NCBI GenBank assembly: GCA_023078555.1
Contig: CM041199.1
Coordinates: 1,302,001 to 1,366,000, forward strand
Reading direction: 5' to 3'
DNA: 64,000 nt
Source: Ulva prolifera
Lineage: Eukaryota; Chlorophyta; Ulvophyceae; Ulvales; Ulvaceae
Shown here: in pieces, positions 1 to 64,000 of the stretch
Numbering within the stretch: the first letter of the stretch is position 1
How the letters are laid out: the number at the start of each line of letters is the position of its first letter
Made by a program: the position numbers and the translations under genes
The notes under the pieces: generated by a model
The model's database searches: none
What the model saw: only the letters and a program-made list of their open reading frames with translations
What the model was told of the DNA's origin: nothing

Positions 1-76
1 CACATACAACTCGTACATGCTCAGTGATCATTGCTCACCCCTGCCAGCGTGCTCACACGTCGGTGGTCGCCTGCAG

Positions 77-1492
77 ATTGCCCATCCGGCTGCGTCAACA
101 TGAATGCCAACACGGGCTTCAGTGCGCGGGCGATGTGGCGTGAGGGCGGAGACCTCATGTCGTACATGTACTACGCGGGCATGGACAGCTCGCTGAGCTG
201 CGGCGAGGACTGGCGCTGGGACAAGACGGCCTCCACCGGCGGCTGGATGGACGTCGAGATGTACGTCAAGGTCAACACCCCAGGTTCGCCGCAGCTCTCT
301 CTCACCGTGACGGGTTGACGCCTGGCAGACTGCGTCGGTGTGGGCGATGCATGGTGGCCCGTCGCCTTGCATGAATAAGTTGTGCCCTGGGTGCTGGTGC
401 CTTTGTTTTGTGTACTCCTTGTGCACACAAGCTTGCACCAGTCTCCTCTCCCCTCCGCCGCGCAGGGCTCTGTGCGCAGGGCTCTGCGATCGCAGGTCTG
501 CATGGGAAACACAGCCCTGCTGTCTCTGCGATCTCGAATGGGTGGCGATGCCGTAATCTCTGCAACATTTTATGAAGAACTCATCGCCTATAGTCCCAGC
601 TGTTGTGCTGCTCCAGCCTCGCACCGACTCGGCTGTGTGAGCTGACTGGCGTCAGTGGTGTGCAGGGCAGGCGAACGGCATGGAGATCGTCAAGCTCAAC
701 GGCCAGACCGTGTACAGCTCCAGCACCGTGAAGTACGTGATGGACGGCAAGCACGGGATCGAGAAGTTCACGTTCCGCAGTTTCCATGGCGGCTCCTCCC
801 CGAAGTGGGCGTCCCCCCAGGACCAGTACATCTAGTGCGTGCCCCTCTCTCCTGCCCCTGCCTGCCACCCACCTGGCCGCACACTTGCATCATGCTGCGC
901 CCACTGTCCTTCCGCCTCAAACCAGTCGAGTCGGCAGGTCTGCGCGCCGCAGAAAGGAGTGCATGGGTCGGCTGATGCCCGAGTCTCCTGATCCGTCATG
1001 GCGAAGTGCACTTTTCAAGGAGCCTCCAGCGGGGCTGGCTGCAACGCCAAAGAAGCAAGCACACTGCGCCTGCGCACACGCCGCACCCGTCCCCGAAGAC
1101 GATACACCCGGTGCCGCCGCAAAGCATCTCACGGCCGCGCCGCTGTGTGCAGCTTCGACAACATGAAGGTGCAAGAGGGCAACTGCGTCGGCGGCGGCGG
1201 CGGCGGTCCCGAGACTTTCTCATCGGCCGGCGGCAGTGACACCTCCACCTCCGAGACCATCAAGAGCATCCCGGCCTCCCAGGAGAACAGTGGCGTGGGC
1301 GGCGTCGAGCAGCGGCCGTCCCCGACCCCCTCCCCGGAGCCATCCCCCACGCCAGCTATCCGCACCGTGGAGGAGGCTGACGGGCAGGACAAGGCGGACG
1401 TGCAGGTTAAGGCGAAGCACACCGAACGCATGCGCCAGCGCGCAGTGCGCATTCGCGCCGAGAAGAATCGCATGCGCCGCGCCCGCGGCTAA
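77..1492 (+). CDS. Polysaccharide lyase family 14 (alginate lyase-like), 5' partial
   Basis: Exons 77-283, 666-834 and 1153-1492; the gene begins left of the window. Joined exons read CFSTRLMWR-like NANTGFSARAMWR, then GGWMDVEMYVKVNTPGQANG, a VYSSSTVKYVMDG strand, FHGGSSPKWASPQDQYIYF and DNMKV. This order (Cys and MWR, GGW..EMYV.LNTPG, FFGG....W.P..DQYIYFD) is that of PL14 endolyases, which cleave acidic polysaccharides such as alginate by beta-elimination. Phases agree at both introns: G split at 283/666 and Tyr split at 834/1153. The lyase fold should end near DNMKV; about 100 further residues are Gly/Ser/Pro-rich and end in a strongly basic Arg-rich tail, which is unusual for a secreted lyase. 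The signal peptide, if any, lies outside the window. Exact substrate cannot be read from the sequence. Confidence 0.85.
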
Positions 1493-4188
1493 GGCTGCTG
1501 CGGCACGCGCTGCTCTCACTGGGTCTCTCAGGCTTTGGCGGGTTTCGCGGCTCTCCCATTGGGGGGGGGGACACAGAATTTTTGAGTGGTGGTGATGTTC
1601 GGGGGTTTCTGGATGAGGAGACCTCAGGGACGATGCAGGCCGCGCGGTGCATGGGATTCATGCTGCCGGCTGAAGGTCCCGGGCGGGCAGAGTCAACAGA
1701 TGGCATGTGCTGTTATGATTGAGATTGATCACAATGAAAGGCCGAGTGCTGGAGAGGTTAGTCCGTTGCCGCGAGGGTAGCGTGGGGGGCTTGGTCAAGC
1801 CGCGAGGAGCTGCAGCTGCTGCCCGAGCCGGGTTGCTGCTGTTGGAAGGGTGCGCAGCACCGGGTATGCTCAGTGGCATAGGTGTTTGCGGCCATTCCTG
1901 TACACAAAAGTCTAGCTCAGGTTCGGTAGGGGGCAGTCGTGCTTTGTGTTGGGGTGGAATTGGGAAGATCCAGGATTGTTGGATGGGAGAGGGAGGTTGT
2001 CGCTCCTGCAGTGGTGGATGCTGACTGGGCAAAAGTCACTGGCAGGAGGGGTGGCAGATGTGAATATGCAGGTGGGCATGGCAGCGGAGTGTTGTTGTTG
2101 GAGTATCCAGCAGCCACGCAACGACCGTACTGGGGTGTTGAGCCGCGCAAGCGAGTCCTCGTCGGATTTGATGTACAGTTTTTTGTGCCATGGCTTTTCC
2201 CACCGAATTTTATTCTGCCTCGCCTAATGCTGATGAAACGATATGTAATTTGATACATCCCGAGGTTTGCTGCTGTCTTGCTCCGCATGGACGACTGTTG
2301 TGCCCAGGTTCCAACCCAGTTATTGTCACAGACATCAGACAGTTAACCCTTTTTCCATCGCAGTTGGTAGATAAAAATTCAGGACTCCATGCCCAGACCA
2401 GTATATGTTGTTGATAACAGCCCCTTGCATGCACAGGAGACTGTGGAATTTGCTCCATGTCCTGGTGCCGACGTTGTGTATTGTCACTGCCCCACCGCAA
2501 TGCCTTGCGCATTTGGCTTTGGAGGATGTATGCAAACACAACAGCAGCCTGTGGTGATACACTGCGTACGTGGGTCCCTCACTGCAGGGTTGGTAATGAT
2601 GCTGAAAGAGGTTGATTTGACTCAGACAACAAAAGATCCTATGATACCAGTGAACTGATGATGATACTGATTCACCTCTGGTGTCGCATACTGTGGTGAG
2701 TTTCAAATCTGCCACCGATGCATGCAGCTGCCACACGATGTTCCACACTTACGACTTCCTGGAAGTGATAGTAAGATTTGTGATCCTTATGAGCGGTAAA
2801 TTCTATGTAACTGGGCTGCTGCTGCACAGCAAAGCGTTGCAGGGCCTGGTGCACAGCCTCCCTCCGCAGAGTGGGCGAAATCCCTATGCACGTTCCTGAT
2901 CTGGAAGTCCATGGGCCAATGTGTGCTCCACCTGTTGGGGCAGTTTCACAAAGATGAGAAAGCAGCCTCCGGGTGTGTAGGTGATGACAGCGGACCCATG
3001 GTCTCTCCTGGCTACGTGACATGTCTGCTATCAAACGTGTTGTGACATACAACAGCAGCTCTTTCATGCCTTCAGCCCTGCCCCCTCCATTCTGCAACAA
3101 CGGCTGAAGCAGCATATCGAGGACTACGCTGTGAGCTAGCCGTGTTTGCGTGAAGAGGTGCCAGCCAATCATGTGCCAGATGTACATGATGTATATTCTC
3201 ATGGCATGGCGGAAATCTGCATGCCGAGACTTACAGAAGCTAACAAACACATCATCTGAGTTCAAATTCCTTGCCACTGGCTAGTTGCCTCAGTGTCCCA
3301 TACAGGACCGAAGGAACACATAGTGCCTAGCTGGCTGCACTTTTGTCGCCCCCAGTACAGAGGTAGGTCCAAGATTACTCAAAGCAGAGTTCCCAAAGCA
3401 CAGTGCCGATGGCGTTTAACACAATGGATCGGCATGATCATACTCACTTGCTGCTGGAACACTGCGTGCTAGTAGACACAGCCAGATGAGGGCCTTTCCC
3501 ACAAAACAACATGAATGCATGTCCGATACTTCTGCACTGCTGTTGCTGCGCTTATGTATGGGAGTAACTTGACAGCAGTGTCCATCGGTCCTGGCACACG
3601 TGAGTAAAGCGCCTCGACTCTCAGGCTGATGTGCCCTTACGTCTATGCCATTGCACAAGCATGATGACTGATTGTTCTGGGTGGTCTCGAGGCATATCAT
3701 AACGTCGGCAGAAATGCAGAGGCGCGTATGCATATAACCTTGACCAGGAAAGATCGCAAGCCGCGACCACAGCAGCCTCACCAACGCCAGCCTCTCATGG
3801 CTCATCCCACTTGACCATGTCCATGCACCATATATACACTCCTGGGCAGGCATGGGTGACCGAAGAGCTGCAAAAGACACCTGCTTTGATGTATCAAGCT
3901 CCCAGCGCTTGACGAATTGCGGACAGGGACCGTAGAGTGCACTACGAAGACGCCCCGGCCCACAATTACATCAATGCACCCGAGCCCGCCAGCTTAAAAC
4001 ATGCTACATATTGCCAGCCTGGCCGTCTTCCCGTTCATTCATCCAGCAATGCCATCATATCAGCACAATCCCGCTACCGATGGCCCAAGCTAACGCCAGC
4101 TGGACACGAGGATGCACCCAAACTGCAACTGCACGCTCCACGAAGCGCAAACACTAGAGGCGCATGCTGAGCGACAGCCACGCCCGAG
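1493..4188. other. Intergenic region, no supported gene
   Basis: This stretch has lower GC than the flanking exons. A G-run lies at 1560-1570. Open frames of up to about 200 codons exist (minus strand 2672-3277 and 3416-3880) but match no family I recognise and show no convincing splice partners. The right end carries the 3' flank of the R-SNARE gene. Confidence 0.5.
3966..3970 (-). promoter_or_regulatory. Possible TGTAA polyadenylation signal of the R-SNARE gene
   Basis: TGTAA on the minus strand 219 bp after the stop at 4189. TGTAA is the polyadenylation signal of chlorophyte algae. A five-base match alone is weak; it counts because several genes here share it. Confidence 0.35.
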
Positions 4189-6226
4189 CTAGATGCAGTT
4201 GTTCCCGCCACCAAAGCAGAACGAGCAGAAGATGATGATCAGGAGCAGCAGGATCGCCGCAACAACAAGGACCTTGACCTTCATGTTCTGCACAGAATCA
4301 ATCAACTGAATCAATCAACTTGAGCGTAAGGCAGTTAGGCTTGGGTGGAGCGGTGGACACATGTCCAGAGTGTACAGCGCCTGCCACACATGCCACAGTG
4401 CCATGCCCTCAGCATGCTGCACTGTTGTGGCAGCCCACCGGGCACTGCTGAATACATATAGGACCGGCGGTGAACACGAGCGAGCAGTGATCGGCACAGT
4501 GCCACTTGGAGGACAGAGCACCCAGGGCTCATTCGGCATGACAGCAGCATCTGCTGGCCTGCTGTAGAGAAGTTGTGGCATGGCAGGGAGTCAGTCAGCG
4601 TGCATCATGCGAGTGTTGCACAGCATCCAGGATCAGGGGCGCGGCAGAGGAACAGGTGCAGGGCGGACCTGCCACCACATCTTGTTGCGGAGGTTGCGGC
4701 CTTGCACTTGGAACCGCTGTGCCTGGTTCTGAAGGTCTTCCGTCTTGTCAACGAGCACCTCGATGCGCTCCCCCCGCTCGAGCACCTGCACAGATGCCGT
4801 CATACCATTGTACTCCTTCACTAGTCCCATGGACAGGGCATGCACTAGCGCCTGTACAGCACGCTGATAACTGCAGACAGTTCCGGGGGCGCTAGCCTGA
4901 AACAGGATAGGGGGGCTGGCATGGTTCTGTGGTGTCATGGTGACCGGCTGTGAGCGTGCAGATGGTTTCTGATGTTGTCGATGAGGCGCCTGCAAACAGC
5001 TCGAATGCAGCGCGCGCAAAGTGGAAATGCTTTCCAGGCTTGCCTGCTCAGGATGTCAAGAGCATACGTCATGGCTGCACCAGACCCTTGCTGGGCGACG
5101 GATGCGTGTTGAACCACCATTCGAACATACCACAGAACACCCGCTTGGACTAGAGAGTGGTCAAGCATACATGTACACATTTGCACACAGGACATTGTAA
5201 GCATGAGAGGGCACATATGCGGACAGACCTTTGGCTTGACAAAGTCTGGGTAACACTGCCCGCGACCGGCACACAGCATGAAAATGCCGTGCCACATGTC
5301 ACATTGTGGACTGTATGCTACATCACCCCCAGGTGGACAGCCTCACGCCTGAAAATCGCGGGCACGCAAGCTGTTGCGAACGTTTGATGGCGGCGTCGCG
5401 ATAGCTTGAACACGAGTTGAAACGCAAGCTCCACCGAAACACACCTTTTCGATGTTTTGGACCATGATGCCCTTCACCTCGTCGACCTTTGCCTTGACAC
5501 GGTGGATCTTCGAGATTTCCCCTGGATTGTTAATGCAATACTCCATGTGGTACTTCAGTCTACCGCCAAATTGGCGATCCAGGCCCTTCTCACCAGCTGT
5601 TTTCGCCTTTGCTCCATGCTTTGGCTGGAATTCGGACTGCACCTGGAACAACAAGGGCAACAGCAGATGAGCCACTGTCACAGCCTGCTAATAGCTCGCA
5701 GTAAGCTGCTCTATATCTATTTTATCATCGGCTTTGAGTACGACACCAACGATGCAGAGGTGCCGTCGATCATATCGCCTGAAGGGTTACGAGAATGGCT
5801 AGATTGTGGAGGGCCAGTAGCACACAGCTGTAATTGCATCATCCTCGATCAATGCTTGGCGTCGATGTTTCAATATGGGCCGTCGTAAGTGGCCGCGACA
5901 GCGATAGGGACTGAAACTGGCATAACAACATGTCAGCCCGTGGAGCCCGCAAGCTGTAGCCCTCACTGTCATCAGCACCGCACCTGCTCCAGAAAATAAA
6001 AGCAAATTTCCCGTGGGTAGTTTTCTTCTGAAACGACCAAGTATGTGATGCCGTCTTGCACCAGGAAGTTTAGCAGATGCTCCTTTCCACGAAGCGTGAA
6101 GCGAGACTCCTGGCTCTCAAACTTCGCCAAGCAGTCCATTGCGACCTCAGCAAAGTTTCCGCTGCATTGGGCATGCTCAGCGAGGAGAACTGTGTCCCGG
6201 GCCACGAACGCGTACAGAAGAGTCAT
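4189..6226 (-). CDS. Longin-type R-SNARE, VAMP7/VAMP72 family
   Basis: Four exons in transcription order: 6226-5984, 5642-5445, 4785-4669, 4287-4189; all introns are phase 0, total 218 aa, the usual VAMP7 length. Residues 1-81 are the longin domain, starting [11 protein letters not shown] and containing [16 protein letters not shown]. Exons 2 and 3 carry the SNARE motif ([16 protein letters not shown] then [17 protein letters not shown]). The zero-layer arginine is codon 4776-4774 in LERGE, so it is an R-SNARE. Exon 4 gives one C-terminal membrane anchor ([18 protein letters not shown]) and a short luminal tail. VAMP7 proteins drive fusion with late endosome, vacuole and plasma membrane, and the longin domain regulates assembly. 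An in-frame upstream ATG at 6259 would add 11 residues; 6226 fits family N-termini better. It looks complete and functional. Confidence 0.92.
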
Positions 6227-7990
6227 TGGTTCTATGCGATCGATGTAGTTTGCGACCAAAGGCTACCAATGACTGGGGAATAGATGTAAATATGATTTGC
6301 TTATGATGTCAGTCTATTATCAAGCCCACGATTGAATGGGCAGGTTTTTCTTATGTAGGCACTCAGCTGATCACGGGAAGACGCTTCGAACTCAACTCAG
6401 ACCAAGACAGCTATCTTTTGTACCTCTTACCGCATGAACGTGCGATGTATGTGCCACTAGCTTTGACCAGGCACTGTCTATTCCGATCCAGATCCGCCCC
6501 GGGAGTGTGGTCCCGCGTGATGTCACGACATGCCAACTCTCAAGTCAAACCGACCGCACGCTGCCCCTGGTGGGTCACAAATGCGGGGCACGCCAAGTGC
6601 ATAGATAGCAGATTGGCTCAGATTTTCCTGTCGTTGAAAACGCCGGCCTGGCGTACTGGTAGCCCTTCCTAGACCGCTTGTTGCTGTACAAAGATCCAAG
6701 GGAGAAAAGATAGATGGAACATATGCGCAGCTTGAAATATGATATGCACTTCATGCGTGGCCAGTGAGAGTATGATATGCTCTGCAGCGTGTACTTCCTG
6801 AGCGTGTCTTTGAAACGTGACTCCCGTCTCTGAGGACGTGACCGCGCACGTCAGGCCTGCCGGTCTGATCTCAGCAAGCCGTGATGACAGATGGATCTAG
6901 TCCATTGTACGGTGTTGTCACAAAACTGCCGTGGCGAATGCTGATATCGGTCATCCGTCAAGCCTCTCGCATGATGCTGATCTACAATAACATACATGAG
7001 ACGTAGATCAGGACAAAGCAGCGCAGGACATCATGTGGGAGACACCATCAAATCATCTATATGGTGATGGATGCAACAAAGGCAGCGCTGTGATCACACA
7101 TCTGCGGGACCAGATCAGTGCTCAGGTGAAGTGCATTCCTGATCCTCACGAGCATGGCAGATGGTAATGTGCGTCCCATGCATCCCCATAGAAAGCTGAT
7201 GCTGATTAAATGCTTCCTGTCCATTGCAGGCACTAGCCTTAGCTGCGCTGGTGCATCAAGCAGCAGACGCACCGTCGTTGAAAGACATGCCTTCAAAACG
7301 CACGGTGCTCGGTGCTCTGGCAGCCCTCCAAACAGCTCTCGACAACACGTTCCCAAGCCACAATCCCAAATTTAACAACCTCGTAGACGCCATGTCACTC
7401 GGAGCTTTTCCAGCTTGGAAGGACGAACAGCGACATGGCGGGATGAAGCCGAAACATCAGCCATCAGATGGCTGTTCACAGCCGCTTGAGAAGCAGCTTT
7501 GTTGCACCAGCACGTTGCCTGACGAGCCTCGACATGTACTTCGCAATGAGGTGGACCTGATAGGTATGGAAACCCATTCATATCCACATTCTGCGCTGGT
7601 CACAAGCCATAGCTCATACAGCTGAGGTGGTGTCTACACACACACACACACACACGCAGCGAATCAGAGTGCGCACGGTCGAGCCATCGACCAGCTCCTT
7701 CCATTGTCCAGAGAACCTCACAAGATGTTAAAGCTGCCAGCTGCGTCAGTGAGCACCTGTGCACCTCCCGGATTCAAGAGATCAAGTGTCACAACAGCAT
7801 AACTCTGACTGCCGAATCATAAGCTGCATGCTAACACAGGGGCACGAAGCGCCGCGTTGGAGCAGCAGCAGGGATCTGTGATCGAGGTAGTGTGGCAGTG
7901 CTGCTGCAGGAGCTCACGTTGGGCCTGCTCACGTTGGACATGCATCAGGTATATGTGGACAGCCCAGGCTTGAGCAGGCATCTCCCACAG
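6227..7990. other. Intergenic region or 5' part of the next gene
   Basis: No convincing gene. An acceptor-like TTGCAG precedes an open stretch at about 7230-7440 (plus) whose translation contains NNLVDAMSLGAFPAW; it could be an upstream exon of the coiled-coil gene, but no splice partner could be fixed. A short (CA)n run lies near 7637-7656. Confidence 0.4.
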
Positions 7991-10900
7991 GAGGCACCGT
8001 GGACCCGGCCATCCATTCCCACGAGTTCAGCCGTCAAGAAGGCGCCTCGCAGTGTCAGGCAGTCGCGGCGCCTGGGGAAGCCAGCCAAGCAGCAGGCCAG
8101 GCTGGTGTTGAGGGCAAACAAGACATGTCGTCAGGTACACCGCAAGCAGAGACATCTGGGGCCACGACCACAGATGATGAGCTCACAGTCCCATGTCGCT
8201 CCCTGACAGTTGGCAAGGTCGACTCCTGCAACAAATTGCGGCAGCTGGACGAGCTGCTGGAAGTCGCGAGGGCGAAACTGGTGGCTTTGGCTCACGGCGC
8301 ATGCACCGAAGCCGGCACTGGCACTAGCAGTGGCAACCAGCATGACGAGTCCAGCAGCACAGCCGGAGGCCCACCTGGTACCGGTGGACGTCCAGAGACC
8401 ATTTTGGATGCTCCAGGCACCCTGGAAGCGGGTGACGCAGCCGCGGCTAGCTCGATATTGGACAGAGGTGGACATGAAGCGGCAGTGGGGCTACAGGGCG
8501 CGGGTGAGGGCGGACTGCCGGCCGCGGTGGTGCATGGGGCTGCGAGTGTGGCTGTGACTGGGGCTGTGCAGGAGGGCGCGCTGGTGGTGGCGGAGATCCT
8601 GCGGCACGTGGCGGAGGCCTCGGCGCTGGTGCAAGGGGACCTCGCGGAGCGCCTGCACACCTCTTCCCGTCGCTGCGCGCAGTGCGGCCCCCTCTCAGAT
8701 CTGCCATCGGAACCAGTGCTGCCGCACACCATGCTGTGTTGATGTGAAAGGGATTTGGCTGTTTCGGGTGCGCTGGCGTCGGCACTCACTGGTGGATGTA
8801 CAGTGTGCTGCAGGGATGCGATGCGATGCATGCAAATGCGCGTACGTGTCAGCTGTAGGTAGCATACGTGCGCGTGCCGCTGATCCGCATGCATGGGCAG
8901 AGATCATGTTGCAGGTGGGGAGGCAAGCTGGGCTATAGCACTGTGCTGCGGGGGGTGGAGACAGTGCACGTGACGGCCACACAGCCTGCCTGTGGGGCAG
9001 CATTCGGCACCTGCATGCATACTCATGTCCTTGCAATTTGGTGGGGTGGCTGGCGTGCGTGCACAGTTGAACATTTGCCGTCTACATCGCATGAGTGCCG
9101 GGAACGGCAGTCGTTTTTAGTGCAGTTCTGGCGTGGGCAGAGCCTGATCAGCGCTGCACCATGGTCGCAGGCTGGCAGACGACAAGCAGCGGCTGCTGCG
9201 GCAGTCGTACAACGAGGGCGCCCAGGTGGCGCACCTGCAGAAGCTGCTAGAAACTTCCGAGGAGCGCAACGGCGCGCTGGTGGAGCAGACGGAGCGCGCG
9301 AAGGCGCGCAAGGTTGCAGCAGAGCGCCGCATGCATGCGCTCGACCTGCATGTCGAGCGGATGGAGCACAAGATGGCCGTGCACTGTTCCAAACAGAACC
9401 AGGAACTGCAGGTGCGGCCCTCGTGTCTGCAGTACACGTGTAGGTTCGTACGTCGACGGTGGCAAATCTGCAAACTAGGTCTAGTTTGTAGATTTGCCAC
9501 CGGTATACCGGTTGGCACGCCCATGCTCTGCCAGGCACACGTGCTAGAGGACCTGCCAGCTATCTGCAGAAATATACCTACATAGATTCAGACACATGGA
9601 CGCTACAGTCAGCGCTGACATCACAGCCACCTGGCGTCAGACAGCCTCGAGCAGCCAGCTGCGACGCAAGATTGCGGGTGGCTTGAGCATGCCGCAATGG
9701 CTGGCGCAAACCTGATGCCGCGGACGCGAGTGTATCTCGGATGACGTGTGCGATGTGGAGGTGCATACTGTGGGCAGCATCCGGGCCTGTACATGTGCAG
9801 AGGCGAAGTGACTGCTGTCGAGAAGTAGGCTGCGGCCACGCGCGCTTTACATTGACCACACTCCCGTGATGTGGGGGACGTTGATGGGACACCCGTGCCC
9901 CATGGGTGGCCACGGCATCAGCTTCGCTGATTTTGCTACAAAGCTTCTGCGTCGCGCCCTGGCGAATCCTGTGAGCGATGCGATCGTGCTGCAGCGTGCT
10001 GCCCGTGTCTGTGTCTGCTGCGTGCGTACTTGATGATCGCGAGGGGGGCGTGACGCTCCGCTATGACGGGGGTGGAGCAAAGATCACACGCATTGAATGT
10101 CACCGACGCACGGCGCAGACGGATCATGGCCGCGCCACGCTACAGCGCGCTGCGCTGTCGTAATGCTAACCGTTTGTTCTTGGGCACCGTCCTGGGCACG
10201 ACGCAACGACGGCACCGCATGTCACGAGCGCTTGAATGTACATCCGAAATGACGGCAGCGGCTAGACTGACGCCGCGCCGGGCTCAGTTGCACCTTGCTC
10301 ATGCGGCCTACACTGGGCGCCCGGGCTGAGCTCAGCCAGATCAGCTGTCTGCTACCTGAGCATCGCACGCTAGAAATCCCCACGCCAGCGAATATGTTGT
10401 CATGATTGGGGGCTGTTGTTGCTGTACGGACGATGCCAGTCCTGATGCAGTGGCTGTCGCCACTCGGCAGCTGCGCAGGACACCTGGAGATGGCAGTGGC
10501 CTACGCGACTGCTACAGCCAGCGATAGTGTCTCAGACAAAATCGACGTGACGAGTCCTCATATATGCTGCTGCTCTGATTAAGGCACGTGATGCCGTGAG
10601 TGATCAGCAATGGTCAGCGCCGTGGAGCTGGTTCGACTACATAGCTGTGACCTGCCGCTGCAGACGATACAACAACGACGATCAGATCCGAAGCTTTGAG
10701 ATAAACAATGCTTCAATCTGCCCTCGCTGTGCTCGTGGCATGCGGTGCCACCAGCTGGCTGGCAGGCAGGCCTTATGCTGTCCAACTAGGCCACGCTTGG
10801 AGAGCTATCCACAGACGGGCCTGGCAGGGTCTGTGCCAACCATTCTCGTGCAAACACACGACAGAAAGTAACGGGTCTTCTGCCAGCCGACATGGCTGCG

Positions 10901-13900
10901 AGGCTGCCATGCGCTGGCTATGCAAATACCACTGAGGCTGCTGTTACCTGGTGCGAGGCCACATGGGTGTGGGTCCAGCGGCGCAGCCCTGCTATACAAT
11001 TTTACACGCTCTTGCCTACCCCGCCTCCTGCAGCACGATGCACAGAGGCTGGCCGGTGATTAAGTCGAGGGGTGATTTAGCATCCAACAGCAGCTGCACG
11101 ACAGCGGGAGCCGCCCTGCCGTATGTTGCAGTGAAGCAGTCAGAGAAGCAAGCACTGTAGGAACCGCACAGCAACACAGCAAGCAACACAACAGCTACAG
11201 CGGGAGTGCGCTTCTGTATGCATGCACGATGACAAAACTACAGCTGTGCAAACACTAATGCTGATTAAGCTAGAATACATGAACATGATAGCTCATGTGT
11301 ATGGCGGGTGTCGAGGAGGGCGGACGCAGACATACCCCACCCATGGCTCCGCGCCCGCTGCACCTGTTGACCCAGTCATACTGAAGAAAACCCCAGTTTG
11401 TGGGACATGATCAGCAGCATGGTTGTTGCCCAAAGTCCATCGCAGCACTGCAGGCACCCAACAAACACACACAGTCCCTGGTCGCCTGATTGATGCAGGC
11501 ATCTGAGATGCACACACGCCCCTGCGCCTGCACCTGCTTCCACAGCCCTGGCCACGCGCCGCCACACTCCCATGTCAGACAAATCACATGTGACGCACCC
11601 CGGCATCATACAGGATAATTTCCAGTTCCATGTTCAACAGCTCAATGAGTACACAGTTTCTGCTGCATCCCATGTACCTTAAACAAGTCACATTGGGACA
11701 CATGCCGCGGAAGCCCAGAAGCAACACAACAATCCCGGGTTTCGGAGTTGTCAATGTCCAAATGGATACGGCAATGTAATCATGCATACATACATACATG
11801 TTTACATAACATGCTGCCGCCGGATCCTGGCCACGCGGCGGCAGCGGCAGCGGCGCCGGGTGGCCAGGAATACACACGCCGTTGCCAGGAATACACACGC
11901 AAATCCACTCACGCAGTCATGGCACTAGGCCGGGCACGAGCACGTACCACAGCTCGGCCGGTGATGCCAGCCAAAGATTGAAGCCCCACACGGAGCACAA
12001 GAGCATTCCCCTTGCACAACGCCACACTCAACCGGCGCAGAGCATTCGTCACAAACAAAGCACGGTTCACCTTGCCACACCGAGACGCAACCTCCGCCAG
12101 CCGATTCAAGTGATTCATGGCAGGCCGTCCCAATCGACCATGCGTCTCATGCGACAACGGCACAAAACTATACGCATCAGGGTCGTACAAACGATAAGCA
12201 GCGCGTTTCTGCACGTCCTGCGTCTCCGCAGCACCCCCGTCCTCGCGGGCCGCACGGCCGCAATAGGAACCAGCACAGGGGTTCACAACCGACACATCTC
12301 CTATGCACAAAGGGTCACCCGGCGGTATAAACATGATGTCCCCCAGTTTCTCCTGGGCCACTGCCCTGAACACCTGCGCCAGCGCCGTTGCCTGCGCGGC
12401 AGCGGCCTGCTCCCCAGGCCCCGCCGGATCCTGGCCACCCGGCGCCGCTGCCGCTGCCGCCGGGTGACCCTTTGTGCATAGGAGATGTGTCGGTTGTGAA
12501 CCCCTGTGCTGGTTCCTATTGCGGCCGTGCGGCCCGCGAGGACGGGGGTGCTGCGGAGACGCAGGACGTGCAGAAACGCGCTGCTTATCGTTTGTACGAC
12601 CCTGATGCGTATAGTTTTGTGCCGTTGTCGCATGAGACGCATGGTCGATTGGGACGGCCTGCCATGAATCACTTGAATCGGCTGGCGGAGGTTGCGTCTC
12701 GGTGTGGCAAGGTGAACCGTGCTTTGTTTGTGACGAATGCTCTGCGCCGGTTGAGTGTGGCGTTGTGCAAGGGGAATGCTCTTGTGCTCCGTGTGGGGCT
12801 TCAATCTTTGGCTGGCATCACCGGCCGAGCTGTGGTACGTGCTCGTGCCCGGCCTAGTGCCATGACTGCGTGAGTGGATTTGCGTGTGTATTCCTGGCAA
12901 CGGCTCGCTTCCCGTCCTCTGTCCTTTGTAACTACATACATACATCCCGAGGCGGAGCTGTGGTACGTGCTCGTGCCCGGCCTAGTGCCATGATTGCGTG
13001 AGTGGATTTGCGTGTGTATTCCTGGCAACGGCTCGCTGCCCGGCCTCTGTCCTTTGTAACTACATACATACAATTCAACGCACCTCAGCATCATACGCCA
13101 GGGTCCCTGCAGGAGGAGGTGGAGCGCTGGCGGCGGCGGCACGATGAGCACGGAGAACTTCAGCGCGAGCTTGCGCAGCTGCGCGCGGCGCACGCGCGCC
13201 TGCTGCCCGTGGCCCGCCGCGATGCTGAGCGCGTCGACAAGCTCACCGCCGCCATCGTGCGCCTCGAGAGCACCGGCGTGGACACCGTGGAGCGCGAGGC
13301 GGGCCTCCGCGTTCAGGTGCGCAGCATGCGCTACACGCGCAGCACGCGTAGCGCAGTGGGGCCGCCCCAGTGGATCCGCGTGTGGCTGCTGCCGATTGCT
13401 GCGCCATCTGCGGCTGCGTCTGCGGCCGTGTGCCGGTGCATGGAGCGGCCGATCAGCTCGCCGGCCAAGGCGAGGGGTCCACACATGCTGGCTTGACATA
13501 CATGCATGTATGCATGCTATTCTGGGAGAGGTGTGTGCCGCTGCATCAGCCAAGGCGGCAGAGGCATCTATGGGGCTTGGCAGTGAGTGGCGGGAGTGGG
13601 GCGCGTGGGGAGGCCATCACGCGGCTGATGATCAGTGCCGTCCGGGTTCTGGGGCGCGCCGAGGCAGTGACCACTGCTTGAAGTGCTGCCGCCGCTGGCC
13701 ACAGGTGCCTCATGCCAGCCGCAGCCCTTCTGGTCGGCCATGTCGCGTGTCAGCCGGCTGGCCCATGCTGAGCTGCACCCTCGATCTTGCTGCAAGCCTT
13801 GCTACGGGGTCTCGGCCTAGCATTGGTCTTGTGGCGCCACTGCCCCTGGTGCTTCAGCAGCGCAGTTTGGAGCCTGCAAAGGGCCGCTCATGCATGCAGG

Positions 13901-16900
13901 TGAAGCAGTTGCAGGCGGAGGTGGAGGCGCAGCGGGACCTCATCAACGCGCAGGCCGCCGGCGTCGCCGCGCGCGCGCTGCAGGTGAAGGAGGCCCAGCA
14001 CGCGCTAGCTGGGGCGCAGCACACAGCGCAGCGCGCACAGCAGGAGTGCGGGGACGTGCGGCAGGTGAGATGAGATGCGCTGTGATTCATGAAAATCACA
14101 CCCGCAGTATATACTGGATCCACACATATCGGATTTGTAAAATCAGATCAGATCGGATCATCCGGCCATCTTCTGAGGACCTGACTGGTTGAGTCGGCTG
14201 GGGCGCTTGCATGTTTGGTGGATGACGGGTGCGCTACATATGTATAGCATACACATAGCGTGCAGGAGCTGCGGCACCGGCAGGAGGAGCTGATACAGGC
14301 GCAGCAGCAGCTGATCGAGGTGGATCGGCAGCGGCGCGAGGCCTCCGGAGCCCTCCGAGACGCGCAGCACGAGACCGCTCGCCTGCAGACCCAGGCTAAA
14401 GCGCACAGCACGGACATTGCAGCCGTGAGGGACGAGCTCGCAAGCACCCGGGCGGCGCTGCGGGAGTGCCGTGATGCTGTGGCCGAGGTGCGTCCCCAAA
14501 TGCATGCCGCAGGGCGGCCTGCAGGTAGTGCTGGCCGACGCCGCTCTCCGCCGAGTTCCGGGGAGGGTGCATGCATGTGGTGTGCAGCGCGCATGCGTCA
14601 ACCCTTCGGCATTCATGGAGCGACTTTCAGGCGATGGTCGCAGCAGAGAAGGCAGAGGATGCGCGGCGTGGCGCGGAGGAGCGCGGCACGATGGCGGCTG
14701 AGCGTGCCAAAGCCGCACAGGCGCGCGTCACGCAGCAGCTGTCAGTCGTGTCAACAGCCCGTGAGCGCCGCGCGGCTGCCGAGGCGGCCGCGGCGGAGGC
14801 CGAGGCACGCGCCGACAGCATCGCACGGCGGCTGCTGGCCGTGGAGGCAGCCGCTGCTGACGCACGCACGCGCGCACAGACCGCCGTGGACATCCGGGGG
14901 AGGCTGGTCGACGAGGCTAATGCGGCGCAAGAGGAGGCTCGGCAGCAGCGGGCGCGGGTGCGGGCCTCCAGGCTGCGCGCTGCGCCTGCGGAGTGGGAGG
15001 CGGACTGGCATTGTGTGCATGCATGAGCGCTTCTGCCCAGACGGTTATCGTTGAAGGAATCAAACCTGGCCATGATGTGTCCCGTTATTGACTTCCGAGG
15101 AGTGACAATCGGAACAGACAACATAGAGAGTCTGGTAGTGGGACATTTGCTCAGGCTTCTCATTGCTGCATTCTGCTGGCCCAGGCTGGTGAGTCGGTTC
15201 GAAAGGGTTCAGATCGGGTCCGGCTGGACAGTATACATACGTACGTGTTATGTGCTACGGGGTCCACAGCGTACCGCAGCATGCGCGGCTCCCGGCTGTA
15301 CACACTCCCTGGCCTGCGCACAGCGCCAGGCTGTTGCTGTGGCTGTGCGCACTGCGCTGCATGCGGCTTCTACATCCTGGCCCTGCCGTGCGCGTGGTGA
15401 ATATCGGTCACTATGGGCTTGCTAATGCATGTCCGGCAAGGCTGCCACAGTGCGAGTGCGCCACGTGGGTGTGTGTGTCTGCATGCATGAGTACATAACC
15501 ACATGCATGTTGGTGTGCAGGCGGATGCGGCGCTGCAGGAGGTCAGGGTAGGGGAGGTGGAGCGACTGCGCGCGCGCGAGGAGCTGCGCGCTGCTCTGGC
15601 CAGCGTTGACGTCCTCATCGACGAGGTACGCCGCGCATGCATGCTTGTGATGCGTGTGAATGCGCGCACGCCCGTGCTCGGAGAGAGCGCAGCCGCGCAC
15701 TGCACCTGGCCACACCCGGCTGGGCTATGCATCTCATGCATGAGTGGCCTGAACGTGCCTGTTCAGGCTTGCGGTTGGCAGACCTCTCTCCGATCGAAGT
15801 GAATGTGCACGGAGAGAGTGTGCCTGTGTGCATGCATTGATTGTCACGCGGGTGGCGATATGCTGCGGCTGAGCAGCGCACGTACAGGTGCCCAGCCTAG
15901 CCATAGCGCCACAGCAAACTCACACGCAGTAGGGCCACGCCCGGGCACAGTGCTGATGTGATTCGGCTGAGAGATGTTGCTGTAAGATGCGCACGTTTCT
16001 GCCTTCCTGCCCAACTTTGTCCTTGTAATGCATAGCGGGGATTAAACAATCACGTAGCAGACACTGCGTTGTTACACTGTGTGAGTATGCTCGCATGATG
16101 GGGCCGGTGTGCCAGTGCTCATGAGCCCTCCGGCCACCCCCGGCACCTTCGGTTCGCCGCTGCATCATGCATGCGCTGCAGTACCACGCACGCTGCAGCT
16201 GTCTGTCGTGCAGAAGATGAGCTTGTCCGGGATGCTGGCGCGTGTGCTGGAGCGCATCGAGGAGATGCGGGCCGAGGCCGTGGAGGCGGCGGCGCGGGAG
16301 GCGGCACTACGTGAGCATGTCGCGGCGCAGGACGCCGACATCGCTGCCCTGGGGGCAGAGGTGGAGCGCCTGCAGATCCTTGAGGCTGAGGTGCTCGCCC
16401 CCCTTCTCCCCCCCTCCCCCCGTGATGACCTGCAGTCGGCCGCTTCCACAAACTCCCCCAGAAAAAACCCACCACTAGATCGAACACATCCCGGGGCCCT
16501 CAACTTCAGGCACCAGCCCCTGTCAATCTAAGAGATACTTGGGATCTGAGTGGTGCATGGCATTCGAAGGAGATCGTGGTACTGTGCCGGACGGCAGCGC
16601 GCAGACCCTTGGCCGGCAGCATGTACAGTCGCTTCGCAGCGAACCGGCTCTAGCGAGATCCACTGTCATGCCGGTGATAGCTGCTCATGCGATGACTGTG
16701 GCGGTCATGGCCGGCTGGCCGTGATGTGGTTATTCGTCTCGGGCCGTTGTACCCGCGCAGCGGCTTGCATGTGTGGCGCACATGTGATCGGCGGGGTTCG
16801 CAATCATGTGTTATGCGGGGACCACGCATCTCAGTGCTGTGGTGCGTTTGAAGAAGTCCGAGGCCTAGGGCACATGGCCAACGCTCTTGCAGAGCCAGGC

Positions 16901-19900
16901 AACGAATACAGTGTGTCCAAACGGCATGCATGGAGTCACAGACACGTGTAGCCTGTGCGATCTGTGACATGCGTGGTCTGCATCTCCAATCTCTATCACG
17001 GCCTGATGCAAGCTCACGTGGATCTCGTTTGAACGGGCAGTGGGGCGCGTACAGCTGGAGGAGCTCAGGGAGGACCAGGTGTCCATCATCAAGCGCAACA
17101 AGTGGCTTGAGGCAAACCGCGTCGAGATGTCGAGGCGGCTCGCTGGCAGCCAGGATGCGCAGGCCACGCTGCGCGCTGCCGCCGACAAGGCGCTTGCGTA
17201 CGCTGCGGCGGCAGCCGAAGAGGCGCTGGCAGCACACGATGCGCAGCTGCGGGACGGTCGCACCCTGGTGGATCTCATCAATGAGGTGCAGCCTGCTCAA
17301 TGCATGATGCGCATGCATTACCTGCCAGATGTATCACTTACGCACAGCTGCGTGGGTGAAATATCCGAAGCACGCACGGCATAAGGGGCACACAGAGGCT
17401 CTGATAGACAGGGTTTGCGATGAACGGCGTCATGCTGACATCTCTGCTTAGAGCCTACCCCATAGCCGGTCTACTCACAGCTGACTGCTAGCAGTCAGCT
17501 GGCGCAGCGCTGCGCCCGCTATATATATCGGGAGCGTTGGCAGCAATCGAGATGTTGCATACAGTCCCACAAGACGGCCCTTGCAGCAACTGTCATTGCC
17601 TGCAGTCCTGGAGAAAGCTGTGAACGCACACATGCGCAATCTCAAGTGATGCACTCCGTAAGCTGGCACGCATGTACGCGAGCCTGCGGCCACACAGTTC
17701 CAATCTTCAGCACCGCAGAATGATCGACAACCGCACTGCGCCTCTGCCACCAGCACACCCGCACACACACACTGTTGCATTCGCACATAATAGTGCACAT
17801 TGAGTCAGGCGCTGGGATCCACCCCCATCAGAGCGCGGGTGTGTCTGCAGATCCGCATGAGCTCCATCGCAGTCGCGGGCGTCGAGCTCGTGCTGCCGAC
17901 GTGCGTCCTGGACGACCTCGACTGCTTGACGGCCAAGTGGGCAGCGGCCGACGCTGCGCCGACAGCTCCCTCGCCGCACCCCAAAGCCAACCCAGACTCT
18001 GGCACTACTGCAGCCCCCCCAACTCCCGCTTCAAGCAGCCTGTCAAATGCGCCTTTGCCGCGCGATGAGGCTCCCGGTGATCCCTTGTGCTCGGCGGCAC
18101 CGGGTGAACAGGCGCGGGTACAGGGGGGTCACGAGCAGGTGCAGGGTGGCTGTGCTGCTGTACAATGCATGCCTGCGCTGCCGGGGGGCCTGGTGGTTGA
18201 TGGCGGCGGCTCCAACGCAGCGGAGGCACAGGTGCAGGCCGAGGTGCAGCGTGCAGGCACAATGGGCGCATTGCCGGACGGGCACAGCGTGGCTGCTGTG
18301 CATGCTGCGCTGGAAGAGGACCGGACGGCGGTGCGGATGCGGACCGCGGAGGGCGTGGCCGCGGCGGCGGCGGCGTACGGCGGCCTGCGCGGCGCGCTCG
18401 GGCGGTGCCTGCTGACGGCGCAGAGCGTGCTGGCGGCCGGCGCGGCGGTGGCGGAGGAGCGGGCGCCGGTACTGCGGCGGCTGCGGGACGCGGTCGCTGT
18501 CGGGCGGGGGGCGCTGGAGGGGCAGCGCGCGCGATATGAGTCGGACTCCAGGTGTGCTGTGTGTTGCGTGATGATGCTACCGAGTAGGCGCTGTGTGGAC
18601 TGCTTCGGATGGCGTTGCTGAACGGGTGCATGCCTGCGGTGTGATGGATCGTTCTGGACGAGTACTCAGGCTATAGACTACGCTTGACAAAGTTGCTTGC
18701 TGTCTAAACATGGTCGAGCACTGGATGGTGCAGGAAACGCAGCTTGCTTGTTCGGGATGGTTTGTGGGAGCACCTTGAGAAAAACAGATGCGCCACTGGG
18801 CAAGACCCGATCGAGGCTCTTGTGTCCTGTTGATAGATTTCTGAACGTGCCCATATGCCTAGATACTATAATCAAGATGAAAGTTTCAATGTTGCGCACA
18901 TACACGGTGCCTATCCCTAGAGATATGGGGCTTTGATGTTGTGGTCCTGAGGCTCAGTTGGCGGAGCTGACCCGCCCCGAATGCAACCAGATCAGTATAC
19001 AAACAATTGGATCCGGTGGAATTTGGAACTCTGTCGCTGTAGGTTTATGGTGACGATCACGGCAGCATGTGAGGGCTTGGCCAGCGAGCTGCGGGCGCAG
19101 CGGCAGATGCGGGTGGAGCAGAACAAGCTGCAGGTGCGCATGCGCCAATTTGAACTGCAAATTTTGGGCCTCTTCACGATGTTCACTTCACGCAGGTTTC
19201 TGCAATGTTAGGATTGTGAAAAGTCATGACATGTTTACGACTTTGCGCATGATTAAATGTGGAATGCGCAGAGTAGACGATGCACTGATGCGTAGTGCAC
19301 GACAGTCACAGGCAAGCGCGACCTTATCAATCTTGCAACTGTTCTGGCCTCCTTGAGAGTGATAGCAAATGTCTGCCGTTGCTCGAACGGAACAACCCAA
19401 TCCGGGCGTCACGCCGCACCCAAACAACAGATGAAGCAGTTACGAGTGAACACCAGTGTTCTCTGGCAGTTGCGGAGCTGGGGCATCGTTGCCTGCTTGC
19501 CATGCATGGAACATCGCCAGTGTGCAAATTGTAGTGACAACCTGTATGCAGCTGCCTCTCAGCTGAGCTCATGTCCTCGCAGGGTCATTCTCAACTCCAC
19601 GACCTGTGTAAGTCCTGCAGCTTCTGCTCTCGCTTTGCTGAAGCACCTTCGCCATACTGTGTCTGCTTCGACATACTGCTGTGCTCCCATGCTGCTGTCA
19701 AGCCAAGATTCTTAGCAATTCCATTAGCATTCATCTGCCATGCTGATCCACCAGAATCCAGACCAGAGTTGGTGCAATCTGTACCAATGCTTGCACATGG
19801 CTGCAGCTGATGTGCCTGCTTGACTCAAACCAAAAGCCATCACATGCCACAACCAGAATGGTCAGACACGGATATAGCTTAGTAAACCCAGCCTTTCCCT

Positions 19901-22107
19901 GTTTTTTTGCTTGACTAGCGACATACGGGCAGCTTTCTGTCAGTCTGCATTGTTTGCCTCTTACGGCCGTGATGTGTGTCAGTCTTTGCCTTGCAGCAAT
20001 CATGGTGAGTTGCCCAGATCACAGACGCCAGGCCACCACCATGTGGCAGCTGGCACATGCATTCCCTGCTTTAATGAAGCACCTTCAAGCAGGAGCTTTC
20101 GCTCTTGCCAGCTTTCAAATGGACAAAGTCAGTCATAAATACAAGGAGACATGAGGAGCACAGGCCTCATGCCCCTGCAATGCAAAACTCTATTGAGTTT
20201 GGCTTTGGGAACCAGCTGGTGTGCAATTCACTTGACACACACCAAGCTTGACCATTGAATTTTTCAGGTATCACCAGCAACATTGTGTATGACTCATTAT
20301 TGTTAAAAGCAAGTTAACAAGCCTCTGTTACCCCCTGCATGCCAGTGCACAGCTGCACAGAAAAACTGTTTCTGGCCAGTGGCATGGCTTGCAAGCGAAG
20401 GCAGCTTCAATGGCTCTCCCCGCACTCGTCACTGTGTTACAAGGACAAAGCAAGCAAGGCAGGTAGCACCGCAAGCAACAACCAGGGGAACCACACACCA
20501 CGCAACAAGCCACAACAAGCCACACGCAGCACACATCAACACACCCACGCAACGTCAGCTTCAGCTCGTCACTGTGCGGAGGTGCACTCATCCACATGAC
20601 ACGGCACTTGCTAAAACCAGCATGGTCAGACGTGGCAACACTGTATTCAACACTATATTTCTACGGGGGCACTGGGCACTGTTCAGTGCTGAGACCTTGA
20701 ACAGCACTTGGCCAAGCTGCATCTGTGATCATACATGCGCGCGTTCATGTACACATGCATCCCCCATGGCCTGCTGTATACGCAGAAGTGCAGAAGCGTG
20801 GATGCAGGCAGCTCACTCATTGCTATCGGCCCGCACGGCCTCCACAATGCCGTCACTTCCCAGCATGCTCTCTACAGCCGCGCCTGCTCCGGCCGCAGCC
20901 CCTCCAGAGCAATCCCCCCCTGCAGCCCCCTCGCAGCCTGGCCCTGTGGCCCCGACGCCGCCCCAGGCACAGCCGCTGCCACACGCGTACCCCGGTTCTG
21001 GGGATCCCGTCGGTACGGCAGCTGCGTCTGAGCCTGGCACAGCAGGGAACAGCGTGACGGCTCCTGCGGTCCTACAGCCGGTGGCGAGCGCAGCAGACAG
21101 CGCATCAGGTGGTGGAGGCAGCGCGCAGCTCGCGCGGCGGCTCGTGCTGACGGCTGCGGCCGAGCGGCTGGCGCTGGAGGACGAACGCGCGGCCGCGGCC
21201 GGGTACGTGGCGCTGATGGAACGGGAGGAAGCGCTGGCGGCGGCGGTGCGGCGGCTGGCGGAGGTGCGTGCCGCGCTCGCCGCGCAGCACGCAGCGACGG
21301 CGGCCGCGCAGGAGGCAGCCGCGCGGGAGGCGGCGCAGCTGCAGGCGATGACGGAGCGCCTGCGCGCGGAGAGGTGCGGCTGAACACTACAAGGATAACG
21401 GCGGCGAGGCGGGCAGCAGCACCGTGAATCCAGCGAGCTTCGCATCAACATGACCACCGATCCAACCAAACACCCACACCAGGCCGTACGTGTGCATGGC
21501 CGCGCATGCATGTGTACATCCATCTGGCGGCCTTACCTCGTGCCGCGTCGCCGCCGTACTGTATGTTCGGGCGGACTGTGTTTGCCGCTGACTCCTCTGT
21601 CCCTGATGCGCTGAGTCTGCTTGTGTGTGGACAGACCAGAGTGGTGCGCTGCATAGTGTCAGGGCTCGCATGCATGATGGCAGGGGTGGCTACAGGGACC
21701 AGGCGCTCATGCATGAGGACCGTGCCGTTCAGCAGCGCATCCTGGTGGAGCACTACAGCCGCGTGCTCGCGGAGCGCCTCGTGCGGCAGCAGGTCGCCGT
21801 CAATGCTGCTGCCGCCGCCTCTGGCCGCACGCTGGCCTTCGTCTCGGTCGCCGTGCAGACGAGCGCGGCGGCCGGGGCGGCGGCCCCGCCGCCCGCCACA
21901 GCCGCGGAGGCCTCTGAAGGCGGGCTGAGCGTGGCCTCAGGGGCGAACGGTGCGGGCGCGGGCGTGGGCGAGGGGGCAGTGATGGGCGCGGCGCTGCTGC
22001 TGCGGGACAGGGAGGCGTTCCAGATGCTGCTGGACGCGCTGCACGCTCTGCCGCGGCAGTGGCTGCTGTCGCTGCCGCCGCGGCTGCTGCGGGTGCTCGC
22101 TGGGGAG
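7991..22107 (+). CDS. Large coiled-coil protein, unidentified (first part of a longer gene model)
   Basis: Chain of exons with matching phases: 7991-8681, 9171-9411, 13113-13316, 13900-14064, 14266-14487, 14631-14957, 15521-15625, 16214-16390, 17055-17285, 17851-18551, 19043-19133, 20808-21373, 21684-22107. Most translate to heptad-rich Ala/Glu/Arg/Gln helices, for example LQKLLETSEERNGALVEQ, QELRHRQEELIQAQQQLIEV and ERIEEMRAEAVEAAAREAAL. Exons 17851-18551 and 20808-21373 mix disordered Pro/Ala-rich stretches with helices. No catalytic domain is seen in this part, so a structural or scaffolding role (cytoskeleton, cilium or centrosome) is only a guess. Donors are mostly GTGCGN and several acceptors are TGCATGCAG. 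The 5' end is uncertain: exon 7991 could begin later (about 8206) and upstream exons may exist. The last donor is phase 0 and fits exon 22547 of the next entry. Confidence 0.6.
9458..9501. repeat. Short hairpin in intron
   Basis: Two 20-bp arms (9458-9477 and 9482-9501) around a 4-base loop, complementary except one position. It lies just inside the 3.7-kb intron after exon 9171-9411. Function unknown. Confidence 0.8.
11872..12425 (-). mobile_element. Non-LTR retrotransposon (LINE) 3' fragment, family A, minus copy
   Basis: The minus strand encodes the C-terminal part of a non-LTR reverse-transcriptase ORF: FRAVAQEKLGDIMFIPPG, GDVSVVNPCAG, YSFVPLSHETHGRLGRPAMN and LSVALCKGNALVLRVGLQ. This DVSVxxP ... 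F.P...E..GRLG.PA ... R.LS.AL..GN pattern is the usual C-terminus of such ORFs in algae and protists. It ends RARPSAMTA, followed by a short 3' UTR. Only the last 170 or so codons are present, so it is 5'-truncated. It sits in the intron 9412-13112. Confidence 0.75.
12463..12947 (+). mobile_element. Non-LTR retrotransposon (LINE) 3' fragment, family A, plus copy
   Basis: The same C-terminal ORF segment as the minus copy, identical in translation from GDPLCIGDVSVVNP to SAMTA, then the 3' UTR and an end in CCTTTGTAA followed by a (TACA)n-like tail. With the minus copy it makes an inverted repeat with arms of about 430 bp and roughly 150 bp between them. Both copies lie in one intron. Confidence 0.75.
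12952..13078 (+). mobile_element. Family A LINE 3' tail, second tandem copy
   Basis: Repeats the last 20 or so codons and the 3' UTR of the copy just upstream (GGCCTAGTGCCATG, GGCAACGGCTCG, CCTTTGTAACTACATA) with a few substitutions. It is either a separate severely truncated insertion or a tail duplication. Confidence 0.7.
15991..16028 (+). mobile_element. Family C retroposon 3' end fragment
   Basis: Ends CTTTGTCCTTGTAA preceded by GCCTTCCTGCCC, a diverged copy of the family C terminus. Intronic in the coiled-coil gene. No duplication could be read, so it is old or rearranged. Confidence 0.45.
20437..20564 (-). mobile_element. Family C retroposon, 128 bp, with 12-bp target-site duplication
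   Basis: On the plus strand the insert starts TTACAAGGACAAAG, carries GGTAGCACCGC, and is then A/C-rich with very little T. CTCGTCACTGTG occurs at 20425-20436 and again at 20565-20576, flanking it. So it is a retroposon inserted in minus orientation, 5'-truncated, with 3' end TTGTAA. It lies in the intron before exon 20808. Confidence 0.75.
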
Positions 22108-22546
22108 GTGCGCCACGGCGGCAGGTTGTGAACGGGGCTGCCATGCTGACGTCATGTTGTGCATCGGTGGCGTGGTTGAATGCGTGGCGGAGGATGGGAC
22201 TGAGGTGAGCAGCAGCGCGTACTGCCTCAAATGCAATTCTTCACTGAGAGTCTTCAGTGCATCAACTGCATGAGATGTGGTGCCTGCCCCTGCTGCCCAG
22301 AAACGGGCATCGTGGCCTGGCTTGTATGGGCATGCAGGCTGGGGCGCTTGTGGCCGCTGACAGCGCCGATGCCCGTGCAGTCCCAGCCATGTGCAGTTTC
22401 GCATGCATGACTTTCGACGGCAAAGGGGGCTGCATGCGCAGCCTGGAATACATAGCCACGCACATTGGTAGCACATACGGCTCATGCATGTTGCAAGTGA
22501 ATCTGAACAGAACCTGTTGCGCATGGTACCATGCATACATATGCAG

Positions 22547-25500
22547 GGCTTTGTGCTGGACGACCACCGCAGGCCCGCTGGGCTGGGCCCAGGCGGAATC
22601 CTGACACAGCATGGCAGCACAGCAGTCGCCTCGCTTTCCCGGACGCAGCACAGTACCGACCCCCCTGCGCTCGCAAACACCCTGTCAGCATCCATCCTCG
22701 CAGCTGGCAGCCTTGCCTCTGGCATCGCAGCGGAGCACAGCGCAGCACGCAGCATGGATGCGATCGCGGAGGGCCAGAAACGGCACCAAGGGCGCTTCCG
22801 CACAGCGCGCAAGCTGCCGCTGCATCCGAGCCGTGAGACGAGCGCGTCCACTGTCCGCCGCACAGCCAGCGTGCAGCCAGCGGCGGGCAGCGCGCGCAGC
22901 ACGGCCGCGGACCATCGGCAGGTGTCCTTCCAGCTTCAGCAGGACGCCGATGCGGAGGGGCTGGCGGTTGTATTTTCAGAACCTTCCCTTGAGAGCCTTC
23001 CAGATGCTTCCGCTGGTATCGGCGCCGCGACATCGAACAGCCGGGCAGACGGGCCTGCCACTATTTTAGATCGCGCGACCGCGATACAAGAACAGTTGCG
23101 GCCGCGGCAGCTGGGGTCGGGCAGCGGCGCCACGAGAGACCGTGCCGCAGACGTGTCATGGAAGGATCTGGAAGCATGTTACGGGGCGTCCTCAGCCCAG
23201 GCGGCCACGGTTGGCGCCGCGGAGCCCACAAAGACTGCTACTCAGACATGGTTGGCCGGGGGCGCAAAGCCGCGGCCACAGACATCGTTGGGGTTGCGGA
23301 GGCAGGACACGCACGTGCTGGAGACGACCGCGGACGGGCGGAATCTCCTGAGGCCACGCACCGCACCGCAGTGGCCGAGGGCGGCGGCGCGGCCGCCGCG
23401 GCCGCGCTTCGCGCCGGCCGTGTTGGAAGACGGGGCCTCCCGCCGCAGCCAATCCGCACGGCGTGGCTCCGCGGCCCCGGAGGGCTTCGATACGTCCACA
23501 GTGCTGACTGGATCTTCGTGTGTAGCTCGTGAGCCCATGACGCCGCCGGTGCTCTTGGAGCGTGACGCAGGGGAGGTGGCTTCGGTGAGCACACAGGAGT
23601 GGGACAGTCGCGTCATGCATGCTGTTCAGGAGCACCTGCGCCCTGTGGGCCTTGGGCAGCCGCCACGGCTTCAGCCTGCTCCACATAGGGTGTCCGGCAA
23701 AACTTATCAGCCCGCATGTGTATCACAGTACATGCATGGGCAGAATGCATGGGTGGCGATAGAGGACCCGGCAAACGCAACTAACGGCAGAGACGTAGCA
23801 GAGCATCTTCCAGCGCGGAAATCGCGCGATGCGCGCATGCAGCTGGGGCGGGGTGATGGCCTCACAGACGCCGAGCGGTCTCACAGGACTGCTCCGGCGA
23901 CGGCAGCAGCGACACTCGCGCCAGCACCTGCGACAGGCGTCTCCGCAGAGCCTCCGGCAGCGCCTGCGGTGCGGGTGGCGCTGCGGGGCGTTCCCCCCCA
24001 TGCGCTGCTTCCACCCGCGGCCGCCGTCGCAGTGGCTGCTGTCGCCGCGGCGCCTGGGGGCGCCGCCGCGCTAGCATCAGTCAGCCGCGGCGCCGTGCCG
24101 CATGCGCTCACGGCGGTGGGAGGTGACCTCGGTGTCGCGATCGCCGGGCGCTGCGGCAGGGTCGCCGTGGCGACCCCCAGTTGGGCGCACGGCGCCGCTG
24201 CGGCGGTTGGTGGTGGGCAGCATGGCACCGTCCACTCGGCATCGGTAACCCTGGACATGCTGCTGCTGGATGCATGCCGCACGCTCGGCTGTTTGGTGCC
24301 GCCGCTGCTGTATGTGCGGGGCGACCCCGTGGCGAGGGCGTACTACCTATCTGTCCCGATGGAGGGCGGGGTGGAACTGCATTCGGAGGGGGGGCGCCGG
24401 GCGGTGGCCAGCTGGCGGCTGCAGCCCGCCGTCGTGGTCACGTCTGCGGCGCTGGACGCGCTGACTCAGCCCGAGCTGCGGGCGTTGTTCGGTGCGATGC
24501 TAACGCACGCTGCCGCACCCTGTGCTGCCGGCGTGGATCTCGCCGCGCCTGCAGACTGCTCCGCGGAGGCGCCATCGCAGGCCGCTGGCCGAAGCGTGCA
24601 TTTGGCGGCAGAGCTGGATCGTGTGGCGAGCCGCAGCGGGGCCCCTCTCGAGCGGCTCGATGCGTCCTGGTTGCATGCACGCCATGCATGCACTACCGGC
24701 GTGCAAGCGCAGGAGCGGGGAGGTGTGCGGCAGCGTGGGCTGGCTGCGATTGGTGCTGTCGCGACGGTCGCGGCCGTGGCGGATCTTGCCCCCGGAGCGC
24801 TGGAGGAGCTGATGGCCGGGTGGGGCCGGTCTGAGGGGGCAGAGGCGGCGGAGGGGCCGTCCAGGAGTGCGCTGGGCGGCATGCGTGCGGCGGCCAAGCG
24901 GCAGCTCGGGCCGGCGCTGAGGCTGGCACAGCAGCTGCTGCGGTTCGCTGAAGACCGTGGCGCGATGCTGGTGGCACAGGTGCGGTGGGGATGCCTGGTC
25001 AGCCATGGTGCGGTTTGTGCAATCACATACACACGCACGTTCACACTTTAAAGACCAATTGGTGAAGGGCATGGCTACTCTCGGGAGGGGGGGGGGGGGG
25101 GGGGGGGATGACAAACTCTGACATTTCTAACATGAGCATCGCTCGCTACCGCCTCATGCATGCGCTGCTCTTGTGCAGGACTGCGGAGTCGTTGAGAGCA
25201 TGATCGTCAAGATGGCGTGCGGGGCGCCCGGCCTCTGCCGCCACGTGTCTGTTGAGTCGCTGCGCGCCGCTGCGGCCAAACTCCCACCGCACGCCCTCGA
25301 CTCCCCGCTGCTTGCCGCCATGGCCGCCGCGACCGGCCAGAGCACCGCCGCGTGCGACGCAGCCCTGCGCCGCTGCGGCGCCGCTGCCGGGAGTCCCTCT
25401 GCGGACGCGGCTGGAACCGGTGGACGTGGTGAGGGCGTGGCCACGGGCGACATCACGGTTGTGCGCCTGGCGGCGTTGCGGCGGTGGGTGGACAGCGGGG

Positions 25501-26215
25501 AGTACTCGAGGGTGGTCAAGTCGTGCACCACTGAAGCTACTGAAGAGGTGCGCCGGAGTGCAGCAGGACATAGCATGTGCATAGTGTGCCGGCAGCTGCA
25601 TGGGGCATGCCCAAGCTATGAATCTGGCACATGTCACGACCGGGCACCGCCACAGCACACCTTGCAAGGTGTCTTTAGTTTTGAGGACTGTCCTGTGTGA
25701 TTACCACGCATGAATGCCAGCCAGTAGTGCTCCTGAGGTCTGACCTATGCATACGTATGACTATCACGCATGACTTGTTTCTTCGTGCACCTGTCCACCA
25801 GCCGTGGATCAGTCTGTGTCATTGCGGCAACTGCTGCGCAGGCTGCATGTACGATGTACGTGGTGGCTGTAGCACAGCGCCGACAGGTGGGCGGGCTGCC
25901 ATGATCCAGATGCGCGACTTTGCGCTGCATTTGTTTGCATACACGTGCAGCTGTCCCTGCATTCATCCGCATCTGCGCTGGCAGTCCATCTGGCTGTGAT
26001 TCGTTCATCGCTGTTGTGCAACCGGCTTCTGCGGACGTGCTTCGGTCTGCGGGTGCGGTGCCGGCAGGTGGTTTTTGAGCGAGGCTCATGCATGAGTGCA
26101 GGTGCAAAGCAGAGAAGCCAGGCTGGAAACGGAGGCCGTGGCGGCGATGGCTGCTGTTGTTCAACAGCTGAGCATCGATGACGGGATGTGGCCACAGTGG
26201 CCCACGGAGGGCTGA
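22547..26215 (+). CDS. M48 peptidase-like domain protein without the HExxH motif (C-terminal part of the large gene)
   Basis: Exons 22547-24979, 25179-25547 and 26102-26215, all phase 0. The first 500 or so residues are disordered and Ser/Ala/Arg-rich. From about 24250 the sequence follows plant and algal M48-type peptidases: LLYVRGDPVARAYYLSV (family: LYVRQ.PVPNAYTLAI), VVVTSAALDALTQPELRALF, a later LLRFAEDRGAMLVAQ (family: LRAAELTCDRAALLVAQ), VVESMIVKMACGAPGL and LAALRRWVDSGEYSRVVKS (family: VLRAREIDEWS.S.EY..L). Where the family has HELGH, codons 24494-24508 read AMLTH: first zinc His and catalytic Glu are gone, so it should be inactive as a zinc protease. The third-ligand region is shortened but keeps a Glu. 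It could be a separate gene; phases allow fusion with the upstream coiled coil. Confidence 0.7.
25086..25107. repeat. Poly-G tract in intron
   Basis: A run of about 20 G in the intron 24980-25178. Such runs are prone to sequencing and replication length errors. Confidence 0.9.
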
Positions 26216-26259
26216 TGCGGACACACACAGCGTCCATCTCTTGCCAGAAACAAGCAGAA

Positions 26260-26264
26260 TGTAA
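26260..26264 (+). promoter_or_regulatory. Possible TGTAA polyadenylation signal of the M48-like/coiled-coil gene
   Basis: TGTAA 45 bp after the TGA at 26213-26215, within the distance typical of a short algal 3' UTR. Confidence 0.45.
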
Positions 26265-26706
26265 ACTGTTGCACGAAGCTGTAGTGTAAGTGCTGAAGTG
26301 GTGCATGTGCATCATGCTTTGTCGATACTTTCAGTTTCGTGCCGTGGTATCAATGCATGGCTGGCACAACACACCAATTGACTTGAAGCGTTCTGCAGCA
26401 ACATGGTGCACATTTGTGATCAGGCTCGGCATGTTCACAGACACCCTTGTATCAAACCCTCAACTTGGCTGCCGAGCATACGGAACTACAGATTCCTGGC
26501 ACCTTGATATGGACGGCCCCTCTTTCCAAAAAGTTCACAGTGGGCGCCAGCACTGCCAACAAGCAAGCCCATACATCCTTCAGGTCCAGCAGAAAACCAA
26601 ACCCTTACACACATCGGCCTCCAGAGTTCCACACTGTGCTGGAGCACTTTGTCCAAGTCAGTCATCAATTGTATGCCATTGACCTACTTGAAGCGGTGGT
26701 CAGTCA

Positions 26707-26711
26707 TTACA
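26707..26711 (-). promoter_or_regulatory. Possible TGTAA polyadenylation signal of the tetraspanin-like gene
   Basis: TGTAA on the minus strand about 109 bp after the stop at 26820. Confidence 0.4.
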
Positions 26712-26819
26712 GCTTGTTGAACAGCTGAGCAGCAGCTTCAATCATCTGAAACAGCCTCGAACCTCCGCAATCGCCAAGTCTCGAATGCCGCAGCCATACA
26801 GGGTACGTCAAGTGCCACA

Positions 26820-29800
26820 TCAGGATTTTTTGGATTTGCTCTTCTTGGGCTTGCTCTTCTTGCCTTCGTCGGGATCATCCTTGACCTTTTTGTCCTTCTT
26901 CTCTTTCTTCTCCTTCTTGTCCTTCTTACTCTTCTTGCTGTCATGATGTACCTCGTCACCTTGATCCTCTCCACCTTGGCTCTTTTCCTTCTTGCCTTTT
27001 TTGTCCCTTTTCTCCTTCTTTTCTTTCTTTGCCTTCTTATCCTTCTTTGGGCTCTTTCCAGGACCTACCGATCCTGCGAGATTCCAGTCCTTGCAACTCC
27101 AGCTGGTACCACATAAACGTGTACATCCTGAGACATGATTGGTTGTTCTGCCAATCCCAGATGCAGGCTGCATATTGCATCCACTGCAAGCACTTGCGTA
27201 CGATTCACCAGGCATGGCATAGCGACATCATCCCTGCGAGGACACCGTGTTGCAGCCGTCCACGTCATCAAATCCCCCTCCCCCACGCGCCTCTGTCAAT
27301 GCACACACGCGGCATACGTACTGCACACACTCGCAGCTCGTCACATGCCAAGGCATCGCACCGTCATCCTCCGAGTCCACGCCGGCAGGCACGACCTCGC
27401 CAGACCCCCAAGCGACCGGCGGCCGCACCACGTCGGCCCCTCTCGAGGCCTGCCTTGCCCCCGCCGGCACCTGCCCGACCACAGGGCTGTCCACGAGCTC
27501 GTCGTCACCCCAGGGGGTAACCCCCGCCGCGGCCACGGGGGACACGGGCGGGGAGACGGAGAAGTCGGTCGCGTCGCGCAGCACGCGGCTGCTGCCGGGG
27601 ATGTCCACAGCGACGTCGGCAGAGGCCGCCGCGGCCGGCGGCGCAGCCTCCGGCATCACGCTATTGTTTGCTGCACAGTGTGGGGTGCATCCTGTTATGG
27701 CCACACTGGTGGCGCGAACTGCACCTATCGTTGGGCGAACATCAACATCGCCTGGTTCCGGCAGCAGTGTCAGTAGCTTCATTGCCAACATGGAGGAAAC
27801 TAGGCTGGCGGGTCGAATTGTTTAACAATCTGACTCAACAGCGCATCACCATCTGATGGCCAGCTTCACCGCTGCCGGTGGGGCTTGTGCTGTATCGCAA
27901 AGTCTATCTGGGGGAGGTGGGGGATGAGCAGAAGCGCACGGCTGCGGGGCGGCGGCGTCGGGGGCAGCACGTCCGCAAACCCCACGAGGCCGCGGGCGGC
28001 TGCCTCTCCCACGAAGGCGCGTGCCTCCTCCTGCAGCACCGCGTCGCCGGCGGCCCAGACCGCGGCGAGCGCGCTGGCTACGGCAGCCGCGTCGTGCCCC
28101 CCGAGGCCGCCGGTCGCCTGCAGCGTGGCGTACGCCGCGGCGATCTCTGCACGGCCGCCCACGACCGCCGCCGCGAGCATCTGCACCTCTAACGCCGCCC
28201 TTGCGCACATTGAAGCGTACGTGTGGGCAGCGCTGCGGCGAAACGCGTGGACCATGTTGTGCGGCACGCAGGTGTAAAGAAGAACACAGCGCAGGCGATG
28301 AAGCTTGTTTTGCTGGGCGCATGTGGTGTATGCAGAGGTCACAGTACCATGCGGGGGACGCCATGCGGGGACACCTGCGAGTACGCGCCCAGCAGCGAGG
28401 GATCATGGGACACAGGGGGCGGCGGCAGGGCGGCAGGGCGGGAGTCGAACCTGCTTCTGCGTGATGACCCGGCAGCCGACGACGTGGGCCAGCGCCGCGG
28501 CGCACGCGATCAGCGCGGCCATGAGCAGGCCGCCCCAGGAGGCAATGCCGCCGGCGGAGAGGAGGGAGGCGCAGGTGTCCCGGCCGAGGGCGTCGCACTG
28601 CATGCATTGGCTCAGCGGCGCCCCCGGGCCTGTGTCCGCCTGCACGGAGCAGAGCCCGGTTGTCCGGAGACGTCGATGTGAAGAACGGATACGGCTGAGT
28701 AGATCCAGGTGTACAATGCTTTACTTGACACCCCCGTGGACGCAGTGCTGTGCTGATGTGTTGGAGCGGGAGGCCGGGTGCGATGTGGCGCATGTGTGAG
28801 GCGCTATGCAGGAGAGGTGGATGCTTGCAAGCCCCACTGGCGGGGAGGCTCTGTCTGGAAGGACATGCGCGCATGTGATTGTGTTATATGCAGTGGGCGC
28901 TCTTGAGTAATGCTTGGCCACACAGTGCTGATGCTGATTGCAAACAAGATGCAAATTCGCCTGCCACAGCGCCAGCTGAGCGCTGAGCCTGGCATGAGAG
29001 ACGGGTGTAACTTCCAGATCAGGGCTTGCAACAGTGTCAGTGGCAGTGCAGAGATGGGAGCATCGTCACTCTTCACAGGCTGCCACATTCTTGTGAGGGC
29101 ATCTATCATCACACAGAAGAGGTATTCGCGAGACGCCAGAAGCTGGGCTGGGAGGGGTTAAGTGTTCCCCTGGTTCGTTGATGCGATCGTAGTGTGGCAA
29201 CCTTGAGTCTGTTGGCACCCACAGGGCATGAGAGACCAATGGGCCATGGCAGAGCGCACCGCATCACATGAGTCCTCTACTGCACATGGACAGTCATTAC
29301 AGCCTCTGAATCCAAACTGTATTGCTGAACATCGAGCTTCTGCGCTATAGTAAACCATTGTGTAGCTCACGACCATCGCTGCGCCGGTGACTGCCGTAGT
29401 AGCAGCATGGAGGGTCAGGAACAACGGGGTCATGTTTACGTATCCAACTACTCCAGTCAGCCCGATTAGACCGTATCCTGCCCATAGCGTAGTTGTCAAA
29501 GAGTCGCCAATGCTGTGGTCATGCCGTAGGATAAACAGCCAAACAATTATGCCAGGTGCACTCGAAAGTGACAAAAGCACGAGGAAACCGATGATCGCCT
29601 GCACACACACACACACACACACACACTCGCAGATTCCTTGCCCACGTTACAAAATTGCAGGCGCGTGTCTGCAACATCACGAGCAGGTGGAACCACAGTT
29701 TCACACGGCTTTTACCAAGCAGTCAACCGAGAGACTTGCAAGACGAAAATCTTACGTCACGATGTCAACGAAGAGCGCACTGGAATCTGCAATTGGTTTA

Positions 29801-29838
29801 TTGATGTTACGTATGGCCGCTGCCACGGAGGCATCCAT
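26820..29838 (-). CDS. Tetraspanin-like membrane protein with long lysine-rich tail
   Basis: Six exons in transcription order: 29838-29761, 29598-29260, 28639-28451, 28180-27940, 27670-27362, 27064-26820; phases agree at every junction, total about 466 aa. Four hydrophobic segments: ALFVDIAIIGFLVLLSLS, LWAGYGLIGLTGVVGYV, LFLTLHAATTAVTGAAMVV and, after a loop, GLLMAALIACAAALAHVVG. The loop between segments three and four is Cys-rich (GCNDCPC, DSC, QCMQCDALGRDTC), as in the large extracellular loop of tetraspanins, although the exact CCG motif is absent. About 260 residues of cytosolic tail follow: Ala-rich helix, an acidic disordered part, and a Lys/Glu-rich end (KKDKKEKKEKKDKKVK). Tetraspanins organise membrane microdomains; such a tail is unusual. 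A shorter form stopping at 29158 is possible if the donor at 29259 is not used. Confidence 0.6.
29602..29627. repeat. (CA)n microsatellite at an intron 3' end
   Basis: About 13 CA units directly upstream of the acceptor of exon 29598 of the tetraspanin-like gene (GT-rich on the coding strand), where a pyrimidine tract is expected. Confidence 0.9.
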
Positions 29839-31044
29839 GACTTCTCTGATTGCTGGTGTTTGGTCTCTCCGTCAGTGTCTTCAGCTAGAGTGTCCATAAT
29901 TATGAACTCCCAACCAATGACTCAAGCAATGTCGCACACAACTATCAACATGCGTGCTAGAGACCACTGGACATCCCAAAGCTGGCAGACTGGCTTCTCG
30001 ATTGCTATTGTTGGCCTTCGCAGCGGCAGAAGGTATGCGACATGCAAGCCTGAGAGGTTGATGCTCTTACGCGACCTGTTCACTGTGTATCATTATTGGG
30101 GTTGTGGCAAACAGGTTTTCTTAATTATCACGCATGGTACTCGATTTACTTCACGCGGACTTTCAAGTATCGCCTGATGCCGTGCGCTGGGGGCGCGCAT
30201 GCGTTACAATCTGCACTTCTTCAGGCGCTCGAGATCAAAGGTGATCCTCTCCTAGGGCCTGCAATCAAGTTAACAAAGCACTGGTCCACAGCCCTACTCA
30301 TGTACTCTTCATGTCTTCCGGAACAGGCGTGACGTGGCGTGGCGAAAGTGAAGTAGAGATGTTTGCGGAGTACTTGCACACTTGCATGGACTCGGTGCAT
30401 ACCTGCATCGGCACGTGCGACGCTGTCAGCGATCGAAGGTGTGTCGCGAGCGACCTACTCATGAACATGCAGCCACATTATGCATGATTTCATTCGCATG
30501 CACCAGGTGGATTGCACGCGATGCTCTGTACGGCCGGAGCTCACAGCTTCACACAGCTCGGACACGGCCAGCTCAAACGGAACATCAGCAACGCTGCGCC
30601 TCATACGATCGATTGCTCATGCTACAGTGCACATCCTCGCGGCAGTATGAATATATGGTGCCGTCGTGGCTGCGCGGATACCGCCGCGCTGGAGGCTCTC
30701 GCCGTGTTCTTGCGCAGTGCCCAGTTCCATCTGGATCCACATATCATCAATGCGCTTTGTCCAACTTGAGCAACATCCAAGTGTTCGCACTGCCGCATCG
30801 TTCATTCAATAAGTTATCAAGTTTGCTATGCAATCTGATTGAGCATTTTGAATAGCGCTTCAATCGTGAGCTGCAGCGCAGCGGTGTACCCCACGAAAGG
30901 AGGACCACGAAGTCGAGGCATACGTCAAATCAATTATTTTGTTGAACCCATCATTGGCCATCGGTTATGAGAGCATCGCTGCTGGGGTAGTGGCACTTGG
31001 GGAGAGGCAGCTCGCCGCTGCTGATCGACGCTTCCCAGCACAGC
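29839..31044. other. Divergent intergenic region, no supported gene
   Basis: Lies between the starts of the tetraspanin-like (-) and CBM1 (+) genes. A 157-codon open frame (plus, about 30382-30855) has no family resemblance. It should hold both promoters, but no core motif stands out. Confidence 0.45.
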
Positions 31045-32850
31045 ATGCGATGCAACCTGGTATCAGCATTCACAGCCTCTTGCTTGACCATTATGGTGGC
31101 AAATGTGCCGTCTGCAACAGGTGTGATCCCAGTAGACGTGAGTGAACGAGCCTCTGCAGAACTCTGCACGTCAACAACCCACGTTACTCGTGCTGTGGGC
31201 AGCTATAGACTTCTACAATGCCGGTTAGACCGTCTAAGTGGCCTTATTGATCGAATGCTGTCATCGCGATGTTTTTTCATTTGGTGCAATCTTGTTCTCG
31301 AGGAGAGCACGGTGCGTGGCGTCCTAGGCTCGTGAACATCTAACACCCCGCTGGCCAGTATACCGCTCACACGAGGACGAGGTCACACTCACTCATTTGT
31401 ACATACACCGTTCACTGACGGTGGCTGCGTGGGCAGCGCCGAGCCAACAGACGTGGGCCAGCTGTGGACAGATGCCACGACGTGTACGTAAGGCCGGTAC
31501 CGACAGTGCAGTGCACCGGCGCGAGGCCTTTATTTTCCCTGTACTGCTCTCACCTAGGTGAATCCTGCGACACTTGTACAGTAGGAACGTATCATGCATA
31601 TCTGTCAATTCGATGTGTAAGCTGATCTGATGTAACAGCCTGATGCGCGGGACACAATCGGTTACGGCTCACCGCTGAACGGCGTAGCCCGGCTGCAATT
31701 TTGACCCGAGTCGGCAAAGGAATTTGAGGCACACAGTCACAGTGTATTTCGGCCCCGCGAATGCGTCGTGTGCTGCTGCCACAGGTGTGGGAAGTCGTTT
31801 TGCGAACGCAGAGGATCAAAGCTGACTTCTGACGCTGCAGGTGACGTGAGCTTGATATGTCAGCCGGACTGTTGTCCGGTGGGACAATTTTGTTGCGGAA
31901 CATTTTGCGAAGCTGATGGTGCTCGGCCATATGATTCCTGCATCCCCGTGTCCGATGGATGTTGCACGAACCGCTCCAACATCTGTGCCAGTCGCAACCT
32001 GCTCCCGCCAGCTAATACACCCAGAGATGTGACATCGCCGGACTCCGTCGTCACAGACGGAAGCTTCCGCGGCAGCGCAGGCACTAGGGGCTTTGTTGTC
32101 GACACAGGGCAAGCGGAAGAGCCATCAGCCCTTCAACTCGAATCTGGTGCAGCCATCGAGAGCCCCTGCAAGTCAGATTGCTGCATTACCGGCACTTTTT
32201 GCTGTGGTAGCACATGCCGTGAAGACCGTCTCGCACCTGCGTTGACTTGTCCTGCCAAGCCAGACTGCTGCAGTGATCCTTTGCTCCCATGTTTTGGTTT
32301 TCGAGCCACCAGCCCTCCCATCGTCCCGGATGCACCGCTCCCAACACCCATGCCGTCATCCAGCCCTCCATCATCAGTTCCTGAGCCCGCTGCTCAGAGT
32401 CCATCTCCGCTCTTCATCGAGCCCAGCTTCCCCGATGCTGCCCCAGAGATAGCAGATCCTGCACCACAGCCAGCCATACCCCCAGGAACTCCTTTCGCTG
32501 TATCAAGTGAATGCCCAGATGGCTGTGAGCCGTGGTGGGGCAGGTGTGCGGGGCACACCTATGCAGGCCCTGGCTGCTGTACGGCAGGCTCCACCTGCAT
32601 CTTCAAGAACGCAGGATACTCAAACTGTGTACCTGATGAGCTCGATCCAACATGCTCTGTCTCGGGCGGCTCCACTGGTGTTGCAGGCCGCTACTGCCAG
32701 TGTGCAGGGTCACAGTATTTCGGGCCACGCACGTGTGGAGCTGGCTTGGACTGCATTCAAGTCAACCCTTTCTACTCACAGTGCCGGCCTGTGTGTGAGG
32801 CGAGCATCCGTTCCAGTCGAGGGCTAGGGCCCGCAGGTGTTCTCAGCTGA
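31045..32850 (+). CDS. Secreted Cys-rich protein with two C-terminal CBM1 modules
   Basis: Exons 31045-31120 and 31841-32850, phase 1, about 361 aa. Exon 1 is a signal peptide (MRCNLVSAFTASCLTIMVAN..PSATG). Two tandem Cys-rich units follow (CQPDCCPVGQFCCGTFC and CKSDCCITGTFCCGSTC, each with a later CC pair), joined by Ser/Thr/Pro-rich linkers. Near the C-terminus are two family 1 carbohydrate-binding modules: about 32527-32640 (WGRCAGHTYAGPGCC ... NAGYSNCVP) and 32690-32796 (YCQCAGSQYFGPRTCG ... NPFYSQCRP). CBM1 is a disulfide-bonded fold of about 36 residues that binds crystalline cellulose through aromatic side chains; it is best known in fungi. No catalytic domain is present, so a wall-attached or cellulose-tethering role is inferred. 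A second good donor (GTGAGT at 31138) does not fit the reading frame of exon 2. Confidence 0.82.
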
Positions 32851-34451
32851 TGGCCACCCGCAAGTTGCCACCTGCCTCTTTGAGGGGGCTCTTCATGTGT
32901 ATTCCCACACCGGGTCTTCCTGCGCCTCATGCATGCAGCCAGCAGTCGCAGCTGCTGTATGCGGCGATGAAGAGGTGGAGGTGCACACGCAATGCCTATT
33001 GGCCTCAACCTCAATAGTCCAGGCATGATTCGTTGGGCAAACCAGTAGCAGGCTTGATGTTCAGTGTGGAGCGTGTGCCGAACAGGACAGCTTGCTGTGC
33101 GTACATTCCTAGAGGCATACAACACAACAGATGACCAGATGTGCCACAGCGTGGTACACCGCGTATCCCACATGCATGGGTGTGGTGCAGTGCCGTGACT
33201 CTTGCACTTGAGTTGAGTAGCATGTAGACATAATGACAATAAGGGACCGAGGCCTAAATATATGTTGGACATGGCCCTAGGTTACGATGCCATAGGCAGC
33301 ACAGCTGCTGTTTTCAAGACTGGCTAGGTCGGTGTGCTTTGACAATCCATCAAGTTCATCGGTGTAGGTGTGTCAGACTCAAATCGATGGCTTTGACAAA
33401 TGGCGCAACAAGCACTGTCAGGTCCTTGAGGGATGTGTTCTTTCCAGCATTGTGATACCTGCGCAGGCCGTCTCCATTGTGACGTATATGTGCCACCAGT
33501 GTACCTCAATTCATGCAACGTCTGGGCGTACATTGCTGTGTGATCCCGGGAGCAGTGCAGCCCTGCCTATGCCATGTGGCCTTGCAGTGCACTGCGTCTG
33601 CGCTGAGTGGAATGCAATACAGAGAACACCATGGTGAATACATTCCTGCGTCCAGCTCATCACAAACACACGGAATCTGAAGGCAGCGGCGGTTTCGAAG
33701 ACGTGTTGCAAGATTGCGGAGGTGTCCAAGTGGCATGCAGTGGTTACCTGTCCTTGATGTGCTCAAAAACGACACAGCCGCTTCTGTATCACATAAATGG
33801 CGAGGGTACAGTCACACCGAAGTCACAGTTACATTCAGGAAAATTGGAAGACGATGCCAGCAGGGCGGTCTCGCACTGGGTGCTTGCATACACCTACATG
33901 CATAATTTGGAAGCAGTTTCAATTGAAATTAACACTCCTAACAAATTTGCTAGCAGTGTGTAGTACTCTGCGTCTCAGTTTCAAGCCAGTTCAGTGCGCC
34001 AGTGCTGGTTCCTGTTGCAGAGGTCAGACACAGACGTTGTGGCCCAGCTGCATGCTGTGTTCGACACATGAGCATGTCAAGGCAAATGAGTTAACATAGG
34101 ATCATCTGAGCAGCCTGATGGCAGCTTGGTTCTAAGTGCTACATTAATCACAGGAGCCAGCTTGCTAAAAAAAAATGTTTGCTTTGCACGCTAAAGCACA
34201 CAGCAATGTGCAATCTGCTCAAAAAAGTGCGTTACAGGGGAGAGTTCTCTGTGCAGGCAAGAACATGGCACGTGTGGCACATACACAACGTTGTGCAATC
34301 CTGTTGTGGATGCATCATGCAAATCATACAGATTTTTTTTGCAAAATCCTTTTTGGGTGCATTATACAAAGCACGTTGGTGCACATCAATCTTGAGGGAA
34401 TTGCAAACTGCCTAGTGAGATGCATCTTCCATTTGCCGCCAACACATCAGC
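32851..34451. other. Convergent intergenic region, no supported gene
   Basis: Between the CBM1 (+) and H2A.Z (-) genes. GC is lower and open frames are short and unrecognisable. It holds the 3' flanks of both genes. Confidence 0.5.
34232..34236 (-). promoter_or_regulatory. Possible TGTAA polyadenylation signal of H2A.Z
   Basis: TGTAA on the minus strand 216 bp after the stop at 34452. Confidence 0.35.
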
Positions 34452-35432
34452 CTACATCTGACCTTCCTTCTTCGGGGTCCTGCAGACAAAATTCGATCAA
34501 GGGAATGCAGATTGCCACTACGACTTGGCGATACACAGACAAAGCAGTTTCTCATGCGGGATCGGGCGCACTTGTTGATCAGGGACTTGTGGATATGTGG
34601 GATAACACCACCTCCAGCAATCGTCGCCTACACAAACATTTTCCGAATCGATCGCAGTCAAAAATTGACGATGAGACGTCAGCACGCCAGTGAGCGTATG
34701 AGCGATATCTGCCAGCCGAATGGAGGATACCCGGACTTCGCCAGTTCAAATCGCATGGGCTCCTGGGAACAATACACACCTTGATAAGCGTGTCAAGCTC
34801 TTCATCACCACGAATCGCGAGTTGTAAATGGCGTGGGGTGATACGTTTTACCTGCACGGGAAGGTGTTGGCGCTCATGTCAACAACGTGGCGACATGTTT
34901 CACGCACGACAACACACGGCAAGTACAATACAGCAAAGTACCTTAAGATCCTTAGACGCATTTCCTGCCAATTCGAGGACCTCGGCTGTTAGGTATTCTG
35001 CAAATGGCAACGCTGGTATATGACCACATCGCTCAGCCACACCAGAATCTCACACGCACCTCACAAACAACATTCGCTTTATGATACCACACTCTCACAC
35101 TACATGGTAGTGGGATTGTGGTGAAGGATGTGCAGCGGTGTGAGCGTACCCAGAATTGCCGCTGAGTACACAGCAGCGGTAGCTCCAACACGTCCATTGG
35201 CCGTTACCCGACTCTGCAATGAGGCAAAAAATTTAAAGTAGCATCGTAAGGTAACGCCGCAGTTGGTGATGAGAGTCGGGGGTACCTTCAGGAGACGGTG
35301 AATACGACCGACAGGAAATTGAAGACCAGCGCGGGCAGACCGCGAGATAGGTTTCTTCTTATCACCTTTCTTGTCACCCATAGTGCCCTTGGCACCCTTC
35401 CCAGACAGCCCCTTGGCACCCTTTCCGGACAT
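34452..35432 (-). CDS. Histone H2A variant H2A.Z
   Basis: Six exons in transcription order: 35432-35286, 35213-35150, 34997-34942, 34851-34780, 34627-34572, 34479-34452; phases match throughout, 140 aa. Core: [96 protein letters not shown], then [28 protein letters not shown] and [12 protein letters not shown] are diagnostic of H2A.Z rather than canonical H2A, and multiple introns also fit a replication-independent variant gene. H2A.Z replaces H2A around promoters and affects nucleosome stability. The N-terminal tail carries a repeated GKGAKG motif and a Lys-rich block, likely acetylation sites. It is divergent from the secreted-protein gene 680 bp away, so they may share a promoter region. 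Confidence 0.96.
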
Positions 35433-36113
35433 TGCGACGATGTGATGTTAGAGGACGGAAGAACGTTAGAATTGCCTCAGCTGTTCCACAGTGAAAGACT
35501 ATTGCGGTTGACGGGTTAGCTGGCTGCGTATATGTGATGTAGGTTGGCTCAAGTGAACTGCTTCATGTTTACGGCACCGACGCCACTATCACGTCCGGGC
35601 CGCGTTAAAACGTCAGTCATGCAGATCACGCAATCCTTACCTGGAAAGCAGCATTTGGAATGCACATGTCACTCGTACGTCATTCAAGGCTGGGATCGGG
35701 GTGACTCCTCCACGTTTTACTGGTGTCTTATTGCCCGTGTGTGCTGTGCACGCACTACTGCCCTGTACAAGGCTCTCCCGCAGAGTGAATAGCATCAACA
35801 TAACTCGCACACATATCGATGACATTTTAGGCTCTTCTTGAAAGCGTTCACAGCATCGTTTGCTTTTTGGTAATGGTAGCAGTATAGGTATGGCTCAATC
35901 CATGTATAGGCGCTGTCAATGCCATGGCCACATATACCGGATTTGGGCTACTACAATTCAGACTCCTCTATATGTTTATGCGTCTGACTGGTGCTTCTAT
36001 GTCATCGCAGGATGGCTCCATGGTCCGCATGTAATTATCAATGCTGCGCAGCAGCCAGTGGACTGCAGCATGGGAGCACACGTCTGGCACAGCAGATTCT
36101 GTGATTGACAATT
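35433..36113. other. Divergent promoter region (inferred)
   Basis: 680 bp between the start codons of H2A.Z (-) and the small secreted-protein gene (+). No gene was seen. Both promoters must lie here if the gene models are right; no TATA box or other motif is clear enough to call. Confidence 0.5.
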
Positions 36114-36995
36114 ATGGCGTCGTATGTGCTTGCAGTGATGACAGTCGGGCTGTGCAATCTCGCTTGTATTGCTACCTGCACCGTCCCTGTCCAACCACAG
36201 AGATTTGTACACAGTCGGCCACAGCATCCAGTGGTGCTCGAAAATCTTCTGCTTTTAGGACGTTGCAACGTCAGAGACCTGGTAGGGTTGTCATGGCGCT
36301 TGTGCAAGCTGAACAAGCAATAAGCAAGCCCCTGCAGGCTGGCATTGTTGTTGACCGCAGCGACAGTCATGAGTTCGAATGAAACGGAAAGGAAACGCAT
36401 GCAGATGACCATTTCTCGCGCCCCGGAAAGCCATCGCTGCTGTGGCATCACGCACACTTCAGACGCACATTACTCCTGCGTTTTCGTAGTCGAGGCCTGA
36501 TTGTTGAATAGCGGGGGCTCATGACTCTGAGCCATGAGAGCTGATGATGAGTTTGCGACTGCTGCAACAGCTGATCAGCATGGATCACACTACTTTCTCA
36601 CCACGGGCAGGTTGCTCTCTCCGACGTGGGCCTGGTCACATTGCACAAGCAACTGTGCAGTAGATTCGATTGCTCTGCGTACGCGATGCCATCGGAAGCT
36701 TGCATAGACGCATACTGCGATACTACCGGGATTGACCCAGTCTATACTACAAGCACAATGTCGGAGAGGCAGGTATCGCTCGAGCAGGAATCGCTCGAGG
36801 CCACCGCAGACCGGTCATTGCCGAGCAAGAGGTGTTGTTAGCAACGTGACGGTCAGCCCGGTCTCTACTAAGCAGATAGTCTCCAAATCAAATTCTGGAA
36901 CGGAATCACCTGCTTCTCTCTGCAGAGACGGGGGCTGCTGGGTAGCGGGCGACGTGACGTGCAGTACACGACAGGAAGCGCAAACCGATTCATGA
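36114..36995 (+). CDS. Small secreted Cys-rich protein, unknown
   Basis: Exons 36114-36281, 36611-36831 and 36926-36995 with matching phases (0, then 2), 152 aa. The N-terminus is a signal peptide (MASYVLAVMTVGLCNLACIA). The mature part has about nine Cys, including LHKQLCSRFDCSAYAM, CIDAYCDTTGID and DGGCWVAGDVTC, so an extracellular disulfide-stabilised fold is likely. I recognise no family. If intron 36832-36925 is not spliced, the frame ends soon after SLPSKRCC at 36841. Confidence 0.5.
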
Positions 36996-38326
36996 AACCA
37001 GGGGCTGGCCTGCGAAGCATTTTCATTGCTCTAATCACGTGATTAATCAAAGTATTGACCAGCTACCATTCCGATCGATTTTGCGTGTACGTGATATATG
37101 CATCTCCGGCCGGAGCCCGGGCCCGGTTGCGTCTTTACCTCCGGTCAATTTGTCCTGGGAGATATGTACTCCCCCTGGTATCTCTGCATGAGATACATCT
37201 CTGAGATACACAACCCGCTGGACGCATTCCCCGAATGCATCAAGCTTTATCGCACGCATCCAGATCTAGGCAAAATCGAAGTGTGGCCAGCAACCCATCC
37301 AGCGATCCATGAATTGTGACAGCTGCATGCTGTACTTATGCATACCGTGTTTTACGATCAATTTGCAAGTTGATAGCATATATATGGGGTCGCACACCAC
37401 TGACACGCCTATGCGAGCAATTCAATCCTCGCTTCCGAAATCCGTTAACGACATATATAACGTTATATATGTCTCACATGTGAGGCTTGCCGCAGCTGGG
37501 CCAGGCGAAGGTATTTCCGAAACATCTGGCTTCTGTGGCCAGGCTGCCGTCTCGTCGATTCGTCTTCCATCCTGGGGGTCGAACCGCATCGCAGACACCT
37601 GCAGCGTGACGGTGACCTGGCCACCCCATGAAATCGCGCTTTTCAGGGGGGGTTGTCTCGGACGGTGCCTTTCCCCGACCTCTCGATGTTTGTCGTGTGG
37701 CCATCTGGGCATGCACACTCCCACCACGGCACAGGCACAGCCGCACAGCTATATGCGTGCGCATGTGATCCTCCCTGTGGACCTGCGTGCGTTTCTCGTG
37801 TAGTAGGCATCGAGGCGCTGTGTTGTACAGCATGGCGTGGCGCAGATGCTGGAAACATTGTTGGCGCGGCCATCGAGGCGCAGCTGACGACTTGCGCACC
37901 TCAGGCGACAACACACCCCTTCCAGTCTCTTGCTAGCGCTCTCAGGCCTGCTGTTTCGGCGATTCTGCGCCTAGTTGCAGCTGTACCTCCAGCTGGGCGC
38001 GCGCTGACAGTACTACCCCGCCGCAAACTGTCTGGCTGGACGCGGTGATGCCAGACCCGCCACGCCATACCTCACCGGATGTTCTGCTTGAAACCAGCAA
38101 TGATAGCGACACCGTAGGCCAGCGGGGAGGGAGGATGGACGTCCACGTCCACGTGACGTCAACCCACCAGCCCCAGCCAGCAGGTCCAGCACGCAGCGAG
38201 CAGCCCCATCACACAGATGCGCGTACAATTCTCTCGAGGAAGCGGCTACTCAATCGGCGGTCGCAGGCGAGATACCGGCAGAATCTTGTGGTGCGCGCCC
38301 CTTTCATTTATTTCGAAATATATCAG

Positions 38327-38352
38327 ATCTGGAGACACATGTGTCTCCAGAT
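38327..38352. repeat. 26-bp perfect palindrome
   Basis: ATCTGGAGACACAT followed by its mirror; centre ACATGT. Could form a short cruciform or be a binding site; no context to decide. Confidence 0.85.
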
Positions 38353-38940
38353 ACGTGCGCGTGCACGCGCACATACGCCATTATGTCGCAACATGGCATC
38401 GCGTGTATCCATCGGCACGTGGCCCGTGCGTCCATGTGCTGCCAGCAAACACGCTGCCCCCGCCTCAATCTGCCAACAGAGATCGATTTGAATTGTATCG
38501 AGTATTATCAGGTGGCTAGTGGAGGCGCGCGTGACGAGGGTCACGCTTGCCGCCGAGGCTGGCGTGCACGCGCACAACTTATAATTAGCTACCTACACTG
38601 TAGCACTTGCTGTAGCGGACAGCAGGCTCACGTATGCCGCTAACTGAACACGCCGCGTTTCGATGTGTTCCGATTGCGATCGAGTCATTCGGGCATGTGA
38701 GCCAGGCTGCTGTGCTGTCCATTGGCCGGTTAAACGCTATTTCGGCGGGATTCTGTGCAGTGCAGTGTCAGATGTTGATTGTCAGATGTGTGGTAGCAGC
38801 GGGGTGATGCTGAACTGTATGAGATGCAAGTCTGGGCTTGTCATATGACATTCCAGGCCAGGCGGGACCAGAACTCACATCACACACCTCACGACTCGCA
38901 CGCCTGGACTGGGGGGGGCCTGGACTGGGGGGGGTATGAG

Positions 38941-39190
38941 TGCGAGTGTTCCAAGGATAAAGTGTTACAAGGATAAATGCAGAATAAATGCAATTGGGGG
39001 GGGAGGGGGGGGGGGGGGGGGGGGGAGATCGCTCAAGTGTGGCTGTGGTGGTTGTGGTACAAGGATGAAGTGGTACAAGGATAAAGGATCACAGCAGCCT
39101 GGGCGGTGGGATGCATGTGAGATTTCTCTAAAATGTGGCTGTGTTACAAATATAAAGGCGGGCAGCACTGCCCTGCCCGGCAGTGCTGCC
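38941..39190 (-). mobile_element. Nest of family C retroposon fragments
   Basis: Several diverged copies of the terminal motif on the plus strand: TTACAAGGATAAATGC (about 38964), GGTACAAGGATGAAG and GGTACAAGGATAAAGG (39057-39087), and TTACAAATATAAAGGCGGG (39145). The last runs into a hairpin, GGGCAGCACTGCC / GGCAGTGCTGCC. A long G-run lies in the middle. Confidence 0.45.
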
Positions 39191-39777
39191 GAATCACCAA
39201 GCAGCTGCAATTGCAGTGCATGGCTGTGCGTGTTTGAAGGCATGCGATTCTTTTTGGAAGGCATGCTGGTGCTATGCTTGTCTGAACCCATTCAAATCTG
39301 CATGTATTGCGGCTACGCGGGGTCTGGTTTCAAAAAAACAATGGGCCTCGACACACAGGGCACACGAACCTCGTCTGCAGAACCCTAGCGGAAAGATAAG
39401 TCTTGGGCATCTCTAGAAATGGTCATAGCAGAGCCTGGGCACGCTGTTAGTGGTACAGAGCCGCAGAGCCGCGTTCAGAGGCGCTACAGCGCCATAGCGA
39501 CCTGATCTTCTTTCTTCTTTGGCATGAGGTTGCACTGCGCCTTGACAAGCTTTGACAGGCAGCACAAGGACGGGCCCTCTTCATGTCTCAATCACAGACG
39601 AGTGAATCTCTTCGTGAATCTCTTCATATCTAGATCTGCAGAGAGAGTCCAGGAAATCAGTAGTCTACCCTTCAAGCTTGGGTGCTGCTAGGACGTACAC
39701 ATGACGTCCTGTGTACGATGTGACGATACGCATCCTACACTCAGTGTGTGCTGTGTGCTGTGTGCTGTGCTCAGTGT

Positions 39778-39808
39778 TACAAGGACAAAGGCAGCAAGGC
39801 GGCGGAAG
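39778..39808 (-). mobile_element. 31-bp family C insertion with 19-bp target-site duplication
   Basis: The insert begins TACAAGGACAAAGGCAGCAA on the plus strand and is flanked by TGTGTGCTGTGCTCAGTGT at 39759-39777 and 39809-39827. It is only the extreme 3' end of the element, in minus orientation: an extreme 5' truncation. Confidence 0.85.
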
Positions 39809-40011
39809 TGTGTGCTGTGCTCAGTGTGAGTCTGGTCTCATTGACCCTGTACATATCAGAAGCTCCCATGCCCAAGCCAGGTATGGCTGATGCACATTTG
39901 TGATCACTGTGCCCTACACCAGTGCTTCTGCCGTGTGTCTTGCTGGTTGTAAAGTAAAAGTACAATTGACTTTACTGGGCCGTATTGGACATCAATATTG
40001 ACAACTCCGAG

Positions 40012-40320
40012 TTAACGGGACCACATATGCCATGCTTTGCAAAGGGGAAAACCACCTGGACAGCTGTTGGTCCGGCGGCCTCTGTCCACAGCGAGTTCAG
40101 TGACCTCGATGTCGTCAATGGGCCTCTGTTGAATGACCTCACTGTGAGTAGAGGGCCGTGCGGGTGACTTGTCATCCACAATATTCAGGATCTTGTCAGG
40201 AACACTGTGCCTCATGCGTTTCCATGCATGTGACCCAGGGTTGAACAGGACCCGTTCTCCCAAGGGACTTCCTGGTGTACTTACTGAGGTAGAAAGTTCA
40301 CTGGTTGATGCTGCTTCCTG
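40012..40320 (-). CDS. Possible coding fragment, unknown
   Basis: About 100 codons open on the minus strand with protein-like composition: EAASTSELSTSVSTPGSP, GERVLFNPGSHAWKRMRHS, VPDKILNIVDDKSPARPS, IDDIEVTELAVDRG. No start, splice partner or family is recognised; it could be an isolated exon or a relic. Confidence 0.25.
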   Translation of the reverse strand, partial: QEAASTSELSTSVSTPGSPLGERVLFNPGSHAWKRMRHSVPDKILNIVDDKSPARPSTHSEVIQQRPIDDIEVTELAVDRGRRTNSCPGGFPLCKAWHMWSR

Positions 40321-40390
40321 GTGAAAGTCTGCACCCCTTATGCATACACATCCAAATGTATGGCAGGAATTGCCGGTAGGGCTGTGGTGT

Positions 40391-40468
40391 AGGGCTGTGG
40401 TGAGAGCCGTGCCTGGCCTAGTGCCATGAACGAGTGGGTGGGTTTGCGAGTCCGGGAACCGGTTGTAA
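40391..40468 (+). mobile_element. Family A LINE 3' tail fragment
   Basis: Matches the family A end: GCCTGGCCTAGTGCCATGAA, a diverged UTR, and GGTTGTAAATACATGC. About 78 bp, 5'-truncated and more diverged than the intronic copies. Confidence 0.6.
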
Positions 40469-40683
40469 ATACATGCACACCTACCCTTCGCTCATTTGAC
40501 TGCCGAGGCTGCAGGGGAGTTCCCGGTCGTGTGCTGAATGTCAATGTCACGGGGGGAGGGGAGCAAAAAAAAGCCGTTTTTCTTTCTTAAAGCCGAAAAA
40601 GTTTTTGTCAAAAGCCGAAAACAAAGCCGTCATGTGATCACAGTCAGTCCTCCAGCATCATATATGCATATCTCGAGATGTGT

Positions 40684-41036
40684 TACAAGGACAAAGGCAG
40701 CAAGGCGGGCAGCACCGCGAAAGAAGCAAACAGACGAAGCAAACACACAGACACCCACGCACGCGAAACCCGAAACCCACCACGCCCAAAAGAAAAAGAA
40801 AAACCCATCACCGGCGCAGCAAAAGACACAAATCCGCAGACCGCAAAGCACACACCCACACACCCACAAACCCAAACCCACACACGCACGCACCCACGGC
40901 CGACACACAACATCACAACCACCAACACCACAACGCCCGCCGCCGTACGACAGGGCCAAACCCAACACACTGCTGCCTGAGGCCGCCCATCATGGCCGCC
41001 CGATTGCCGGGGGCCGCCCTAGCCCCAATACCCACC
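40684..41036 (-). mobile_element. Family C retroposon, 353 bp, with perfect 17-bp target-site duplication
   Basis: The insert starts TACAAGGACAAAGGCAGCAA on the plus strand and is flanked by CATATCTCGAGATGTGT at 40667-40683 and 41037-41053. The body to about 40960 has almost no T on the plus strand (A/C-rich, hence G/T-rich in element orientation). It is the longest family C copy here, and the perfect duplication suggests a recent insertion. Whether it is a SINE or a truncated LINE cannot be told; no ORF is recognised. Confidence 0.85.
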
Positions 41037-41567
41037 CATATCTCGAGATGTGTGTTTTGCAGCCTGACACATCCTATATACATGTACTCCTACACGCCCT
41101 CCGCCAGCAGCTTCTCAAGCTCCACAGTAGACATGCTCATGGCATCACTTGTGCCTGCATGCCAGCTGGCTCGCGCCTCGGGGTTGCCCACATCAGCAAC
41201 GCCATTGCATCAACCTAACTAAAGTGCCTGTCAGTGCTCAAATGCATGCGGCCGCCGGCCGCCTGGCTGTGTGGCTGCCCGTCATCGGGATCCGCGTGAC
41301 CTTCTGCTGAGCAGATGCGCGACTCACCCGGCGCGCGCCTCATGGCGAGCTTCCCGGTGCCGGCGGCGCCGCGGTTCCGGATTTGCAATGCCCCAAGTTT
41401 TGCCATTCTTGTCGGCATTGCCGCCAGGATATACAAGCCTGTCAGACGTTGCAATGTCATGACAATATTGTCTCCTGCAGCTGTGTTTGGCGTAGGTGCG
41501 TGCGCGGTACCGTACGAATATAGATCTCTAGGCAGATCTGCCTAGGGGTAGGAGCACCATAGTGCAT

Positions 41568-41637
41568 AGTGTGTGTTGAAGTTGATTCGGATGAGATTCG
41601 GTTTCAGTGTTTGTTTTCTCCCGTTCACTCTTTTGTA
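41568..41637 (+). mobile_element. Family B retroposon tail, 70 bp, with 12-bp target-site duplication
   Basis: Insert ending TTCACTCTTTTGTA, flanked by ACCATAGTGCAT at 41556-41567 and 41638-41649. Plus orientation, 5'-truncated. Confidence 0.75.
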
Positions 41638-41849
41638 ACCATAGTGCATGCATACCGGGCTCGAGTGTGTAAGATGTGCCTTTCCTGCGGTGATCCGGTT
41701 GGACTCGCATGATACGCAGTTTCTAGAAGCGCACAATGTCGAGCCGGTGTATATACCAAGGCCGTGTTCAGTGGCGACCGGTCACGGTGGCGGTCACGAT
41801 CGCGAGCACTGTGACCGGTCACGCTGCGGGACGTGTTCAGTGGCGGTTG

Positions 41850-41894
41850 TAGTTACAAAAGAGTGAACGGGAGAAAACAAACACTGAAACCGAA
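41850..41894 (-). mobile_element. Family B retroposon tail, 45 bp, with 13-bp target-site duplication
   Basis: Reverse complement of the last 45 or so bases of the copy at 41568-41637, flanked by TCAGTGGCGGTTG at 41837-41849 and 41895-41907. Minus orientation. Confidence 0.75.
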
Positions 41895-42663
41895 TCAGTG
41901 GCGGTTGGTGCATGCACTGCCGTCGCGAAGCCACGAGAACGCGAGAAAACTCTTCAGAGCAATCAGAAACTGTTCAAAAGCATCTCTACACCTACTGTAT
42001 ACAATGTATTACTGCTGTGTGGTGCGCTGCGGTGATTCGGGACGGGTTCGATCTGCACTGTCTCGTGACCGTGGACGTGGGCCGTGACCGCGATCACGAC
42101 CGTGACCGCGATCCGGGACTGTGAACCCTAACCCCCCTCGGAGGGGTTCACGATGTTGGCGAACAGATTGTTCTGGAATGCGGTGACGTACACTTGACAT
42201 CCGGTAGCCACTGAACTGCATCCAGGCATTGAGGTTTGTGAGGAATCGTGTGGGAGGAGCAGTATACTACGTAGGCTCCCTGCCAGTGGATGGTTACGAT
42301 ACATCCCATGGACTCCAGCATGGCCATGCCTGTTCCTGTGATGGTCTTGTAACGACTTGACCCGGAAGGCCCTCAGCGGTTGCATCTGTATGCTGTTGGC
42401 TAACAGTGTGTGCCAACAGCTGCAGTGTTGGGTCATCGGGCACGATCACTTAGAACAATTCCGAATATCCAGGTCTATTTTTTGGGTAGCAGCAACAAAA
42501 AATGACTCCCAAGTAGCGTCATGGAACGTCAAACGACCGATTCAGATGGACTTGGAACATCTATGAAATGTCACGTGTATTCTGTGCTTTTTGCGACTTT
42601 TTTTGTATCCGAGGTCGAGCCGCTGAACACGGCCTGGCCTAAGTTTGATGCATGCAGATACGC

Positions 42664-42735
42664 GTGCGGAATCAGCTTCGCGAGAAAAATCCCATGCTGC
42701 AGCATGGGATTTTTCTCGCGAAGCTGATTCCGCAC
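42664..42735. repeat. 72-bp perfect spacer-less palindrome
   Basis: Arms 42664-42699 and 42700-42735 are exact reverse complements with no loop; the centre is ATGCTGCAGCAT. Such a structure can extrude as a cruciform, and its transcript would be a perfect hairpin. Confidence 0.95.
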
Positions 42736-43448
42736 AGCTGTGTTTGCCCATGGGCCTGCATTCGCTCCTCTGTGATACATACATAACAACACAGCTACAC
42801 GTGAGTCGTCGACGCGTGAGTTGTAGAGCTGCAGATAAGGGAGAGCGTCTAATCGATGTATGTGCGCTGTCGGGCGCGAACAGTTGGCTGATTCTCCAGC
42901 TGGTGTGATTCATGGATTGGAATCTTCACCTGTGACTCAGTCAACAAAGAGTGAACGTTCACTCTTCTGTGACTCAATCCGGGGTTCAGACAAACACAAC
43001 TCTGGGATCCCTTCCGCACCAGCAGTCACATCCAGAAAGCAAAACAGCCTCGTGAGATTCCCGACTTTCTGGTTGCTGCGTGGACCGATGCCTTCAGCTC
43101 ATCCGTTCGTGGCCACCAGGGCCTTGAAGCCATTTTAGGCTGGCGGATACAGCAGCAGGCCGTGGCATCCTCATCAACCCGAGTGTTGGGCACAAGAATG
43201 TACCACAGAAATCCACATGCACGCCCAAAACATGACGTGGTCTGACTGTACGTGCATCTGTTGTCCGAAAAGAGGGTTCTGCCGCGTCGAATGTGGCTTA
43301 AGGGCTCACAGCGGCGCACCAGCTCACATTTGGCGCGCAAGTCAGAGTCTGCGGCGGCATGTTGCTCACATGCTCACATTCGGTCCCGATCTTGGAGCTG
43401 TCAATATGTGAATGGACGTGGCTATGTAATCATGCATAGATACATATA

Positions 43449-43501
43449 CACACGATTGGATTCCGAGAACCGGTAGAAGCCGTGGCCTCTGTCCTTTGTA
43501 A
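43449..43501 (+). mobile_element. Family A LINE 3' tail fragment
   Basis: GATTCCGAGAACCGGTAG then GGCCTCTGTCCTTTGTAA. ATACATATAC occurs on both sides, a possible 10-bp duplication, but it is simple sequence. Confidence 0.55.
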
Positions 43502-43546
43502 GTGCATACATATACCTAGTGCCGGTGCGTGCTCCCTGGACTGTCG

Positions 43547-43685
43547 TCACACAGCCCCACGGTCGTCACACAGCCCCACGGTCGTCACACAGCCCCTGTC
43601 GTCACACAGCCCCACGGTCGTCACACAGCCCCTGTCGTCACACAGCCCCACGGTCGTCACACAGCCCCTGTCGTCACACAGCCCC
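43547..43685. repeat. Minisatellite of 16/19-bp units
   Basis: About eight tandem units of GTCGTCACACAGCCCCACG, some shortened by three bases to GTCGTCACACAGCCCCT, ending just before the ATG at 43686. Confidence 0.9.
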
Positions 43686-46600
43686 ATGCAATTGAGGAGC
43701 GCAGCGCGTGCACAGGAGGCGGTGAAATGTCTGGAGGAGAAGCTCGCGCAGCGGCAGCGCGACCTCGACGCGGCGACGGTGGCCTTGATGCGCGCCAGCG
43801 TGAGCAACCGCGACCTGCACCTCCGCGTCAACTCCTCCATCACGACGCTGCTGAACCTCTCCCGGCAGACGCACGCCCTCGCGGCTGCCCGCCTGGACGC
43901 CTTGCCACCTCTCCCCGCAGACGCCAACGTGGCCGCCGTGCCGCCACCGCGGGCTGACAGCCTCACACGCCCGCACATGCATGAGCGGGCGGCGGCGACG
44001 CGCCCTCGCTTTGAGCGCCCCCCGGCCCTGAATTCCCCGTGCGGCCCCCTCTCGACGCCGCCGGCGGGCATCCCACCAGCCCCTTTATGGCACCCGCCGC
44101 GCTCTCAGCAGTGGCAGCTTCCTCAGGCGGCGTCGGCGGGCCCTGCTGGCCACGACGACGCATGCATGCCCCCGCCTGTCATCACGCCCAGGCCTAGGGC
44201 AATGAGCGTCGCGTCAAGCACCGCGGCCGCCCCGTACCCCGCGCCGAGCCCTGACAGCGTGGAGGTCCTCGACCCCGGCTCTCTTGTGCCCCTGCACAGC
44301 GCCGCGCACAGCCACCCCATGCATGCGCCCCATGCGTGGCTGCCGCACCACGGCCGCACTGGCGCATCAACAACCGCGCGCAGCCGCCATCAAGGACAGC
44401 AGCCGACAGGTGAGGTTGGTGAATCGCTCTCGAGAGATGAGCTCAGCTGCCTGCTGGACGCGGAGATGGAGCCAGTGTGGAGGGCCACCAGCGGCCCCCT
44501 CCGGCGACATTCTGCCACCTGCAGTGGAAGTGCACTCGCGCCGCCATGCGGCCCAGCGCACACAGCACACGCGCCGCGGAGGGCGTCTGTGGGTACAGGC
44601 GCGCACCCAAGCCACCCGCGGGCCGCCGCGCCGTGGAGGGGGCACGACGTGGCTACAGAGGTCGTGGCAGCACAGCTGCGGGGCTGGCTTGGGCCGTGTG
44701 AGTCGGCGCCGTCCACGGGTCCTGGCGGGGGGGTGGAGGGGTGGCGCGAAGTGCCCAGGCCACATCATGTGCAAATTGTGGGGGAGCAGCGGAGGGCTGC
44801 CGAAGACGGCGCGGGGCCGGAGGGCGCGAGCTCGCTGTGCAAAGCGGCGCCTACGCAGTCAGGGCAGGACACAGACCCGTGGCCCTTGACCAAGGCAGAG
44901 GAGCGCGCATGCATGCGTGCCCCTGCTGCCTCTGTCGCAGTGGTCGCCGCCGCGGCGGCCGCGGCGGACAGGGTGCGCAGCATGTCAAACGAGCTGCACG
45001 CGCAACAGACGGCTGCCGCCGTGGCTACAGGTGCGCTGGCGGCGAGCATGCACGGCGTCGTCCAGACGCCGTTCGCGTTGGCTCCGGAGGGCGCGCCTCT
45101 GCTAGCGTTCAACACCGCCGCGACGGACCACAGCTGCCGCTGCTCCATGCATGTTTTCATGCTCGCTGTGCAGCTGGAGTGCTGCTTCACCGCGGCCGCG
45201 CTGGGGCTCGGGGGCGTTGTGCGAGGTGCGTGCTGTGCATGCTGCGGTCCCGTGTGCTGGGGATGCGCCGCCTGGCCCACCTGTGGACCGGACCTGCGGG
45301 TGCCATCTCTGAGTGGTTTTCTGGCAGGAGCTCCATGCATCACGCGGCCAAAAAAAGAAGCGAACGGCTGGCCAACGGCCTGACCGCTCGGGAGAACAAC
45401 TCAGAGATGGCCGTGAGGCCGTTGGCCAGCCTGGCACGTGATGCATGGAGCTTCTGCAAGGGGCACACATGGCCTATGTCCTCCACCTCCGTTGTATCTT
45501 GCCCCCCCCCCCGCTCCTGACTGTGCAGATTCTTTTGTCGGCAGGGTTTGGGGACGTTTGCATCTGACGATGTGACTTCCTGAGATATGGACCAAAACTA
45601 AGGCGCAACGAACGCATGTATGTGGAGGCTGATCCGTGTGCTGTGTACCTGCTGTGTCGTGGATGCTGTTGTGCTGCTTGCTTCTTGGCACTCGACTCTC
45701 CCCAGGGGGCATGCATGCGTCGGCTGCCATTGCCAGAAAACACAGAAACGCGTGATCCCCCCCCCCCCCTACTCTCCTGCGGGGCGCCATGCGCGCGATG
45801 CACTGTGGGCGTCGAACCAGCCCATGCATGCTTCGGTGCAGAGTCCCCCAGCATGGCGGAGCAGAGCCACATCGCGAGCCGCTGGGCGGTGCGGTCCCTG
45901 TGCTGCTCCGGGCTGGGCCACAGCATGGGCCACAGCGCGGCCGGCGCGAGCGTGACATGTAGCGACGGCAGCTGCGTGCCTGTAGCCACAGGGGTACCCG
46001 GGCTAGTGGCCGCCATCTGCCGGGAGCACCGGCCGCGCCTCCGCCCGGAGCAGTGGCGCCGCGCGTGCCGCCGCTTCGTGGACATGCAGGCGGTGCGCGG
46101 CTGCACATGCATGGCCGACACGCCCGGCGGCGGTGCGGCTTTCATGACGGCGGGGGGGCCGCCGGACGGCTCATGCGTGCGCTGTGGCCTGCGAGTGCGC
46201 GTGCTGGCTGCGCTGTGGGGAGAGGTGGAGGTGCGCAAGCGGGCGGTCCCGATGCATGCACGCATGCCTTGCCGGGCCGCTGTGTCTAGGAGTTGTACCG
46301 TAGTCCGCGTCTGGAACATGACATCTGCCTCGATGTCACCAGCTAGGCACCACTCACACACCGCTGTGCCAGCCCTCGCTGCCGCACTGCAACATCTCTC
46401 TGTCTCGCTCATATGGACTGTGCAGACATTCCGTCTGGCACGGTGTGTGCCCCTGTAGCCATGTGGGGCACCCGGGAACCCTATGCAGGCAGTAGTATCC
46501 AATGTGCTAGCTTGCGGCCCCCATGCAGCATCGCGGCCGGCCCTCGTGCTGGCAGCAGTCTGTGTCCAAATTACAGCAGTTTCAATCGTTATTCTTGCCG

Positions 46601-47808
46601 CCCCGGCTGCAGGCAGAAGAGGACCCGTGCGCACAGCACGTGCAGCACGCAGCAGGCGCAGCACACATGCTCCAGCGCTTTCAGGGAATTCTGTCGGCGC
46701 TCGGCATGCTGCGCCGCCACCGGCCCCTCTGCGAGCAGCTCAGCGTCAGCCAGGCGTGCGGAGTCTTTGATGATCCGGCGCAGGCTGCGGCGGTACGTGC
46801 CTTCATCGCTGCCTCGCTGTGAGGCCCTGCCAGCAGCGCGCCACCGCAGCCGCTGCAGTGCAACGCGCCATGGTGTTGATCTGGCAGTAGGGTGGTGACT
46901 CGAGCTGCTGTGGCGGCCACGGCTGGGCACGTGCAGGAGGCGGAGCGTTTCATGCGGCTCTTTTGGGAGCTGCAGCCGGCGCAGCTTGTGGCGCTCGCGG
47001 GGGTGTGGCATGCATGGCGCTCTGGCCGCCGCACGCTCGACCTGCAGCTTCGCCACGCGCTGCGGCCCCTCGACAGCGTGCCCAGCATCGCGGACCTGCG
47101 GCGGCTGTGCCGCCTCATGGGCGCGCCCACGGGCGCCGCGGCACACCGCAGCCCCGGCCGTGGCGCCGCCGCCGCTGCTGCCGCGCCAGCCGCTGAGGCG
47201 CAGCGGCTCGCCGCCGCGCTGCTCGGCGCGAGCGCCGCAGCGGCGGCGGCCGCCGCCGCCGCCGCGGCGCGGCTGGCCGCGCTGCAGCGCGCCGATGCCG
47301 CGAGCCTGCGCGCCTGGAGCGCCGTGGCGGGCGCCTCTGGCGCATTCTTCTCTCCCGAGCAGCTGCTGGCCCAGCTGAGTGCAGTCGCGCTGCCGCAGTG
47401 CGACTGGCTGTACGTGTGCCGCCTGGCAGCAGAGGGGGAGGAACAAGTGCGCACTGCTCCCTCCCTCGCTGCGGCGCTGGACCTATGACCACTGCTGAGC
47501 CCCGTGGACGTTCCCGTCGCACCCGCAGCGGGGCAGGTTCGCGGTCTGCGGGGCGCGGTGTGTCAGGGTTTCTGCGCACCCCGGCGCGCTCAGGCAGTGG
47601 GCGTCTGATGTGCGAGCGGGCGTGCAGCAGAGGGCATCAGACTGGAATGACAGCCGCATTGCAGGTGCCGGTAAGCCTCGAGCGAGTATGCACTGTGTGT
47701 CTGGCCACTCTGCGCCGTCTGCTCCGACGTGTCCGAGCGAGTGAGGAAGGGGGGGCCCGGTGGCCGTCAACGCAGACGGATCTGCACGAGCGGGCCCGAC
47801 CCCTATAG
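43686..47808 (+). CDS. Unidentified protein with N-terminal coiled coil
   Basis: Exons 43686-45225, 45842-46230, 46613-46792, 46937-47446 and 47665-47808; phases agree (1, 0, 0, 0), about 920 aa. The start is taken at the ATG after the minisatellite; upstream exons are possible. Residues about 10-65 form a coiled coil or zipper-like helix (CLEEKLAQRQRDLDAATVAL). A long Pro/Ala/His-rich disordered part follows, then folded-looking segments: RPRLRPEQWRRACRRFVDMQ, HMLQRFQGILSALGMLRRH, and EAERFMRLFWELQPAQLVAL with DLQLRHALRPLDSVPSIADL. Green algal bZIP factors can pair a zipper with a helical region of the type L..LtP.Q...L, so a bZIP-like regulator is conceivable, but no basic DNA-binding region is visible. 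The family remains unknown. Confidence 0.5.
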
Positions 47809-48607
47809 GATACCAAGGCTGCCAGGGGTTAGGGGAGCCAAGAGGCTGCCTGGCACTCGTAGAGCAGTTGAGGCGGTGGGCTTGCTGCTATGAATTGCGT
47901 CGTCCATGACGCAACAGGTCGCGTGGGTGCGGCTTGCTCGCTGTGTTTTCAGCTGCTTACCATCACACTCCAGGGTTGCTGTCTTGTGCATCGCCACGAC
48001 AGGTGCAGCCTTCGGGCGTAGATAGGGTCCTGCTGTATCTCGCGCAGTCACGTTCGGCGATAACCGTTCGGGCAGTCCAGCTGATGATGAAGGGTGATGG
48101 GTGGACGGGACTCAATGTGCCGCGTACATGTTCCGTAACCGTACATGTCCGTTGTGCATCAGGAAATTTTGTCTGGGGTACAATGAGCTGGGGTGGGTAG
48201 GTTTGCCCGGACCTGGGCCCAGATTTTCTGGTATTTCTGCCCAAGCTGGTACAGACTGTGGCGTATGCCGGCTTGGGAAGGCTTGCATCGAGGGCCCTGC
48301 GAGGCCCGGGTGGCCGCCGGTGGGGCTGCGCCCCTGTGCCTGTTGCGGTATGTATTGGCAAACATGTATATCTATGCCGGCATGCGTTTGTGGTTGTGGT
48401 GCCTGGCCACCCACGGCACTGCCGGGTCGGTCGGACCTCAGAGGCCGCGCCTCACGAGACGTGCTGCGCCGGTAGGTAGGGGGGAGCACGGGTGAAGCAG
48501 GGGCTCCGTGATGATGCAGGTTGGCGACGTTTGCAGCCTCTTGATCACATCCAGCTGGGCTTTTTGTTACTTCAGGTGCATCGTAGAGGGGATGTATGTA
48601 GGGTGGG

Positions 48608-48630
48608 CGGGGGGGGGGGGGGGGGGGGGT
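48608..48630. repeat. Poly-G tract
   Basis: About 20 consecutive G in the intergenic region. Confidence 0.9.
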
Positions 48631-49125
48631 CATAAAAGTGAACTACGTCACATCCTGGTTTACTGAGTTTGCGGGCCTTGCCGCGCGCAAGACCGCCCTG
48701 CAGCGATCGCGGCACGGAAGTACGTCCCTGGGGTACATGAGGGTAGCGCCTAATAACTGGTTCATTAAGAAAAAAAATGAAGCGGGGGTGGGTACCACGC
48801 CACTGAGAGTGGGTGCAGGCGGAGCGCACTCAGGTCCGAGGCCCAAGCGGCTCAGCCTCTCAGTGTCGATTACGAAGGAATGCTCTGGGAAGTAAATGAT
48901 GTAGACGCTTATGATGGGCTTGCAGACGATTGCAGGAGGGAAGGGGTGCCGAGACGCTGGTGCGATGCAGAAGATTGACCTGTGAGGGATAGTAGTAGAA
49001 GGAAAGGGGGGCCATAGTGAGGGTACAATGCAGTCCATAGAGTCGAGGAGGGAAGCAGGTGGGGAGGAATGCCGCGTCGAGGGCGGAATCTGGGAAGTGG
49101 GCTCGTCAGGGGAAGCAGCAAGGAG

Positions 49126-49565
49126 GAGGTGCTGTGTGGAGGGCACGTTGTCAAAGTGGGGCTCGTGAAGGAAAGCCGCTTGAAAGCGGTGCTGTGTATA
49201 TGGCACGCTTTGAAAGTGGGACTCGTGAAGGAAAGCTGCTTGAAAGCGGTGCTGTGTATATGGCACGCTTTGAAAGTGGGACTCGTGGAGGAAAGCTGCT
49301 TGAAAGCGGTGCTGTGTATATGGCACGCTTTGAAAGTGGGACTCGTGGAGGAAAGCTGCTTGAAAGCGGTGCTGTGTATATGGCACGCTTTGAAAGTGGG
49401 ACTCGTGGAGGAAAGCTGCTTGAAAGCGGTGCTGTGTATATGGCACGCTTTGAAAGTGGGACTCGTGGAGGAAAGCTGCTTGAAAGCGGTGCTGTGTATA
49501 TGGCACGCTTTGAAAGTGGGACTCGTGAAGGAACGCCGTAGGAAAGGTGTGCTGTGTGGAGGGCA
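49126..49565. repeat. Tandem array of a 60-bp unit
   Basis: About seven copies of a 60-bp unit containing TATGGCACGCTTTGAAAGTG and GAGGAAAGCTGCTTGAAAGC. Central copies are virtually identical and the outer ones diverge. Because 60 is divisible by three, several frames on both strands stay open across it; I do not count these as genes. Confidence 0.95.
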
Positions 49566-50218
49566 TGACGAGGGAGATGGGCTGCTGAGCTAATGTGCCT
49601 GTCCACAAGGAAAGGCCAGCAGTGTAAGCTGACATCACTCCACGACAGCAGAGCCAATATTATTCAACGTTTGCGGATCACATGTGAACTGTTGCATCAC
49701 CACATCAGATGGGCAGCTGGTGAGTATGTGCGTATGCATGATCACATAAGCCATATCCATGGGGCTACACAACCACAAGTTAACCCGGCATTGTATCGGG
49801 GTACATGATCCCATATCCTGGAACCTATTCCAAAGACGTGTGGGAGCTCAGAAGGGCTTTGATTGTGATCCACACGTCTGAAAGTTGTCGAGGGTGGCAT
49901 TCATTGCCAGCTGTATAACAGCGCAGCAGCCAGCCACCCCCGAATAGACAGGCCCGCTGACCCAAACCAACAGCTTGACTGCCAGCGAAAAAAGTGGGTC
50001 AAGACCAATGGGACGGGATGATCTACATAGTGCTGCATTCCATGGTCGTTTTTGCAACCACATTGTACGGAGCCCGCACACGACCTTGTTCATCTATGTG
50101 CAGCAGTGTCAACGCCACACATGGCCGATGCCTTGGTCACAAGCCAGCCCTGCTGCAACAGACATGACCTGACCCTCAGCAGCCGTGTGCGAAACCAGCC
50201 TATGTATTTGGCCAACTG

Positions 50219-50223
50219 TTACA
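50219..50223 (-). promoter_or_regulatory. Possible TGTAA polyadenylation signal of the TPR-like gene
   Basis: TGTAA on the minus strand about 110 bp after the stop at 50333. Confidence 0.4.
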
Positions 50224-50332
50224 TTGCACCGGACTCTACCTCGCATCATTTCCCCCCACCACCTCACAGCCGCGGGACACAGAGAGCCATTCGGTATGGC
50301 CGCACCTGTCACCACGCGAGACTCCGCCGCGC

Positions 50333-53300
50333 CTATTCCTTCTTCGCCGCGGGGTCCCCTCCAGGGAACGTTATCTTGACTGGCGCCCTCCGCTTCCCCG
50401 TGCGCTGCGATCGTCGCACCGCGCCCGGCCCGAGAGCGCCACGGCCAGCGGCGGGCGCTGCTGGTGCGGCCTCTGCCAGGGCGGCCTCCGCCGCTCCGCT
50501 TGCCGCCTCCTCCTGTGTTTTCACGGCGCCCTTGTCCCCGGTGCCCTTGTCACTCACGCTCGCACCGGCGGCCTCGTCCTCTGCCGCCGGGCCGTCCCCC
50601 CCATCCTCCTCCTCCACCTCCTCTCCCACATCCTCCTCCAGCTCTTCCTCCGCTTCCATATCCTCGTCCAGCTTGTCTGCCTCTGACGCAGGCTCTGCGG
50701 CGGCGGGGGTCGCAGGCGCGAATTCCATGTCCGCTTCGGGGGTGGCAGCCGGGGCCGGGGCTGCCGCGGCGTCGTCCTCCGGATCCGCGGCCGCCTCCTC
50801 TGCGGCCTCATCCTCCTCCTCTTCCTCCTCGACGTCGTAGTCATCGTCCATGTCCTCGTCTGCAGCCTCTGCAGATGCAGGCGCTGGGACCGGCGCTGTA
50901 GTGTCTGCAGGCTCCTCTGCCGCAGCAGGCGCCGCAGTCTCTGCACAACACCACTGCATCTGGCCGCCAGTCCAAGACGAAGTTTGAGATAAAATAACAA
51001 AGCAGTGCAAAACTCGAGGCGGTGTGGCGATGTGTCTATCATGAACACACCGCCTGGGGTCAGCGGGCGTGGAAGGGGCAGAGCAGCGTGGCAACGTACC
51101 TGCTGCAGGCGTTGGATCGGACGGTCCACCGGCGGTGCTTGCAGGGGTCTTCTGTGGTTTGTCTGCTTCGGCAGCCTGCACACTCCGCCCCAGCGTCTTG
51201 CGATCAGGCACACAGAGCACAGAGCGCACAGATACACACATGGCGTGAATGCGGCAGAGCAGTCGCTGCGCTGAAGGTCCACCCGTCCGCAGTGCCGACG
51301 GTCACTGCGTGACGTCGAGATCTTCACCACCGTCTGTATGCATGGGTTCCGCGGGGCGACACAACAAGGAATGGATACGCGAGTCGTCACGGTCAGCAAG
51401 TCCTGCCATCGGTGCGGTCTCTCTGAAGTATGGCATGGTTGGCACATCATACGTATGGTGCACGTGCGAATCCGGTGTGGCGTGCATGCCGCCCGCGCCG
51501 CTGCTCCCTGCTGCAGAGCGCACCTCGACCTCATCCTCTTCCATCTCGTCCTCCTCCTCCTCGTTGTCTGCCTCTGCTTGCGCCTCTGCAGCCTCCGGCC
51601 CCCCAGCAGCCGCTGTGTCGGCCACCGTGCCGCCCACCTCCATCTCGCCATCTCCCAAGTCCTGCCCTACGGCCGCCTGTTCAACAGCCGCCGCCTCCTC
51701 CGCGGCTCCCTCCTGCTCCGTCGCCGCAGCGACGGCTGCAGGCGGCTCAGCCGGCGGCGGCTGCGCCGCCGCGGCAGACACGCGCGGCTTCTTTACCGGT
51801 GAGGCGGTGGCGGCGGCAGGCACCGCAGCGGCTGGAGGCGGCGCAGCCGCCTCCTTCCGCGTCCGCTTCGCGCCAACGCCCGCGTCTGCAGCCACTGCTG
51901 GCGAGGCTGCAGCCTTCGGCTGCGGCTTCGCCGCCGCCGCAGCGGCCGGCTTTGCCGCCGCCGCCTTGGGCTGCGCCGAAGCCGCTGCAGCGGCCCGCTT
52001 CGTCGCTGCCGCGAGCTGGCCCTTCAGCAGCTGGACTTCTGCAGCTGCCACGGCCAGCTTGTCCTGCAGGGCCTTCACCTCGGCCTGCAGGGCGGCCTTC
52101 TCCTGCTGCAGCTGCTTCATGGCTTCCGCGCTGCCCGCGCTGGCCGCAGCCTTCTCCAGCTCCGCTTGCAGCTGCTGCACATGAACTCCTCCCGTTAACG
52201 CCGCTCGCGCCACACACACGCCACACACGCCCCTGTCACGCTGCCAGCGCCGCCACCACATGTGAATGTCATATGCATATCAACACACGCATGCACCGTC
52301 CGAAGCTCGTCGTGACTGCAGCACACGACATATGAATGCGATGGACCCGGTTAGGCTGTGCGGCAGGCACAGGAGCATCAAGGGGGAATAACAAATGAGA
52401 GGCGATCCCCCACCTTGACCTGCACCTGCGCCTCGTCGCGCTCCGTCACAAACCGGCCGATGAACTTCAGCACCGACTCCCGCTGGAACGACGTCACGAG
52501 CTTGCCGTCCTTCATCACCTCCATGCGCTGCTTCGTCCACCCCCGCGCCTCCAGGAACTGCTCCACCTTGTCCGCCATCGCCAGCTGCTGCTTCACCTGC
52601 TTCAGCGGCTTGCCGCCTGAAGCCCCTCTCGCGGCTGCAAGCTCCGCCTTGACGGTGTCTAGCTCCTTCTCAAGGCGCGCGGCCGCGGCTTCGCGCGCCT
52701 TGAGCGACTCTTGGAGTTCGGAGATGGCGGCCGAGGGGGGCGCGCGGCCGCGGGGGGCAGGTGCCGGGGCGGGAGGGGTGGGTTTGGACAGGCTGGGGGG
52801 TGCGACGATCGGGGTCGGGGCGGCGCGGCGGGCCTCTGCGGCCTTCTTCAGGGTTCCGATGTCCTGCGCGCGTCGTGGTTTGGTGGGGATGCACGCCGGG
52901 AACAGTGCCGATGCAGGGCCACAAGACGGCCGGGCGGCCTGGCAAGTGGCGTGTGCTATCCTGACACATGATGTTGCGCGACAGGAGTGGGCAGCAGGAG
53001 CCCGCCGCCGCACGCCCCCCAGCTCACATGATTGCATCGGCAGGGATATCGACGACCCGCCCGCGGCGACCCATACGCATGGCCGGCAGGGGAATGCATG
53101 CGAGTTCCAGCGTTTCAGATACGCTGTTGCCGTCCTGCCACGCAGCGGCATGTGGCAGAGTCAACAGTTGTGGGCAGCTGTAGGGAGCTGCGGGGGTGCA
53201 GCAGGATGTCAGGCTCAGTCTCCTGAAGCCGGCCGCGACCCCTGCGCGGTCGCCTTGGTGGCCCTGCTCTCGACTCAGAGCTAGCATGCCCGTATACACC

Positions 53301-56300
53301 TCAATGATGGTGATCTCATGCATGTATACATCGTGGGGCTCACAGGCTCTGCGAATCAAGGCTAGCAGCAGCAGAGGGGCGGGCGTGCGGGGCGCACCTT
53401 CTGCAGCTGCGCGCGCTCTTTCGCGGACGCCTCGGCGGCGCGGGTGAGTGTCTGGACCTCCTTCTGCAGGCCGTCGCAGCGGCTGCGGGCCTCCTGCAGG
53501 GCCTTCTGGTCGTCGGAGCCGTACTTCGAGAGGATGCTGTTGCATTCCTCCTGCCACGTCGCGGAGCGCTTGCGCTCGTCCTCGAGTGCCCGCCTCGTCT
53601 GCTCCAGCAGGGCCTGCACTCCCCGCTCGTGTCACACAGCACTCTCCCATATGCAAGCGGGTTCCTACCTACATCAGCATGTACTTACAAAGGACAAAGG
53701 CCGCATTGGACAGCATCCGACAGCACTGTCCTGTATGCTAGCGTAGTATCTACTTATCTATGCATGTACTTACACAGGACAGAGGCCTGGAATGGAGCCG
53801 TTTCCCGGAATCCACCCGCAAGTCCACTCACTCATCCACTTATCTATGCAGTTACAAAGTACAGAGGCCAGGCATCGAGCCGTTGCTAGGAACCCACTCG
53901 CAAATCTACTCAGCCATGGCACTAGGCCGCGCACGAGCGCGCACCACCGCCCTGCCGGTAATACCAGCAAAGGGTTGAAACAATTGGACTTATCTATGCA
54001 TGTATCTATGTACACATGCTTACGTAGCTACGGAAATTGGGACACTGACAACTCCTCTGACTGGGACCATGTATAAATACATGACCGGTGCATCGCCACG
54101 ACAGCACCACGCTAGCAGCTGCAGCAACAGCGGCACCACGGTGCGACACCGCGCAGGGACCGCAGCAGCCGTTCATAGCCACGTCATCCGAGGCAGGGGG
54201 GGCAGGGACGCGCACCCGGGCAGCGCCGTTGTCTTTGGCGGCGGCCGCGTGCCGCCGCTCTGCCGCGGCAGCGCGCTCCTGCAGCTGCGCGAGCTCCTGC
54301 TCGGCGTGCTCCTTCTCGCGCAGCAGGGCGTCGTTGGAGGAGCGCAGGATCTCGACGTCCTTCGTGTGTTGCACCCGGTCCCTGCACCCCGGGCTGCGAC
54401 CGTGAGACTGAGCCATCCAATACACCCTACTTAATCACAAGGGTCGCCAAATTAACCAGCGTTACATGAGGTCTAGGTCTAAAGGCTTTGATCTTTATTA
54501 GGTCAGTCACCCTGAAAAATCATGTTTTTATATACCTAGCCGAGGACCTAGAACACCCAGCGTTACACTTTACATGTCGGGGCTTCGATCAAGTGTGTTA
54601 GTATGTGTGCATAGTTGTGTTGCATAGCCATATTCATTGGGGCATTGACTCCCAGATAGGATCTTGTATGGTACAGAACATCACGACAGGCTGCAGGTGG
54701 TGCCGGCGCCTATGCGTTCCGGTGTCGGTCTGCCTGCCCCCCTACACGCGCCTCGGGCGGCAAACGGCCCCTGCGCCTAGCCAGGCCGATATGCATCGAT
54801 GGAAGGGGGTCAGCAATACAAGTGACTCAGGCCGCCTTCAAGCAACGGTGTGCTGTGACTACATGTGGAGCCCTGCCTGGAGTGGCCCTTCAAGCCCTCC
54901 AAGATTTCCTCTTGTTCCGGCGTCACTTCCGTCTGTCGCGAATGCTGTCCAAATACTCTGCTGCAGCTGCAAGGCAGCTGCGCCTGCGACGCCACGGCGC
55001 CGGAATTACAATGCATGCATGAGGCTTTGTGAAAACTGATCGCAACTGCAGAAGGCCCTGCTCCTCTGGTACCTAATACACGCTGCTGTCTGTCAAGGCT
55101 GTTGTGTAAAGCACTTCATGTGTGGGGCTTTAGTATTTTCTAATAGCTGACTTATCTGTACGTCCGTGTGTACAGATAAGCAGACCCAGGTGTGGTAATA
55201 TAGTATATACCCGTGTGAGGTGCTACAGTAGATTAGGATTGCCTTGAGCAGGTCCTCAATGGACCTTGCCAACTCCGGATAGCCGGACCACACCTGCGCT
55301 CAGACCACAAATGCAGGGGACAAGATTTGTGGCTGCAGGGGCCGCACCGGTGCGCCGACTCGGTCAGCAGCGGCGCAGACACCTTGGCGCGCAGCTCGGC
55401 GAGCTCGGCCTGGGCACGCTCCGACCGCTGCTGCAACGATTCGAGCTGCAGCTGCAGCCGCCGCGCTGTCGCGGCCTTGCTCGCGGCGTCGCCGACGGCC
55501 TCCTTCAGCTGCAGCCGCGCCGCCAGCAGCAGCCGCCGCGCCTCCTCTGCACTCGCCTCCTCCGCCGCAGGGGCCGTGGCCACCAGTGCGTCTCCGCCGC
55601 CTGCACGCAATTGGTTCTTCCACTAGAACATCCCGCTTGTCTTCAAGGATTGGCGCGGCTGGGTGGAGTAGTGGCGCGTGGTAGCGCGGCGAATTCAATC
55701 GGGGGCTGTGTGAGAGTATGTGTTGCTGCACGGGCATGTGGCGACTACAGCGATCGCTTGCGCTGTCGCAGATCATTGTGCATTGCCAAACACACGGAAT
55801 CGAAAGCCGTGTTGTCGCGGTCACAGTGGAGAGTGTGTGTCTGTGACCTCAACGGCGAAACGGGGCACACCGGCAGCAACGGAGGAGCTGGCTGCGGCAA
55901 CGCCGCCCGCGGCCGCAGCGGCGGACTGCGCGGCGGCGAGGCTGCGCTGGAGGTCATCGATGCGCCGCGACGCGCCGGCGGCGTCGCGGCTGGCGGCGCG
56001 CGCGGCCGCCGCGGACGCGTCGCGCTCCTGCTTGAGCTGCGCCTCCTTCGTGTCGAGCTCGCGCTTGAAGGCCGCCATGCGTTGGATGTAGTCGCTCGCC
56101 TGCATCGTCAGCGCGTCGAGCTGCCCCTGTAGCCGCCTGCATGCATACACGCATGTGGGCCGTGCAACGCGCCAGTCCCCACAACGAGGCGCAAACCTTG
56201 TTGAAATGATTGGGGAGCGAGACCCCTGCAGCGGCGAAGCGACAAAAACAAGCCACTCGTACCGCTGGAGCCCCAACAAGCGGCCCACCTGCTCGATAAC

Positions 56301-59300
56301 TGGTCATGCAGTGTAGCTTGACCATCAGTGATGGTCCATCACAAGCACTCGGCCGCAGACTCAGAAACTTGCCACCGTGTTCGGCACTGTGAGGTTCAGG
56401 CACTGCAGTGAAAATCCCTAGCTGCCACAACGATAGTCTCACCCACACCACCGCAGCCCAGCAGTGCTGCCCCTTCACTTTTTTGTTCCAGAGATGATGC
56501 TACGCATTCAACAGTTGCATCGAAATCGCACGCAGGGCCCGAGAGTAGGACGCCCCGGCATCCCGCAGGCGCACGTCATAGGGGGCGGCGGAGACGCACT
56601 GGACCTCCTTGCGGGCCTCCGCCGCGTCCCGCGCCGCGCGCTCCTCGGCCTCGCGGCCCCTCTTGCCGAGCCGGTCGCGCTCTCGCCGAAGGCCGTCCGC
56701 GGCCGAGTTGGCGTCCTCGAGGGCGCGCGCCGCGTCGAGGCGCGCGCGCTCCGCCGCGGAGGTGCGGCTGCGCAGCTCCCCGCATTCCTGCTGCGCCTGC
56801 TGCGCGCGCTCCTCCGCCTGCTTGAGCTCCTCCGCAGCTGCGGACGCCGCCGCCTGCATGCATGCATAGCCATCAGCCGAACGGGATATTGGACGTGTGC
56901 ACGTATGGTGAATGCCGCACAGTGTGGGCGGAGAGACGTCTGCTGTGACAGGACAACAAAGGCGGTGCTCCTCGTCGTATTCCGGGAGAATCACTGGCTG
57001 ATCAGCAAACCTCTGGAGTAGTGTTCAAGGGACTGTGTATCTGGCTCCCAAAACAAGATAGCTCAGGCTGGCCCGAAGACGAACATCTCCCAAAGACGCA
57101 GTGCAGATGCACAGTGACGGGCGGCGCACACCTCCTTGGCCTTTCGTAACTCCTCCAGGTTCTTCTGCATTGCCGCAGACTGGCGCTCCAGCGACGCCGC
57201 GGTACCGCGGTGCTGCTCCGCCAGCGCCTGCGCACGCTCCGCTTCGCCGCGCGCAAAGTTGAGGTCGATCTGCGTGCAGCGCAGCTGCGCACGCAGTGCA
57301 GCTGCGTCGTCACCGCTGCCGGGGGCGCCTGCGGCGCCGGCGGCTTCGCCGCCGGACGGCCCGGCCTCGGCGGCCGCGAGGCGCCGGCGCAGGTCGGTGA
57401 GCTCCCGCAGCTGCTCCTCCTTGGCCGCAGTCAGTGCCTCAACCTCCTTCGCCCGCTGCATGCATGTGCACATATGGACCGCAGGACAACATGCATACGA
57501 TAGGCAGCTGCGGGCCTGACGTAATGTGGGAACCACAGAGCCAAGATCAAATACTGGGTGAGTGCAAGGCGGACCTGTGCCGCGGTGGCCTCTGCAGCCT
57601 TGGCCTTGTCTGCGGCCGTCTCCAGCTCAGCTTCAGCGCGGTCTGCGCGCTCCTGGTGCGTCGATTCGGCCAGCGCGAGCCGCGCCGCCTGCAGGTCCTG
57701 CTGCACCGCCGCGAGCTTCCCGCGTAGCTCTGCACCCTCTGTGTCCGCCTTAGCACCCTGCGCGTCGAGCCGCGCCGACTGCGTGTCGAACCTGCACAGC
57801 ACCGAGGCCGACTCACATGTAAGCAAGCTACACAGCTCACACAGACCCCACAGCGCTGGTTATGAACCTCTGTGCTCAGGAACAAGCATCTCAGCGAGAC
57901 TTGAGGCGAGGCCATGCACTGCTTAGCTAGATCGCACGATCGCCAGCAGTGGCATCGCTCACGCACAGAATGTGGTGAGGGCGCACGTTGCGAACATAGC
58001 GAACCCAACACCGAAGCAGCATCAACCCGGCATGGTGCCTCATTCCTGCGATCAACATGATCTACACGGGCTGTAAGCAGGAGTGGGCAGGCTGGTGGGA
58101 GGCGCGTACGAGTGCTGGAGTGCCGCCAACATCTTCTCCGCGGCAACCTGCTGCGCCTCTGCCTGCGCCGCGCGCACCACCGCCTCCGCACGCGCCTCCT
58201 CCGCGGACGCCGCGGCGGCCTCCGCCGCCGCCGCCGCCGTGCGGGCGCCCTCCACCTCCTTCTCGGCGGCCGCGGCGCGGCCGCGCGCGGCCTCCGCGTC
58301 GCCACGCGCCTCCGCGAGCGCCTTGAACGCCTCGAGCAGCTTGCTGTGCGTGTCGCGGTGGCGCTCCTTCGTCGCGGCGAGGTCGTCGCGGAGGCGGGAC
58401 GCCTCCGCGGTGGCCTGGGAGGCGCGCTCGTGGGCGTAATTGACTTCGGCGGCGCTGGCGCGGGCCTGCGCGGTCGCATCGAGCTCGCGCTTCTGCGCGT
58501 CTTGCAGCTCCTGCATGCCAGCGGCTGTCAGGCGGGTCGGTCACCAAAGAATGAATAGCTTCACTGCTCGATGCAGCATAAGGCTCTCTCACGAATTACA
58601 AAGCAGCTTGCGTACTTGCAGTCAGCAGTGCGGCGCTGACTCAGCACCTCCAGCCCGGCAACACAGGTGCCGGGTACGGCATGACCCGAGGCGTGAGTCA
58701 GCGACGCTGTGTGCCCATACACGATTGTTAAACTGAGGAAAGTCAGCAGGCACCCCTTTGTGTTCGATCTGCACCGATGAGTCGACAGGGGGCCGCTCCA
58801 CTAGGGGGACTAGGGGTGCCAGCCAAAACAGGCGAGGCCCGGGTGATCCGATGACGTCATGGCCGGGCTCCGGTCCGCACCACGCCAACTGATCGGCAGC
58901 AAGCTGATGAGGCTCTGCAGGACCCTTTGATGACTGCACTCGCAGCAAGTGAGGGAGATGTGAAGTCTACAGCCCGGTGTGGGGTCAAAAGCAGCAAGCT
59001 ATCGGTAGGCCTGAACCCCAGTGCGAGGATTGAACCACAGTGTGACGTCGATGAATGCATGCCACTGTCAGGCATGGGCAGTATAGTGGGATATAAGCGC
59101 ATGCATGCCACCGTCCTCCCAAGGATACGGCTCAGTGAATCCAGATGTGTTTTACTTTACTTGACTGTCAGGCCAGAACCTCTGAGTGCGTGCAACAGGG
59201 CATAGTGGGCGCGAGGCGCACCCCCTTCAGGCGTTGGTTGACCTGCTCCTGCGCAGCCTTGAGGGCGGTGACCTCCGCGGCCATCTTCTCCTTGAGGCGC

Positions 59301-62300
59301 GCCATGGCCACGTTCTCGCCGGTCGCGCCGGAGCTCGCGCCCGGCCGCCGCTCCATGCCCTCCACCAGGCCGTCGATCTGCCGCTGCTTCTGCGCCAGCA
59401 GCGCCTCCTGCTCCTTCGCCTGTGCTGCCAGCGCCTCGGCCTCCTTCGTCTTGGCCTGCAGCGGCGCCAAGGTACTGCTGATGGTGATTGTTCGGGAAAC
59501 AAGGTACACGAGCACGGGCAGTTGCATGGCAGAACACGGACACAGCATCTTGATCGAAGGTGTGCTCGGTATGATGACCCACAAAGCTCTCAGAGACCGA
59601 AAACACCAGCTCTTAGTAGTGCTGAGGGCTGATCACGCAGCCCTGGTCAGGGATGCACAACCAGGAGGCAATTCAAGAATATGTGGACAGAGGATCCCTG
59701 ATACATCAGCGGCTATGCACAGTGTACACGAAAGCGCTGCAACATGCAGCACGCCTTCAGCTACCTCTAGATGGGTCTTGAAAGATCCTGATTCAGTCAA
59801 ACGCCAGGGTCAAGCCGTGATTCGAATTGTACTAAACCCCCTAGATGGGCATGACATGCACCAGTGAACTACTCGGTTAAGTCAAGATGAAAAGTTCTGA
59901 TAGCCACGTTCTGTCAAGCAGTAAATTAGTCGTCAGCAGCGTCACTGTTGCACACAGCTGCGCGCTTGCGTGGGAAACGGCCGACCTCTCAGGAAAATCA
60001 GCAGAACACCAGCACAACTCACATTGTGACTCCCTCGCCATGTGAAAGCAAGCACCCCGATGCCAAGTTCAGCAACAAGAGACGCCCCTGCGCTGCAGCC
60101 GTGTGCGACGAGCAGGTCAAGAAGGCGATCAATGCGATCAACGGCGATCAAGGCAAGCAGAGCGACCCACCTCCAGCTGAGGCCGCAGCTCAGCTTCGGC
60201 CCGCTGCAGGCGCTCCTCGAGCTGGTTGTCGCGGTCGGCGATCACCGCGCGCAGCGCCGTCATGAGCTTTGCGTTGATGGCCACCACCGCGTCCAGGCTC
60301 TTGCCCGTCCCCAGCACCGAGTCGTCTGCGATCATCTCCTGCAGACGAGCGGCCCGTACGGCTGCGGGATAGATTAGCACGGATAAGCGTAGAGAGCTGG
60401 TGACCAGGTTGCGAGGACCCCGTGAGCCTGGCTGGTAGCACTCTGATCGGATGGTCCAGATGACATGCGGTGCGCAATCAGAGCTACTTGTGTCGCTTGT
60501 GCGATCGCTGTTTGTGTGGCTGATCACACCGCGTGGAGGTGAATGAGCAGGCGTTTGCCTCCTCACGGTGTGATCCGAACGCCTGCTCATTTACCTCTGA
60601 CACACATGCACAAACGCAGCAGCGTACAATGTAGGTGGTGGGATTGAGACAGCAGAACGCAGGCCGCCGAATGATTCTCCCAAGCTTGGATCGGATTGGG
60701 GTACAGCAGCGGCAAGAGCCGCACCTGAGCCTCATCTGCCCAGCCCGACACGCCGCCCGCCGCAACGTCCGGGAAGGGCACCGGCTCCCGCTCTGGCGGC
60801 GGTCGCCCCTGTAGCCGCTCGACCTCTGCGAGCAGCGTCGCGACCTGCGCGGCGCGGTCGTTTGCGGCGCGGGCCGCGAGCACGGCGCCGCGCGACGCCG
60901 ACGCGAGCTCGGCGCGAGCGCGCGTCACCTCACGCTCCGCGCCGGCCTTCTCCTCCGCGACCGTCGCGAGCGCGGCCGTCATGTTGAGGTGCGCCTTGTG
61001 CATGTTGTCGAAGCGCTTGCGCTGCACCTCTGCGTCGACGGTGCGTGCCTTCAGGATGCTCATCGCCTCGTCGTACTCCTGCCTCTGCACCACAGCATGC
61101 AGCTGCTGTTAAACACCAAAGCCGAAGAAGACGACGGTGAGACATACCTAGAGGTTGAGCAAAACTACACACAAGAAACATTGTGGCATCTTCCTGTTCT
61201 GTATGGCGGAGAGACGTCAGCGACAGCCACATAGAGCCCATCTCCATTTCTGTCTCTGGCAGCCCGCAGGGTCAGCTACGGGAGCGGCGCCAACGGTGCA
61301 AGGCATCTTATACAGTCAGGCTCCGATCCTGCGATCCGGCCAAGGCACACCACGCACGCTGCCAGACAAACCCTCGGCAGCCGCCACAGCAATCTGGGCA
61401 ACGTGACAATCATTCTCATGATGTGCCACATTCCGTGACGTGAGCAGTAACAGGCAAGTGCACGGGAATAGACCAGCAGAACAAGCGTTACGTGAGTGCA
61501 CATGCAGAGGCGGCCGCTGCACTCTGCACTCTCGCAGGCGCGCGAGGCCGCACCATGCGCCGGATCTCGTGCGCCTGCTCCCGCAGCCGCCGCTCCGTCA
61601 GCTCGAGCTTGTGCACGAGCGCGGTGCGGCTTAGCTGCTCGGACCCGCTCGCCTCGAGCGCCGCCGCCGCCGCGGGCACGAGCGCGGTGGCTGCGGCGGC
61701 GCCCTGCAGTGGCTGCAGCGGCTCCCGCGCGCCCGCGGCGGAGAGGAGGCCGGCGGGGGCGGGCGGGAGGTTGCGGGCGCCGGCGAGGGCGGCGGCGTGC
61801 GCCTCGGAGCGGCGGGCGGCGTCTACCGCCTCGTCCCGCTCGCAGATGACCTGCTGCAGCCTGCTGTTCTCATCCTGCAGCAGCACCGCCATTCACGTCC
61901 ATTCGTCCACCCATCACTGACTTACATCATCGTTCGTCATTCATCACACTGAATGACACATTGTTGGTTGGCGCGATGATGTGGTGAGAAGCGAGGTATT
62001 GGCCGGGACTGGCCGTTGAATTTACTGTGTACAGACTGTTTGGCTGGCGAACTCGCTGTGTACGAACATCACAGGGGAGCACTGGCCACATGGCAGAGCT
62101 CTGGCTGTTGCATGCAAGGGCCCCAGTCTTGTGGTATATGTGGTATATCGGAGTGCGACAATTGGGCTTGACCAGGAGCAGAGCTCCCATCCTGTGGCTT
62201 GTGGCCTGCAGCTCGCCCACATGACCCATGCAGCAGCTGTGGCTTGCGCGAATATGCTATGACTGGGCTGGCAAACTCTTCTGTTGACCACTGCTGTGGG

Positions 62301-64000
62301 TGGTGATGTGCCGTAATCTGTGCTGGTGCTCTGCCATACAATGGCCTGAGCTGTTGTAACTGACTTACTTCTGTGGACCACAGCAGCCATCAATCAGACA
62401 TTCAACCAGCGCCGATCCCCACAATCAACACAATATAGAGGCAAGACGCGCCAATGGCAAGCACAGCAGCTCGTGTGGTGATGGAGTACCTGCTTGAGCT
62501 GCTCCACCAGCAGGCTGAGCTCCATCAGCTGGGACTTGAGGCGAAGGGCGTCTTGCTCGTGGGCGTCCCGGTGCTCCTGGGTCGCTTCCAGGGCCTTCTG
62601 GAAGGCAGACTTCTCAGCCTCACAGGCCTCAGTGATGTCTTGCAGCGCCCAGTCCTTCTCGTTCATCTGCCTGCGGAGCTGTTGCACCTGCGAGGACACG
62701 CTTTGTGCTTGGTTTTGCATGTGAGCAGGTCACTCGGGGCACGTCTAGCAGCCCCACTCCTGAACCTGACCTGGCTGCATGAGAAACCGGCACGTGTAGC
62801 TTCTGATGCTGTAGCGGACGCTTTGTGCAGACACAGCAGGTGTGCAGTCACTCACAGGCGCGTCCTGGCCAACGCTTGAGTACATGTGGGGCAGTATGTG
62901 GCTTGGATGCCTCCCTGGGGCCTGGATTTCGGAGTTGTCATCCTGCCTGGGGCTGGCATTATGTGATCATGCACACATGCATTCATCCTGGGCTACAAAC
63001 GTAAGCACGCCTCCCCAAACAGTCCAATATGCTGTCCCGCACACAGAGGCTGTTGCTGCAGTGCACACCTCTTCATGCAGACGGTCATTGTCAGCTTTCA
63101 AGCGGACGTTCTCTGACTTGACTCTACCAGACTCTTCCGTGACCTGGGTGATCTTGGACTCGAGCTCCAAATTGATGTCCTGCATGCCACATGGCAAGCG
63201 GTGTTGCGATTTGAACGCATACAGTTCATGCGATCACACAAGCTGATGCCCTGGACGCGGCAATGGTGTGTTCCTACCGCGGCACCAAGCAAAATGCAAC
63301 CATGGCGTTGTCGCCGCGGCTCCAGAAGACCCCAGGCGTCAAGGCAGACAGCAATCAAGCCCACGCATGTGGGTACCAAACACCGCCTCAGCACGCTACT
63401 AGAGCTACCGCATTCTGTGGCGCCGGCATAGGAATGAGGCATGCTTGCGCCTAGCTCAGCTCACGCGCCCGACATCGCCACGGGCCCTGGGAATTGGGGC
63501 GTGTACCCATGCATACATACAGCAGCCCATAGGTGCAGGGTCAGATACATGATGATGTGCCGGGTCAGATACACCGGAGCACGCTTGCCCAGGGGAGGTC
63601 TCTGGGCGGGGGTGGACACACATGAACCCACACACATGCAGCAGCACGACCGCTACACACCCCACACACATGGGGTGTGTTGCAGTACGCGAATGCCGTA
63701 GACGCGTTTGGTCTGCTGTGCCTGCAGCTTCTAGTGGCCGTGGCGTCGGTGTTTGTGTTCTTGTGCGTGGTTCCGGCGGTGCTACCTGCCTCCCCGACTT
63801 CGTTCTTGCAACACACACGCACATGAGCGCGCATGGACGCATGCACGCACCCGCAGCTGCTTCTCAACCCGCGCATGCCGCTCCCGCTCGTCCTGGCCGC
63901 GGGCCTCCACGACCGCCAGCCGCTCCTCCAGGAGCTTCCGGTCGGTCTCGGCGCGCTCGCGCTCCGCCGCCGCTGCGGCAGCCTCATACCTCCCAGTCTC
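50333..64000 (-). CDS. Nuclear-pore basket protein, TPR/Mlp/NUA-like, N-terminus outside window
   Basis: Nineteen phase-compatible exons: 64000-63851, 63179-63069, 62687-62490, 61874-61554, 61084-60725, 60338-60171, 59455-59222, 58510-58110, 57791-57575, 57455-57132, 56853-56605, 56126-55871, 55600-55381, 54381-54216, 53613-53398, 52863-52414, 52174-51524, 51175-51100, 50940-50333; about 1790 aa. All but the last few are continuous coiled coil. DVEILRSSNDALLREKEHA followed by WQEECNSILSKYGSDDQKAL parallels the TPR/Mlp region LRESN..L..E ... W..R...LL.KY..ID. The C-terminus turns Ala/Lys-rich with KKPRV and KRTRK (possible nuclear localisation signals), then very acidic, ending basic (SQRTGKRRAPVK). 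That layout, long coiled coil then an acidic disordered tail, is typical of TPR, which tethers to the pore and aids mRNA export and the spindle checkpoint. Coiled-coil similarity alone is weak, so other giant coiled-coil proteins remain possible. Confidence 0.7.
53683..53980 (-). mobile_element. Three nested family A LINE 3' tails
   Basis: On the minus strand three successive copies of the 3' UTR end (CCTTTGTAAGTACATG, CCTGTGTAAGTACATG, CTTTGTAACTGCATAG). The innermost also keeps the ORF end (GCGCGGCCTAGTGCCATGGC). They lie in the TPR-like intron between exons 54381-54216 and 53613-53398. Confidence 0.65.
54467..54556. mobile_element. Possible 90-bp MITE-like insertion
   Basis: CCAGCGTTACA at 54456-54466 and 54557-54567 flanks an AT-richer insert whose ends are imperfect inverted repeats (TGAGGTCTAGGTC versus GGACCTAGAACAC). 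Intronic in the TPR-like gene. Small size and no coding capacity fit a MITE, but a single copy cannot prove it. Confidence 0.4.
60536..60597. repeat. Inverted repeat in intron
   Basis: Arms 60536-60555 and 60578-60597 (GAGGTGAATGAGCAGGCGTT and its reverse complement with one mismatch) around a 22-base loop, in the TPR-like intron 60339-60724. Confidence 0.8.
63735..63811 (+). mobile_element. Possible family C retroposon tail
   Basis: G/T-rich stretch then GGCGGTGCTACCTGCC and CTTCGTTCTTGCAA, resembling a diverged family C terminus; no duplication was recognised. Intronic in the TPR-like gene. Confidence 0.35.

Follow-up and report, generated by a model that had tools for sequence, protein, structure and literature searches.

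The window, a 64,000-nucleotide stretch of the Ulva prolifera genome, carries a domain that is homologous to a cyanobacterial subfamily of M48 peptidases, which is probably the subfamily of the plant enzyme PGM48. The reading favoured here, and judged probable, is that this domain is a pseudopeptidase of PGM48-like descent, sited at the C-terminal end of its gene and binding rather than cutting. Its core blocks are still recognisable, while the catalytic Glu has been lost along with two or three of the positions, four in all, that bind zinc. The gene itself would be a multi-exon nuclear gene with a long Ala-rich N-terminal part; it is presumably expressed, with a product that may reside in the plastid.

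Homology was assessed with the joined domain of 409 amino acids as query and a profile of 30 bacterial M48-subfamily members, the relatives compared being cyanobacterial and other bacterial proteins. The joined domain scores 48.2 bits with this 30-row profile, whereas 200 shuffles reached 8.7 at most. Its two exons, each taken alone, rank first and second among the 1701 open reading frames (ORFs) of the window. The ORF at 25131-25697 reaches 23.7 bits by itself (E 2.3e-6) and stands at the top of the same 1701. Four profile blocks are matched in collinear order, spanning profile positions 37-251 of 268, with single blocks being weak at 3.9-16.1 bits each. The Pfam search for Peptidase_M48 that had been proposed as a check left the joined domain unmatched: no family appeared at E<=10 for the 409-residue domain or the long exon, the gathering cut-off of PF01435 was not reached, and NCBIfam offered no model for the joined domain even at E<=10. 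Both libraries are thus blind to the domain, and a Pfam test on its own would have missed the homology. A PDB sequence search with the joined domain gave a single match at chance level, a cytochrome b-c1 subunit (E 0.46), which was discarded. A scan of viral contigs with the domain yielded no stretch fitting its patterns, and Rfam returned nothing at gathering scores. Elsewhere in the window, Pfam found one family above its cut-off, CBM_1, among ten further long ORFs.

The sequence-only reading had described the frame as open and consistently spliced, and this description holds. The open frame runs for 859 codons (22472-25048), as against 590 codons for the longest ORF in 300 first-order Markov sequences, each 8 kb long; the joins 24979/25179 and 25547/26102 are both in phase 0 with GT-AG ends, and the three sequence blocks quoted in that reading all lie in frame (Table 1). 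The two exons to which the domain had been assigned were borne out, and a third, the terminal exon, is needed to complete it; this exon had been put forward before its C-terminal motif came to notice. The long exon has the highest coding-like score of the window, 214.3, from a training set that partly included it. Upstream, a probable exon in the frame of ORF 21607-22131 would join position 22547 at phase 0, and the interval 21634-22125 scores 68.0 with a training set that partly overlaps it. The interval 20826-21374, outside the training set, scores 75.1, and the possible exon that it holds may be part of the same gene as the M48-like domain. A coiled-coil-like stretch was seen in this exon by eye.

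Table 1. Features of the gene and of its M48-like domain (window positions)
Feature	Position	Strand	Remarks
Possible further upstream exon, Ala-rich	20826..21373	+	donor GAGAG/GTGCGG
Probable upstream exon, same gene	21696..22107	+	start 21663 or 21696; donor GAG/GTGCGC
Long exon	22547..24979	+	open frame; donor CAG/GTGCGG
Ala-rich stretch of long exon	22547-24232	+	
M48-like core in long exon	24233..24979	+	helix, strands, AMLTH active-site helix, third-ligand helix ending EDRGAMLVAQ; profile matches are blocks 1, 2 and part of 3
AMLTH replacing HExxH	24494..24508	+	His1 to Ala, catalytic Glu to Met, His2 kept; every alignment
Arg at third zinc-ligand position	24941..24943	+	main alignment; Glu in 78/78 active-looking relatives
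Intron, phase 0, G run inside	24980..25178	+	GT...AG ends; GC 0.578, below exons
Exon with end of third-ligand helix region, VVESMIVKMACGAPGL block and RRWVDSGEYSRVVKS block	25179..25547	+	
Gly replacing His of HPx4R plug	25446..25448	+	main alignment
Intron, phase 0	25548..26101	+	GT...AG ends; GC 0.574
Terminal exon with stop TGA	26102..26215	+	open frame, in phase
C-terminal GMWPQW, an instance of GxWxxW	26183..26200	+	motif of PGM48-like bacterial group

The catalytic residues were compared with 78 active-looking relatives, in all of which H95, E96, H99, E143 and H212 are present. In the main alignment these five become A, M, H, R and G in the window, so that four of the five catalytic or zinc-binding positions are changed; in two other alignments, which differ at E143, three of five are. 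The loss of the zinc-protease signature, as originally proposed, is therefore upheld, and every alignment agrees on reading AMLTH where HELGH was expected. The two other alignments place a Glu of the insert at E143, 33 residues before the conserved Asp, and in all three alignments the third-ligand ExxxD is broken. The HPx4R plug, whose His is the fourth zinc ligand of BepA according to PMC7950410, has become G-D-x4-R, the adjoining Pro being replaced by Asp and the Arg retained. Further near-invariant residues are lost, namely N61, F183, Q186 and P213, together with W138 and A142 in the main alignment. An alignment of a single exon with full-length relatives was left unused, its C-terminal part having slid onto the wrong region, and was replaced by one with 21 of the 30 relatives, trimmed where the third-ligand motif ends.

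Since the catalytic Glu and two or three zinc positions are lost, the domain should hold no catalytic zinc and cut no peptides, and judging from these residues both zinc and peptidase activity have presumably disappeared. It is highly improbable that another kind of enzyme has been built on the remaining His and further residues: His2 is retained and two alignments allow a Glu as third ligand, but the first His, the catalytic Glu and the plug His are missing in every alignment that covers them, and we know of no chemistry for the residue set that is left.

The spacing around the third-ligand region, initially described as shortened, proved to be longer than in relatives. The distance from the AMLTH His to the third-ligand position is 145 residues in the main alignment, 115 in the two others, and 148 when the Glu of FAED is counted as third ligand, against 44-51 residues in relatives (80 of the 98 fetched, those with both motifs readable). 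An insert of this size could conceal another intron, and an HExxH might be split by an intron, the search having covered unspliced frames; an active M48 gene hidden by an error of gene model or assembly is nevertheless very unlikely. Both flanks of AMLTH match the relatives within a single exon and in one frame, and of the other two forward frames at this place one is stopped and the other is open without HExxH. In unspliced forward frames, HExxH is absent between 5202 and 63621, the two nearest occurrences, so that no other exon supplying this motif, the finding that was to overturn the initial interpretation, lies within reach in these frames.

The lineage of the domain was approached through profiles of subfamily groups, a C-terminal motif and a tree. 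The profile of group 1, the PGM48-like bacterial group, which we take to include plant PGM48 itself, fits best at 46.3 bits (500 shuffles gave at most 2.5), followed by group 2 at 39.0, other active bacteria at 31.4 and the degenerate group 3a at 21.9, with 10.9 bits as the lowest among the subfamily-group scores listed. The C-terminal GxWxxW is found in 44 of 47 group 1 proteins and in 0 of 47 others, and its chance in shuffles is 1e-4 to 6e-4; as a sequence character, this motif places the domain in the PGM48-like lineage. In the tree the window joins group 1 with support of 89/92, a value not starred. The domain would accordingly be a descendant of a cyanobacterial M48 subfamily that is the probable source of the plastoglobule peptidase PGM48 too.

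Some cyanobacteria possess a degenerate M48 paralog of their own, seen in 15 of 194 genomes. These group 3a proteins belong to the same wider subfamily and resemble the window in the main alignment, with E143 changed to Lys or Arg in 13/14 and H212 lost in 14/14; WVDSG is common to the window and most members. The group forms a separate branch with 100/100 support, and the AU test does not reject a tree that places the window with it (p-AU 0.392). Descent from this group, by which the loss would be ancient and inherited, is nevertheless improbable, as the group fits the window less than half as well in bits as group 1, lacks GxWxxW in all 14 members, and keeps in all 14 the catalytic Glu that is Met in the window.

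The branch of the window is very long (3.36 changes per column) and the composition unusual, which leaves some probability to decay without function. By this account expression of the gene serves its other parts, and the M48-like end, having no task of its own, drifts; we regard it as unlikely, albeit the strongest of the competing explanations. It accords with the branch length, with the loss of near-invariant N61, F183 and Q186, with the large insert between the motifs, and with a contrast in retention between active-site and other positions that is not significant, either in the first comparison (2/7 vs 8/13, p 0.35) or with a second alignment (3/7 vs 10/13, p 0.17). Set against decay are the uninterrupted frame, splicing in phase 0, the unchanged order of the four profile blocks and the retained GxWxxW. 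The same features oppose a dead gene and speak for the suggestion, made from the bare sequence, of a maintained pseudoenzyme, to which the retention contrast adds no significant support; maintenance is plausible on these sequence features.

Structure prediction, also proposed at the outset, gave a divided answer. When 21 bacterial rows guide AlphaFold2, an M48-like core is predicted, with pLDDT of 81-95 for residues 1-40, 61-90 and 211-249, lower values elsewhere and 63.8 overall; with the alignment removed the pLDDT is 44.5 and no confident model is obtained, so the confident values leaned on the M48 rows. Foldseek places abylysin, HtpX, ZMPSTE24 and selecase chains at ranks 1-6 (probability 0.63-0.97), with no match at E<=0.001, a best E of 0.47, and Hsp90 and other unrelated folds following from rank 7 on. 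The lack of any predicted M48 fold, the other finding that was to overturn the initial interpretation, did not occur with the bacterial rows as guide, where an M48-like core is suggested.

For the pseudopeptidase favoured here, binding is presumably the likeliest mode of action. A partner or an unfolded segment would sit in the groove beside the edge strand, the long Ala-rich N-terminal part would anchor the domain, and the domain could serve as an adaptor, as a chaperone or to regulate an M48 partner that is active. Pseudopeptidases of family M48 have been described before, for example RF1-Oma1 of sugar beet. According to PMC6894571, RF1-Oma1 has an M48 domain with HQVGH, and its active paralog, unlike RF1-Oma1, is unable to bind preSATP6 or to form the 200 kDa complex. 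RF1-Oma1 likewise comes from the green lineage and has a disrupted M48 catalytic motif, and it is a precedent for an inactive M48 that binds; it differs in being mitochondrial and of the OMA1 lineage, with the HExxH Glu alone reported as changed in the text available, whereas the window has lost more. Another parallel is provided by FtsHi1-5, plastid M41 pseudopeptidases in protein import complexes as described in the review PMC11266112, which are plastid metallopeptidase relatives retained without an active site and which, unlike the window, belong to the AAA+ M41 family and have ATPase domains. A search of that review of inactive metallopeptidases gave no hit for M48, and the literature searched held, among the matches listed, no M48 pseudopeptidase of PGM48 or cyanobacterial type.

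PGM48 (AT3G27110) is the plant plastoglobule M48 peptidase, described as a Zn protease; its cyanobacterial relatives in group 1 give the window its best profile score, share GxWxxW with it and would be its neighbours in the tree. Unlike PGM48, the window lacks HExxH, the His of the plug and the ExxxD context of the third ligand, and its domain ends a longer, Ala-rich protein. A broader and more tentative idea, which we consider rather doubtful, is that cyanobacterial-plastid M48s became non-cutting binders repeatedly, once here within the PGM48-like branch and independently in the cyanobacterial group 3a. If this were true, the M48 groove would, together with mitochondrial RF1-Oma1, be a recurrent substrate-holding scaffold, possibly paired with an active paralog in the same cell. 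The degenerate cyanobacterial paralogs provide a tractable bacterial setting for the function of a dead M48. If selection keeps the domain in Ulva, the PGM48 fold would have a non-cutting use in the lineage controlling lipid droplets of the plastid and senescence.

The zinc-protease signature HELGH, proposed in the sequence-only reading to be lost, is replaced by AMLTH at 24494-24508. The surrounding open plus-strand frame, 22472-25048, comprises 859 codons, compared with a longest chance ORF of 590 codons among 300 first-order Markov sequences of 8 kb modelled on the region. All of the M48-type blocks quoted in that reading are present in this frame, and the open, consistently spliced gene it described is borne out by the length of the frame and the phase 0 exon joins. 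A green-algal origin of the window would fit such a spliced, plastid-type gene. On the opposite strand, immediately past the downstream end of the gene, a short ORF at 26820-27227 (-) ends in a long Lys-rich tract.

Exons of the gene that ends in the M48-like domain
Feature	Position	Strand	Remark
Exon	22547-24979	+	Phase 0 join to 25179-25547
Exon	25179-25547	+	Phase 0 join to 26102-26215
Last exon	26102-26215	+	Ends in TGA

The Pfam Peptidase_M48 search suggested as a check returned nothing useful at E<=10 for the 409-aa joined domain, nor did NCBIfam and PDB sequence searches at the same threshold, and a dedicated subfamily profile was therefore built. A probe sequence identified 32 bacterial loci in genome contigs, 30 of which entered the profile; L032 and L033, whose frames are broken, were left out. 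With Pfam Peptidase_M48 (cut-off 20.3), one profile member, L002, reaches 67.9 bits. Against this profile, the joined domain reached 48.2 bits (E 7.6e-14 in that search), compared with 8.7 bits for the best of 200 shuffles. Among 1701 window ORFs of at least 20 residues, those of the 25179-25547 exon (25131-25697, 23.7 bits) and of the long exon (22472-25048, 13.3 bits), each taken alone, ranked first and second. Four collinear blocks span profile positions 37-251 of 268, each weak by itself (3.9-16.1 bits). The main observation of the earlier reading is right, with better support than the Pfam search suggests.

The residue comparison drew on an alignment of the window plus 95 fetched relatives out of 98, with L032, L033 and the duplicate L034 omitted. 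H95, E96, H99, E143 and H212 (L002 numbering) are kept in all 78 active-looking relatives among the 95 aligned, and the window carries A, M, H, R and G at these positions. The HPx4R plug, whose His is H212, is a motif conserved across PF01435, according to passages of a study in which BepA H246 is the plug His and fourth zinc ligand (PMC7950410); judged by motif, H212 is probably its counterpart. In this alignment, N61, W138, A142, F183, Q186 and P213 are also lost, while L45, P50, P72, D147, R148, L152, R218, W225 and Y231 are retained. Two other alignments match a Trp, Arg, Ala and Glu of the insert to W138, R140, A142 and E143, placing a 30-residue second insert before the conserved Asp-Arg and 33 residues between Glu and Asp. 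Position 143 is Glu in these two alignments, so that the third-ligand loss itself depends on the alignment, although none of the three has an intact ExxxD. Retention at active-site versus other positions did not differ significantly, either in the main alignment (2/7 versus 8/13, Fisher p 0.35, excluding one doubtful His column) or in the alternative one (3/7 versus 10/13, p 0.17).

The shortened spacing reported earlier is contradicted: the AMLTH His lies 145 residues from the third-ligand position in the 95-relative alignment, 115 in the two others, and 148 from the Glu of FAED if that is taken as the ligand, compared with 44-51 residues in the fetched relatives, counted where both motifs could be read (80 of 98).

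A skipped exon or a frameshift hiding HExxH was also considered. In the unspliced plus frames of the whole window, HExxH occurs only at 99, 5202 and 63621, none near the gene, and the nearest minus-strand match is at 20735. The flanks of AMLTH match on both sides within one frame and one exon; of the other two plus frames there, one is stopped and one is open without HExxH, which makes such a hidden site unlikely on this reading of the sequence.

AlphaFold2 modelling of the 249-aa stretch that is contiguous within the exon, guided by 21 bacterial rows, gave a mean pLDDT of 63.8, with ten-residue blocks at 81-95 in residues 1-40, 61-90 and 211-249, 60-68 in 41-60, and below 50 in 99-185. Foldseek returned 36 PDB matches at E<=10, none at E<=0.001; ranks 1-6, at probabilities of 0.63-0.97, were abylysin, HtpX, ZMPSTE24 and selecase chains. 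From rank 7 onward, further zincins were mixed with unrelated folds, Hsp90 among them. A model without an alignment was poor (pLDDT 44.5), with a similar order of helices and strands. An M48 fold is therefore plausible, though led by the relatives and not independently proven.

The M48 subfamily was detected in 83 of 194 cyanobacterial genomes (E<=1e-15, 1-3 matches per genome), from which 30 top-scoring loci and 36 picked by score band were added. Five group profiles were assembled by the analyst, with L079 assigned to none. The window domain scored 46.3 bits with group 1 (47 rows), which is presumably the family of plant PGM48, 39.0 with group 2 (17 rows), 31.4 with other active bacteria (13 rows), 21.9 with group 3a (14 rows) and 10.9 with group 3b (3 rows), while 500 shuffles reached at most 5.8 with any. 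In a 72-row tree, thinned at 90% identity, the window joins group 1 (support 89/92, not starred), and its branch measures 3.36 changes per column; constraining it to group 3a was not rejected (p-AU 0.392). Of the 47 proteins in group 1, 44 have the C-terminal GxWxxW, versus 0 of 47 others, and the last exon, proposed before the motif was noticed, ends in GMWPQWPTEG, which fits it. Shuffling gave chances of 1e-4 (whole domain) and 6e-4 (last exon), somewhat too small because the motif was chosen after the alignment had been viewed. Most likely, the domain represents an M48 homolog of the PGM48 lineage that lacks a catalytic site.

Some cyanobacteria possess a degenerate M48 paralog of their own, comprising group 3a (L072-L074, L080-L090) and group 3b (L075-L077). 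Across these 17 proteins the catalytic Glu is always retained and the plug His H212 always lost; E143 is changed in 16, mostly to Lys or Arg, H99 in 12 and H95 in 7. Group 3a forms a single branch (support 100/100, 10 rows after thinning) with 75% mean column identity (alignment A4). A search at E<=1e-60 detects it in 15 of the 194 genomes, 14 of these 15 having supplied proteins for the model. All five degenerate members scanned pass the Pfam M48 cut-off, and no paper on this paralog appeared among the literature matches listed.

Elsewhere in the window, a Cys-rich ORF at 31705-32847 (+) contains two stretches of Pfam CBM_1, a fungal-type cellulose-binding domain (E 2.2e-8), and a coiled-coil-like ORF at 14248-15051 (+) has only sub-threshold Pfam matches, the best being Fez1 (22.2 bits, cut-off 34.4). 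ATGCATGC is strongly over-represented window-wide, with 53 matches on both strands versus 11.7 expected and a maximum of 20 in 100 shuffles.

Peptide cutting by the domain would be very unlikely, because the catalytic Glu is changed together with two or three of the four zinc-binding positions. Citing papers describe PGM48 as a protease of plastoglobules that acts on CCD4 and as a proposed regulator of PES1, PES2 and CCD4 (PMC9725166, PMC8760853). Inactive FtsHi proteins function in plastid protein import, according to passages of PMC11266112. A binding role has a precedent in RF1-Oma1 of sugar beet, an M48 protein in which HQVGH replaces HExxH; by contrast, its active paralog is unable to bind preSATP6 or to assemble the 200 kDa complex, according to the passages concerned (PMC6894571). 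M48 pseudopeptidases were already known before the present case, in which the domain is likely, though unproven, to be a maintained pseudoenzyme, with binding, by analogy, as its best-supported role.
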